Part shown: piece after piece, positions 1-47,247 of the stretch
Numbering within the stretch: the stretch's first letter is position 1
How the letters are laid out: every line of letters begins with the position of its first letter
Assembly (NCBI RefSeq): GCF_007097485.1
Contig: NZ_VKDE01000035.1
Location: 22,006-69,252 of the forward strand
DNA from: Carboxylicivirga sp. M1479
GTDB taxonomy: Bacteria; Bacteroidota; Bacteroidia; Bacteroidales; Marinilabiliaceae
Direction of reading: 5' to 3'
DNA: 47,247 nt
Notes under the pieces: generated by a model
Databases searched by the model: none
The model's input: only the letters and a program-made list of their open reading frames with translations
Told to the model about the DNA's origin: nothing
Position numbers and translations under genes: made by a program

Positions 1-72
1 AAAAAGAGGGTGTCCAAAATTACGGCATCCTCTTTTTTTATGTTTTAAAATTGAATCGCGTTTGTTAATATG

Positions 73-1701
73 CTATACCGCTGAGAGGCTGTAGTTGAGC
101 TGGTATTTTGTTTTAAAGCTAGATATGGAGGCTATTATTCGTATTTGGAGTAAAATAGTCTCCTTTAGAGCCCTTTCTACTAACTTCTTGGTCATTTTAC
201 TAATGTTTATAGCGATGGCAATCAAGCCAAATTCCAGGCCAACACCTTCAAGCCCTTTTAGCTTAAAACGATTAAATCCTTTGTTGTATTTAATCTGACC
301 AAAGACAGCCTCTGGTTCAATAGGCCGTTTACTTCGGTGATGTAACCCCTTATCGCTATTAAGAGCCTCTCTGGCTTTTTGTTTATAAGCTCTCAGCCTA
401 AAATTGACTTCGATGCTACGGTTGCCTTTGCCTTTAAAGCATCGCCCTCTGATTTGGCAGTTGCTGCAGTTTTTTGCTCTATACTTTCTAAGTGTACTTT
501 TATAACCATGAGCATTTTGCTTTTCGTACTCCGCAACAAAATGCATGAGTTGCCCCATTGGGCATACAAAGAAATCGCCTGTTGAATTATAATGTAAGTT
601 CTCTACTTTGTATGGATCGGTTTTAAACGCTTTCTTTTGTTCGGCATGAAAATAGTTGAACTTCACATAGTGCTCAATCTGCTCCTTTTCAAGGTGCTCG
701 TAGTTTTCTTCACTGCCATAGCCACTATCGGCTACTACTTCTTTTGATTGCTTATTATAGCGGGTCTGAAACCCTGTGAGGTAGTCAATAAAGGTGCGTG
801 TGTCAGTTGGGTTCTGATAAATACCATAATGGGTTATAAACTGGTTTTCGGTACTTATCTGAACATTGTAAGCTGGCTTTAACTGTCCGTTCTTCATGTG
901 ATCTTCTTTCATGCGCATGAAGGTGGCTTCCTTATCGGTTTTGGAGCAGGAGTTGCGCTGGTCGCCAATGTCTTCGAGTTTTTGTTCGTACTCTTCAAGT
1001 TTGGGCAGGTGTTTATTTTCCAACTCTTTTACCAGCTTCTTGACTGGTTTTTCCTGCGCTTTCTCTGACTGCTTGATTTGCGAAATCCGCTTTTTGAGTT
1101 CGTCCGAATCAAAAGGACGTGATTCATCATCCCGACTTTGATTATCTTCTGCAATACCCTGTTCTATCTGCTCTAGAATGTTGGCTATTTTCTTTTCCAG
1201 CCTAGCTTTATGCTTTTCTACGGACTTGCGCCAGACAAAACTGTAACGGTTGGCCCTGCTTTCAATTTTTGTTCCATCGATATATTGAACATCTAAGCTT
1301 ACATAGCCTAAATCAACAAGGATGAATACCACTTGGCTAAACAACTTATGGATGTGCTTCTTCAAACGTTTACTTCTAAAGTCGTTAATGCACGAATGTT
1401 TAGGGAATTGTTTCCCACTTACCCACATATAAGCAATGCTTTCTGTCAAGGCCTGCTCCATCTTTCGGCATGAAAACACATTACTCAGATAACTGTAAAA
1501 CAATACCTTTAGTAACATGCGGGGATGATAACCTTTACACCCACCAGCCTTATAACTCCTAACGATATCGTCTAAATCGAGCTCATCTACTACTTGACTA
1601 ACTATACGAACAGGTGCATTCTCTGGAATGAACTCATCAAGGCGCGATGGGAATAATTCAGATTGACCTTGATTATAGGGATTGAAATTGATTTGTTTCA
1701 T
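73..1701 (-). CDS. IS1182-family transposase (DDE type)
   Basis: This 542-residue protein has the arrangement of IS1182-family transposases. An N-terminal DUF772-like part (about residues 15-115, with the segment [18 protein letters not shown]) is followed by a DDE nuclease domain. Candidate catalytic acids are the Asp in [18 protein letters not shown], the Asp in [13 protein letters not shown] and the Glu in [18 protein letters not shown] near the C-terminus. A lysine/glutamate-rich coiled insertion (about 165-250) lies between the first and second acid. A cysteine cluster ([10 protein letters not shown]) lies before the last acid. The frame is intact, so the enzyme is probably active or was until recently. 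ATG at 1701 is the natural start, about 100 bp inside the right inverted repeat. Confidence 0.92.
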
Positions 1702-1770
1702 GCTTTTAAGATACTAAATATCAGGCACATGAACAAACTAACTCAGCTGTAATCAATTGATTATGAACGA

Positions 1771-1805
1771 AAAAAGAGGGAATCCGTTTTTGGACACCCT
1801 CTTTT
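1771..1805 (-). terminator. IS-end hairpin likely terminating guaB
   Basis: Read on the minus strand, the sequence just after the guaB stop gives the stem AAAGAGGG...CCCTCTTT followed by a T-run. This is a good intrinsic terminator shape. It is formed by the right tip of the insertion sequence and not by guaB's own flank. Confidence 0.5.
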
Positions 1806-1823
1806 ATATTATTTTCAAAAATC

Positions 1824-3371
<1,548 letters not shown>

Positions 3372-3478
3372 TTACAAAGTAATTTTTTCATAATCAAGAT
3401 ACAAACACTACTAATCAACCAATTACACTCTAATTATTTTTTTATCATCGCAAGCAAGCAGGGCTAAACTCTTAATAT

Positions 3479-3486
3479 TACCTTTG
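3479..3486 (+). promoter_or_regulatory. Possible -7 box close to the recQ start
   Basis: TACCTTTG matches TAnnTTTG but ends only 7 bp before the ATG. Transcription from it would give an almost leaderless mRNA. No -33 element was found. Confidence 0.2.
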
Positions 3487-3493
3487 CTTTCGC

Positions 3494-5410
3494 ATGGATA
3501 TTTTTCATCACATACTAAAACAGTATTGGGGCTATGATGCTTTTCGTCCTTTACAAGAAGACATTATACGCTCTGTTGCAGATGGTAAAGACACCTTAGG
3601 TCTTATGCCAACTGGCGGCGGAAAATCGCTTACCTTTCAAGTACCTGCTTTGGCTAAGGAGGGCACATGCATTGTTGTTACGCCATTAATTGCTCTGATG
3701 AAAGATCAGGTAATGAACCTCAAAAAGCGCGACATAAAAGCTGCTGCCATTCACTCTGGTTTGTCGCGACACGAGATCAACATCATCCTTGACAATTGCA
3801 TCTATGGTGGCACCAAGTTCCTCTACCTCTCCCCTGAAAGGTTAGGAACCGATCTTTTTCAGGATAAGGTTCAACTAATGAATATTAACCTGATTGCGGT
3901 TGATGAGGCACACTGTATTTCACAATGGGGCTACGATTTTCGTCCATCTTACCTAAAGGTTGCTAACATACGTGAATATATTCCTGATGCCCCAATACTA
4001 GCACTGACAGCGACTGCAACACCTCTTGTAGTAAAAGACATTCAGGAAAGGCTACTGTTTAACAAACCTAATGTATTCCAAAAAAGCTTTAAACGAGATA
4101 ATTTGGTATACGTTGTTCGTCAGGCTGAAGACAAAGAACAACAACTGTTGAGTATTTTAAATAAAGTACTTGGCAGTGCAGTTGTTTATGTTCGTAATCG
4201 TAAAAAAACACAAGAATACAGCGACCTGCTGGTAAAAAATAACATTTCGTCCAGTTCATTCCATGCTGGCATGCCACAAGAAGTGAAAGATACGCGTCAA
4301 AAAAATTGGACTGATGGCCAAACAAGGGTTATTGTTTCAACCAATGCTTTTGGAATGGGTATAGACAAACCCAATGTTAGACTGGTTGTTCATATGGATG
4401 CGCCCGATTCTTTGGAAGCCTATTTTCAGGAAGCAGGGCGTGCAGGGCGCGATGGGCACAAAGCATTTGCCGTATTGCTTTGGTCGAACAACGATAAAAT
4501 GAGGCTTAACAAAAGCATTAGTGTTACTTTTCCTCCTAAAGAAAAAATTCTGCAGGTGTACGAAGCACTTGGCAACTACTTTCAATTGGCGGAGGGCAGT
4601 GGATTTGGTATGGTGTATGATTTTAACTTAAGCCATTTTTGCAAGTCGTACAGAATGAACCTCATGACTGTTTTTAATTGTCTTAAAATTCTGCAACGAG
4701 CTGGATATATCGAATTTACTGAAGAGCTGCAGTTATCGGCCAAAGTACATTTCATCATGCGCAGAGATGATTTATATAAATTCCAGGTGGCCAATGAAGA
4801 TCACGACCATTTCTTAAAGCTATTACTTCGATCCTATACAGGTTTGTTTACCGAGTATGTGCCAATTAATGAAGATTTATTGGCTAAACGCATGAATACA
4901 TCAAGAAACACCATATATCAACACCTAACACAACTGGGCAAATTAGGTGTTATCAAATACATACCTCAAAAGAAAACACCACTCATTAGCTATACAACAT
5001 CGCGAGAAGACAGCAAATACATAACACTGCGGAAAGAGATATACAAAGACCGAAAAGAGAAATATGAAGAGCGCATTCAGAGTGTAATTGATTACGGCAC
5101 CGTCGCTCACATCTGTCGTAGCAAGCAACTAATCAGTTATTTTGGTCAAACAGAAAATGAAAACTGCGGACATTGCGACATCTGTAACACAATTAAAAAA
5201 ACAGAATTACCTGTTAAAGATTTTAACGAGATTCAGGAGCTAATCGAATCAAAACTAGAAAAACAAGCCATAAGCTTTGACGAACTATTGCTAAGTGTAA
5301 ACATTAAGCAACCTAAGCTTGAAAAGGTAGTGCGTTGGTTGGAGGAATACGATGTGATTTCAGAAAACGAAAAGGGACAACTCATTTTGAATCGCCCCAA
5401 TAGTATATAA
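3494..5410 (+). CDS. recQ: RecQ-family ATP-dependent DNA helicase
   Basis: This 638-residue superfamily 2 helicase unwinds DNA 3'-5' in recombination and repair. Visible motifs are motif 0 (FRPLQEDII), Walker A MPTGGGKSLTF (about 38-48), motif II DEAH (137-140) followed by the RecQ aromatic loop CISQWGYDFRP, the TATAT motif and motif VI QEAGRAGRDG (about 315). The RQC region ends in a cysteine set (CRSKQ...NCGHCDIC, about 538-564) that should bind zinc. The last 70 residues look like a winged-helix segment; I see no clear HRDC domain, so this is the shorter RecQ type common in Bacteroidota. miaA follows after 42 bp on the same strand, so the two are probably co-transcribed. Confidence 0.93.
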   Translation: MDIFHHILKQYWGYDAFRPLQEDIIRSVADGKDTLGLMPTGGGKSLTFQVPALAKEGTCIVVTPLIALMKDQVMNLKKRDIKAAAIHSGLSRHEINIILDNCIYGGTKFLYLSPERLGTDLFQDKVQLMNINLIAVDEAHCISQWGYDFRPSYLKVANIREYIPDAPILALTATATPLVVKDIQERLLFNKPNVFQKSFKRDNLVYVVRQAEDKEQQLLSILNKVLGSAVVYVRNRKKTQEYSDLLVKNNISSSSFHAGMPQEVKDTRQKNWTDGQTRVIVSTNAFGMGIDKPNVRLVVHMDAPDSLEAYFQEAGRAGRDGHKAFAVLLWSNNDKMRLNKSISVTFPPKEKILQVYEALGNYFQLAEGSGFGMVYDFNLSHFCKSYRMNLMTVFNCLKILQRAGYIEFTEELQLSAKVHFIMRRDDLYKFQVANEDHDHFLKLLLRSYTGLFTEYVPINEDLLAKRMNTSRNTIYQHLTQLGKLGVIKYIPQKKTPLISYTTSREDSKYITLRKEIYKDRKEKYEERIQSVIDYGTVAHICRSKQLISYFGQTENENCGHCDICNTIKKTELPVKDFNEIQELIESKLEKQAISFDELLLSVNIKQPKLEKVVRWLEEYDVISENEKGQLILNRPNSI

Positions 5411-5452
5411 TAATTGGCCAATTTGTTATAAATTTGACACAAATTATCACTC

Positions 5453-6391
5453 ATGCAAGATCTCAATTCTCCTTATAATTTATTAGTTATCCTTGGCCCC
5501 ACTGCATCGGGCAAAACAACTTTTGCAGCGCACCTTGCCAAACGTTTACAAGGAGAAATTATCAGTGCCGACTCGCGCCAAATATACAAAGGGATGGATT
5601 TAGGAACTGGTAAGGACATTGAGGATTATACAATAGATGGTTACACCATACCCCATCATTTACTCGACATTGTGGATGCTGGTTACAAATACAATGTTTT
5701 TGAATATCAGGCCGACTTTTTTAAGGCATTTGAAAAGGTAAAAAACAATAAGGCCTGGCCAATTATGTGCGGCGGAACAGGAATGTACATCGAATCGGTG
5801 CTTAAAAAGTATAAATTAATAAATGTTCCTGTTGATCAACCCCTACGCGACAGCTTGCAGGGCAAGAACCTGCAAGAATTAACCAGCCTATTGGGCAAAT
5901 ACAAATCGCTTCATAACCAAACCGATACCGACACAATTAAGCGAGCCATACGAGCCATAGAAATAGAAGAATTTTACCTGCAGAATCCAGGAATAGTTGT
6001 AGAGCTACCAGATGTTAAACCTCTTATTATCGGAGTTAACATTGATAGAGATGCCCGTAGAAAGAAAATTACAGATCGATTAAAAAAGCGCTTCGACGAA
6101 GGTATGGTCGATGAAGTAAAACAACTTATTGATAGTGGCGTTGCTCCTGATGATTTAATTTATTATGGCTTGGAATATAAATTTTTAACCATGCATGTAA
6201 TGGGCGAACTTACTTATCAGCAAATGTTTGACAAGCTGAACGTAGCCATCCATCAGTTTGCCAAAAGACAGATGACATGGTTCAGAGGCATGGAGCGTAA
6301 AGGTGCTCACATACATTGGGTTGATGCTTTTGATCCGATGGAAGAGCGCGTGGAAAAAGTTATTCAGTTGATGTATCCCAAAACATACTAA
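5453..6391 (+). CDS. miaA: tRNA dimethylallyltransferase (MiaA)
   Basis: The enzyme transfers dimethylallyl from DMAPP to N6 of A37 in tRNAs that read UNN codons. The P-loop GPTASGKTTF is at residues 15-24, followed by SADSRQIYKGMDLGTGK (38-54) and IPHHLLDIVDAGYKYNVFEY. The C-terminal signature FAKRQMTWFRGMERK is present, and length (312) is normal. Two spots differ from the most common form: GTGKDIEDY where GTAKP is usual, and YYGLEYKFL where a GYKE-like segment is usual. This suggests the second Bacteroidota MiaA paralogue type; I infer this from memory of the family. It lies 42 bp after recQ. Confidence 0.93.
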   Translation: MQDLNSPYNLLVILGPTASGKTTFAAHLAKRLQGEIISADSRQIYKGMDLGTGKDIEDYTIDGYTIPHHLLDIVDAGYKYNVFEYQADFFKAFEKVKNNKAWPIMCGGTGMYIESVLKKYKLINVPVDQPLRDSLQGKNLQELTSLLGKYKSLHNQTDTDTIKRAIRAIEIEEFYLQNPGIVVELPDVKPLIIGVNIDRDARRKKITDRLKKRFDEGMVDEVKQLIDSGVAPDDLIYYGLEYKFLTMHVMGELTYQQMFDKLNVAIHQFAKRQMTWFRGMERKGAHIHWVDAFDPMEERVEKVIQLMYPKTY

Positions 6392-6417
6392 TTCCACACG
6401 TAATCTATCCTCATGTG

Positions 6418-7245
6418 TTAATCTTTTAGGTACGATACCACCTCATTTGAGAAAAAGGTTGGCACTAAAACCTCATTTGTATTGGGATTATAGCCAATAT
6501 CGGCACTTTGCACATTATCAACAGAAGAATTTAACAGCTGAACAGGCTCATTGCCAGGTTTGAAATAAAACAATTCGCCTTTCCAGTACGAATAATAATA
6601 GCCTCCATAACCATCTGCTTCCAAGCCATCAACCTGCCCTGTTGTCTCGACAAAAACAGACATTTCGCGTGTGTCAATATCTACTTTTAATATATTTGTA
6701 TTAGTACCGACCAGCACATAATCATGTTCGGCGTACAGGCCATTAACTCCAACAACTCCCTCTTTTTGCAGCCAAACAACTAATTCTCCTTTAAACAAAA
6801 GATAAACGATGCCCGTTGCCGAATCGGATACGAACACTTTTCCATCAGATGCAACCGTCACATCGTTTAAAAATTTTGCGTCCGATCGTTTAACCCGAGT
6901 CAATATCTCTGCTTTCTCAATATCGATCGCTACTAACTCATCAATATTAGATACGTATAAAACCCCATCGTTAATGGCCATGCCCTTAGGTGCATCCAGA
7001 CCAACCAACCATTTTTGAGAGATAACTTTACCATCTACAGACAGCTTGCTGATGTAACCATTACCATCTTTATCAGCAGGTTTACCAACAATGTTTGATA
7101 CAAACAAACAATTCTCTTTAGTATAGTACTTTACCGACTCTGGCACTTCCATAATCGGACCTGTTTGCCATTGCTTTGTTATTTGAGCATAAGATGTACT
7201 ACAAAGCACCATTAAGAAGAATAGAATTAGGTCTTTCATTGTCAT
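6418..7245 (-). CDS. Secreted SMP-30/gluconolactonase-like beta-propeller protein
   Basis: This 275-residue protein has a signal peptide (MKDLILFFLMVLCSTSYAQ, cleaved after TSYAQ; the ATG at 7239 may be the real start). The rest is a series of blade-like repeats: YYTKENCLFVSNI, GMAINDGVLYVSNIDEL, VTVASDGKVFVSDSATGIVYLL, GLYAEHDYVLVGTNTNI, GLEADGYGGYYYSYWKGELFYF. Such repeats are typical of SMP-30/gluconolactonase-like or NHL propellers. It probably acts in the periplasm or on the surface, but no substrate can be assigned. It is convergent with miaA and has no operon partner. Confidence 0.75.
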   Translation of the reverse strand: MTMKDLILFFLMVLCSTSYAQITKQWQTGPIMEVPESVKYYTKENCLFVSNIVGKPADKDGNGYISKLSVDGKVISQKWLVGLDAPKGMAINDGVLYVSNIDELVAIDIEKAEILTRVKRSDAKFLNDVTVASDGKVFVSDSATGIVYLLFKGELVVWLQKEGVVGVNGLYAEHDYVLVGTNTNILKVDIDTREMSVFVETTGQVDGLEADGYGGYYYSYWKGELFYFKPGNEPVQLLNSSVDNVQSADIGYNPNTNEVLVPTFFSNEVVSYLKD

Positions 7246-7421
7246 TATTTAAACGTTAATGTAATTTTTTAGAACAATTATAAATAAAAATAACATTTTT
7301 AATCCCATTAACGTATTGTTAATTGACCTTTTACAGAAATCGGCTATATAATGGCTTCTGTACATTGTTTTAATACTATTAATAATGCATTAATTTAGTG
7401 CTCAATCAAAATACCCAAACG

Positions 7422-8828
7422 ATGGAAAGCATTGAAGATTATATATTAAGAATTACAAAATTGGCCAACAGAAACAAAGAGCTGAACGATCAGCTACAGG
7501 GTTTAGTTGGACGATATGAAGTTATTCAAAAGCAAAATGAGAAGTATCTCAATCTATTGTCTGAGTATTCGTATGAAGAAATTGAAGAGCGTTTAAAGCA
7601 ACCATCTAAAAAAAGAGTGAAACGCTTTAAAATGGTTTCCATACTATATGCCACTTTCGATGGCTTTGATCGATTAAATGATCATGCCCACCCTCAGGAA
7701 TTGGTTGATGCCCTTGATGAACTCTATTTAAACTTCGATGATATTGCCAAGAAGTATGGTATCCTAAAGGTTAAAACAATAGGAGACACTTTTTTATATG
7801 CAGGGGGTATTTTAGAAGAAAACAGAACCAACCCCATTGATGTTGTAAACATGGCCCTGGAAATGCAAATTGCGGCCAAAAATTGCATCATTAACGGTGA
7901 TAAAGAAGCTTTTTGGAAAGTAAACATTGGTATACATACGGGGCCAGTACTTGGCGAGCCAACAGGCAAGAAAAATTCGCCCTACACCCTTACAGGAGAA
8001 AGTACCAACATAGCCTCGCGTATGGGTATGGCTTGTAAAGGTGGAGATATTAATATATCGGTAATGACCTATGAGCTGATAAAAGAATTCTTTAGTGTTG
8101 AAGAAAATGGGCATATGCCAGCCAAGTACAAAGGCTTTTTAGACATGTACAAGGTAAATGGTATTCGCTATAAATTATCAATCGATAGAGATGGTATTCG
8201 TCCAAACCAACGGTTTAAAACCAAATACAACCTGATTCAATTTATGGATATCCAGGAGGAATTATTGGATATACTTGAGCAAAAACTACCAGAAAACCTG
8301 TATTACCATAACATAAAGCACACAATTGATGTGGTTACCGAGGTAGAACTAATTGGTTGGGCTGAAGGATTAAAAGAAGAAGAAATTCTACTGCTCAAAT
8401 TAGCGGGCTTGTTCCACGACTGCGGACATACCATTGATTACAAAGAACATGAATTACATGGTGCACAAATAGCCCGTGATATTTTAACCAATTACAAGTA
8501 CCCAAAAGATCAAATTGACACGGTATGCCGACTCATTATGTCGACCAAATTCCCTCCTGAACCCAAAGACATACTGGAGCAGGTAATATGTGATTCAGAC
8601 CTTGATTACTTAGGTAGAAGCGATTTTATTCCTGTGTCGAACACCTTATTTCAGGAGCTTAAGGAACGCAGCATGATTGGCACAATAGATGAATGGAACC
8701 AACTGCAGTTAAGCTTCATTAAAAAGCATCAGTATTACACTGAAACTGCTCGCAACTTAAGGCAAATTAATAAAGAAAGTCAGATTGAGCGCCTGGAAGG
8801 CTTGCTAAATATTAAGGTAAAAGCATAA
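7422..8828 (+). CDS. Class III nucleotide cyclase fused to HD phosphohydrolase domain
   Basis: A coiled-coil N-terminus (about residues 10-60) precedes a class III cyclase homology domain (about 70-250) and a C-terminal HD domain (about 275-460). In the cyclase, the second metal Asp (KTIGD, about residue 122), the adenine-reading Lys (about 118) and the Asn/Arg pair of STNIASRM (196/200) are present. The first metal Asp is not in its usual place: YATFDGF has Thr where FADIVGF-type proteins have Asp, with an Asp two residues later. The HD part has YYHNIKHTIDVV and LAGLFHDCGH, similar to the HNxxH of eukaryotic-type class I phosphodiesterases, and a late CDSDLDYLG acid. ATG at 7422 is preferred over GTG at 7398. 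A strong terminator follows. It may both make and break a cyclic nucleotide, or be a sensor. Confidence 0.85.
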   Translation: MESIEDYILRITKLANRNKELNDQLQGLVGRYEVIQKQNEKYLNLLSEYSYEEIEERLKQPSKKRVKRFKMVSILYATFDGFDRLNDHAHPQELVDALDELYLNFDDIAKKYGILKVKTIGDTFLYAGGILEENRTNPIDVVNMALEMQIAAKNCIINGDKEAFWKVNIGIHTGPVLGEPTGKKNSPYTLTGESTNIASRMGMACKGGDINISVMTYELIKEFFSVEENGHMPAKYKGFLDMYKVNGIRYKLSIDRDGIRPNQRFKTKYNLIQFMDIQEELLDILEQKLPENLYYHNIKHTIDVVTEVELIGWAEGLKEEEILLLKLAGLFHDCGHTIDYKEHELHGAQIARDILTNYKYPKDQIDTVCRLIMSTKFPPEPKDILEQVICDSDLDYLGRSDFIPVSNTLFQELKERSMIGTIDEWNQLQLSFIKKHQYYTETARNLRQINKESQIERLEGLLNIKVKA

Positions 8829-8832
8829 ATAT

Positions 8833-8855
8833 AGGGCTGAGCAAAACTCAGCCCT
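8833..8855. terminator. Bidirectional intrinsic terminator
   Basis: A perfect 9-bp stem AGGGCTGAG / CTCAGCCCT with a 5-nt loop lies between two convergent genes, with T-rich sequence after it on the plus strand and A/T-rich sequence on the other side. Confidence 0.85.
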
Positions 8856-8867
8856 TATTATTTTTTA

Positions 8868-10904
8868 TTACTTTACTAAACCACTTCGCTTTAACAAGGG
8901 TTCAATAGAAGGCTCATGACCTCTAAACTTTTTGTATAGCTCCATCGGGTGCTGAGTACCACCTTTCTCTAAAATTTCGGTTCTAAATTTATCAGCAACA
9001 CCCTTATCAAAAACGCCTACCTCTTTAAACGCCTCAAAAGCATCAGCATCCAGCACTTCAGCCCATTTGTAGCCGTAATACCCAGCAGCATAACCACCAT
9101 CAAAAATATGAGCAAAGCCTGTTGAAAAAACGGAACCCTCAACCGTTGGAAAAAGCTCAGTAGCAACCATCGATTGTTGTTCAAATTCAGCCACATCGCC
9201 CTCAAACACCTCAGTTAGTGAGTGCCATGCCATATCATTCATTCCAAAGCTCAACTGACGAACTGTTGCATAACCACTTTGGTAATTTTCGCTATCTATA
9301 ATCTTTTGAATTAGTTCATCAGGTATAACTTCCCCTGTTTTGTAGTGCACTCCTACATCTTTAAGCCACTCCTTTTGCGTACCCCAATTTTCCATTATTT
9401 GAGATGGAAGTTCTACAAAATCGCGATACACATTAGTACCTGATAAACTTTCGTAACACACTTTACTGAGCATTCCATGCAAGGCATGTCCAAATTCGTG
9501 TAAAAAAGTTTGCACCTCGTTAAAAGTTAGCAAAGATGGTTTACTATCCGTTGGTCGAGTAAAATTACAAACAATGGAAACATGTGGCCGCACATCTTTT
9601 TTGCCATTTTTGTGCTGCTCCCTAAAGCTCGTCATCCATGCACCACCTTGCTTACTGGTACGCGGATGATAATCAACGTAAAAAACACTTAAAAAGCTGC
9701 CATCCTTATCATATACCTCATAAGTCTTAACCTCGGAGTGATATACTGATATATCTGTATTCTGTTTAAAAGTGATACCATACAATTGCGTAGCTAATCC
9801 AAAAACGCCTTGCTCTACTTTATCTAACTGAAAGTATGGCCTTGTGGCTTCATCATCCAAACCATAGCGTTTCGCTTTAAGTTGCTCGCTATATAGTGGG
9901 TAGTCCCATCGTTGCAAATCATCCTCCAAACCATTTTCCTGAGCATAACTCTCCACATCTTTAACATCCTGCTTAGCTACACCAATGGAAGCATCAAACA
10001 ACTCCTGTAAAAATCGATTTACTTTATCGGGATGTAGAGCCATGTGCTCCTCCAATACAAAATGTGCATAACTCTCAAAACCTAATAACTGAGCCAAGTT
10101 AACGCGTAATGAAACGATGCTTTTAATCAGATCTTTATTATCATGCTCGTTGTTATTATTACCACGCTTTGAGTAGGCCATGAACATTTGCTTTCGTAAG
10201 TCACGGTTTTTGGCATACTTCATAAACGGCATGTAGCTAGGAAACTGCAATGTGAAAATCCAGCCATCTTTATCCTGACTTTTTGCCAATGAAGCTGCGG
10301 CATCTAACACACCATCAGGCAGGCCTTCTAATTCATCCTTATTGCTTACATGTAATTGATAAGCATTGGTCTCGGCCAATAGATTTTCGCCAAATTGCAA
10401 TGTTAACTTTGATAATTCGGTGGTAATTTTTCGATATTCATCACGCTGTGCCCCTTTTAATAAAGCTCCTTTGCGCACAAAGCCTTTGTAAGTCTCTTCC
10501 AATAATTGCACCTGTTCATTGGTCAGTTCTCCTTTATTCTGGTGCTCGTAAACCAACTTTACCTTTTTAAACAAATCTTCATTAAGCCAAATATCATTGG
10601 AGTATTCGGTAAGAATAGGCGAAACCTCGCGGGCTATTGCCTGCATCTGCTCATTTGTTTCGGCATGGTTAAGATTAAAGAAAATGTGACTCACAACTCC
10701 CAACTGACCACCTGACTTTTCAAGCGCCACAATGATATTATAAAAATCAGGATCATCGGCATTCTTCACAATAGAATCAACCTCTTTCTTAGCTGTATCA
10801 ATCAAGTCCTTAAAAGCCTGTAAATAACTATCCTCTTGAATCAACTCAAAGGGTGGTGTTTCAAAAGGTGTATCAAAAGTTTTTTGTAAAATATTATCTA
10901 GCAT
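8868..10904 (-). CDS. M3-family zinc metallopeptidase (oligopeptidase A / Dcp type)
   Basis: This 678-residue thimet-oligopeptidase-like enzyme degrades short peptides. The zinc motif HEFGHALHG lies at about residues 468-476, and the third-ligand region GTNVYRDFVELPSQIMENW follows about 25 residues later. The substrate-binding tail segment FSTGFAHIFDGGYAAGYYGYKW is complete. There is no signal peptide, so it is probably cytoplasmic, like PrlC/OpdA. Length fits the family. Whether it is a dipeptidyl carboxypeptidase or an oligopeptidase cannot be told from motifs. It is transcribed alone, with a candidate -7 box at 10937-10944. Confidence 0.93.
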   Translation of the reverse strand: MLDNILQKTFDTPFETPPFELIQEDSYLQAFKDLIDTAKKEVDSIVKNADDPDFYNIIVALEKSGGQLGVVSHIFFNLNHAETNEQMQAIAREVSPILTEYSNDIWLNEDLFKKVKLVYEHQNKGELTNEQVQLLEETYKGFVRKGALLKGAQRDEYRKITTELSKLTLQFGENLLAETNAYQLHVSNKDELEGLPDGVLDAAASLAKSQDKDGWIFTLQFPSYMPFMKYAKNRDLRKQMFMAYSKRGNNNNEHDNKDLIKSIVSLRVNLAQLLGFESYAHFVLEEHMALHPDKVNRFLQELFDASIGVAKQDVKDVESYAQENGLEDDLQRWDYPLYSEQLKAKRYGLDDEATRPYFQLDKVEQGVFGLATQLYGITFKQNTDISVYHSEVKTYEVYDKDGSFLSVFYVDYHPRTSKQGGAWMTSFREQHKNGKKDVRPHVSIVCNFTRPTDSKPSLLTFNEVQTFLHEFGHALHGMLSKVCYESLSGTNVYRDFVELPSQIMENWGTQKEWLKDVGVHYKTGEVIPDELIQKIIDSENYQSGYATVRQLSFGMNDMAWHSLTEVFEGDVAEFEQQSMVATELFPTVEGSVFSTGFAHIFDGGYAAGYYGYKWAEVLDADAFEAFKEVGVFDKGVADKFRTEILEKGGTQHPMELYKKFRGHEPSIEPLLKRSGLVK

Positions 10905-10936
10905 AATTATAAATCATTAGTCGGATTATAAAAAAA

Positions 10937-10944
10937 CAAAAGTA
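10937..10944 (-). promoter_or_regulatory. Candidate -7 box for the M3 peptidase
   Basis: CAAAAGTA on the plus strand (TACTTTTG on the coding strand) fits TAnnTTTG and is the same octamer seen before guaB. Predicted leader is about 27 nt. The -33 element is unclear. Confidence 0.3.
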
Positions 10945-11069
10945 AACATCAATTAGCGTAAAATTCATTTAATAACAACAAACCTTTTTGAATAACGTTC
11001 GTTAAAAATCGTTAACGGGAAGATGTTAGAAGTTATAAACGAATGAAAACACACAAACGCTTACTTACT

Positions 11070-12236
11070 ATGAATCATTTAATTCTAAGAATATTATTTA
11101 TTACCTGTGCATTTTTTACAATTCAACACGCTAATTCTCAAGATAAAGCTTTAACAAAAACACTTGATGAGAAGTCGAACAAACGCATTGAGTCTGCAGA
11201 AAAGCTAATATCAAAAGGCGATAACATTGTTGATGAAACAAAAGACTTACAAGAAGAAGTTGAGGCCTTACAAAATGCTGATGGCAGAATTAAAACCCGT
11301 AAGATTAACAAACGGAATAAAAAAATCGCACAAGCCAAGGTAAAAGCTTCATTGTATTACCAGGATGGATACAAGAAGTACATTGATGTATTGGATGACC
11401 ATTTAAGAGCGATAGAAAAATCGGGTAATTCAATAGCAAAGCAAATGCGCGATGATACAAAAGATCTGGAAAGAAAAGCAAAGAAGCAGTACAACAAAGC
11501 AGAAAATCTATCATCGCCCGACAAAATGATTGAGTTGATTGAACTGGCGCAAAGCAATCAGCAAAAAGCAATTGAACTACAGACTAAGTGCATCTTAAGC
11601 CTAAGTGAGCTTGAAATAGTTGAGGAAGCTCCATTATTGGCTGAAGAAACTGTAGCGCCTGACTCAACTCTTATAAATGAAGTTGTTGCCGAAGAACCTG
11701 TGATAGCAGCTGCCGACACAACAAGCATGAGTCCTGTAAACGAAACAGTAATGGCTGAAGCCACACCTGAAGCAACTACAGCAAGTACGCCTGTGCCTGC
11801 TACACCAGCTGTTGCAATGGGTGCTACGATGGGTGCTACTCTCATTCCTACGGCTAGTGACTCCCTACAAAATGACTCCCTACTAGTAGATGAAATAATA
11901 GAAGCTACACCGCTTGTCGAAGAAAAAGCAACACAGGAATTAGTTGTTCTTGAAGAGCCAAAAACTGTGATGGATATTTTTCTAACCATTCAATTTATGG
12001 CCGACAAAAAACCAGCATCAACAGAGCAAATAGAGAGTTTATACAGTGGCAGCAAAGAAATAATTGAGATGAATATTAACAATTGGTTTAAATATTCAGT
12101 TGGTAAATATCAAGACTTAGAAAAGGCAAAAGCAGAAATGAAAGCAGAAAATATTAAAGGTTTCATAGTTGCATACAACAAAAATCAGCGTATATCAGTT
12201 AAAGAGGCAGTATCTTTGTTGAATGGAGAATCATAG
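11070..12236 (+). CDS. Secreted coiled-coil protein with C-terminal SPOR-like domain
   Basis: The start at 11070 (MNHLILRILFITCAFFTIQHANSQ) gives a clean signal peptide; a start at 11043 adds nine residues. Mature regions in order are: a lysine/glutamate-rich helical or coiled-coil region (to about residue 180), a Thr/Ala/Pro/Val-rich low-complexity linker (about 185-295), and a C-terminal 85-residue domain. The last contains WFKYSVGKYQDLEKAKAEM and GFIVAYNKNQRI, which resemble the glycan-binding SPOR fold found in many Bacteroidota envelope proteins. It probably sits in the periplasm and touches peptidoglycan. A DUF6588 barrel gene follows after 26 bp, so the two are likely one operon. The precise role is unknown. 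Confidence 0.75.
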   Translation: MNHLILRILFITCAFFTIQHANSQDKALTKTLDEKSNKRIESAEKLISKGDNIVDETKDLQEEVEALQNADGRIKTRKINKRNKKIAQAKVKASLYYQDGYKKYIDVLDDHLRAIEKSGNSIAKQMRDDTKDLERKAKKQYNKAENLSSPDKMIELIELAQSNQQKAIELQTKCILSLSELEIVEEAPLLAEETVAPDSTLINEVVAEEPVIAAADTTSMSPVNETVMAEATPEATTASTPVPATPAVAMGATMGATLIPTASDSLQNDSLLVDEIIEATPLVEEKATQELVVLEEPKTVMDIFLTIQFMADKKPASTEQIESLYSGSKEIIEMNINNWFKYSVGKYQDLEKAKAEMKAENIKGFIVAYNKNQRISVKEAVSLLNGES

Positions 12237-12262
12237 AAAGTAAATACCTAAACATATTAAAA

Positions 12263-13249
12263 ATGAAAAAAATTCGCATAATTCTAAGCATTGCTTTAAT
12301 AGCGAGCAGTGTACAGCTTTTTGGTCAAAGTCAAATTGTTGATTTCCTAAAAGCCGGACAAGCAGATGCCAATACCTTGTCACAATCTTACCTATTACCT
12401 TACGGCGAAATGCTTGGGGTTAACTTAAATAGTGGTTGGTACAATAGTGCTAAAGTGCACAAAATTGGTGGTTTTGATATTACATTCTCGGCCAGTTACG
12501 CAACAGCACCAAATAGCAAAAAAAGCTTCGACCCATCAAATTTAAGCCTAGAAGCCGTAACGCCTGAATCTGATGGTATGGCACCAACCATGGCAGGTAG
12601 TAACAAAGAGAGCATGGGCTTTTATTTTCAGGATGATCCAACGAAAACTAACATTATAGATATGAAAGGTGCAAATGCCGATGTATTTGTTAGTCCGATG
12701 ATACAGGCTGCTATTGGTCTTCCGTTTCACACCGAGATTATGGGGCGTTTTATGCCTAAAACAAGCTATGGTGACTATGGTGATGCGGGACTTTGGGGAA
12801 TTGGCCTTAAGCACTCTATCAAAGATTATATCCCATTTGTGAAACGAGTACCATTTTTAAATGCATCTGTTTTGGCCGCTTACACCGATTTTGATGCAAA
12901 ACTTGGAGTTTCAAATGAAGGCTTTGCTGGTGAAATTGGAGAAGGATCTGGTAACCTTGAAACTACGGCGGGTGCCTTTACTACCCGACTACTTATTGGC
13001 GTGAACGTGCCTGTTGTTTCTTTTTATACTGGATTAGGTTATGGCACCACTACAAGTAATTTTGATGTGGTTGGTGAGTTTGTGGGTTATGAAGATACAT
13101 CAAAGCCTATCGCCCTAGAATATAAAACATCGGGTTTTGATTTTAACGCTGGAATGCGCTTGCGATTAGCTATCTTCTCGCTACATGCAGATTACACGGT
13201 GGGAGAATATTCGGTTATTACCGCTGGTGTTGGTATCAATTTCAGATAA
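12263..13249 (+). CDS. DUF6588-family outer-membrane beta-barrel-like protein
   Basis: This 328-residue protein has a signal peptide (MKKIRIILSIALIASSVQLFGQ). The segment LLPYGEMLGVNLNSGWYNSAKVHKIGGFDITFSA closely fits the N-terminal signature I associate with DUF6588. The rest is rich in alternating hydrophobic strands and ends in an aromatic-flanked strand with terminal Phe-Arg, typical of outer-membrane barrels. Function is unknown for the family. It follows the SPOR-like gene by 26 bp and is closed by a terminator at 13272. Confidence 0.75.
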   Translation: MKKIRIILSIALIASSVQLFGQSQIVDFLKAGQADANTLSQSYLLPYGEMLGVNLNSGWYNSAKVHKIGGFDITFSASYATAPNSKKSFDPSNLSLEAVTPESDGMAPTMAGSNKESMGFYFQDDPTKTNIIDMKGANADVFVSPMIQAAIGLPFHTEIMGRFMPKTSYGDYGDAGLWGIGLKHSIKDYIPFVKRVPFLNASVLAAYTDFDAKLGVSNEGFAGEIGEGSGNLETTAGAFTTRLLIGVNVPVVSFYTGLGYGTTTSNFDVVGEFVGYEDTSKPIALEYKTSGFDFNAGMRLRLAIFSLHADYTVGEYSVITAGVGINFR

Positions 13250-13271
13250 AAAATAAGATTACTAAATAATC

Positions 13272-13303
13272 AGCCCGGAGCAATCATTGTTTCGGGCTTT
13301 TTT
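13272..13303 (+). terminator. Intrinsic terminator after the DUF6588 gene
   Basis: A 12-bp stem (AGCCCGGAGCAA with TTGTTTCGGGCT, two G-T pairs) with a 3-nt loop is followed by a run of T residues on the plus strand. Confidence 0.85.
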
Positions 13304-13349
13304 ATGCTCGATAGACCTTGAAAAAAAGCCATCAGTGAAGAGGACTACC

Positions 13350-13580
13350 ATAATAACAACGAACATGATTCAGGTATCGAAAAGTATCGATTTGTCAATG
13401 CCGAGTATGAACACGACTATCAAGAGCACGCTACTAAGGATTAATAGTAGCTCCATAACTTTAACGATTACTACTGAAGCAATGCCCCTAACTATGCTAA
13501 CAATCCCCCGTAAGCTCCTAACAGTCCCCCGGACAACACTGTCACTTTCCTTTAAGCATCTGTCTAAGCCCGCTAGCGTT
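13350..13580. repeat. Degenerate 21-bp periodic array
   Basis: Most of the 430-bp gap 13250-13680 that is not terminator is filled by a weak repeat of period 21. The clearest pair is CTAACAATCCCCCG at 13497 and CTAACAGTCCCCCG at 13518, exactly 21 bp apart. GAAGCAATGCCCCT at 13476 is a third, weaker copy, and rows further out keep a T-A-rich second half. On the minus strand one frame stays open for about 73 codons (from about 13589 to 13371) with seven-residue units such as SVVRGTV, RSLRGIV and SIVRGIA. It has no upstream start codon in frame, so I do not call a gene. See the better-preserved array at 37904. Confidence 0.5.
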
Positions 13581-13680
13581 TTGCTTCCCTAGAGCTTTAG
13601 TGGAAAATTTTTTTTGAATTATAAAGACACATAAAAACCCAGAACAAAGAACTATTCCGAGCTTCAAAAACAATCAGACC

Positions 13681-14220
13681 TTATTTTTTTAGTGGAGTAC
13701 CAAATTCTTCTTCAAAGGCCACATCAGAAAATGCTTTTCTATTTTTTGCGGGAGCCTTAATCTCAATAGGATAACCCAATGGTAATAGTGCCATTGGCTC
13801 AATATGCTCAGGTAGCTTCAAAGCTTCTCTAACTATTTCTGGATCAAAATGACATACCCAACACGTACCCAAACCAAGCTCAGTGGCTCGTAAAGTCATG
13901 TGATCAATGGCTATTGCAGCATCAACATCACAATGATCTTTACTGTCAACACTCCTTTTCCACGATTCTTGATGATCGCCACATACTACAATCACTTGTG
14001 GCACATTTTTAAACCACTCCCTGTCATATGCTTGTTTAAGCTTATTCAAATTTTCATCTAGCGACACAAGAATAAAACACCAAGGTTGTTTATTAGCAGC
14101 CGATGGTGCCATACGCCCCGCCTCCAGTACTTCAACAACTAATGCCTTTGATACCTTTAGTGGTTTATATTCTCGAATAGAGTAACGCTCACGAAGTAGT
14201 TGATTAAAATGCATAAACAA
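13681..14220 (-). CDS. Nitroreductase-family FMN protein
   Basis: This 179-residue protein has the nitroreductase fold: RERYSIREYKPLKVS at the N-terminus binds FMN phosphate. AGRMAPSAANKQPWCFILV follows at about 35-53, then DAAIAIDHMTLRATELGLGTCWVCHF and the C-terminal motif LPLGYPIE. It would use NAD(P)H to reduce quinones, nitroaromatics or a similar acceptor. The physiological substrate cannot be told. Start is 14220 or the second Met at 14214. It has one of the best promoters in the window (14259-14289). It ends 100 bp before the 21-bp array. Confidence 0.92.
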   Translation of the reverse strand: MFMHFNQLLRERYSIREYKPLKVSKALVVEVLEAGRMAPSAANKQPWCFILVSLDENLNKLKQAYDREWFKNVPQVIVVCGDHQESWKRSVDSKDHCDVDAAIAIDHMTLRATELGLGTCWVCHFDPEIVREALKLPEHIEPMALLPLGYPIEIKAPAKNRKAFSDVAFEEEFGTPLKK

Positions 14221-14258
14221 GAATTTTGATGGATAGCTAACAATGTATTTCTTTACAA

Positions 14259-14289
14259 CAAATTTAAAAGGACTCGCGTAACTTCCAAA
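14259..14289 (-). promoter_or_regulatory. Bacteroidota-type promoter for the nitroreductase gene
   Basis: On the coding strand the sequence reads TTTG (14286-14289), then 19 bp, then TAAATTTG (14259-14266). This is an exact fit to TTTG-N19-TAnnTTTG. The predicted start of transcription is about 33 nt upstream of the ATG. Confidence 0.6.
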
Positions 14290-14304
14290 TTTTAATTAAA
14301 ACAA

Positions 14305-15069
14305 ATGTTCTTCTTACTATCTAAAATATTAGGCTTTATTATTATTCCATTTAACTGGTGCATTGCATTATTGTTAGGAGCACGAATAAGCAAAAAGTAC
14401 AGGCTTAAAAAAATAATGTACACTGCAGCGGTGAGTATCTTTCTCCTATTCTCAAATACTTTTTTATTTCAAAAACTTATTACCAACTGGGAGGGGCCGT
14501 GTCAAGCCCTTAATGAACATTACAAAAATGCCAAGCCCTTGGTCATACTTGGAGGTTTATCCAGCTACGATGAAATGGTAAAGCGCATACACTTTAAAGA
14601 CGCAAGCGATCGTCTTTTACAAGGAATATTACTTCATAAAAACAACCCTGATAGGCTTATGATTATTTCCGGCGGATCAGCTGAGATTTATTTCACGGAA
14701 CGACCGGAAGCCGATTATTTGAACGAATACCTAATTAACATTGGTATTGACTCGTCGAAAGTTGCCTTTGAAAAAAAATCGAGAAACACCCATGAGAATG
14801 CTTTTTATACAGCGGCTCTATTCGACAGTTTACAGATTAATAAAGACATCACCCTCATTACTTCAGCCTTTCATATGAAACGTGCTCAACAGTGCTTTGA
14901 AAAAATGGGTTTCGAAGTAAGTCCATTAGGCACTCAATATTTCAGCAATCATCAGGCATTAAAACCAGCCGATTACTTTATACCATCGTTAACAACATTA
15001 CAGCTATGGCCTATTGTGATAAAAGAATGGCTTGGACTACTTGTTTATAAGATGAAAGGCTACATATAA
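14305..15069 (+). CDS. YdcF/ElyC-like DUF218 membrane protein
   Basis: This 254-residue protein has two N-terminal membrane segments (about residues 5-25 and 36-55), then a periplasmic or cytoplasmic DUF218 domain. That domain has LVILGGLSSYDEMVK, DRLMIISGGSAEIYFTERPEADYL, KKSRNTHENAFYTA and LITSAFHMKRAQQCFEKMG, the core conserved segments of the family. ElyC and SanA in enterobacteria affect envelope integrity, so a cell-envelope role is likely. The exact reaction is unknown. The gene is divergent from the nitroreductase and stands alone. Confidence 0.88.
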   Translation: MFFLLSKILGFIIIPFNWCIALLLGARISKKYRLKKIMYTAAVSIFLLFSNTFLFQKLITNWEGPCQALNEHYKNAKPLVILGGLSSYDEMVKRIHFKDASDRLLQGILLHKNNPDRLMIISGGSAEIYFTERPEADYLNEYLINIGIDSSKVAFEKKSRNTHENAFYTAALFDSLQINKDITLITSAFHMKRAQQCFEKMGFEVSPLGTQYFSNHQALKPADYFIPSLTTLQLWPIVIKEWLGLLVYKMKGYI

Positions 15070-15089
15070 TTAGTCAGTAATTCCTGGTT

Positions 15090-15650
15090 TTAAATACCTA
15101 CACCAAAACCTACACTAAATATTGGTTCCCAAGAATTATAAGGAGAATGTTGGTGTTGTAACACATCGAACAACACTTGCATGGTTACAAAGCTTCGTTT
15201 TGACAACATTTGACGATAACCTCCTCCAATGTATACGAAAGGAACAAAGTCACGCTCTTTTTCAGATAATACATAGCGCTCCATACTATACCCCGCAACT
15301 TCGGCATGGGCAAATAAATTGGGCACAATATTGTATTGAGTAAATATGCGCCCTCCATACTGATTATAGGTATAAGATGGTGTATAGCGCTTATCCTTGG
15401 TATACTGATACTCTAAACCCAGGCCAGCATACACTTTAGGATTAAACCGAACCCCAATTACCGGACTTACGGTTACATTGGTATAATCACCAAAGGACAA
15501 GCCCAAACTGCCGCCAGCAAATAGTTTATCTTTAAATGGCTTATTTTCCTCAACATTACTACCATCAGTTTTAACTTCATCTTGAGCATTTAAAACAAAT
15601 GCTGATTGAAATAAACTAAATGCAATTAATAATACACTAAATTTCTTCAT
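15090..15650 (-). CDS. Outer-membrane beta-barrel protein
   Basis: The start at 15650 (MKKFSVLLIAFSLFQSAFVLNAQ) gives a signal peptide and 186 residues. A longer frame to 15710 would overlap the upstream gene and lacks a signal. The mature protein has strands such as LFAGGSLGLSFGDYTNVTV, KVYAGLGLEYQYTKD and FSVGFGVGI, typical of small porin-like or OmpW/OmpX-size barrels in Bacteroidota. It begins 10 bp after the stop of the 65-residue zinc-ribbon protein, so both are likely one operon. The function is not known. Confidence 0.8.
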   Translation of the reverse strand: MKKFSVLLIAFSLFQSAFVLNAQDEVKTDGSNVEENKPFKDKLFAGGSLGLSFGDYTNVTVSPVIGVRFNPKVYAGLGLEYQYTKDKRYTPSYTYNQYGGRIFTQYNIVPNLFAHAEVAGYSMERYVLSEKERDFVPFVYIGGGYRQMLSKRSFVTMQVLFDVLQHQHSPYNSWEPIFSVGFGVGI

Positions 15651-15660
15651 AAGATTAGGT

Positions 15661-15858
15661 TTAAATACATCCACACACAAAACCATCAGCCAAACCATCG
15701 AGTAGCTCATTCACTTTCTCCCGTTCTTCTAAGGTATTATTACAAGCACTGCAAATAGGCATATTAACTTTTGAATGATAGTGAACATCAACACTGTTAA
15801 TGTTCTGTTCACAAACAAAACAACGGAATGACTTGTTATTAATTTGATGCTGTGGCAT
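15661..15858 (-). CDS. Small cysteine-rich (zinc-ribbon-like) protein
   Basis: This 65-residue protein has FRCFVCEQN (about residues 11-19) and MPICSACNNT (about 33-42), two CxxC knuckles that should bind one zinc, then a short acidic helix and a terminal CGC. It also holds His residues (HYHSKV) between the knuckles. I do not recognise the family. The close coupling (10 bp) to the downstream barrel gene, a good ATG and the paired cysteines support a real gene. It could act as a small cytoplasmic regulator or metal-binding protein; this is open. Confidence 0.65.
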   Translation of the reverse strand: MPQHQINNKSFRCFVCEQNINSVDVHYHSKVNMPICSACNNTLEEREKVNELLDGLADGFVCGCI

Positions 15859-16001
15859 ACTATTTGTTTAGCAAATTATGCGTTTGTAAAAATACAATTT
15901 TAAATTTATGTTACGAATTGGACAAATGCAATGTTAAAGCAATTAAATACAGTACATAATATTAAAACACATAGTTTATTTAACCTTAAATTTTTGTTGA
16001 T

Positions 16002-16529
16002 ATGAAATCATTATTTAGCATACTTATTCTTTCATCATTTTTACTAATGCCCAACCAGGTTGCATTAGCTAAGGATAAAAAAAGCAAGAAAGAAAAACGC
16101 ATGGAGCAATTTACCGAGACAAAGAAGTTGGTAGATAGTAAACAATTTATCTTTGTTCCGGACAGAGCATTCCCGCAGGGCGGTCGCTCAATTGACCTCA
16201 CAACCAATTATGGTTTTGTGAAAATCATGGATTCTGAAACAGAAGGTGACATGCCATTTTTTGGTCGTGGGTTTTCTGTTCCTTACGGAGGTGGAGAAGG
16301 AATCAAATTTGACAAGACTAGCATTGAAAACGAAGAAATAGAAATTAATGAAAAGAAGATGCGCTTAACTTATAGCTTTGAAGCAAGAGGTGATAACGAC
16401 ACCTATCGCATTAGTATGGATATTAGTTATGGCGGCAGTACATCGGTTAGTGTTACGAGTAACAACAGAAGCCACATAAGCTACAATGGTAGCATTTCAA
16501 AAATTGAAGAAGACAAAAAGAAAGATTAG
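16002..16529 (+). CDS. DUF4251-family secreted protein
   Basis: This 175-residue protein has a signal peptide (MKSLFSILILSSFLLMPNQVALA) and a basic, charged start to the mature part (KDKKSKKEKRMEQFTETKKLV). The DUF4251 core follows: FIFVPDRAFPQGGRSIDLTTNYGFVKI, ADGDMPFFGR-like loop (EGDMPFFGRGFSVPYGGGEGI) and ISYGGSTSVSVTSNNRSHISYNG. The family has no assigned function and is largely confined to Bacteroidota. The gene stands alone and has a terminator at 16555. Confidence 0.85.
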   Translation: MKSLFSILILSSFLLMPNQVALAKDKKSKKEKRMEQFTETKKLVDSKQFIFVPDRAFPQGGRSIDLTTNYGFVKIMDSETEGDMPFFGRGFSVPYGGGEGIKFDKTSIENEEIEINEKKMRLTYSFEARGDNDTYRISMDISYGGSTSVSVTSNNRSHISYNGSISKIEEDKKKD

Positions 16530-16554
16530 TAAAATTAATTTATACGATCATACA

Positions 16555-16583
16555 AAAGGGGCCACATACATTGCGGCCCCTTT
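16555..16583. terminator. Intrinsic terminator after the DUF4251 gene
   Basis: The stem AAAGGGGCC / GGCCCCTTT (9 bp) with an 11-nt loop is followed by T-rich DNA. It lies between convergent genes and could serve both. Confidence 0.8.
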
Positions 16584-16615
16584 CTATATTGTATTGCGTA
16601 CTACCGTTGAATTTG

Positions 16616-17005
16616 TTATTGTACTTCCAAAAACGTTTTGATGGCACCCAAGTAGTAATCATTCCACCCCTCAACAATGTCATCAAAAGCCTCTTCAGGT
16701 ATATTTGTATGTTCGAGGTCTATTTGCACTTTAGAACCTCCTTGTTCAAAAAACTTTAATGTTACAATAGAGGCATCTGTTTGTTCGCCAAAGTACCACT
16801 CTTGCACTATTTTCTTCTGATCTTCAACCTCAAGTATTTTTCCTACTATATCACCCTCCCACAAAGAGAACTCTGAGTTTGGCTCATCACTCATAACAGC
16901 CGGATATCCACTCCACAACTCAATGGTAAATGGATTGATAAAAGCTGCAAACGCATCTTCCAATTCCGCCTTTACTTTTACGCGTGATTTAAAATCTTTA
17001 TACAT
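16616..17005 (-). CDS. SRPBCC/AHSA1-like protein
   Basis: This 129-residue single-domain protein looks like the START/Bet v 1-like AHSA1 family. It begins with a strand (FKSRVKVKAELEDAFAAF), then SLWEGDIVGKILEVEDQKKIVQEW, VTLKFFEQGGSKVQIDLEHTNIP and a long C-terminal helix EAFDDIVEGWNDYYLGAIKTFL. It is soluble and binds an unknown hydrophobic ligand or acts as a helper. It is on the same strand as the upstream coiled-coil gene but is separated from it by a terminator. Confidence 0.85.
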   Translation of the reverse strand: MYKDFKSRVKVKAELEDAFAAFINPFTIELWSGYPAVMSDEPNSEFSLWEGDIVGKILEVEDQKKIVQEWYFGEQTDASIVTLKFFEQGGSKVQIDLEHTNIPEEAFDDIVEGWNDYYLGAIKTFLEVQ

Positions 17006-17037
17006 GATTTAATATTTTAAGCAAAGAAACAAAAAAA

Positions 17038-17071
17038 AAGAACTTACATGAGGTATATCACGTAAGTTCTT
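17038..17071 (-). terminator. Intrinsic terminator of the 131-residue gene
   Basis: A perfect 10-bp inverted repeat AAGAACTTAC / GTAAGTTCTT is followed on the minus strand by a long T-run (A-run at 17031-17039 on the plus strand). Confidence 0.85.
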
Positions 17072-17097
17072 AGTCCAAGCCATATCTGAAAACGCTA

Positions 17098-17493
17098 CTA
17101 AATACCCAATGCAACGATCAGGTCTGCAACTCTATTAAAATGAATCTTCGAAACATCATTCATCTTTTCTCTTAAACCGGTGTGCTCTTTATAATACTGA
17201 TGATTGCTGGTAATGGGGAAATCTTTGTTATAAAACTGCAACTCATTCTCCTGTACCTTGATGCGATTAACATGCTTAGTTAATTGGTCAATGTGCTCAT
17301 CCAACACCATAAGCTCCACCGTATTAAGCTCGGCAATAAACTCCTCATTTTTAACCTCTTCATTTCGCTCTTTCAAAATCTCAATTTCTTTTATAAACAA
17401 GTTAAGACGATTCTTCCACATCTTATACTCAAAATCAAGATCGATCATATTTATTTTACCACCTTTCATAGTCTTAACTTTTATCAGCAACAC
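17098..17493 (-). CDS. Hypothetical coiled-coil protein
   Basis: This is a protein of up to 131 residues with no recognised domain. The sequence is charged and helical (FIKEIEILKERNEEVKNEEF, LNTVELMVLDEHIDQLTKHVNRIKVQENEL), suggesting a coiled coil. The ATGs at 17469 (MKGGKINMIDLDFEYK) or 17448 (MIDLDFEYK) are as good as 17493. A terminator follows directly. It comes 109 bp after the end of the biotin operon on the same strand; no link to biotin is implied. Confidence 0.6.
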   Translation of the reverse strand: MLLIKVKTMKGGKINMIDLDFEYKMWKNRLNLFIKEIEILKERNEEVKNEEFIAELNTVELMVLDEHIDQLTKHVNRIKVQENELQFYNKDFPITSNHQYYKEHTGLREKMNDVSKIHFNRVADLIVALGI

Positions 17494-17601
17494 TAAAAAG
17501 TTAGAAAAAAACGTTTACAAATGCATGCAATAGCAAGTTTTATTTATTGAAAGTTGACCAAACCAAGGTATGGTATTGCAAACTACTTATACCAATTGAT
17601 T

Positions 17602-18285
17602 TTATTCAAACCAGCCTTGAAATAAGCTTTTATCCAAAGCATGAGTTAAGGTTCGAAGCACCGGAACTTCACCCCATAATGCTTGAGGATAGTAACGTTT
17701 TAGATATGTTTTTAAAAGCTGCGCCGAATCCAATGTGATTTCAGATTCTGTAATGGGGAAATGATTATACACAAGTCCATAAAGTGAGAGGCCACGAGAT
17801 TTAAGAACTTCCAAAGTGAGTAAGGTATGATTGATGGAGCCTAAACGACCATACGTAACTAATATAACCGGCAAACTATTCTCTTGTATAAAATCAAGCA
17901 CCAAAGTATCAAGATTGATTGGCACCATAAGACCTCCAACACCCTCAATTAAAACTTGCTCATACTTTTCCTCAATCAATTGTTTGGCTGTCAGCAACTC
18001 ACTTTTTTCAATTGTGGTATTTTCCATTTTGGCTGCCAAATGTGGACTTGCAGGAAATTTAAATAAATACGGACAAGTAATACCCTTGTGGTCGTCTGAA
18101 CATAAAGGCACATCCATTAATTGGCGATGTACAACTATATCATCCGAAACATCTTGGCAACCAGTTTGCGCAAGCTTCATTGTCATAACATTGACTCCCT
18201 TGTCTTTTAGGTATTTGGCCAATAATCCTGTGACCACAGTTTTGCCACTATCAGTGTCAATGGCGGTTATAAAAAATGTAGACAT
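17602..18285 (-). CDS. bioD: Dethiobiotin synthetase
   Basis: BioD closes the ureido ring of dethiobiotin from DAPA, CO2 and ATP. The P-loop ITAIDTDSGKTVVTG (about residues 6-20), MKLAQTGCQD (the usual substrate-binding KPVQTG region is altered here to KLAQTG), and EGVGGLMVPI are visible. Length 227 is normal. It starts 2 bp after the bioC stop and is the last gene of the bio operon. Confidence 0.95.
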   Translation of the reverse strand: MSTFFITAIDTDSGKTVVTGLLAKYLKDKGVNVMTMKLAQTGCQDVSDDIVVHRQLMDVPLCSDDHKGITCPYLFKFPASPHLAAKMENTTIEKSELLTAKQLIEEKYEQVLIEGVGGLMVPINLDTLVLDFIQENSLPVILVTYGRLGSINHTLLTLEVLKSRGLSLYGLVYNHFPITESEITLDSAQLLKTYLKRYYPQALWGEVPVLRTLTHALDKSLFQGWFE

Positions 18286-18287
18286 AC

Positions 18288-19079
18288 TTATTTCTTTTTA
18301 AAAATCATTAAATACGGATGGTAAGTCATTGGGAACCTATCAAACTGAGCAAATTGGTGGTAAGCATCAGTGAAATTCTTCAAACTTCCTTTGTTCCACC
18401 CACAACGACTTACGCCATTTACGCCAGTATTACGCATATGCATTAAGATTTCACGAGGAGATTTAAACCACAATTGTTCTTGCCATTCATGCATAGTTAC
18501 CAATTCAAAGTGATCGCTAGCGAAATGAATTACCTGATCGTTACTCGGATAATCAATTCCACGCCCAGTAATTGCTTTAATCTCGGCATAATTATTTGGT
18601 CCAAATGAAGACAACACCATAAAACCATTTGGAATTAACAGAGCTGACATCCTAGCAAAAAAGGCAGTTAAATCAGTCACCCATTGAATGGTAGCACCAG
18701 ACCATATACTACTCATTAAACCTGGAAACATCTGCAACTCAGCATCACCAGCTATAAAGCTAGGGTGGTCAACCTTATTTTTAAGAATGGTTTCAATATT
18801 ATGCTTCACATTGTCTACAAGGTCATTAACGACATAATCAGATATGTGAAAATTACGAATAATTTGACGTGTCAAAAGACCAGTCCCACAGCCAATCTCA
18901 AGAACTTTCAACTGGTCACCGGGCAAATACTTGCGTGATAATTCCACCAACTTACACGCCATGCTTTGCTGAACGGTAGCGTGGGCATCATATGAATTAG
19001 TGGCTGACTCAAAACGCTGTTTTAGTAAAACTTTATCAATCTCCATCTGCTGTTTCTGAACTTCAATAGCTGTTTCCAT
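18288..19079 (-). CDS. bioC: Malonyl-ACP O-methyltransferase (BioC)
   Basis: BioC methylates malonyl-ACP so that fatty-acid synthesis can build the pimeloyl chain. The class I SAM-binding motif LKVLEIGCGTGLLTRQI is clear, with the BioC-type start KQRFESATNSYDAHATVQQ before it. I place the start at 19079 (METAIEV), just after an AAGGA sequence and 4 bp from the bioG stop; an upstream ATG (19121) overlaps bioG and a later one (19046, MEIDKVLLKQRF) resembles the family start best. The position next to bioG and bioD supports the role. Confidence 0.92.
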   Translation of the reverse strand: METAIEVQKQQMEIDKVLLKQRFESATNSYDAHATVQQSMACKLVELSRKYLPGDQLKVLEIGCGTGLLTRQIIRNFHISDYVVNDLVDNVKHNIETILKNKVDHPSFIAGDAELQMFPGLMSSIWSGATIQWVTDLTAFFARMSALLIPNGFMVLSSFGPNNYAEIKAITGRGIDYPSNDQVIHFASDHFELVTMHEWQEQLWFKSPREILMHMRNTGVNGVSRCGWNKGSLKNFTDAYHQFAQFDRFPMTYHPYLMIFKKK

Positions 19080-19083
19080 TTCC

Positions 19084-19752
19084 TTATAAACTGATGATAT
19101 CTTGCCAGGTAGTAAATTCATAAAAACAAAAATGCCCTTGCTTCAACTTTAAAATCCTGGTATTATTTCTTTCCCAATAGCGCATCTGATTCTCGCTTGA
19201 AAAAATGCGATCTTCTGAGCCAATTATTGCCTTGTTGTAAAACTTAGTTTGTAGCTTCTGCACCTTAAAATGCTGATAAAGCAAAAACAATTCATTTTTC
19301 ACATCATCAATCAAGCGCTCTGGTTTACGATTATTGAATCTTTCCCATTGAGACCTATGACAGAACATGCGTTTGTGAAACTTTTCCAGATTTACTTCGG
19401 ACAAGCCGGCAAGAGTACCCATGGCAATGGGTAAAGGAATACCACATTCTATATCTAATGGCTTTAAGGTTCCATTAATGGCTATGGCCTCGTAAATTTT
19501 ATGCTTTATTGGATACATAAGCATTTGTGCAACCCAAACCCCAAATGACCATGCCACCACATATACTCTCGAATACTTATCCAATTGAGAAAGCACTTCT
19601 TCAGGCAATGATATACTCCTATAATCGTAGAACATTAAAACGTCGGCCTTTTTACTTTTTAAAAACTGAAAAGGCTTCTCATCACAACTCCAACCATTAA
19701 AGTATAAAATCAGTTGTTCGGCATTTGTTTTATGTAACCAGCTATACTTCAT
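19084..19752 (-). CDS. bioG: Pimeloyl-ACP methyl ester esterase, BioG type
   Basis: This 222-residue DUF452 protein is the BioG alternative to BioH: it removes the methyl ester from pimeloyl-ACP. It has the compact alpha/beta-hydrolase pattern, with LILYFNGWSCDEKPF at the N-terminus, the nucleophile elbow VVAWSFGVW (Ser about residue 71) and a late GHFCFYEF carrying the catalytic His. Its gene overlaps bioF by 11 bp upstream and lies against bioC downstream. Confidence 0.92.
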   Translation of the reverse strand: MKYSWLHKTNAEQLILYFNGWSCDEKPFQFLKSKKADVLMFYDYRSISLPEEVLSQLDKYSRVYVVAWSFGVWVAQMLMYPIKHKIYEAIAINGTLKPLDIECGIPLPIAMGTLAGLSEVNLEKFHKRMFCHRSQWERFNNRKPERLIDDVKNELFLLYQHFKVQKLQTKFYNKAIIGSEDRIFSSENQMRYWERNNTRILKLKQGHFCFYEFTTWQDIISL

Positions 19753-20908
19753 ATGTTCGATATTCAGGTATTAGATTCACAAATTCATTTAAATCGCTTA
19801 AGTGCATATTTGCCGTTAATGAAATACGCAGTCGGGCCGTATTCTTAGGAACAGTTGGTGGCCTTATCGGAAAAACCAGAAAGCCTTTTTTTCGCAAGTG
19901 ATTTGCCAACTCTACAGCCGATTGATTATTTCCAATCATAATTGGAACAATATGACTCATGTGTACTTTATAGACCTTTTTCTTTAACTCCTCGTTAAGA
20001 TGATGTGATAGCTTGCTTAAATTGATACGTTGAGCCCTAAATTGAATCATTTGCCTTATAACAAACTTATTCCAGGCCATATTAATTGGCGGTAAAGCTG
20101 TAGTATAAATTAAAGTACGCGCTTTGTTAACCAAGAGCACTTTGAGTGTTTGGCTTAGAATTACAAAAGCACCAATTGAAGCATACGCTTTACCTAGTGT
20201 TCCAACGATTAGGTCGATTTTACTTACAACATTTTGTTGCTCACATACCCCCAAACCATTTTCGCCAATAGCACCAACAGCATGTGCTTCGTCAATGTAT
20301 AAATAACAATTAAAACGTTCTTTAATGGTAACCAATCGCGCTAGGTCAGCTGTATCACCATCCATGCTAAAAAGCGACTCACTAACTATAAAAACACGCT
20401 GATACAAGTGACGTTTCTTCTGTAAAATCATCATCAGTTGTTCATAATCCAGGTGCCGGTAGCGCAGGTGATCTGCCTGTGATAATCGAATGCCATCAAT
20501 AATACTAGCATGACAAAGTTTATCGGATAAGATCAAATCCTTTTTTTCGCTTATGGATGGTAAAATACCCATATTGGCATGGTATCCGCTATTAAAAAAC
20601 AGTGCTGCCTCAGCTGAGTAGTTCATTTTTAGCAGGTATTCCGCATCATCATACAAATCGCTATTACCAGTCAGCAAGCGCGATGAAGAAGCTCCAAACC
20701 CCAGAAGTTTTGGATCATCCATCACCTCTTGCATAAAATCCTGCTTTAACGAAGTATTGGTAGCTAAACCTAAATAATCATTTGATGTTAAGTTTAACAA
20801 TTCTCTTCCCTCATAAATACATCTCCCTGATTCTTCCGGTACTACCTGTTTAAACTCTCGAAGCAAGCCTGTATCTATTATTGATTCTATTTGTTCGTGG
20901 TAGATCAT
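19742..20908 (-). CDS. bioF: 8-amino-7-oxononanoate synthase
   Basis: BioF condenses pimeloyl-ACP with alanine using PLP. The start at 20908 ([16 protein letters not shown]) overlaps the bioA stop as ATGA; a frame opening at 20950 is longer but lies inside bioA. Markers are [50 protein letters not shown] and the PLP lysine in [14 protein letters not shown]. Length is 388 residues. Confidence 0.95.
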
Positions 20909-22203
20909 TTTTGAGCTTCTAATTGAATGACATGATAGATGGCTGAGCATAATTTTTTCAACTCAGCATCTGTTATAATATATGGAGGCATTAGGTACAT
21001 ATTTCTACTAAATGGACGAATCCAAACACCCGCATTTACAAAGCGTTTTTGAATAGACCCCACATCTACTGAATGAAACATCTTAACAACACCAATGGCA
21101 CCAAGACACCTAACCTCCTTAACCCCCGGCAACTGTTCACAAACCGCCAACTCACTTGATAACACCTTTTGGATATGTAGTACTTTAGCTTGCCAATTTG
21201 ATTTCAATAATAAATCTATACTTGCATTCGCTACAGCACATGCCAAAGGATTACCCATAAACGTTGGACCATGCATAAACACACCTGGAGAACCATTACT
21301 GATTGCACTCGCCACCTTACTTATTGTTAAAGTAGCAGCAAAACTCATATACCCACCTGTAATTGCCTTACCCAAGCACATAATATCAGGCTCAATACCA
21401 GCATGCTCACATGCAAACAATTTTCCTGTACGACCGAAGCCTGTTGCAATCTCATCAACAATTAGCAACACATTGTATTTATAGCATAGCTCTCGCACTT
21501 CTCGTAAATAGTTGGCCGAATAAAACCACATACCCCCGGCACCTTGCACAATGGGCTCTAAAATAACTGCAGCCAATGCATGGTGACGTTTCTCAAACAA
21601 TTCACGTATTGAAGCCAAATCATATTCTACATCAATATTTCCGAATCGGCTTTGAGGCTGCGGAGCAAAATATTGAATCGGTAATGATTTATTAAAGATG
21701 TGGTGCATTCCTGTATCCGGATCACACACTGACATAGCATTCCAAGTGTCGCCATGATAGCCAGAACGAATAGTAGCAAACTTGCATTTTTCATCTTGCT
21801 TTAAAGCATTCCAATACTGAAGAGCCATCTTCATGGCCACTTCAACCGCCACAGAGCCAGAGTCACAATAAAAAACTTTTTGCAATGATTGGGGCACGAT
21901 AGCCAGCAATTTCTGAGTTAACTCAATGGCTGGCTCATGTGTTAAACCACCAAACATGATATGAGACATTTGCTTCAATTGCTCTTGCACAGCATTATTT
22001 AATACCGGATGATTATAACCATGAATAGCTGCCCACCACGATGACATACCATCAGTCAACACACGTCCATCCTTCAAGTATATCGAACAGTCCTCCGCCC
22101 TATCGACCATATAAATGGGTAGTGGATTATCCATAGATGTATAAGGATGTATAATGTGCCTTCGATCTATTTGCAGCATCTCTTGCATATTGGTCATTTC
22201 CAT
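20905..22203 (-). CDS. bioA: Adenosylmethionine-8-amino-7-oxononanoate aminotransferase
   Basis: BioA converts KAPA to DAPA, using S-adenosylmethionine as amino donor in the usual form. It has [46 protein letters not shown]-type segment ([20 protein letters not shown]), [12 protein letters not shown] and the PLP lysine in [12 protein letters not shown]. Length 432 is normal. It starts 2 bp after the bioB stop, and ATGA-overlaps bioF. Confidence 0.96.
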
Positions 22204-22205
22204 GT

Positions 22206-23198
22206 TTATTTTAAAGCTGACTCCCTATTGACACACAACTCATGATCAAGGCGAAAGCCGGCCGAACTAAATGCATCTTTATCTTGGTTGATATTAGTTC
22301 CTATTGTGGTTAGGTAATCGCCCACCAAGGCTGCACTTACACCAGCTTTCAAAGCTTTATCCTGAATATGATTGATCAGGTTGCGTCCTCCCGCCAAACG
22401 TATATGTGCTGTAGGATTAATTAATCTAAACAAGGCAAATGTGCTTAATACCTCTTCGTCTGTTAAGGGCTCCACATTGGCCAATCGAGTTCCCTCAACA
22501 GGCATAAGCACGTTAATTGGTATGGATTCTATCTCCAACTCACGCAAGGTAAGAGCCATTTCAATTCGTTGCTCCATGCTCTCACCCATACCAATTATAC
22601 CACCAGAACAAACACCCATACCGGCCTCGCGTGCCTGCTTAATGGTTCTTATTTTATCTTCGATGGTATGTGAGGTACAAACCTCTTTAAAATAAGATGG
22701 CGCTGTTTCTATGTTGCAATGATAATGTCTCACACCTGATGCATACAATTTATCTAACTGCGAACGATTGAGTAAACCCATTGATGCACAGAGGTGAATT
22801 GGCGTTTTTTGCTTGATATTTTTATAAACACCACATAACTGATCCAGATTTTTATTAGAGATAGCTCTTCCACTGGTCACTAAGGAAAAACGGTAAACTC
22901 CCTTTTGAGCATTCTCCTCGGCCAATTCTTCAGCTTCTTTTAAATCTACTAATTCATACTCCTCCACATTGGTATTGTGAAACATCGATTGCGAGCACCA
23001 GCTACAATTCTGGGTACACTTTCCCGACTTGGCATTCATAATAGAACACATCTCCAAAAAGTCGCCTTTAAATTCACATCGAATATCATCAGCCAAAGCA
23101 TACAATTGCTCTTTGTCTTCAAAATTTAATAAAGTGATTGCTTCGTCCTTGCTAATAGAGCCACCATTTAAAATTCGTTGTTTAATCTCTTGTATCAT
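22206..23198 (-). CDS. bioB: Biotin synthase
   Basis: BioB is a radical-SAM enzyme that inserts sulfur into dethiobiotin. The SAM-cluster motif [12 protein letters not shown] gives CxxxCxxC at residues 61, 65 and 68. The auxiliary-cluster region with conserved Cys/Arg is also present ([45 protein letters not shown]). Length is 330. It is the first gene of the bioB-A-F-G-C-D operon; a terminator for the upstream gene stands just before it, so a promoter should lie in the short space 23199-23215 or be shared by readthrough. Confidence 0.96.
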
Positions 23199-23215
23199 GT
23201 TTTTACAAATAAAAA

Positions 23216-23247
23216 ACCGCCAACAAGGTGATTCCCTGTTGGCGGTT
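23216..23247 (-). terminator. Strong intrinsic terminator between the 110-aa gene and bioB
   Basis: AACCGCCAACA pairs perfectly with TGTTGGCGGTT (11 bp), and on the minus strand a T-run follows (23211-23216 is all A on the plus strand). It lies only 18 bp upstream of bioB, so it could also act as an attenuator for bioB. Confidence 0.8.
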
Positions 23248-23251
23248 GTTA

Positions 23252-23584
23252 CTATATTAATATCTTATTTATCTCACATGCCGATGCACTATTAGCATCT
23301 ACAATGGTAATTAGCATTAATTCATTTTCCTCTAAATTTACATCATCGTCCTCATCATCTACTTTCAACGATTGATCTAACACTGTTTCAATGCACAACA
23401 GCATTTGACTAATTGTTTGCAACAACGAAACAGACAGGCAACCAATGTGCACAACTGATCCTAAGGAGCTAAAAACAGCATAACCTTTACGGCTCCATCG
23501 TTTGAAACGATGCCTTTGTTGATTGCTATGTGATGGCTGCTGAGAAAACATGTGCGCAAAACTAATAATATTTAGCATACGCAC
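23252..23584 (-). CDS. Hypothetical protein with RWSRKGYAVF motif
   Basis: This protein has up to 110 residues. The central part (FKRWSRKGYAVFSSLGSVVHIGCLSV, about residues 28-53) is basic and aromatic, then hydrophobic. The C-terminal part is acidic (KVDDEDDDVNLEENEL). The motif W-S-R-K-x-Y-A-x-F-x-S-L-G reminds me of short Bacteroidota proteins that precede TonB-dependent receptors, but no receptor is nearby and I cannot name a family. It is between the 2-oxoacid oxidoreductase and bio genes and has its own terminator, so it is probably expressed on its own or with bio. Confidence 0.55.
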   Translation of the reverse strand: MRMLNIISFAHMFSQQPSHSNQQRHRFKRWSRKGYAVFSSLGSVVHIGCLSVSLLQTISQMLLCIETVLDQSLKVDDEDDDVNLEENELMLITIVDANSASACEINKILI

Positions 23585-23632
23585 GAACTGTTATATATTG
23601 TTGTGCAACACATGATTTTAAGAATACAAAAA

Positions 23633-23656
23633 GAGCGTACCAAAAATGATACGCTC
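23633..23656 (-). terminator. Intrinsic terminator after the oxidoreductase operon
   Basis: GAGCGTA and TACGCTC form a 7-bp stem with a 10-nt loop; A-rich sequence at 23626-23632 gives a T-run on the minus strand. Confidence 0.7.
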
Positions 23657-23679
23657 CTTAAACTTATAATTTGAATGGC

Positions 23680-24234
23680 TTATTTCACCATTGAAACTTC
23701 TTTAATCACTTCGCCTCCGCGTGTAATCGCTTTCTCATTCATTGGAATAAGGTGGTGGTGACGCTCAGGCAATGACTTTTTAAGACCTGCCACAACGTTC
23801 TCCATTTCAACCACAGGTTTTACTTGTAAATACCCACCTAACACAATCATGTTAAATGTTTTAACAGCATGCATACGAGCTGCTTCAGCAGTTGCATCAA
23901 CACGGTAAATATTAATATCTGTACGCTCTGGATGACGAGTAATACCATTACCATCGTAAATTAATGTACCTCCTGGCTTCACATCCTTTTCAAACTTATC
24001 CATCGATTGTTGGTTAAGAATGATGGCTGTATCATATTCGTGTAGAATTGGCGAGCTAATGCGCTCATCGCTCAATATAACAGTTACATTGGCTGTTCCA
24101 CCACGCATTTCCGGACCATAAGCTGGCATCCAAGAAACTTCCATATCTTGCATAACGCCTGAATAAGCCAAAATCTTACCCATTGAAAGCACACCTTGTC
24201 CACCAAATCCGGCTATAATTATTTCTTCTTTCAT
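23680..24234 (-). CDS. 2-oxoacid:ferredoxin oxidoreductase, gamma subunit
   Basis: This 184-residue protein is the gamma (KorC/VorC-type) subunit. It has the usual opening EIIIAGFGGQGVLSMGKILAYSG and the segment WMPAYGPEMRGGTANVTVILS, which contacts CoA and the partner subunit. It ends the four-gene operon delta-alpha-beta-gamma, with 28 bp between it and the beta gene and a terminator just after it. Confidence 0.94.
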   Translation of the reverse strand: MKEEIIIAGFGGQGVLSMGKILAYSGVMQDMEVSWMPAYGPEMRGGTANVTVILSDERISSPILHEYDTAIILNQQSMDKFEKDVKPGGTLIYDGNGITRHPERTDINIYRVDATAEAARMHAVKTFNMIVLGGYLQVKPVVEMENVVAGLKKSLPERHHHLIPMNEKAITRGGEVIKEVSMVK

Positions 24235-24262
24235 TTCTTAAATTTTAAAAGATTAAACCGAA

Positions 24263-25027
24263 CTACTGATTTTTAATGTCACCTAGTGGATAATAAGGGA
24301 ACATATTCTCTTCCATCCATTCATTAGACTTGATAGGTGTCATTTTCCAACCTGAGTTACAGTTTGAAACAATTTCAACCAATGAAGTACCTTTGTTGGC
24401 TTGTTGGTTTTCAAAAGCCTTACGTAAAGCTTTTTTAGATTTACGCACATTGGCAGCTGTATGAACCGACTGACGAGTAACGTAACATGTACCAGGTAGT
24501 TGAGCTAAAATCTCAGAAATCTTAATTGGCTCACCATCATGGCTTACATCACGTCCGTGAGGACAAGTTGATGCCGCCATACCAGGCAATGTCGTAGGTG
24601 CCATCTGACCACCTGTCATTCCATAGATACCATTGTTAATGAAGATCATTACAATGTTTTCGCCACGGTTACAAGCATGAATTGTTTCTGCAGTACCAAT
24701 CGCAGCTAAATCGCCATCTCCCTGGTATGAGAATACATTTTTCTCAGGCATTAAACGCTTAACAGCTGTTGCCAATGCTGGCGCACGACCGTGAGCTGCT
24801 TGTTGCCAATCAATTTCTAAATAATTATAGGCTAATACAGAACATCCTACTGGTGCTATACCAATGGTTGTATCCTGAATACCCATTTCTTCAATTACCT
24901 CAGCAATTAATTTGTGTACTGTTCCATGACCACAGCCAGGACAGTAGCTTAAATCATTATCAGAAAGAACGTCGGTTCTTTTATAGATAAGATTCTCAGG
25001 TTTTATAATTGTATTAATATCTGACAT
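24263..25027 (-). CDS. 2-oxoacid:ferredoxin oxidoreductase, beta subunit (TPP-binding)
   Basis: This 254-residue subunit binds thiamine pyrophosphate. LSYCPGCGHG holds Cys29 and Cys32 and YQGDGDLAAIGTAETIHA (about 101-118) followed by NNGIYGMTGGQ is the TPP/Mg site. Cysteines in ASTCPHG and PVGCSV may help hold an iron-sulfur cluster. It lies 3 bp from the alpha gene. Substrate (2-oxoglutarate or branched-chain 2-oxoacid) is not decided by motifs alone. Confidence 0.94.
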   Translation of the reverse strand: MSDINTIIKPENLIYKRTDVLSDNDLSYCPGCGHGTVHKLIAEVIEEMGIQDTTIGIAPVGCSVLAYNYLEIDWQQAAHGRAPALATAVKRLMPEKNVFSYQGDGDLAAIGTAETIHACNRGENIVMIFINNGIYGMTGGQMAPTTLPGMAASTCPHGRDVSHDGEPIKISEILAQLPGTCYVTRQSVHTAANVRKSKKALRKAFENQQANKGTSLVEIVSNCNSGWKMTPIKSNEWMEENMFPYYPLGDIKNQ

Positions 25028-25030
25028 TGC

Positions 25031-26113
25031 TTAACCTCCTATTAATTTTTGCTCCAATGCTTCAACTACCTCACCTGGTGAATGTACTGAACCACCAAAA
25101 CGACCAAAATGCTCAACTGGTACAGAGCATTCAACTGCTAACTTAACATCTTCAACCATTTGACCAGCACTCATCTCAACAGATAACATTCCTTTTACCT
25201 GCTTGGCTCTCTTCATTAGCTGCTCTGTTGGAAATGGGTATAAAGTGATAGGACGAAGCATACCTACTTTAATACCTTTAGCACGGGCTATTTCTATTGA
25301 TTTCTGACAAATACGAGCACTTGATCCGTATGCTACAATTAGGTATTCTGCATCATCACACATTACCTCTTCAAAGCGTACTTCGTTCTCTTCTACCGAA
25401 CGATATTTTGCTTGCAATTTATGGTTAAACTCTTCCTGAACAGAAGCTTCTAACTGCACTGAAGTAATGATATTTTTAGCACGATTGGCCTTTTTACCCG
25501 TTGTTGCCCAAGGATAATTCTCATTGATATAATCCTCAGTCCAACGTGGCTTTTGCTCATTAAGCTCCACCTTCTCCATCATCTGGCCAATAACACCATC
25601 AGACAAAATCATTACTGGGTTACGATATTTAAATGCCAAGTCGAAAGACAACTCAACAAAATCTGCCATTTCTTGTACCGAAGCAGGCGCTAGGGTAATT
25701 AATTTATAATCGCCATGTCCACCACCTTTTACTGTCTGAAAATAATCAGACTGGGCTGGCTGAATCGTTCCTAAACCAGGACCTCCTCGTACAACGTTTA
25801 CTACTACACAAGGTAATTCGGCTCCTGCCAAATAAGTTAAACCTTCCTGCATCAAACTTACACCAGGGCTTGATGAAGAAGTCATTACACGCTTACCACA
25901 ACCGGCACCACCATACACCATATTAATAGATGCTGTTTCACTCTCTGCCTGCAACACAACCATCCCTGTTGTCTCCCAAGGCTTCTCGGCCATCAGCGTT
26001 TCCATTACTTCCGATTGAGGAGTAATAGGATATCCAAAGTATCCATCCACACCGGCGCGGATAGCTGCTTCAGCAATCGCCTCGTTGCCTTTCATTAATT
26101 TTAGTTCTCTCAT
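25031..26113 (-). CDS. vorB: 2-oxoacid:ferredoxin oxidoreductase, alpha subunit (VorB/KorA type)
   Basis: This 360-residue subunit has the pyruvate:ferredoxin oxidoreductase alpha fold: KLMKGNEAIAEAAIRAGVDGYFGYPITPQSE at the N-terminus, MTSSSSPGVSLMQEGLTYL (domain I) and VGMLRPITLYPFPTEQL (domain II). It matches the proteins usually called VorB (3-methyl-2-oxobutanoate) or KorA (2-oxoglutarate) in Bacteroidota. The neighbouring aminotransferase and ADP-forming acyl-CoA synthetase favour amino-acid-derived 2-oxoacids, by inference. Confidence 0.93.
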   Translation of the reverse strand: MRELKLMKGNEAIAEAAIRAGVDGYFGYPITPQSEVMETLMAEKPWETTGMVVLQAESETASINMVYGGAGCGKRVMTSSSSPGVSLMQEGLTYLAGAELPCVVVNVVRGGPGLGTIQPAQSDYFQTVKGGGHGDYKLITLAPASVQEMADFVELSFDLAFKYRNPVMILSDGVIGQMMEKVELNEQKPRWTEDYINENYPWATTGKKANRAKNIITSVQLEASVQEEFNHKLQAKYRSVEENEVRFEEVMCDDAEYLIVAYGSSARICQKSIEIARAKGIKVGMLRPITLYPFPTEQLMKRAKQVKGMLSVEMSAGQMVEDVKLAVECSVPVEHFGRFGGSVHSPGEVVEALEQKLIGG

Positions 26114-26143
26114 GTGTGACTAATTTCCTTTATGAGTTTTACA

Positions 26144-26380
26144 TTAAGCAGTAGCACCTGCTTTAGCGCGATAAACAGTAATACAAGTATCGGGACAAAT
26201 TATCCCGCAATTAGAACAACCAATACAGGCATCTGGATTTGCCATATAGGCGTAATGATACCCTTTGCCGTTAACCTCGGCTGCCAATTCAATTACCTTT
26301 GTGGGACACACCGTTGTACAAACACCGCAGCCTTTGCACCTTACTGTATCAACCACAATTGCACCTTTTGCTTTTGCCAT
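26144..26380 (-). CDS. 2-oxoacid:ferredoxin oxidoreductase, delta subunit (2x[4Fe-4S] ferredoxin)
   Basis: This 78-residue ferredoxin-like subunit has two CxxCxxCxxxC sets, at C15-C18-C21-C25 (CKGCGVCTTVCP) and C52-C55-C58-C62 (CIGCSNCGIICP). It carries electrons out of the oxidoreductase complex to external ferredoxin or flavodoxin. It is the first gene of the operon. A candidate -7 box lies at 26406. Confidence 0.94.
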   Translation of the reverse strand: MAKAKGAIVVDTVRCKGCGVCTTVCPTKVIELAAEVNGKGYHYAYMANPDACIGCSNCGIICPDTCITVYRAKAGATA

Positions 26381-26405
26381 TTTATAGAGTCTTTAATAGA
26401 TGTTA

Positions 26406-26413
26406 CAAATTTA
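26406..26413 (-). promoter_or_regulatory. Candidate -7 box of the oxidoreductase operon
   Basis: CAAATTTA on the plus strand (TAAATTTG on the coding strand) fits TAnnTTTG and gives a leader of about 20 nt. At the N19 spacing there is only CAC, so the -33 box is partial. Confidence 0.35.
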
Positions 26414-26507
26414 AACTTATTCGTCTACTTTTCACAGAACCACCATCAGTATACTCTTGTTTATAAAGGATATAAACAAGCTTATGATTTGATAGCATCC
26501 ATCAACT

Positions 26508-27827
26508 TTATGCATTATCTGCATTAAATGCTTCCAGTCGCTTTTTTAATTCATCAAATCGTTCTGCTCCTGTTTGCGATACACAAGCACGTAAACTTTC
26601 TTGCTTACTTCCGGTTTTTCCTAATGTTATGGCACTAATTCCATAATACAATAATTTTTCAAGCAACTGACCTCCGGTCAAATCACCAAACGAAACAGTG
26701 AAATAAAAACCATCAGCCAATGGTTCGTCTATATCTTTATCATAGGTTAAGTTAAATCCATTAGCTAAAAATAGCTCTTTCATCACTTTACCTCTGTTCT
26801 TATAATCAATCACTTCTTCTAAGAAGTTAAAATCACCATCGTTAGCAGCTTTTAGCATGGCAGCCAAGGCATATTGGGCAGAGTGGCCAGTACCTGACGA
26901 CAAAGCGTACAACACACGGGTAACCAGCACCTGTCCGTATTTATCAACACCAAAACGCTCTTGTAAGTTAGCATAACGGCGATTGTACAGCTCATCTGAC
27001 ATACACGTTAAGCTCATGCGTTGCCCGGCATAACTAAATGCTTTTGAACTAGATATAAGCAATACATAATTATCGGTATAATGCCCCACAGACACCTGGT
27101 AGGGCGCTTCGAAAGGCTTGGATAAATCCTGGCGGAAATCCATTGCGAAGTATGCTAAATCTTCAATAACTACCACATCGTACTTGGTAGCCAGCTCACC
27201 AATAATTTGCAACTCAGATTCGGTAAAACACACCCATGTTGGGTTGTTGGGGTTGGAGTATACAACGGAAGATATCTTTCCTGTCTTAAAGTACGATTCT
27301 AACTTATCACGCAGCGCTTCACCACGATAATCGTACACATCAAATGATTCGTATTTATATCCGAGTACATCTAACTGTTGTTTTTGAACCGGAAACCCAG
27401 GATCGATAAACAACAAGGTATCACGCTCTTTGTAAAGTTGACCACACACCAGAAAGTTAGCATATGAGCCTTGCATAGACCCAACCGTAGGCACACAACA
27501 CTCAGGCGAAATATCTAAATTTAGAAATGCCTTCACAAAACGACTTGCCTCATCCTTCAAAGGCTTAATTCCTTCCAACATAGGATATTTGGATGCAACT
27601 CCTCTCTTTAATGCCTCGATTTCTGCATTGGTAGCAATTTCCGACGGCATGAGTCCGGGAACACCCATTTCCATACGAATGAACTTTTCTCCACTTTCTT
27701 CTTCAATATCGTTTACAATGGATACAATTTCTCTAATTGTAGCATTGTTTAAGTCACCAATCTGATATTTCGCTAAAACCTTAGTGACAATTTCAGCATT
27801 AATTGGTGTTTTAGTGTGTGATTGCAT
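26508..27827 (-). CDS. PLP-dependent aminotransferase (class I/II)
   Basis: This 439-residue fold-type I aminotransferase has SNPNNPTWVCF (about residues 192-202), VVIEDLAYFAMDFR (Asp for the pyridine nitrogen), the PLP lysine in SSSKAFSYAGQRMS and a C-terminal substrate Arg in LRACVSQTG. There is no signal peptide. It lies upstream of the 2-oxoacid oxidoreductase operon (127 bp) on the same strand, so it probably supplies 2-oxoacids for it. The precise amino acid cannot be told. Confidence 0.9.
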   Translation of the reverse strand: MQSHTKTPINAEIVTKVLAKYQIGDLNNATIREIVSIVNDIEEESGEKFIRMEMGVPGLMPSEIATNAEIEALKRGVASKYPMLEGIKPLKDEASRFVKAFLNLDISPECCVPTVGSMQGSYANFLVCGQLYKERDTLLFIDPGFPVQKQQLDVLGYKYESFDVYDYRGEALRDKLESYFKTGKISSVVYSNPNNPTWVCFTESELQIIGELATKYDVVVIEDLAYFAMDFRQDLSKPFEAPYQVSVGHYTDNYVLLISSSKAFSYAGQRMSLTCMSDELYNRRYANLQERFGVDKYGQVLVTRVLYALSSGTGHSAQYALAAMLKAANDGDFNFLEEVIDYKNRGKVMKELFLANGFNLTYDKDIDEPLADGFYFTVSFGDLTGGQLLEKLLYYGISAITLGKTGSKQESLRACVSQTGAERFDELKKRLEAFNADNA

Positions 27828-27882
27828 GTGGTGTGATTTATTTTATTTTGCGAGCTATACAGCCCTATGGCAAAAGCCAATA

Positions 27883-27910
27883 AAAAGGGTGACACAATTA
27901 AGCATCACCC
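27883..27910 (-). terminator. Intrinsic terminator after the flavodoxin gene
   Basis: AGGGTGA (27884-27890) pairs with TCACCCT (27903-27909) over a 12-nt loop; on the minus strand the stem is followed by TTTTTAT. Confidence 0.7.
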
Positions 27911-27922
27911 TATTAATCCTAT

Positions 27923-28447
27923 TTAATACCCAAACTCGTTAACGAGTCGGTTAATCCAATTTTCTACGCGTACAGCTGTTTTATCAGCTTCGTTATCTTC
28001 ATCTACTGGCAAACCAAGGAAATGACCATCTTTAAGTCCTTCCGATTCTTCATACACATAACCTTCGGTACTGCAAAAACCTACAACTTCAGCTGAAGTG
28101 TTTTTTAAGCGCTCGTACACCCATCCCAATGCATCAACAAAATGCTGTGGGTACTGTACGTGATCACCTAAGCAATACATGGCTACTTTTTTGTCGTCCC
28201 AGTTAGCTTTTTCAATAAGGGTAGCAAATACATCCCAGTCCGTATCTTTATAGTCCGAATCCCAATTAGTCTTACCAATGGTTGACATTCCAAAAATGAC
28301 TTTATCAAAGCGATTCAGCTCCGTTTCACTAATGTTTTTAACGGCAATTAATTCAACTTTATCTGCTCCAAACTTGCTTTCAATTACGTGAGCAACTTTC
28401 TCTACACTACCAAGTTGAGGGCCGTAAAAAATACCAATTTTTGACAT
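27923..28447 (-). CDS. fldA: Flavodoxin
   Basis: This 174-residue long-chain flavodoxin carries FMN and shuttles low-potential electrons. MSKIGIFYGPQLGSVEKVA starts the fold, FGMSTIGKTNWDSDYKDTDWDVF gives the W-containing FMN loop (the Trp of NWDSD), and YCLGDHVQYPQHFVDALGWVYE supplies the second loop. The phosphate loop is unusual: GPQLGSVE stands where flavodoxins usually have a G-T-x-T-G-N-T-E type sequence. It is close to the oxidoreductase and aminotransferase genes, so it may take electrons from ferredoxin-type donors in that pathway. Confidence 0.92.
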   Translation of the reverse strand: MSKIGIFYGPQLGSVEKVAHVIESKFGADKVELIAVKNISETELNRFDKVIFGMSTIGKTNWDSDYKDTDWDVFATLIEKANWDDKKVAMYCLGDHVQYPQHFVDALGWVYERLKNTSAEVVGFCSTEGYVYEESEGLKDGHFLGLPVDEDNEADKTAVRVENWINRLVNEFGY

Positions 28448-28518
28448 ATTTTTTTTAGTTTAAATGAGGTTGTTATATCAATTCAAATATGCTTTTTTTA
28501 AGCGAGATATGCAACCTA

Positions 28519-29226
28519 TCACTTATTAGAACCTCCTTTATTTCCTGCGATTGCTAACAGAACTCCCAAAACTATTCCCAACAATGCTGCAAATAGAACA
28601 CGGTACTCTGCAGGCATTAAAAAAGTGATGGTATGAGCAGGTATCCAAAAGAATGGGATGGTCTTTTTAAAAACAAAGTTCCATTGCATTCCCCAATCCA
28701 TTTCTTTCATAATTTTTCCAAACTGAATAGTCCTAAACAGACAAGCGATTTTACCACTATTTGCTACAATATGCATATCTGTTATTCGATGCAAAGTCAT
28801 CATTACAGGAGCATAAATTAAATTCATAGCTGCACTAATACTAAATGCCACTAACAATTTAGAAGATGAAATGGGCTCTTTCATAACTTCCAAAGCATTA
28901 TCCAATCCCATTTTCACGAGAAAAACAGGAACTCCAGAAGCAAATACCACAAATGCCATTTTGATAGTTAGACCAAGAAAGCCCCAAACAATTGCTCTTG
29001 GCAGTACTCCAAAACCTTTAGCTGTATAACTTCCTGTTTTAATTCGTAACCCAATAACCTCACCTAAAGTAGCTAAAACAGCAAACTTCAAAAAACTCAT
29101 CACCATAGGATGATTGAGATTAAAAGCATCGTACCAATTAAAAACAGTTTGACTTAAAAAAAATGGCAAAAACAATAATACCACTCCTGCCACAAATAAT
29201 AAATCATTAAGTCTTTTCCCCATCAT
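28519..29226 (-). CDS. Integral membrane protein, possibly Mpv17-like
   Basis: This 235-residue protein has about five membrane segments, including LLFVAGVVLLFLPFFL, FLKFAVLATLGEVIGL, AIVWGFLGLTIKMAFVVF and VLFAALLGIVLGVLLAIAG at the end. The C-terminal stretch FWIPAHTITFLMPAEYRVLFAA resembles the Mpv17/PMP22 C-terminal signature with its conserved Pro, Arg and aromatic residues. This is a resemblance only. The role is unknown. It is followed by flavodoxin and preceded by the gap 29227-29582. Confidence 0.6.
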   Translation of the reverse strand: MMGKRLNDLLFVAGVVLLFLPFFLSQTVFNWYDAFNLNHPMVMSFLKFAVLATLGEVIGLRIKTGSYTAKGFGVLPRAIVWGFLGLTIKMAFVVFASGVPVFLVKMGLDNALEVMKEPISSSKLLVAFSISAAMNLIYAPVMMTLHRITDMHIVANSGKIACLFRTIQFGKIMKEMDWGMQWNFVFKKTIPFFWIPAHTITFLMPAEYRVLFAALLGIVLGVLLAIAGNKGGSNK

Positions 29227-29582
29227 CCGTATCTATTTATTTCTTATTTCAAGCACTAACTTTCAAATCATCACAAAACCCAATCTAAAAGCCCCCTACA
29301 AATCGCCTAAACCTTTCCACTCAATACATTTGAACACATTACGATTCATAAGACATCACAAAAATAAAAGGATTTTGCATAATTCAAACACCATTATTGA
29401 TGATTAAAATCACTTTTAGAGATATTTTTCTTTAAACTCCTAATATAAACAAATGCCAAAGATAAAATTTCATCCGCATTTAATTAATTGCAGAAATAAT
29501 TCTTCATTAAAAAATTGAGCACAAAAAAAGCCGACCTTCCTTTGAAGCGCCGACTTTTTCATCATTATCAATACACAAACAG
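29227..29582. other. Intergenic region, no gene seen
   Basis: This 356-bp AT-rich stretch holds the terminator of the acyl-CoA synthetase gene at 29527-29563 and probably the promoter of the membrane protein gene. I see no open frame with coding character, no tRNA and no repeat. Confidence 0.6.
29527..29563 (-). terminator. Terminator after the ADP-forming acyl-CoA synthetase gene
   Basis: On the minus strand an imperfect stem AGTCGGCGCTTC / GAAGGTCGGCT (with two G-T pairs and a bulge) with loop AAAG is followed by seven Ts. Confidence 0.7.
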
Positions 29583-31643
29583 TTACTTCTCAATCCGTAT
29601 GCGGGCATCAACTGCGATGATTTTTTCACCTTCGCCCAATAAGGGATTTATATCCATTTCTTTTATTTCTGGAGCATGATTAAGCATGTTCGACAAACGA
29701 ACAACAATCTCAGCATACTTGTTTTCATCAATTCCTTGCTGACCTCTTACTCCTTCAATTATTTTATAACTTTTTAATCCTCGAATCATCTCCAATGCTT
29801 CATCCTGATTGATTGGAGCAAGTCCTGAGGACACATCTTTTAATACCTCAATAAAAATACCTCCCATTCCACACAAGACCATGTGACCAAAGCCAGGCTC
29901 ATACGTGGCACCAACAAATAACTCTTTACCACTAATCATTGGTTGCAACATAACACCAGTGGCATCCTTAATATCCATCATACGAGCAAACTCACTTTTC
30001 AGCTGCTCATTGTTATCTACACCCAAAACAACACCGCCTACATCGGACTTATGTACAGGACCAACAACTTTCATTACAACTGGATACTCAACCTCCTTCA
30101 TTGCTCCTAGCAAAACATCGACCTGATCACTCACAAACTCTTTAACACGAGGTACACCAGCCGCATCTAACAACTCCTGCACAACTTCAGGCGAAACATA
30201 TCCACTTTCCTGCGCATCAATGATACTACGCACCTTCTGCACATCCACATCATTCCCGCCTGCTTCAGTCTGTGCAGGCTTTGCCGTATTATATATCTTT
30301 GTTAAGGCATTACCAAACATTACCTCATCAGGAAAATTGACGTTGCCCATATTAATAAACATCTCAATATCCTCTTTCACATTAACAACGGATGGTAAAA
30401 TTGGATAGATTGGTTTTTTACACTCACGCATTTTCGCATGAAGCACCTTGTAAACCTCTTCATTAGAGAATAAACCAGGGCTTCCAAAAACTACAGCCAT
30501 GGCATCGATGTGCTCAAAATCATTTTCACAAGCATCAATAATATCGCTCAACTGCTGTGCTGTACCAGTAGCTAAAAAGTCGATTGGATTGGCCACACTC
30601 GAACCTGGATAAAGCTTTTCTAACAAAGCATCAGCCTTAGGCCCGTCGATAGATGGCACCTCTAAACCGCCATTGGATAAAGCATCCGTTAACATCACTG
30701 CAGGACCACCTGCATGCGTGATAACAGCCACATTCTTACCTTTCAATTCTTCAATCATGAATACTGCTGCCACATTGGCCAGTTCTTCACGACCATAACA
30801 ACGAACAATACCCGCCTTTTTAAATAAAGCATCAACAGCCAAATCACTGCTTGCCAAAGCACCTGTATGACTCGAAGCCGCTCTACTACCCGCTTCTGAA
30901 TTACCAGCCTTAATGGCGGCAATTTTACATCCTTTATTAATTAACGATGCAGAATGCTTCAATAATTTCTGAGGATTATTAACACTCTCAAGGTATAATA
31001 ACTTAATCTTTGAGCTTTGCCCCTCAACGTATGTATTATCTAAATATTCAAGTACTTCCTCAACTCCTGTTTGCGCACTATTCCCAACAGAATAAACACT
31101 ATTGAACTTAAGCCCTTTAGCCATACCAGCCTCAATAATAAATACAGCCGTTGCCCCTGAACCCGAAATAAAATCGGCTCCCATTGGCTCCAAAGCAGGT
31201 ATTGGTGTTGTAAAAACACTACTGTGATGCGTGGTTAAAACACCAACACAATTTGGTCCTATCAAACAACCACCTACTTCATTAATTGTATCAACAATCT
31301 GATGCTCCAAAGCAGCACCCTCTTCATTCTCTTCACTAAACCCTGCAGATATAATAATAAACGCCTTAGTTCCTTTTTGCTTCGCCAGCACCTCAACTGT
31401 TTGTGGACAAAATTTTGCAGCAATGGCCAAGACAGCCAAATCAACCTGCTCCGGTAAATCAGCCACATCACGATACGACTTAATACCTTGCACTACGTCA
31501 CTTTTTAGGTTAGTAACATACAGATCTCCTCCATAGTTACCGTCCACAATATTTTTAAGGATTTTACCCCCTGGCTTCATTACATCATCGGAGGCCCCAA
31601 CCACCACGATGCTTTTGGGGTTAAGTAATTGTTCGTTTATCAT
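29583..31643 (-). CDS. ADP-forming acyl-CoA synthetase (fused alpha/beta)
   Basis: This 686-residue enzyme makes ATP from ADP, phosphate and an acyl-CoA, releasing the acid (acetate or branched-chain acids). The N-terminal CoA-binding Rossmann domain (SIVVVGASDDVMKPGGKIL) leads to a succinyl-CoA ligase-like domain with the phosphorylated His in SHTGALASSD (His259). The C-terminal half (from about residue 470) is an ATP-grasp domain with PVVMKVVGPVHKSDVGGVVLGV and the segment MLQPMISGKELFVGATYEPGFG. Both halves are in one chain. It sits 1.1 kb upstream of the flavodoxin gene on the same strand and fits the last step of the 2-oxoacid pathway. Confidence 0.93.
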   Translation of the reverse strand: MINEQLLNPKSIVVVGASDDVMKPGGKILKNIVDGNYGGDLYVTNLKSDVVQGIKSYRDVADLPEQVDLAVLAIAAKFCPQTVEVLAKQKGTKAFIIISAGFSEENEEGAALEHQIVDTINEVGGCLIGPNCVGVLTTHHSSVFTTPIPALEPMGADFISGSGATAVFIIEAGMAKGLKFNSVYSVGNSAQTGVEEVLEYLDNTYVEGQSSKIKLLYLESVNNPQKLLKHSASLINKGCKIAAIKAGNSEAGSRAASSHTGALASSDLAVDALFKKAGIVRCYGREELANVAAVFMIEELKGKNVAVITHAGGPAVMLTDALSNGGLEVPSIDGPKADALLEKLYPGSSVANPIDFLATGTAQQLSDIIDACENDFEHIDAMAVVFGSPGLFSNEEVYKVLHAKMRECKKPIYPILPSVVNVKEDIEMFINMGNVNFPDEVMFGNALTKIYNTAKPAQTEAGGNDVDVQKVRSIIDAQESGYVSPEVVQELLDAAGVPRVKEFVSDQVDVLLGAMKEVEYPVVMKVVGPVHKSDVGGVVLGVDNNEQLKSEFARMMDIKDATGVMLQPMISGKELFVGATYEPGFGHMVLCGMGGIFIEVLKDVSSGLAPINQDEALEMIRGLKSYKIIEGVRGQQGIDENKYAEIVVRLSNMLNHAPEIKEMDINPLLGEGEKIIAVDARIRIEK

Positions 31644-31889
31644 TGTTTAATGTTTTGTCTGTCCTTTAATCAAATTCAAGCGAATTACGAAAAGTCATCT
31701 CTAAATATGATGAAAATCATAAGTTGTCAAATTACTTATAAACAAAGCAACTAAGAGACTATCAACACCCACTCAAATAACTTTTAGTAACAAATTGTTA
31801 CCTGCGCAAAAATACACGAATGATTCAACTTTCAAACCATTCACTATTGTTTTTTTCTTATTTTTACGCAATCTAAAAAGGGATATATT

Positions 31890-32984
31890 GTGAGCGAAAA
31901 AATAAACATACTACTTAATAAACAAACACTTACAAAGAACGACTTAAGCTATTTACTAAGTCTTAAAAACGAAGAACGTGACTTTTTTCTTCGAGGTGTA
32001 GGTAATAAATATGTGGAAACACTTGGAAAAAAGGTCTTTTTCAGAGGATTGGTTGAGTTTTCGAATTATTGCACCAAAGATTGTTATTACTGTGGCATTC
32101 GAAAAAGCAACAGCAATGCTGAGCGCTACGAGATCGATGATAAAGCAATTGTTGAGGCAGCTATATTTGCACACGAAAACAAGTATGGCTCACTTGTTCT
32201 GCAAGCAGGAGAACGAAGCGACACCGCTTTTACAGAGCGCATTACAAAACTCCTCAAAGAAATTAAATCGGTAACCAAGGGCGAATTAGGCATAACAATA
32301 TCCTTGGGAGAACAAAGCGAAGAAACCTACCAGGAATGGTTTGACGCTGGCGCCCATCGCTACCTCTTACGAATTGAAAGTTCAAAAAGGGATTTATACT
32401 ATCAAATTCATCCCGAAGACAAGAAACACGATTTTGAAACCCGTATTAATTGCTTAAAAACACTTCAGAAAATAGGGTATCAAACAGGCACGGGCGTAAT
32501 GATTGGCCTTCCATTTCAAAGCTATGACGATTTGGCCGAAGACCTACTCTTTTTCAAAAGTATGAATGTTGACATGGTGGGCATGGGCCCATTTATTGAG
32601 CACACCGAAACTCCCCTATATGAACACAAGGATGCACTATGGCCAATCCAAAGACGTTTTGATGTATCCTTAAACATGATAGCAGCACTACGACTACTGA
32701 TGCCAGATATTAACATAGCAGCTGCCACCGCACTGCAGGCTATTGACCCCATGGGGCGTGAAAAAGCTTTACGATACGGTGCCAACGTTATTATGCCCAA
32801 TATAACACCAACAGCCAACCGTAAGGACTACACTCTTTACGAAAACAAACCATGTACCGATGAGGGCGCTGAAGACTGCTCCAACTGTTTGGGCATTCGC
32901 GTTGAAATGGCGGGCAGAGAAATAGGTTATAATGAATGGGGCGATTCAAAGCACTTCTTTAAGCGACAGAACAAAAAGAAATAA
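31890..32984 (+). CDS. hydE: [FeFe]-hydrogenase H-cluster radical-SAM maturase HydE
   Basis: This 364-residue radical-SAM protein has the SAM cluster CTKDCYYCGIR (Cys61, 65, 68), the HydE/BioB-type segments FRGLVEFSNY, VLQAGERSD, TGTGVMIGLPFQSYDDLAEDL, MGPFIEH. The auxiliary cluster site CTDEGAEDCSNC has the C-x7-C-x2-C spacing of HydE proteins that carry it. HydE works on a thiol precursor of the H-cluster. The start codon is GTG at 31890, with AAAAGGG upstream as a possible ribosome site. No HydF, HydG or hydrogenase gene is in the window. NamZ begins only 17 bp downstream. Confidence 0.93.
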   Translation: MSEKINILLNKQTLTKNDLSYLLSLKNEERDFFLRGVGNKYVETLGKKVFFRGLVEFSNYCTKDCYYCGIRKSNSNAERYEIDDKAIVEAAIFAHENKYGSLVLQAGERSDTAFTERITKLLKEIKSVTKGELGITISLGEQSEETYQEWFDAGAHRYLLRIESSKRDLYYQIHPEDKKHDFETRINCLKTLQKIGYQTGTGVMIGLPFQSYDDLAEDLLFFKSMNVDMVGMGPFIEHTETPLYEHKDALWPIQRRFDVSLNMIAALRLLMPDINIAAATALQAIDPMGREKALRYGANVIMPNITPTANRKDYTLYENKPCTDEGAEDCSNCLGIRVEMAGREIGYNEWGDSKHFFKRQNKKK

Positions 32985-33001
32985 ACCATACCCTAAGATT
33001 T

Positions 33002-34240
33002 ATGACCATGACTAGATGCTGGTATCTTTGCCTTGTATTCTTTTACACAACAAGCCTGATGGCGCAAAATGTTAAGACAGGCATTGAAGTATTACAGGAG
33101 CATAATTTCTACTCACTAGAGGGCAAAAATGTTGGTTTAATTACGAATCCCACTGGCGTTAACCAGCAACTTAAGGCGACTATTGACATACTGGCCGAAG
33201 CTGCCAATGTTAAGCTAGTAGCACTCTATGGACCCGAACACGCCGTGAGAGGCGATTATTCCGCAGGAGATAAAGTTCAGTTCTTTAGCGACCCGAAAAC
33301 ACAACTGCCTGTTTACAGCCTTTACGGTAAGCACAAAAAGCCCAGTGCTGATATGCTTACCAATATAGATGTATTGGTCTATGATATTCAAGATATCGGA
33401 TCACGCTCTTACACTTACATCAGCACCCTAGGTTTAGCCATGGAAGCTGCAGCAGAAAATAACATTAAACTAGTGGTGCTCGATCGGCCAAATCCACTTG
33501 GCGGCCTTAAAATGGAGGGAATGATAACCGAATCAGGTTTCACTTCTTTCGTTAGTCAATTTCCCATACCCTACATACACGGTTTAACGGTTGGCGAATT
33601 AGCACTTTATTTAAATGGCGAACAACTATTAAGCAATGGTGTGCAATGCGATTTGGAGGTTGTGGCCATGGAAAACTGGAAACGAACGATGAACTTTGAA
33701 GACACTGGCCTACCATGGGTTCCGTCATCTCCACACATACCACGGGCTACTTCATCCTACTTCTATCCGGCAAGTGGCATTTTGGGGGAGTTGTACATTT
33801 TTAACATTGGCGTTGGCTACACTTTACCATTTGAGCTCTTTGCTACTGAATGGATCAATGCCGACAGTTTAGCTCATAACTTAAACAGCTTAAACTTAGC
33901 GGGCATTACCTTTCGACCAATACACTACAAACCCTATTACAGTACATCGAAAGGCAAGCTATTACACGGTGTGCAAGTACACATAAGCGACTACCAACAA
34001 GCTCAATTATCGTTGATTCAGTTTTACATATTGCAGGAGACCCATAAGTTGTGGCCCGAACACAACGTATTTGACATGTGCGAACCCTCGCGCATTAGCA
34101 TGTTTGATAAAGTTTGTGGAAGCGATAAAGTAAGAATAGCCTTTACCAAGCATTGGCTGGTTGGTGATATTATAGACTTGTGGACAAAAGACATTAACTC
34201 ATACAGGCAAAGGGCTGAGAAATACTTTCTTTACGATTAG
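33002..34240 (+). CDS. namZ: Exo-beta-N-acetylmuramidase NamZ (DUF1343)
   Basis: This 412-residue protein has a signal peptide (ending SLMAQ) and the DUF1343 fold. Visible parts are LEGKNVGLITNPTGVNQ, LYGPEHAVRGDYSAGD, VYSLYGKHKKPSADML, VLVYDIQDIGSRSYTYISTLGLAMEAA, DRPNPLGG, HGLTVGELALYLNGE and GLPWVPSSPHIP. In Bacillus and Tannerella this family (GH171) removes non-reducing terminal MurNAc from peptidoglycan fragments. It begins the salvage cluster at 33-45 kb. Start at 33002 or the next Met (33008). Confidence 0.92.
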   Translation: MTMTRCWYLCLVFFYTTSLMAQNVKTGIEVLQEHNFYSLEGKNVGLITNPTGVNQQLKATIDILAEAANVKLVALYGPEHAVRGDYSAGDKVQFFSDPKTQLPVYSLYGKHKKPSADMLTNIDVLVYDIQDIGSRSYTYISTLGLAMEAAAENNIKLVVLDRPNPLGGLKMEGMITESGFTSFVSQFPIPYIHGLTVGELALYLNGEQLLSNGVQCDLEVVAMENWKRTMNFEDTGLPWVPSSPHIPRATSSYFYPASGILGELYIFNIGVGYTLPFELFATEWINADSLAHNLNSLNLAGITFRPIHYKPYYSTSKGKLLHGVQVHISDYQQAQLSLIQFYILQETHKLWPEHNVFDMCEPSRISMFDKVCGSDKVRIAFTKHWLVGDIIDLWTKDINSYRQRAEKYFLYD

Positions 34241-34261
34241 ATGATTAAAAACTGATAAAAC

Positions 34262-34711
34262 ATGCAAATAAAAACACTCATCCTATTCGTTGCTTTAATT
34301 ACCCTTACTACATCCTGTGTTCAAAAAGAAAAGAATATGAAGTACTCATCGGCCATTACATTTTTATATTATAGGGACTTTGCCTACGGCATTGATTTTA
34401 TTGAGAATACCTTACAATTGGATTTAGTAATGGATCAAGGTTTTGCAAAAGTCTATCAAGTAAATGAAAAAGCTTTTTTAGGCATTGTACAAAAGAAAGA
34501 TAACGAAGCATCTGGCAGCACTCTATTCTCTTTAAGCACGGATAAGGTAGAAAAGGAGTATGCAAGAGTTAAGCAATTGGAAGTATTTAATTTATCAGAA
34601 ATAAAACACTTCGAATCCATTCCTCTTAAATCATTCTTCTTCGACGATGCCGAAGGACACAAATTTGAAATCCAGCAATTTTTAAAAGACGAAGATATTT
34701 TAAGATTTTAG
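34262..34711 (+). CDS. VOC-like lipoprotein
   Basis: This 149-residue protein has a lipoprotein signal (LILFVALITLTTSC, Cys19 in TTSCVQK). The mature part has the half-barrel pattern of the vicinal-oxygen-chelate fold: AITFLYYRDFAYGIDFIENTLQL, TLFSLSTDKVEKEYARVKQL and SFFFDDAEGHKFEIQQF. It may bind a metal or a small ligand outside the cytoplasmic membrane; the metal residues are not certain. It starts 21 bp after NamZ, so both form an operon, but no link to peptidoglycan is proven. Confidence 0.7.
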   Translation: MQIKTLILFVALITLTTSCVQKEKNMKYSSAITFLYYRDFAYGIDFIENTLQLDLVMDQGFAKVYQVNEKAFLGIVQKKDNEASGSTLFSLSTDKVEKEYARVKQLEVFNLSEIKHFESIPLKSFFFDDAEGHKFEIQQFLKDEDILRF

Positions 34712-34732
34712 TTCTCTTAAAACAATTACAAG

Positions 34733-36034
34733 CTAGTCCTCTTCTTTTTTCTTGATTCCAAAACTGGCATCCACCTTTATAAGCTTAACCATTATAAAGC
34801 TTGGAATGGTACACAATACCACCCAAATAAAGAAGTGCTGATAACCGATTAGCTCCTGGATCCACCCTGACACCATGCCAGGAAACATCATGCCGGCGGC
34901 CATTAATCCCGTACAAAACGCAAAGTGTGCCGTTTTATGCTCTCCCTCCGAAACATAGATTTGATAGAGCATAAATGCAGTAAAACCAAAGCCGTATCCA
35001 AACTGTTCAATGGCAACAGAAATGCTTACCAACAAAAAGGAATCGGGCAAAGCATAGGACAAATACACGTACACCAAATTGGGCAGATTAATGGCAATAA
35101 CCATTGGCCACAACCAATATTTCAAGCCATTTTTTGAAGCCAGCATGCCTCCAAGAATTCCGCCAATAGTGAGAAAAATAACGCCAATAGTTCCATAAAC
35201 AATACCTACCTGACTGGTACTTAAACCCAGCCCGCCAATATCTTTTGAGTCGAGCAAGAAGGGCGAGGCCATTTTTACCAATTGCGATTCGCCCAAGCGA
35301 TAAAACAACAACATTCCTAAAATTGTCCAAATATTCTTCTTCCTAAAAAAGGAAGTTACAGTCTGCCCAAATCCTTTCATTGCCTCACCCACACTGAGCA
35401 CCTCTCTATCCTTATCTTCATCGGGATGTGGCAGGGCATATTTATGGTAAAGTGCGAGCAATACAAATAAGCCAGTGATAATATAAAAGGTTAAGGACCA
35501 TGCTAAAGGAATACTGGGCTGATCGCTACCAAATAAGGGCATTTGCTCAAATTGACCAGCCAAAAACACCAACAGTCCTTGTCCGGCAATCATCGCCAAA
35601 CGGTAAAATGTACTGCGAATACCAACAAAATAAGCCTGTTGACTTTGATTTAATCCAAACATATAAAAACCATCAGCCGCAATATCGTGGGTTGCTGAAC
35701 TAAATGCCAAGAGCCATAAAAAAGCCAAAGATGACTGAAAGAAAAAGCTTGTAGGAATGGTAAAGGCAACACCTGCCAGACCTGCTCCAATCAACAATTG
35801 CATGCTCACAATCCACCAGCGCTTACTTTTTATGGTATCAACAATCGGGCTCCAAATGGGCTTAATCATCCAAGGCAGATATAACCACGATGTATACAAG
35901 GCAATATCAGTGTTGGAGATATCGAGCTTTTTATACATGATCACGGCCAGAGTCATGACTACCACATAAGGTATGCCCTCGGCAAAATATAAGCTGGGCA
36001 CCCAAGCCCATGGAGAGGTTTGTTTTTGTTTCAT
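34733..36034 (-). CDS. AmpG-like MFS permease (muropeptide or amino-sugar importer)
   Basis: This 433-residue protein has about 12 membrane segments in the major-facilitator pattern. The N-terminus SPWAWVPSLYFAEGIPYVVVMTLAVIMYKKL resembles AmpG (PAT family), as do YTSWLYLPWMIKPIWSPIVD, FSSATHDIAADGFYM and YGFGFTAFMLYQIYVSEGEHKTAHFA. AmpG imports GlcNAc-anhMurNAc peptides in Gram-negative bacteria. Here NamZ, amidase and sugar kinase genes nearby support import of released MurNAc or muropeptides. The gene is convergent with the VOC-like lipoprotein and separated from SpoIID by a 489-bp gap. Confidence 0.85.
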   Translation of the reverse strand: MKQKQTSPWAWVPSLYFAEGIPYVVVMTLAVIMYKKLDISNTDIALYTSWLYLPWMIKPIWSPIVDTIKSKRWWIVSMQLLIGAGLAGVAFTIPTSFFFQSSLAFLWLLAFSSATHDIAADGFYMFGLNQSQQAYFVGIRSTFYRLAMIAGQGLLVFLAGQFEQMPLFGSDQPSIPLAWSLTFYIITGLFVLLALYHKYALPHPDEDKDREVLSVGEAMKGFGQTVTSFFRKKNIWTILGMLLFYRLGESQLVKMASPFLLDSKDIGGLGLSTSQVGIVYGTIGVIFLTIGGILGGMLASKNGLKYWLWPMVIAINLPNLVYVYLSYALPDSFLLVSISVAIEQFGYGFGFTAFMLYQIYVSEGEHKTAHFAFCTGLMAAGMMFPGMVSGWIQELIGYQHFFIWVVLCTIPSFIMVKLIKVDASFGIKKKEED

Positions 36035-36167
36035 TTTTTAAAACTAGTATCAAGATTCATTTACAGAACATCAATGTTGTCCTAAATATTTTTATCAATT
36101 GGGCTATTCGCCCAAACCCAACTTACTTTTTTAGCTTGATCTAAAAAACTAAGGAAAAAAGATCAAG

Positions 36168-36296
36168 GCTACTTTTTAAATAACTTTCTTATTTATCTCA
36201 GCTCAAGTGCGGCCGAGTGATTTCCGAATCAAGTTCGGAACTTCTCGGTCTTACTAAAGCTTTCGAGAAAACTAAAGTTATTTAAAAGAGAGGCCA
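36168..36296. repeat. Nested inverted repeat, MITE-like
   Basis: TTTTAAATAACTTT (36174-36187) pairs perfectly with AAAGTTATTTAAAA (36274-36287), and the match continues with gaps into AAGGC/GCC outside. Inside are a second pair CCGAG (36213) / CTCGG (36244) and a third TTCCGAA-TCAAG-TTCGGAA (36222-36240). The layout is a long hairpin with about 125 bp total, the shape of a short non-coding mobile element or a folded RNA. No coding potential is seen. Confidence 0.55.
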
Positions 36297-36496
36297 TAAG
36301 GCATGATGCATAAAAGAACCCCAGTTTCTAATTAACACTAATAATATACTTAATTTCAATCAGTTCGATTCATATCAATAAAATCGCTTAGGACGCTATT
36401 GACAGAACCTATACAAACGCTATTTAATCAAAGTTCTGCGTATTTATAGCTTAATCATGATGGTTTCATATATTTTCATTTTATTACCACTACTTG

Positions 36497-36512
36497 TCCC
36501 GATTTGTCGGGA
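36497..36512. repeat. Small palindrome after the SpoIID gene
   Basis: TCCCGA and TCGGGA flank TTTG. No T-run follows on either strand, so it is REP-like rather than a terminator. Confidence 0.45.
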
Positions 36513-36523
36513 TGGAACTCGGG

Positions 36524-37852
36524 TTAATACTTTTGCTTTAATTCGGCCCCGCGAAAATAATGGTTTAAAATAGCATTATAATCGTAGCCCCTGGCTCCCA
36601 TAACAGCAGCGCCTATCTGACAAAGTCCAACGCCGTGCCCCCAGCCCGCTCCTCGCAAGATAAAAAATACCTTTCCCTGCTCTTCACTTTTCGTTATCAC
36701 AAAAGCAGAACTATAAAGGTGCGATTCAGACAAGGTCTTTCGAATTTCCAGCTCCTTACCGATCGTCAGAATCTTTTTGTCACCAACAATCTTTAGCTTA
36801 ATCAAGCGCCCGGAGTCACCACGTTCGATTGGTATTAAATCTTGAATGGTACCATAATCAACACCCGTTCGCTTGGCAACCAATTCACTCAGTTCGTTTT
36901 GGTCGTAACGCAGCTCCCAACGGTAAAAATCATTGGTCTCCTGGTCGTAATCGTTCAATACCTGCTTTAACACTTCCTTGTCATTGGTATTACAAAAAGC
37001 ATCAGGCTCACCATTGATCCATTCACGTGCACTACCCTCCTCTTTCAAGTTAAGTTGCAAAGAACTGGCATCATCAACAATAGATTGCAAGTAGGGATGT
37101 TTAACTGGCTCCCACACATTCTCAAACTTCTCAACCATGCCACCGCAACATTTTGAGAAACGCGCATCACAGATGGCATTGTTATACATCAACACTTCAC
37201 CCCTGGTAGCTGCAACGGCCTGCTCCACTTCTGGTGTATTGGCTTTAACCATGCCCTGGTAGCGCTGACAATGATCATCGGCACAAACATCGAAATGCGT
37301 ATGATCTTCGCGGTCGTACCACTTAATGTATTCATCCTCCGATTCAAATACAGTTTGATAATTACTGGCTTCAGCTACCAAAGACTTGCTCTTATCAATT
37401 TGCGCCAACAACCAGCTGCGCGAAATAACAGCGTGTGCTTTTAGTAATTCAATGGATGATGTGGCACTCATCTCCGAAGAAATGACACTCATCAGGTAAT
37501 CTTCGAGCGATAATATATTAATTGCATTAATAACACCATCGTTTAGCAAGAGCTGAAAACTACCCTTAAAAGATTGATCTTCCTGTCGCTCCCAATGAAA
37601 ATCAACTCCAATGGTTACCTTGTGAATGGTAAAGAAACTCTTCTCATCCAATGGTTTAAAACACAATCCACTACGTATATACACATCCTCACCATCATCC
37701 GCTTTAAATAAAAGCATTGATTGACCATGTGGGGTAACAGTATACTTCCCAGATAACTCAATACCTGAAGTATGCTGAAACTGACCGACTAAAGTCAGTT
37801 CAATTGAAGTATTGACCTGAATACCAACCTTTATTTCTGGAGTTTGATTCAT
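36524..37852 (-). CDS. SpoIID/LytB-domain protein
   Basis: This 442-residue protein has a SpoIID fold, a lytic transglycosylase that cuts peptidoglycan strands without stem peptides. ILSLEDYLMSVISSEMSATSSIELLKAHAVISRSWLL contains the catalytic Glu (SSEM). TRGEVLMYNNAICDARFSKCCGGMVE, PYLQSIVD and the end motif GAGWGHGVGLCQIGAAVMGARG are all typical. The N-terminus (MNQTPEIKVGIQVNTSIEL) has no signal peptide and no membrane segment, unlike sporulation SpoIID, so the enzyme may act in the cytoplasm on imported fragments. It lies in the salvage cluster, upstream of AmpG. Confidence 0.9.
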   Translation of the reverse strand: MNQTPEIKVGIQVNTSIELTLVGQFQHTSGIELSGKYTVTPHGQSMLLFKADDGEDVYIRSGLCFKPLDEKSFFTIHKVTIGVDFHWERQEDQSFKGSFQLLLNDGVINAINILSLEDYLMSVISSEMSATSSIELLKAHAVISRSWLLAQIDKSKSLVAEASNYQTVFESEDEYIKWYDREDHTHFDVCADDHCQRYQGMVKANTPEVEQAVAATRGEVLMYNNAICDARFSKCCGGMVEKFENVWEPVKHPYLQSIVDDASSLQLNLKEEGSAREWINGEPDAFCNTNDKEVLKQVLNDYDQETNDFYRWELRYDQNELSELVAKRTGVDYGTIQDLIPIERGDSGRLIKLKIVGDKKILTIGKELEIRKTLSESHLYSSAFVITKSEEQGKVFFILRGAGWGHGVGLCQIGAAVMGARGYDYNAILNHYFRGAELKQKY

Positions 37853-37903
37853 CTGTTAATATTTATTTTCTTTCATCTATTATTACACTTTACTCTGTTT
37901 GCT

Positions 37904-38134
37904 TTACAGACGACTCTGTTGGTCTTACAAACGCCTCTTCCTTTCTTACATATAAGGCTGACGCCTTTACAAACGATGCTGGCGACCTTACATAGGCCAC
38001 TGCCAGCGATACATACGCCTCTGGCGGTCTTACATACGCCTCTTCCGCTCTTACATAGAAGGCTGACGCCTTTACATACGACGCTGGCGACCTTACATAC
38101 CCATCTTCTCCTCTAACACACGCCTCTTCCTGTC
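37904..38134. repeat. 21-bp tandem array, 11 units with 105-bp higher-order repeat
   Basis: The array fills most of the 284-bp gap between the SpoIID and DUF4922 genes. The anchor TTACA (or close variants) recurs at 37904, 37925, 37946, 37967, 37988, 38009, 38030, 38051, 38072, 38093 and 38114, always 21 bp apart with no indel. The 16-bp cores repeat at every fifth unit: ACGCCTCTTCC in units 2, 7 and 11; AAGGCTGACGCCT in 3 and 8; ACGAYGCTGGCGACC in 4 and 9. In one minus frame it reads as seven-residue units (YVRSPAS, YVKASAF, YVRAEEA, YVRPPEA) and in the DUF4922 frame as CKVASVV-type units after two stop codons. No start codon precedes either frame. Units are contiguous, without CRISPR-like spacers. 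Confidence 0.9.
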
Positions 38135-38136
38135 AC

Positions 38137-39081
38137 TCATACACCATCAACTATTTCCTCAGCCAATAATGCACTATCGTGTTCACTCATACACACCTCA
38201 TCAAGTATGGCTGTCACATCACTGGCTGTTATCTTCTCAAAATCCTCGGCACGCGGCGTTATAAACACACCTCCCATATCCACCGAGGCAGGACTTAATA
38301 GTATTTGCTCATCTCCCTTTGCAAAATAACATTTAGGACGATGCAATACACGAGGAAACACATGAACCACATACTCGCCCGATTCGAAATAAGTCAATAC
38401 ATTGAGCATAGGCTCCAACTCATCCATCTGTTGTTCAAATAAAACCTTATGCAAATGATCGAACAAGCTTTTTATCGCAATTACATCACTCCCCTTAAAA
38501 CTGATTACCCCACGATGATAGTTTGACCAAGTATAAACCTCAATGCCTTTGTGATTAGCGATCAGCTTCGTAAACTTTTCTCTTTTAAAGTCATCTTCAA
38601 GAGGCAAAAAACCCTTATTACCTGCCTGAAAATGGAAATGATCAGGCGCCGAAGCACCACATTTTGGCCCATTGTAAAACAAGGTAAAATCATTAAGCTC
38701 CCGAGCTAAATCAAGCATGGAAGAAAAATAGGGCTCAATTATCTGCACAGTATGCTTTTGATGCGGAATGGTCAAATGCTGCTGAAATATGGGAAAGGGA
38801 TTTATCAAGATGGAATAATTACCAAACTCAACACCCTCCTGCTCCGCTGGACGATTTTTAGCGCATAAAAAACACGAACGCTCCTGAATGGACTGAGCAT
38901 CTACCTTGGCCGAAGACGAACGAATGCGTTCAGGATTGAATTGAACTTTCACTTCTGCACCTCCAGGTAAAGTCAATGATTTCGTCCTTACCTTTTGCAA
39001 GCCAGCGTAATTATTAGCCGCCAGCTCCCATTTCTGAAGCTGACTATTAATAAGTTGTTTAGTTTGATGCAATATGCTCAT
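38137..39081 (-). CDS. DUF4922 protein, GalT/HIT-like nucleotidyltransferase fold (predicted)
   Basis: This 314-residue protein has ILINPFPIFQQHLTIPHQKHT (about residues 91-111) and FYNGPKCGASAPDHFHFQ (about 135-152). The second block is very like the active site of galactose-1-phosphate uridylyltransferase and the HIT family (a H-x-H-x-Q motif, His148, His150, Gln152). CFLCAKNRP with Cys70 and Cys73 may bind zinc together with later residues. The fold suggests transfer of a nucleoside phosphate between sugar phosphates; the true substrate is not known. It lies between SpoIID and the GT2 gene on the same strand, within the salvage cluster. Confidence 0.85.
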   Translation of the reverse strand: MSILHQTKQLINSQLQKWELAANNYAGLQKVRTKSLTLPGGAEVKVQFNPERIRSSSAKVDAQSIQERSCFLCAKNRPAEQEGVEFGNYSILINPFPIFQQHLTIPHQKHTVQIIEPYFSSMLDLARELNDFTLFYNGPKCGASAPDHFHFQAGNKGFLPLEDDFKREKFTKLIANHKGIEVYTWSNYHRGVISFKGSDVIAIKSLFDHLHKVLFEQQMDELEPMLNVLTYFESGEYVVHVFPRVLHRPKCYFAKGDEQILLSPASVDMGGVFITPRAEDFEKITASDVTAILDEVCMSEHDSALLAEEIVDGV

Positions 39082-39184
39082 TAATATTTGCTTTGGTTTT
39101 AGTCAAACTATTATTTAGTCTCTACAAGAAAACTCAGATATTTCTCAAGTGCTTGAATGGAAAAGTTAAATTTCAAGGCTTGGT

Positions 39185-39234
39185 CTTTTTGAAAATCAAG
39201 GAGTTTACGTTTGTAAATGACTGTTTTCAAAAAG
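39185..39234. repeat. Nested inverted repeat
   Basis: CTTTTTGAAAA (39185-39195) and TTTTCAAAAAG (39224-39234) are perfect complements. Inside, TTTAC and GTAAA flank GTTT at about 39204-39217. It lies in the 233-bp gap between the GT2 and DUF4922 genes. It could be an RNA hairpin or a small palindromic element. No T-run follows on the minus strand, so a simple terminator is doubtful. Confidence 0.5.
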
Positions 39235-39314
39235 GGCGTAACGAAGAATTATAAATCACGAATTCCTCTAAAAGCATAACAAGACATGAGTAAATTGGAC
39301 TTTTCGGGCAAGCA

Positions 39315-40778
39315 CTATTTAGTCGCTTTTGCCACCAATTGCTGCCGTGCTTTTAGCTCCATAGTGCGTATTTTATCCTTGTAAAAATTATGAGCATTCA
39401 TTTTGTTAATATCTAATGATGCATCAGAGTTGTCATCCCAACGACGACACAAATACAAAGGATTATAAATGCGACCGATTTGATATTCGCGACTGATGTT
39501 TAAGCCCAGAGCATAATCCTCTCCATAACTGGTATTGGGTACTTTTACTTCGCGCAACACTGGTGTATAAAACGCTCGTGGAGCACCCAAGCCATTAATT
39601 CGCAAAGCATTATTACGTCCATTCTCTGGCGTCCACTCCTTGTGATCAATTAATCCAGGCGGAATCTCTTCCAAATCGAAGTTTACCATTTGATAGCTTC
39701 CCACCACCATGGCACAGTTCTGCTCGTAAAAAGCATTCACAACTTGGTCGATTACGGTTTCATCAATGTACAAGTCATCGCTATCCAATTGAATGGCAAA
39801 CTGACCGCATTGAGCGTGCGCCACCCCCACATTCCAACATCCACCAATACCCAAATCCTGACGATCAGGGATCACATGGATCAAACGCTCATCCTTATAC
39901 GATTGAATTATTTCAGTGGTTCTGTCGCTGGAATGGTTATCGACAATTATCAGGTTAAAAGAAAATTGTGTTTTCTGTTTTAATACCGACTCAATGGCAT
40001 CACCGATGGTTTTTTCACGATTACGAACCGGAATGATCACCGATGCCTCCACCGGAAACTTCATCTTATCAAAAGCAATCGCTTTAAATTCAGGTTTAAG
40101 AAAGCCACCAATTACTTTTAAGTGAGCAGTACACGCCTCTTCCATTTCAATTTGTCGGTCTCGGTTACGAGGATCGACATAATCAAACATTTTTTCGCCC
40201 GATTTTCGGGTATCCAGCTCCACTTCGGTGTACAACAATTCGGGCAGATGCAGGAGCTCTTTTTGTTGCGATACACGCAAACGCAAGTCATACAAGGCCG
40301 CCATTTTATAGTTAACATCCATGGCCTCAACCGCCTCTTTGATTGTTTTAGTAGGAAATAACAATAAAGAGCCAAAGTTAAAATCATCGCGTAAACTACC
40401 ACTCTGATAATCAATCAGCGGATGGGCTTTCATAGTGCATTCTTTCTTCTCATAATAATCGGCGTACACCATTCCAGCATTGGTATCGGCACAACACTTC
40501 ATCATGCGTTCAATGGCATTCATGCCAATGCTTAACTGCATGCCTTTCGTGTATAGAACCACATAATCGCCCTCAATGCCAGGTATAAGTTGCTTCCATG
40601 TTGCAGTTGCATCAAGGCCACCCTCAGCCACTACCACTTTAGCCCCCTCAACCAATACCTGTTCTTTGGCTATGACTAAAATATTAACTTGAGAATAAGC
40701 CTCTTGAAATGCATCTATCGTTGGCCTCATCTCTACCTCATCGGCATAAGGCAAAATGCATGTTATCTGTTCAACCAT
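39315..40778 (-). CDS. Family 2 glycosyltransferase with two GT-A-like halves
   Basis: This 487-residue protein has no membrane segment. The N-terminal half (about 1-230) has GT-A-like parts (EQITCILPYADEVEMRPTIDAF, GDYVVLYTKGMQL) but its DxD-type motif is poor. The C-terminal half (from about residue 244) is a normal GT2: ASVIIPVRNREKTIGDAIESVLKQ, LIIVDNHSSDRTTEII, QLDSDDLYID (DSDD metal motif) and SYGEDYALGLNI with RRWDDNSD at the end. It lies 6 bp after the amidase gene stop on the same strand, so they are co-transcribed. The sugar donor and acceptor are unknown. Confidence 0.88.
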   Translation of the reverse strand: MVEQITCILPYADEVEMRPTIDAFQEAYSQVNILVIAKEQVLVEGAKVVVAEGGLDATATWKQLIPGIEGDYVVLYTKGMQLSIGMNAIERMMKCCADTNAGMVYADYYEKKECTMKAHPLIDYQSGSLRDDFNFGSLLLFPTKTIKEAVEAMDVNYKMAALYDLRLRVSQQKELLHLPELLYTEVELDTRKSGEKMFDYVDPRNRDRQIEMEEACTAHLKVIGGFLKPEFKAIAFDKMKFPVEASVIIPVRNREKTIGDAIESVLKQKTQFSFNLIIVDNHSSDRTTEIIQSYKDERLIHVIPDRQDLGIGGCWNVGVAHAQCGQFAIQLDSDDLYIDETVIDQVVNAFYEQNCAMVVGSYQMVNFDLEEIPPGLIDHKEWTPENGRNNALRINGLGAPRAFYTPVLREVKVPNTSYGEDYALGLNISREYQIGRIYNPLYLCRRWDDNSDASLDINKMNAHNFYKDKIRTMELKARQQLVAKATK

Positions 40779-40784
40779 GGTATC

Positions 40785-43775
40785 TTATTTTTTCTTTTTG
40801 TCGTTCATAAAATAATCCAGAATCTGCTTCACCAAGGCATCTCGCTGGCTATTGGCTGTTATTGTTTCTATGGGAAATCCCAGCACCATTGCCTTGTAAG
40901 CACCCGAATAAAGCGTAGCTGCACTAGCATTATTTTCGGCATAACGCAAGGCAGTTATTGTCTCTTTACCAACAGGCTCAATAGCGTCAGGAGCTTCCAC
41001 CGTATAAATATGCGGCAGGTAAGTAGTATTAAATCGCCATCTTCCCTTTAGCATGGTGGCCTGATCATTGCAAACAAGCTCTCCCAATTTAGAGGCATGA
41101 TTACTGCGCCACTTAAAGTGTAAAACATCGGCAGCAAAATCTTTGGCTTGCTTATCTTTCGTCAGATGAATATCGCTTCCCACATACGCCCCACTCAATA
41201 GCACATGCTGCCCATTAGCTGTAACTTGCTTTAGCTTATTCATTAATTCATCGGTATATAGCTTGTACTTCTCTGTCTGTTTATTAGGCGATACGCTTGT
41301 TTTTTCCTCTCCCGCAATAATGTCTATCACTGGAAACAAAGATGCATCGTACTGCTCTTGCTCAAAAGCCTCATCACTCACCGACACAAAGCTATAGCCG
41401 GCCCTTAAAATAGATTGTCCATGGATGATGGTATTATCAAAGCTATTCCCTTTAATGAATTGCCCCTCCGCATCGGCATAACTAGCACCCCAACCTGGGC
41501 TATCGTCATCTAACCAAGGCGAATCCCTATCGAAATCGTACTGATACCCAGTAAAGGCGTAATCATATTTATCTGGCACCCCTTGATCGTTCCACCAGGC
41601 AACACCAGCAAAGTTTCCCTCATCAACAAATGCAGGAGCACTAACCCTGTCAAAGGCATTTACCACCAACACCGTTTCTGCGCGTCGTCCAGCAAATCCT
41701 AGCGACAGCACTTCGCTCGGAAAGCTTTCTCCACCCTCATTTATGGCCGTAACTTTATAGCTGATTATTTCTCCTTTTTTAAGCTTTGGCAACTGATAAG
41801 TATTTCCTTTTACAACAGTTCCATTATCAAAACCCTTTGTTCCCTTGCGCGCATATACTTTGTAATATTGTGGTTTAGCCGTTACTTCCAGGCTATCTTC
41901 TACAGCCTGCCAGGTTAATTTATAAGCCTTTTTATCTGGCACAATGGCCAAATGATCAACAGGCAGAGGCTGCACCACATAGTCGCGCCCATCCTGAAGT
42001 GCTAAAAAGCGAAGCATGCCCTTGTAAATAGATCTACATACATCAAAACGAAACTGAGGGTCGAGACCATAGCGCATATCCGCCAGGTTCTGGTGCGATA
42101 AAAGCTCCAAAAGCATGGTGGGAACATTGGGGCGCCAAGCCTCAGAATACTGCTTATCCCACATTGCCCGACGAGTCCACTTCGAATTATACAAGGTACG
42201 AATATCATCCACCAACTGCGTTTGTATCAAATCCGTTAAATCACGACTGACCAACTTACTTTGTCCATTGGAAAAATATCCACTATCGAGCTCAGTACTA
42301 TAAATACCAAGCGTTCCTATTACCGAGTCATTTGGTGTTACGCCAGCATCGGTATGAAATGCAAAAGCCAAATCAACAGGCAAACCAAGCCCATTTACTT
42401 CCGCTCCCTCAGTTGGTTTCATCAGGTAGTTCAACCACTCGCCCCTACTCTGGTAATCATCCTTATAGTCACTTCGCTCCTTGTTCAGGCTATACACCAG
42501 CGTATCGGGCATACCAGCATACTGCATCCAATAGCGTGCCGCCTCCATGTAACGAGGCCGCTGCGAAGTCTTCCAACCAAAGTGATTCGTTTCGACTTTT
42601 GCTTTCTCATTTGAGCTACCTATAGCACTTACCTCCTCTTGGGTAGGATGCCGAGCCACGTGCCCCATACCTCCACCAATCTTAAGCGCGTCAACTGACA
42701 CCACTCCATTCGCTTCAAGCTCTATCAACACCGATTGCTCTTGTACAAAATGGAACTTACCCAAATAAGCCCATGTGCCGCCACCCATTGTTTGATCAAC
42801 GATAAAAGTGGATGAACCGCCACTGTGATGAATTGTGTATTTTACCTCTTTGGCATTATCACTTGCGTGCAGATAAGAAATATAAACCGCGTATTCGCCA
42901 TCGTGAGGGACTCTAGCTCTGTAGTTGGCGACAAGGCCATTGGCATTTGTTACTTTTAAAGATGAGCCTTTTACAAATGGATTATCCCCAGTAAACAACG
43001 TGTCGACAGCTTTAAACCCTATCTGCTCATCAAACCGGATGCCTTTCTCCAGTTTTAAACTTGCTCCTTTGGACGCAATGTCATTATCTATAATTATTTC
43101 ATTTGATTGAAAACAGCGCTCCTGCGGCATATATAAATAAGCACCAGCATTCTCGAGCATTGGCACCAGGTAGGGCATCACATAAGCCATGGTAAAAATA
43201 TCCTCCACCGTACCGTACAAGCGGGCTCGCTGCCACTCCCAACGATCAAGTGTTGATTCGTAATACCAACCATGACTGTGCCAAAGGGCAATATGATTCG
43301 CACTTAAGCCCTTGGAAAACCACTCCTGCTCGCTATTCGTGATGTATTTCGAATGCTTGCTACGAGCAGTAAAACGAGAACTATCGATCTGTGATCGGTA
43401 GTAATTGGGAATTAACTGTTCCAGCTCGTATCCATTAGCATACACTTTTACATTATAACTTTCCAATTTGTTTTGATGAAGCATTTCAAGACTTTGCTTA
43501 AAAACACTCACGTTATCCTCTCTCCAAGGGGTGTACGATAATGGTTTACTAAAGAAATAGTTTATCTCAGCCTCATTCACATCAATACTAAAAGAGTCAA
43601 GCACACATTCGCCCAAATGCCCCCGCTCCACTACAGGACTTTGCCAAGCTTTTAATTGCTCTTGGTGTTGCCGATGTATATCTGAAACATTCAACTGTGC
43701 ATGCGTGGACACCAGCAAACAACTCATAAGCACCACTAATATTGAAACTCTGGAAAGCGCATTGTTTTTATTCAT
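40785..43775 (-). CDS. Secreted N-acetylmuramoyl-L-alanine amidase-like protein with golvesin-type domain
   Basis: ATG at 43775 (MNKNNALSRVSILVVLMSCLLVSTHAQ) gives a signal peptide and 996 residues. The Amidase_3-like fold is interrupted: IALWHSHGWYYES (about 160) resembles the first zinc His region, a golvesin/Xly-type beta domain (YRARVPHDGEYAVYISYLH ... VSVDALKIGGG, about 285-370) follows, then LAFAFHTDAGVT (His about 473) and MLLELLSHQN (Glu about 557). A fibronectin III-like part (TAKPQYYKVYARKG ... YKVTAINEGGESFPS, about 640-695) is followed by a 250-residue C-terminal domain. It should cut the MurNAc-L-Ala bond in the periplasm. It is first in its operon with the GT2 gene. Confidence 0.85.
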   Translation of the reverse strand: MNKNNALSRVSILVVLMSCLLVSTHAQLNVSDIHRQHQEQLKAWQSPVVERGHLGECVLDSFSIDVNEAEINYFFSKPLSYTPWREDNVSVFKQSLEMLHQNKLESYNVKVYANGYELEQLIPNYYRSQIDSSRFTARSKHSKYITNSEQEWFSKGLSANHIALWHSHGWYYESTLDRWEWQRARLYGTVEDIFTMAYVMPYLVPMLENAGAYLYMPQERCFQSNEIIIDNDIASKGASLKLEKGIRFDEQIGFKAVDTLFTGDNPFVKGSSLKVTNANGLVANYRARVPHDGEYAVYISYLHASDNAKEVKYTIHHSGGSSTFIVDQTMGGGTWAYLGKFHFVQEQSVLIELEANGVVSVDALKIGGGMGHVARHPTQEEVSAIGSSNEKAKVETNHFGWKTSQRPRYMEAARYWMQYAGMPDTLVYSLNKERSDYKDDYQSRGEWLNYLMKPTEGAEVNGLGLPVDLAFAFHTDAGVTPNDSVIGTLGIYSTELDSGYFSNGQSKLVSRDLTDLIQTQLVDDIRTLYNSKWTRRAMWDKQYSEAWRPNVPTMLLELLSHQNLADMRYGLDPQFRFDVCRSIYKGMLRFLALQDGRDYVVQPLPVDHLAIVPDKKAYKLTWQAVEDSLEVTAKPQYYKVYARKGTKGFDNGTVVKGNTYQLPKLKKGEIISYKVTAINEGGESFPSEVLSLGFAGRRAETVLVVNAFDRVSAPAFVDEGNFAGVAWWNDQGVPDKYDYAFTGYQYDFDRDSPWLDDDSPGWGASYADAEGQFIKGNSFDNTIIHGQSILRAGYSFVSVSDEAFEQEQYDASLFPVIDIIAGEEKTSVSPNKQTEKYKLYTDELMNKLKQVTANGQHVLLSGAYVGSDIHLTKDKQAKDFAADVLHFKWRSNHASKLGELVCNDQATMLKGRWRFNTTYLPHIYTVEAPDAIEPVGKETITALRYAENNASAATLYSGAYKAMVLGFPIETITANSQRDALVKQILDYFMNDKKKK

Positions 43776-43802
43776 AAAAGGACTTAAGCACATTTAACAA
43801 AT

Positions 43803-43832
43803 CAAAAATAGCAAGATTTTCACTAGGTTCAA
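43803..43832 (-). promoter_or_regulatory. Bacteroidota-type promoter for the amidase gene
   Basis: On the coding strand TTG (43830-43832) is followed after 19 bp by TATTTTTG (43803-43810), a good fit to TTTG-N19-TAnnTTTG. The predicted leader is about 22 nt before the ATG at 43775, which also supports that start. Confidence 0.55.
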
Positions 43833-44048
43833 TTCTTTTTAAAGCTGCGATTTATCCACCAATATCGATATCTTTACAATTCATACCGTTTGGTCAATAA
43901 AATGAGCTTTATTTTTAACTGCGTTTCAATAACGCTCTTTATTGATTCTACGGCATTTACCATTGTACATCCATATTTCGCCTAAGGCTCAATCTGAATA
44001 ACAACTGGTATAACACAGCAGAATAGAGTTCAAACAAATATCTTATAA

Positions 44049-44888
44049 ATGATACTTATAGCAGACAGTGGATCAACAAAAACAGAATGGCGCCTCATTA
44101 ATCCATCAAACAACAACTCACAAGTCTGTATTACTGATGGCATTAACCCGTTTTTCCAAAGCTCTGAAGACATATACCAAAGCCTAGAGAACAAATACAC
44201 ACTTCTAAAAACAGAAATTCAGGCGCTTCACTTTTATGGCGCAGGTTGTGCTAACGAAGAAAAAAATAATGTCGTGAAGACTGCCCTTAGTCAGTTTTTT
44301 AATGCCGAATCGATTACGATTAACAGCGATTTACTAGGAGCAGCCAGGTCTTTATTTGGCAATAAGGCAGGTATTGCCTGCATATTAGGCACGGGTTCCA
44401 ACTCCTGCTACTACAACGGAACTGATATTATTGACAATGTATCGCCTCTTGGTTTTATTATAGGGGATGAGGGCAGCGGTGCTGTATTGGGCAAAAAACT
44501 GATGGGCGACATCCTTAAGAATCAACTACCCCAGGAAGTGATCAGACTTTTCTATGCAAATTACCAAACCGACAGAGCCGAAATTCTTGATAAAATTTAC
44601 AAGCAGCCTTTCCCCAATCGTTATCTGGCTCAATACACTAAATTTATATCTGCCAATATACATATTGATGAATTGGAACAAATAGTTATCAACTCCTTTA
44701 AAGAGTTTATACAGCGTAACCTACTACAGTACCCCAATGCTGCAGAAATGAAAATCGGTTTTATAGGTAGTATTGCCCATTATTTTGAGCCTCAATTACA
44801 CAAAGCACTTTACGATTACCAACTACTCCCTGGTACCATCAGGCAAACACCAATGGATGGTCTGGTTGCTTTTCACATGAACTCATAA
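44049..44888 (+). CDS. BadF/BadG-type ATPase, N-acetylglucosamine/MurNAc kinase-like
   Basis: This 279-residue ASKHA-fold kinase has the phosphate-1 loop ILIADSGSTKTEWRLI (about 2-17), the phosphate-2 loop ACILGTGSNSCYYNG (about 112-126) and GFIIGDEGSGAVLGKKL. Such proteins include N-acetylglucosamine kinase and Tannerella MurK, which makes MurNAc-6-phosphate. In this setting, next to amidase, NamZ and AmpG genes, phosphorylation of imported MurNAc or GlcNAc is likely. There is no MurQ etherase gene in the window. It is divergent from the amidase gene, with a strong terminator behind it. Confidence 0.88.
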   Translation: MILIADSGSTKTEWRLINPSNNNSQVCITDGINPFFQSSEDIYQSLENKYTLLKTEIQALHFYGAGCANEEKNNVVKTALSQFFNAESITINSDLLGAARSLFGNKAGIACILGTGSNSCYYNGTDIIDNVSPLGFIIGDEGSGAVLGKKLMGDILKNQLPQEVIRLFYANYQTDRAEILDKIYKQPFPNRYLAQYTKFISANIHIDELEQIVINSFKEFIQRNLLQYPNAAEMKIGFIGSIAHYFEPQLHKALYDYQLLPGTIRQTPMDGLVAFHMNS

Positions 44889-44890
44889 AA

Positions 44891-44915
44891 AAGGGATGAC
44901 ACACGGCCATCCCTT
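44891..44915. terminator. Bidirectional intrinsic terminator
   Basis: AAGGGATG (44891-44898) pairs with CATCCCTT (44908-44915); A-run before and T-rich sequence after let it serve the kinase gene and trxB, which converge here. Confidence 0.8.
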
Positions 44916-44937
44916 CAATATTTAGTTTATCACTTAC

Positions 44938-45939
44938 TTAATCTTGCTCTGCCAAGAAACGTTCTGCATCAATTGCAGCCATACATCCTGATCCAGCAGC
45001 AGTAACTGCCTGACGATATTGATCATCCTGAACATCGCCACAGGCAAATACTCCTGGTACGTTGGTTCTAGATGACCCAGGTACAGTTTTGATATAACCC
45101 ACATCGTTTGTATCGATGTAATCAGCAAAAATATCAGAGTTTGGCTTATGGCCAATACCTAAGAAGAAACCATCAATAGCGATTTTTACTTCTTCCTCTT
45201 CTGGCGTACCCATATTTTTCACTAAAGTGGCACCTTCAACAACACCATCGCCAAATAAACCTTTGGTTTGATGCTTCCAAAGCACTTCAATATTTGGTGT
45301 ATTAATAGCACGATCTTGCATTACCTTTGATGCACGGAATACATCACGACGTACGATTAAGTATACTTTCTTACATAAGCCAGCTAAATACATCGCCTCT
45401 TCCAAAGCCGTATCGCCACCACCGACTACGGCAACATCTTTACCGCGATAGAAGAATCCATCACATGTAGCACAAGCTGAAACACCAGAACCAGCATATT
45501 TAGTCTCATCTGGTAAACCAAGGTATTTAGCTGTTGCACCTGTTGCAATAATTAAAGCTTCTGTTTCAATTACTTTATTCCCATCAACAGTTACTTTAAA
45601 AGGGCGTTGACTTAAATCAGCAGAAGTAGCCATACCAAAGCGAACATCGGTACCAAAACGCACTGCCTGATTTTTTAAATCTTCCATCATTTCAGGACCA
45701 GTGGTACCAGATGGGTAACCAGGGAAGTTCTCAACCTCGGTAGTTGTTGTTAATTGTCCGCCAGGCTGCAGACCTTCGTACATTACAGGACTAAGATTTG
45801 CACGCGATGCATAAATTGCTGCTGTATAACCTGCTGGTCCAGAACCAACAATAAGTACTTTTGTTTTTTCTACTTCTCCCATATCTTTATTATCGTTTTG
45901 TGGAGCATCTAGATTCTCCAGATTTCCAAATAGCGCCAT
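44938..45939 (-). CDS. trxB: Thioredoxin-disulfide reductase
   Basis: TrxB passes electrons from NADPH through FAD to thioredoxin. It has VLIVGSGPAGYTAAIYASRA (FAD, about 28-47), the redox pair CATC in SACATCDGFFY (Cys156, Cys159), DVAVVGGGDTALEEA (NADPH) and VFACGDVQDDQYRQAVTAAGSG (FAD). The first 19 residues before MGEVEKTKVLIVG are not conserved-looking; the start could be the Met at position 20 (45882). Length otherwise normal. Confidence 0.96.
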   Translation of the reverse strand: MALFGNLENLDAPQNDNKDMGEVEKTKVLIVGSGPAGYTAAIYASRANLSPVMYEGLQPGGQLTTTTEVENFPGYPSGTTGPEMMEDLKNQAVRFGTDVRFGMATSADLSQRPFKVTVDGNKVIETEALIIATGATAKYLGLPDETKYAGSGVSACATCDGFFYRGKDVAVVGGGDTALEEAMYLAGLCKKVYLIVRRDVFRASKVMQDRAINTPNIEVLWKHQTKGLFGDGVVEGATLVKNMGTPEEEEVKIAIDGFFLGIGHKPNSDIFADYIDTNDVGYIKTVPGSSRTNVPGVFACGDVQDDQYRQAVTAAGSGCMAAIDAERFLAEQD

Positions 45940-46087
45940 AATATCTAAGTATTAATATTTCTGAATAAGTTGTAAAACTACTAATTTTCGCATTCCCTTT
46001 CAAAATATATGCCGCACTTAAAATTATGACATTTTACACGGCCTTTTATCTGAATATGACATCTTTGTCAGAATTTACTGCCAAAGC

Positions 46088-47020
46088 TTACTTTACAAAC
46101 ACCAATGAGCCACTATCGAAATTAATTCCAGACACGACACCCAGCCCCTGAGAAACGTTACTGTGAATCTTCACAGGTTCAAACACAGGCAAACCGTCAT
46201 ATATCCCTTCATAACCCGCCGCCAATATTGTTGAACGGAAATAATCGTAGTAATCATCGGTGTGATGATATAAATACACGGTAATTTTGATTTTATCCTC
46301 GTAATAGTCAAAGAACAGGTGATCTTTAGGAATATCGATACCAAGCGTATATATTAATCCATCTATTTTTTCGTCGGTAAACAAACCTTGAAAATCTAAA
46401 CCAGGTAATAAGCTACCACTTTGCTCTCCCTGAGAAAAAATGGGATCATCCTTTTCATATATAACCACCTCATTGGTGTAATATGGCTCCCCAGCTTTTT
46501 CTCCCCACCCCTCACGCACCACAAGCGCCTGATAATAATTGCTCTGCCCGATGGGATCCTGAAACTGAAATTTCGTACGCAACATGGGAGATACCTGTAA
46601 TTCGGCAATACTCTGATCAACGCTAAGGGTATCTAGCGAAATAATAGGAACCTTTTCTGGAATATACGATTCTGCCATAACCGTATCGCCATTTAACTCA
46701 TATGCATTAATTCGAAAGCTATCGGATGCTTTAAACGTAAATTCTTTCCAGTTACTCCATATCGTATCAGCAGGCAAGATATAAGCTCCTTGAAAGTTAT
46801 CATTTATAAATAGTTGAAAACGGCCTTTTTCCACTTGCTCGTAGTCTTCAACAGAAAGGATACTTTGACTCTTACTAAAGTGTAGATCTAAAGCACTATC
46901 GGGATACACAAAAGCATACATAACCAATTTATCACTCTGCCGGTTAAGGTCTATTTCAATATCCTTTTCACAGGCACCAAGCAGTAAAGCAATTGATAAT
47001 ATGTACAAAACTCTATTCAT
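46088..47020 (-). CDS. DUF4249-family lipoprotein
   Basis: The start at 47020 (MNRVLYILSIALLLGACEKDIEIDLNRQ) gives a lipobox LLGAC and 310 residues; a longer frame to 47110 has no signal. The mature part starts with the DUF4249 pattern (IEIDLNRQSDKLVMYAFVYPDSALDLHFSKSQSI) and is strand-rich. Members usually lie beside a TonB-dependent receptor gene and probably take part in its outer-membrane uptake complex. In this window the upstream 227 bp hold no receptor gene, so it may lie further out or be absent. Confidence 0.88.
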   Translation of the reverse strand: MNRVLYILSIALLLGACEKDIEIDLNRQSDKLVMYAFVYPDSALDLHFSKSQSILSVEDYEQVEKGRFQLFINDNFQGAYILPADTIWSNWKEFTFKASDSFRINAYELNGDTVMAESYIPEKVPIISLDTLSVDQSIAELQVSPMLRTKFQFQDPIGQSNYYQALVVREGWGEKAGEPYYTNEVVIYEKDDPIFSQGEQSGSLLPGLDFQGLFTDEKIDGLIYTLGIDIPKDHLFFDYYEDKIKITVYLYHHTDDYYDYFRSTILAAGYEGIYDGLPVFEPVKIHSNVSQGLGVVSGINFDSGSLVFVK

Positions 47021-47247
47021 GTGTTTAAATTTATTTTCAAAGGCCACATGGAACTCCCAAATAAATTTGATCATCCTCCTGTGTGTCAATTTGGATGAGC
47101 AAATTTGCATGGTCGTTTCATATACTCTAATTAATTACAAGTTTTTAAGCCACTTTATTAGTGGAGCTATTAATATTTTTCTCTCTCGGATCAAGACATA
47201 TATAATCCTGACGATATGGTGTTTTGTTTTTAATGACGCTGTAAATA
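47021..47247. other. Region upstream of the DUF4249 gene, to the window edge
   Basis: I see no gene, repeat or clear promoter in this AT-rich stretch. The DUF4249 promoter should lie here. Confidence 0.5.

What the first reader, a model, noticed from the sequence alone, without database searches (positions are those of the whole stretch)
37904..38134. Perfectly phased 21-bp tandem array with a 105-bp super-repeat between two cell-wall genes
Eleven units follow each other at exactly 21 bp without an indel, although the cores have diverged. Units 1-5 and 6-10 match pairwise, most clearly 2 with 7, 3 with 8 and 4 with 9. Diverged copies that keep perfect phase imply either selection on a seven-codon period or a copying process that always adds whole units. 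On the minus strand one frame is open and gives conservative changes between super-repeats (YVKASAF/FVKASAL, YVRAEEA/YVRKEEA), but it has no start codon. The DUF4922 frame also runs through the array after two stop codons (CKVASVV/CKVASIV). It is not a CRISPR array, because units are contiguous and there are no spacers.
Basis: seen in the sequence. Interest (0 to 1): 0.75.

Follow-up and report, generated by a model that had tools for sequence, protein, structure and literature searches.

The report
Bacteroidota 21-bp helix-phased DNA arrays
The repeat is one of many DNA arrays, seen in several groups of one large bacterial phylum, whose units are exactly two turns of the double helix long and which often sit just upstream of a gene for a protein of unknown function, suggesting an undescribed system in which a protein reads the array.

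Summary
The array is real: 12 units at window 37883-38134, every spacing 21 bp, with a 105-bp (5-unit) super-repeat. It is not coding: in 210 units of the same motif (15 arrays, 7 genomes, genus Carboxylicivirga) stops in all six frames are about as many as column composition predicts. Six of the 15 arrays lie 217-357 bp upstream of a gene for a 224-aa protein without a significant Pfam, NCBIfam, PADLOC or PHROGs match. Among relatives of that protein in Bacteroidota, 53 of 66 distinct genes examined have an upstream array of period 21, with lineage-specific motifs, against 5 such loci in 607 kb of sampled DNA. Motif and protein diverge together. Conservation along the unit has a 10.5-bp rhythm (z 10.3) and no codon rhythm (z -2.7); flanking DNA shows the reverse. 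The units are therefore probably binding sites read as duplex DNA from one helix face, two contact patches per unit. The window copy is an orphan: no relative was found beside it, and none of 75% identity or more in its genome. Binding is inferred; the biological output is unknown.

The parts
37883..38134 (+). Array of 12 contiguous 21-bp units, skeleton TTACATA-N5-CT; oriented + because gene-linked arrays with this motif point this way toward their gene
   Evidence: orientation
37904..38008 (+). First copy of the 105-bp (5-unit) super-repeat, units 2-6
38009..38113 (+). Second copy of the 105-bp super-repeat, units 7-11
36524..37852 (-). Flanking gene, SpoIID domain protein; its start codon is 30 bp from the array. 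Context: the same gene flanks the arrays of G006, G009 and G011
38137..39081 (-). Flanking gene, DUF4922 protein; its stop codon is 2 bp from the last unit. Context only

Best explanation
The array is one copy of a two-part module found in Bacteroidota: (1) direct repeats (5-31 in the gene-linked arrays counted) whose units are exactly 21 bp, two turns of B-DNA, and (2) often, a short way downstream (50-400 bp in 44 of 53 cases), a gene for a protein of about 215 aa, mostly helix in a low-confidence model. SHOWN: the array and its phase; the gene linkage; lineage-specific motifs that diverge with the protein; conservation of the unit with a 10.5-bp rhythm and no codon rhythm; orphan arrays, the window's among them, that on average match the skeleton as well as gene-linked ones. 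The output is a guess: control of its own promoter (a region that holds a lone TTTACATAA or variant in the Carboxylicivirga clade) or a chromosomal nucleoprotein anchor. The window copy would be an orphan of this kind.
For: Linkage: 53 of 66 distinct relatives have an upstream period-21 array, against 5 such loci in 607 kb of sampled DNA and 4 of 29 DUF4922 control loci, all four at the window's own locus in other genomes. Phase: 751 of 770 spacings are exactly 21 in the gene-linked arrays (routine favours 21), and the open scan of periods 8-60 puts 21 or 42 first in 27 of 30 loci and 24 of 30. Helix: 10.5-bp harmonic z 10.3 over 42 arrays, p 0.0005 against a null that keeps clustering; z 7.9, p 0.0015 with one array per motif cluster (38 arrays); 49 stretches of flanking DNA cut into 21-mers give z -1.2 at 10.5 bp and +5.1 at 3 bp. 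Constraint: 34 of 42 arrays have unevenly conserved columns beyond uniform decay. Co-divergence: same-strand motif similarity 0.78 for 20 pairs of at least 70% identity, 0.27 below 25%; opposite strand 0.27-0.31 throughout. Array and gene can part: glyA locus (G003 with gene, G006 without) and hexosaminidase locus (G006, G010 with gene, G000 without).
Against: No binding, expression or structure was measured. The proteins are mostly acidic (median pI 5.6; 6 of 60 above 8). The structure model is poor (mean pLDDT 43). Arrays in G000, G009 and G011 keep their skeleton (window 8.33, L136 8.00, L135 7.29, G009 8.08, G011 8.27 of 9; gene-linked mean 7.95) although no relative of 75% identity or more was found in these genomes, so the linked protein may not be what maintains them; one orphan, L139, is weaker (6.60). 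L155 is 69-71% identical to the TTACATA clade yet has another motif. The 10.5-bp signal in the 11 other arrays (orphan, second-family, downstream, gene-fragment) is not significant against the stricter null (p 0.11). Of the 13 genes without an upstream array, three have it downstream and six have none or a weak one; four are cut by a contig end. Sharing of motif details among arrays of one genome was inconclusive (p 0.059). At the window's locus 10 of 16 genomes examined have no array. The loci counted were not drawn at random.
Confidence: 0.6

Rival explanations
1. The array is transcribed and works as a repetitive RNA bound or cut by the downstream protein, as in type III toxin-antitoxin loci (array of short RNA repeats before a toxin gene).
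For: Similar layout: tandem array, then a gap, then a ~200-aa gene. The minus strand of the window array folds somewhat better than its shuffles (z -2.17, 4 of 200 as good).
Against: No pair covariation pointing to an RNA fold: the strongest couplings are mostly adjacent or close columns. Plus strand z -1.34. Terminator-like sites between array and gene are few (5 of 46; 2.2 expected). RNA would not explain a 10.5-bp rhythm of conservation.
Confidence: 0.15
2. A selfish or neutral minisatellite cassette: array and gene copy together by recombination, with no function for the host.
For: Two cassettes in G006 are 98% identical in protein but 84-88% to their counterparts at the same loci in G010, so cassettes are copied or converted within a genome; unit number changes between close species; matches per genome vary, up to 9 in G361; the window's locus has an array in only 5 of 16 genomes.
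Against: Skeleton columns are far more conserved than the rest in diverged units; orphan arrays are on average not decayed; no homologue found in plasmid, phage or viral collections with the few proteins tried.
Confidence: 0.15
3. The array encodes, or is the remnant of, a heptad-repeat peptide.
For: 21 is a multiple of 3, so some frames stay nearly open by accident; two frames of the window array have 1 stop in 84 codons.
Against: Stops in all six frames at about the expected numbers over 210 units; 3-bp harmonic below its null.
Confidence: 0.02
4. The units are sites for a general nucleoid or transcription factor unrelated to the linked gene; the gene is linked because it is regulated by, or tolerated next to, such arrays.
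For: Orphan arrays persist where no close relative of the protein was found; the proteins are mostly acidic.
Against: 53 of 66 linkage with one protein family and motif co-divergence with it; a single general factor would not explain dozens of unlike motifs (38 clusters below 0.5 similarity), several per genome.
Confidence: 0.2

Closest known systems
Iteron arrays of plasmid replicons and parC-type partition sites (recalled, not looked up here)
   Same: Direct repeats of about 11-22 bp, phased to the DNA helix, next to the gene of the protein that binds them.
   Different: Here the arrays examined are in chromosomal surroundings, diverged within one array, 21 bp with dozens of motifs; the protein has no significant family match; no plasmid match for the one protein tried; binding not shown.
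Type III toxin-antitoxin loci (ToxIN and kin; recalled)
   Same: Tandem repeats directly upstream of a ~200-aa gene.
   Different: No RNA covariation signal and few terminator-like sites between array and gene; protein predicted helical, at low confidence.
BrickBuilt, a 23-nt minisatellite in a MITE of Porphyromonas gingivalis (PMC4596501; abstract and section list seen)
   Same: Bacteroidota, intergenic, contiguous short tandem repeats without spacers, many copies per genome.
   Different: 23-nt unit, inverted-repeat ends, one repeat family in one species, no linked protein mentioned in the abstract.
Intergenic TAACTGA heptamer direct repeats (PMC4679880; abstract and Bacteroidetes section read)
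   Same: Intergenic direct repeats, arrays of up to 43 copies in several Bacteroidetes and Cyanobacteria, mechanism unknown.
   Different: 7-nt unit of one fixed sequence, in one species mostly just upstream of start codons; no linked protein family in the parts read.
CRISPR arrays
   Same: Short conserved stretch alternating with variable stretch.
   Different: 7-bp conserved stretch, 14-bp semi-variable core with its own consensus, 5-unit super-repeat, no cas gene noticed in the flanking genes listed.

Membership tests
The 21-bp array-gene module defined here | Contiguous direct repeats of exactly 21 bp | tested here: met
   Window array, 12 units, all spacings 21
The 21-bp array-gene module defined here | Family gene within about 1 kb downstream of the array | tested here: not met
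   None beside the window array; it is classed as an orphan array of the TTACATA clade by motif (similarity 0.84 to each of four gene-linked arrays, median 0.34)
Iteron or parC-like array | Helix-phased direct repeats | tested here: met
   21-bp period and 10.5-bp conservation harmonic across the array class
Iteron or parC-like array | Adjacent gene encodes a Rep or Par family protein | tested here: not met
   No significant Pfam match in 3 members or NCBIfam match in 2
Iteron or parC-like array | Cognate protein binds the repeats | not testable with these tools
   Needs a binding assay
Type III toxin-antitoxin | Terminator between repeat array and toxin gene | tested here: not met
   5 of 46 gaps have a terminator-like site, 2.2 expected (simple home-made scan)
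Type III toxin-antitoxin | Repeats fold as structured RNA | tested here: not met
   No helix-like covariation in 205 distinct units; no Rfam match in 37500-38500 at E up to 1
Type III toxin-antitoxin | ToxN, CptN or TenpN family protein | tested here: not met
   No significant Pfam or NCBIfam match; PADLOC best E 0.0049, to ZorA, in 1 of 25 members
CRISPR array | Unrelated spacers between repeats, cas genes or leader | tested here: not met
   Contiguous units with a super-repeat; neighbours are SpoIID, DUF4922, MFS, NamZ and glycosyltransferase genes
Protein-coding heptad repeat | One frame depleted of stops | tested here: not met
   Stops about as expected in six frames; the largest relative shortfall is 23 against 28.1, sd 3.1; 3-bp harmonic below null
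TAL effector-like DNA-binding repeat protein | Repeat-by-repeat similarity | tested here: not met
   Profile hit E 6e-7 is a sum of weak repeats; no stretch passes on its own, best 5.7 bits

The most novel reading that the evidence does not exclude
Bacteroidota carry many chromosomal nucleoprotein arrays, each written as 21-bp units for its own fast-evolving helical protein that lines up along the DNA one protein per two helical turns. The recognised motif may be rewritten in place: at the window's locus arrays stand in five genomes of two genera with three different motifs but the same 21-bp phase, so a whole array might change specificity together, as in centromere-like co-evolution. Orphan arrays would be further docking sites served in trans.
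Probability: 0.25. Interest if true: 0.92.

Novelty: categorically new. Interest (0 to 1): 0.82.

Why it matters
A two-helical-turn ruler kept in distant lineages of a phylum, with freely changing sequence and a linked protein family of unknown function, points to an undescribed DNA-protein system. It would give a role to a family of hypothetical proteins present in several copies per genome (9 matches in one sampled genome) and offers a natural series of protein-motif pairs from which DNA recognition by an uncharacterised helical protein could be worked out. It is directly testable with one purified protein and one array.

Tried and rejected
Coding in the array: rejected by stop counts and by the 3-bp harmonic. 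RNA structure: no Rfam match, weak folding scores, no helix-like covariation. TALE similarity of the linked protein: an artefact of summing many weak repeats. A general palindrome operator before the gene: a 16-20 bp palindrome around TAATGAGTACTCATTA is in 4 genes, all of the TTACATA clade, but only 5 of 53 genes have any palindrome of 12 bp or more. Promoter (TAnnTTTG) and terminator scans around arrays: close to shuffled numbers. A conserved third gene: none; the largest cluster of flanking open frames (4) is translated arrays, the rest are pairs or triples. Mobile carriers: no match in plasmids for L151, in phages for L206, or in viral contigs for L151, L206 and L185. Motif sharing within a genome: inconclusive, p 0.059. 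Internal duplication of the 224-aa protein: not supported (hhalign 2.5%), although the second protein family does look duplicated (87.5%) and its C half may be related to that of the first (60%). Structure prediction: too poor to compare folds, so no fold search was run. Literature: seven searches of the open-access library found nothing on such arrays; subscription papers and preprints are not covered.

Rows dropped and selection: 8 of 81 loci had no family match of 120 aa or more and repeated proteins were merged, leaving 66 genes. The 81 loci were 30 of the 70 matches (best per genome first), 30 of the 43, 20 asked for by place (most because they hold relatives) and 1 from the random sample, so they are not a random set. 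In some searches close copies and arrays under 9 units were left out (42 used). The spacing counts come from a chaining routine that penalises other spacings and so overstate regularity; the open scans of periods 8-60 do not. In the sample several tiny contigs gave meaningless scores (probably masked sequence) and were ignored. Of the 7 second-family loci one, L271, is the array that led to the family, and two share one array.

Full report
WHAT IS IN THE WINDOW. The array lies in the 284-bp gap between two minus-strand genes, SpoIID (36524-37852) and DUF4922 (38137-39081). In phase it has 12 units of 21 bp, 37883-38134, with no indel, and units 2-6 and 7-11 form a 105-bp super-repeat (TRF 88% matches; core identity 0.66 at offset 5 against 0.37 on average at the other offsets tried). 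Period 21 gives z 16.1, the only periodicity above z 8 in the window for periods 8-60.

SAME-MOTIF ARRAYS IN THE GENUS. A pattern search found a second array in the same genome, on contig C43. A three-unit sequence model searched in 71 genomes of the family found matches in 10; seven hold clear arrays, all in the window's genus, and three (G008, G022, G031) only weak hits. Contig lengths and record titles point to the genus Carboxylicivirga. After fetching flanks I count 15 arrays of at least 8 units, 210 units in all, 10-19 per array: G000 three, G003 four, G006 three, G010 two, G004, G009 and G011 one each. Of the units, 205 of 210 are distinct, but columns 1-7 and 13-14 (TTACATA and CT) are kept in most. 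Six of 195 spacings are not a multiple of 21, against 1116 base mismatches to a degenerate consensus.

NOT CODING, NO RNA FOLD. In the six frames the numbers of stops in the 210 units, observed and expected from column composition, are 25/24.1, 97/104.5, 23/28.1 (plus) and 238/221.3, 40/42.3, 28/29.6 (minus); no frame is clearly depleted. The strongest column couplings are mostly adjacent or close columns, so no helix is indicated. No Rfam family matches.

A LINKED PROTEIN. Six of the 15 arrays have a 224-aa open frame 217-357 bp downstream in unit direction, 72-98% identical to each other, in several different surroundings. It has no significant match in Pfam (3 members), NCBIfam, PADLOC (best E 0.0049) or PHROGs (best 0.0069), and its model, all helix, has a mean pLDDT of only 43. 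Two loci show that array and gene can part: at glyA, G003 has array and gene but G006 only an array; near the hexosaminidase gene, G006 and G010 have both but G000 only an array. One further array (L138) ends 448 bp from a contig end and keeps a block normally found before the gene, so its gene may simply be cut off.

THE LINK HOLDS FURTHER OUT. Relatives of the protein occur in 28 of 71 genomes of the family and, with a profile, in 15 of 296 genomes drawn from the phylum (some of these matches are short or weak). An open scan of periods 8-60 put 21 or 42 first at z above 7 in 27 of 30 family-search loci (exceptions L156, L161, L171) and in 24 of 30 phylum-search loci. The stricter count is: 53 of 66 distinct genes have an upstream array (peak at least 2.85), 5-31 units, median 15, gap -13 to 1094 bp, median 213, 44 of 53 within 50-400 bp. 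Of the 13 others, four are cut by a contig end, three have the array downstream, six have none or a weak one. Background: 5 period-21 loci in 607 kb sampled from two genomes, of which two lie upstream of a family or second-family gene. A second protein family (L224, 215 aa), possibly related, also has arrays: in 7 of 7 loci 21 or 42 is the top period, z 7.3-17.6, but one of these led to the family and two share an array.

MOTIF FOLLOWS PROTEIN. Consensus motifs differ by lineage: TTACATA...CTG, TCAGGTA...CTG, CAAGTATCA, and many others. Same-strand motif similarity is 0.78 for 20 pairs of at least 70% identity, 0.37-0.38 at 35-70%, 0.29 at 25-35% and 0.27 below; opposite-strand similarity stays at 0.27-0.31. 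Common descent of array and gene explains part of this. The drop can be abrupt: L155, 69-71% identical to the TTACATA proteins, has an unrelated motif.

READ AS DOUBLE HELIX. Over 42 gene-linked arrays the conservation of the 21 columns has its strongest mean harmonic at 10.5 bp: 2.61 against 1.05 expected, z 10.3; p 0.0005 against a null that keeps local clustering; the 3-bp harmonic is low, z -2.7; 22 of the 42 arrays are individually strongest at 10.5 bp and 12 at 21 bp. With one array per motif cluster (38, including some orphan or second-family arrays) the result stands (z 7.9, p 0.0015; 3-bp z -2.4). Flanking DNA from 49 of the same loci cut into 21-mers shows no 10.5-bp signal (z -1.2) and a strong 3-bp one (z 5.1), as expected for genes. 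The 11 orphan, second-family, downstream or gene-fragment arrays alone point the same way but not significantly under the strict null (p 0.11). In 34 of 42 arrays columns are unevenly conserved beyond uniform decay. I read this as contact by protein on one face, two patches per unit.

THE WINDOW'S LOCUS. I looked at the stretch between SpoIID and DUF4922 in 16 genomes. Five have a 21-bp array there: G000, G009 and G011 with TTACATA, G006 with ATTGCTT-type units, and G022, another genus, with GACTTGT-type units (its SpoIID side is off the contig). Ten have none (G001-G005, G007, G008, G010, G012, G015), and G013 is cut off. So arrays come and go at this spot, and different motifs there may mean rewriting in place or separate gains. 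The G006 orphan resembles the gene-linked array of G009 C39 (0.72). The G009 and G011 arrays align over 10 unit pairs with core identity 0.75 and skeleton identity 0.88, although neither genome shows a relative of 75% identity or more. So orphan arrays seem to stay under constraint; what reads them there is open.

MECHANISM. Shown: anatomy, phase, linkage, co-divergence, helical rhythm. Inferred: sequence-specific binding, one reader per two turns, cooperative line-up, whole-unit gain and loss. Guessed: control of the gene's own promoter, where the six Carboxylicivirga cassettes hold a lone TTTACATAA (exact in three of six, variants in three) in a conserved block, or a role in nucleoid organisation. 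I put 0.6 on the duplex-DNA reading by the linked protein or a complex with it, and much less on any particular output.

NOVELTY. Nothing like it turned up in the families searched or in seven searches of the open-access library; the nearest printed repeats differ in unit length and sequence and, in the parts I saw, have no linked protein (PMC4679880: abstract and one section read; PMC4596501: abstract and section list seen). It works like an iteron or partition array, but membership fails on the protein and binding is untested. 'Categorically new' is therefore a judgement that further reading or one binding experiment could lower.

Noticed in passing
L142 and L143 (G006 C77 and C127): Two cassettes in one genome are 98% identical in protein and share three exact units, but each is only 84-88% identical to its counterpart at the same locus in G010: copying or conversion between cassettes within a genome.
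   Followed up: partly
L224:3346-3993 (G000 C80) and relatives L271-L277: Second helical-looking protein family, apparently with two repeated halves, also next to 21-bp arrays; three further relatives in the window's own genome.
   Followed up: partly
L211:10930-11181 (G000 C2): Orphan 21-bp array with a CCATGGGGATAA-type motif unlike any gene-linked array examined (best similarity 0.39).
   Followed up: partly
L254 and L251 (G006 C148 and C15): Two pieces of a family gene at contig ends, perhaps one gene split by the assembly; the array beside the first piece resembles that of the G000 C87 gene (0.77), to which the second piece is 75% identical.
   Followed up: no
L095 (Clostridium sp. KNHs205), minus strand from 2049 (reverse-complement coordinates): Six nearly identical 21-bp units beginning TTACATA in an unrelated phylum; probably unrelated, context not examined.
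   Followed up: no
window 33002-43793: Cluster of NamZ, an MFS transporter, SpoIID, DUF4922, a family 2 glycosyltransferase and a Golvesin_C protein, largely conserved in G009 and G011; suggests a cell-wall related locus.
   Followed up: no
L182 (G129 C16): A relative of the protein with a repeat whose best periods are 41 and 20 rather than 21: a possible drifted array.
   Followed up: no
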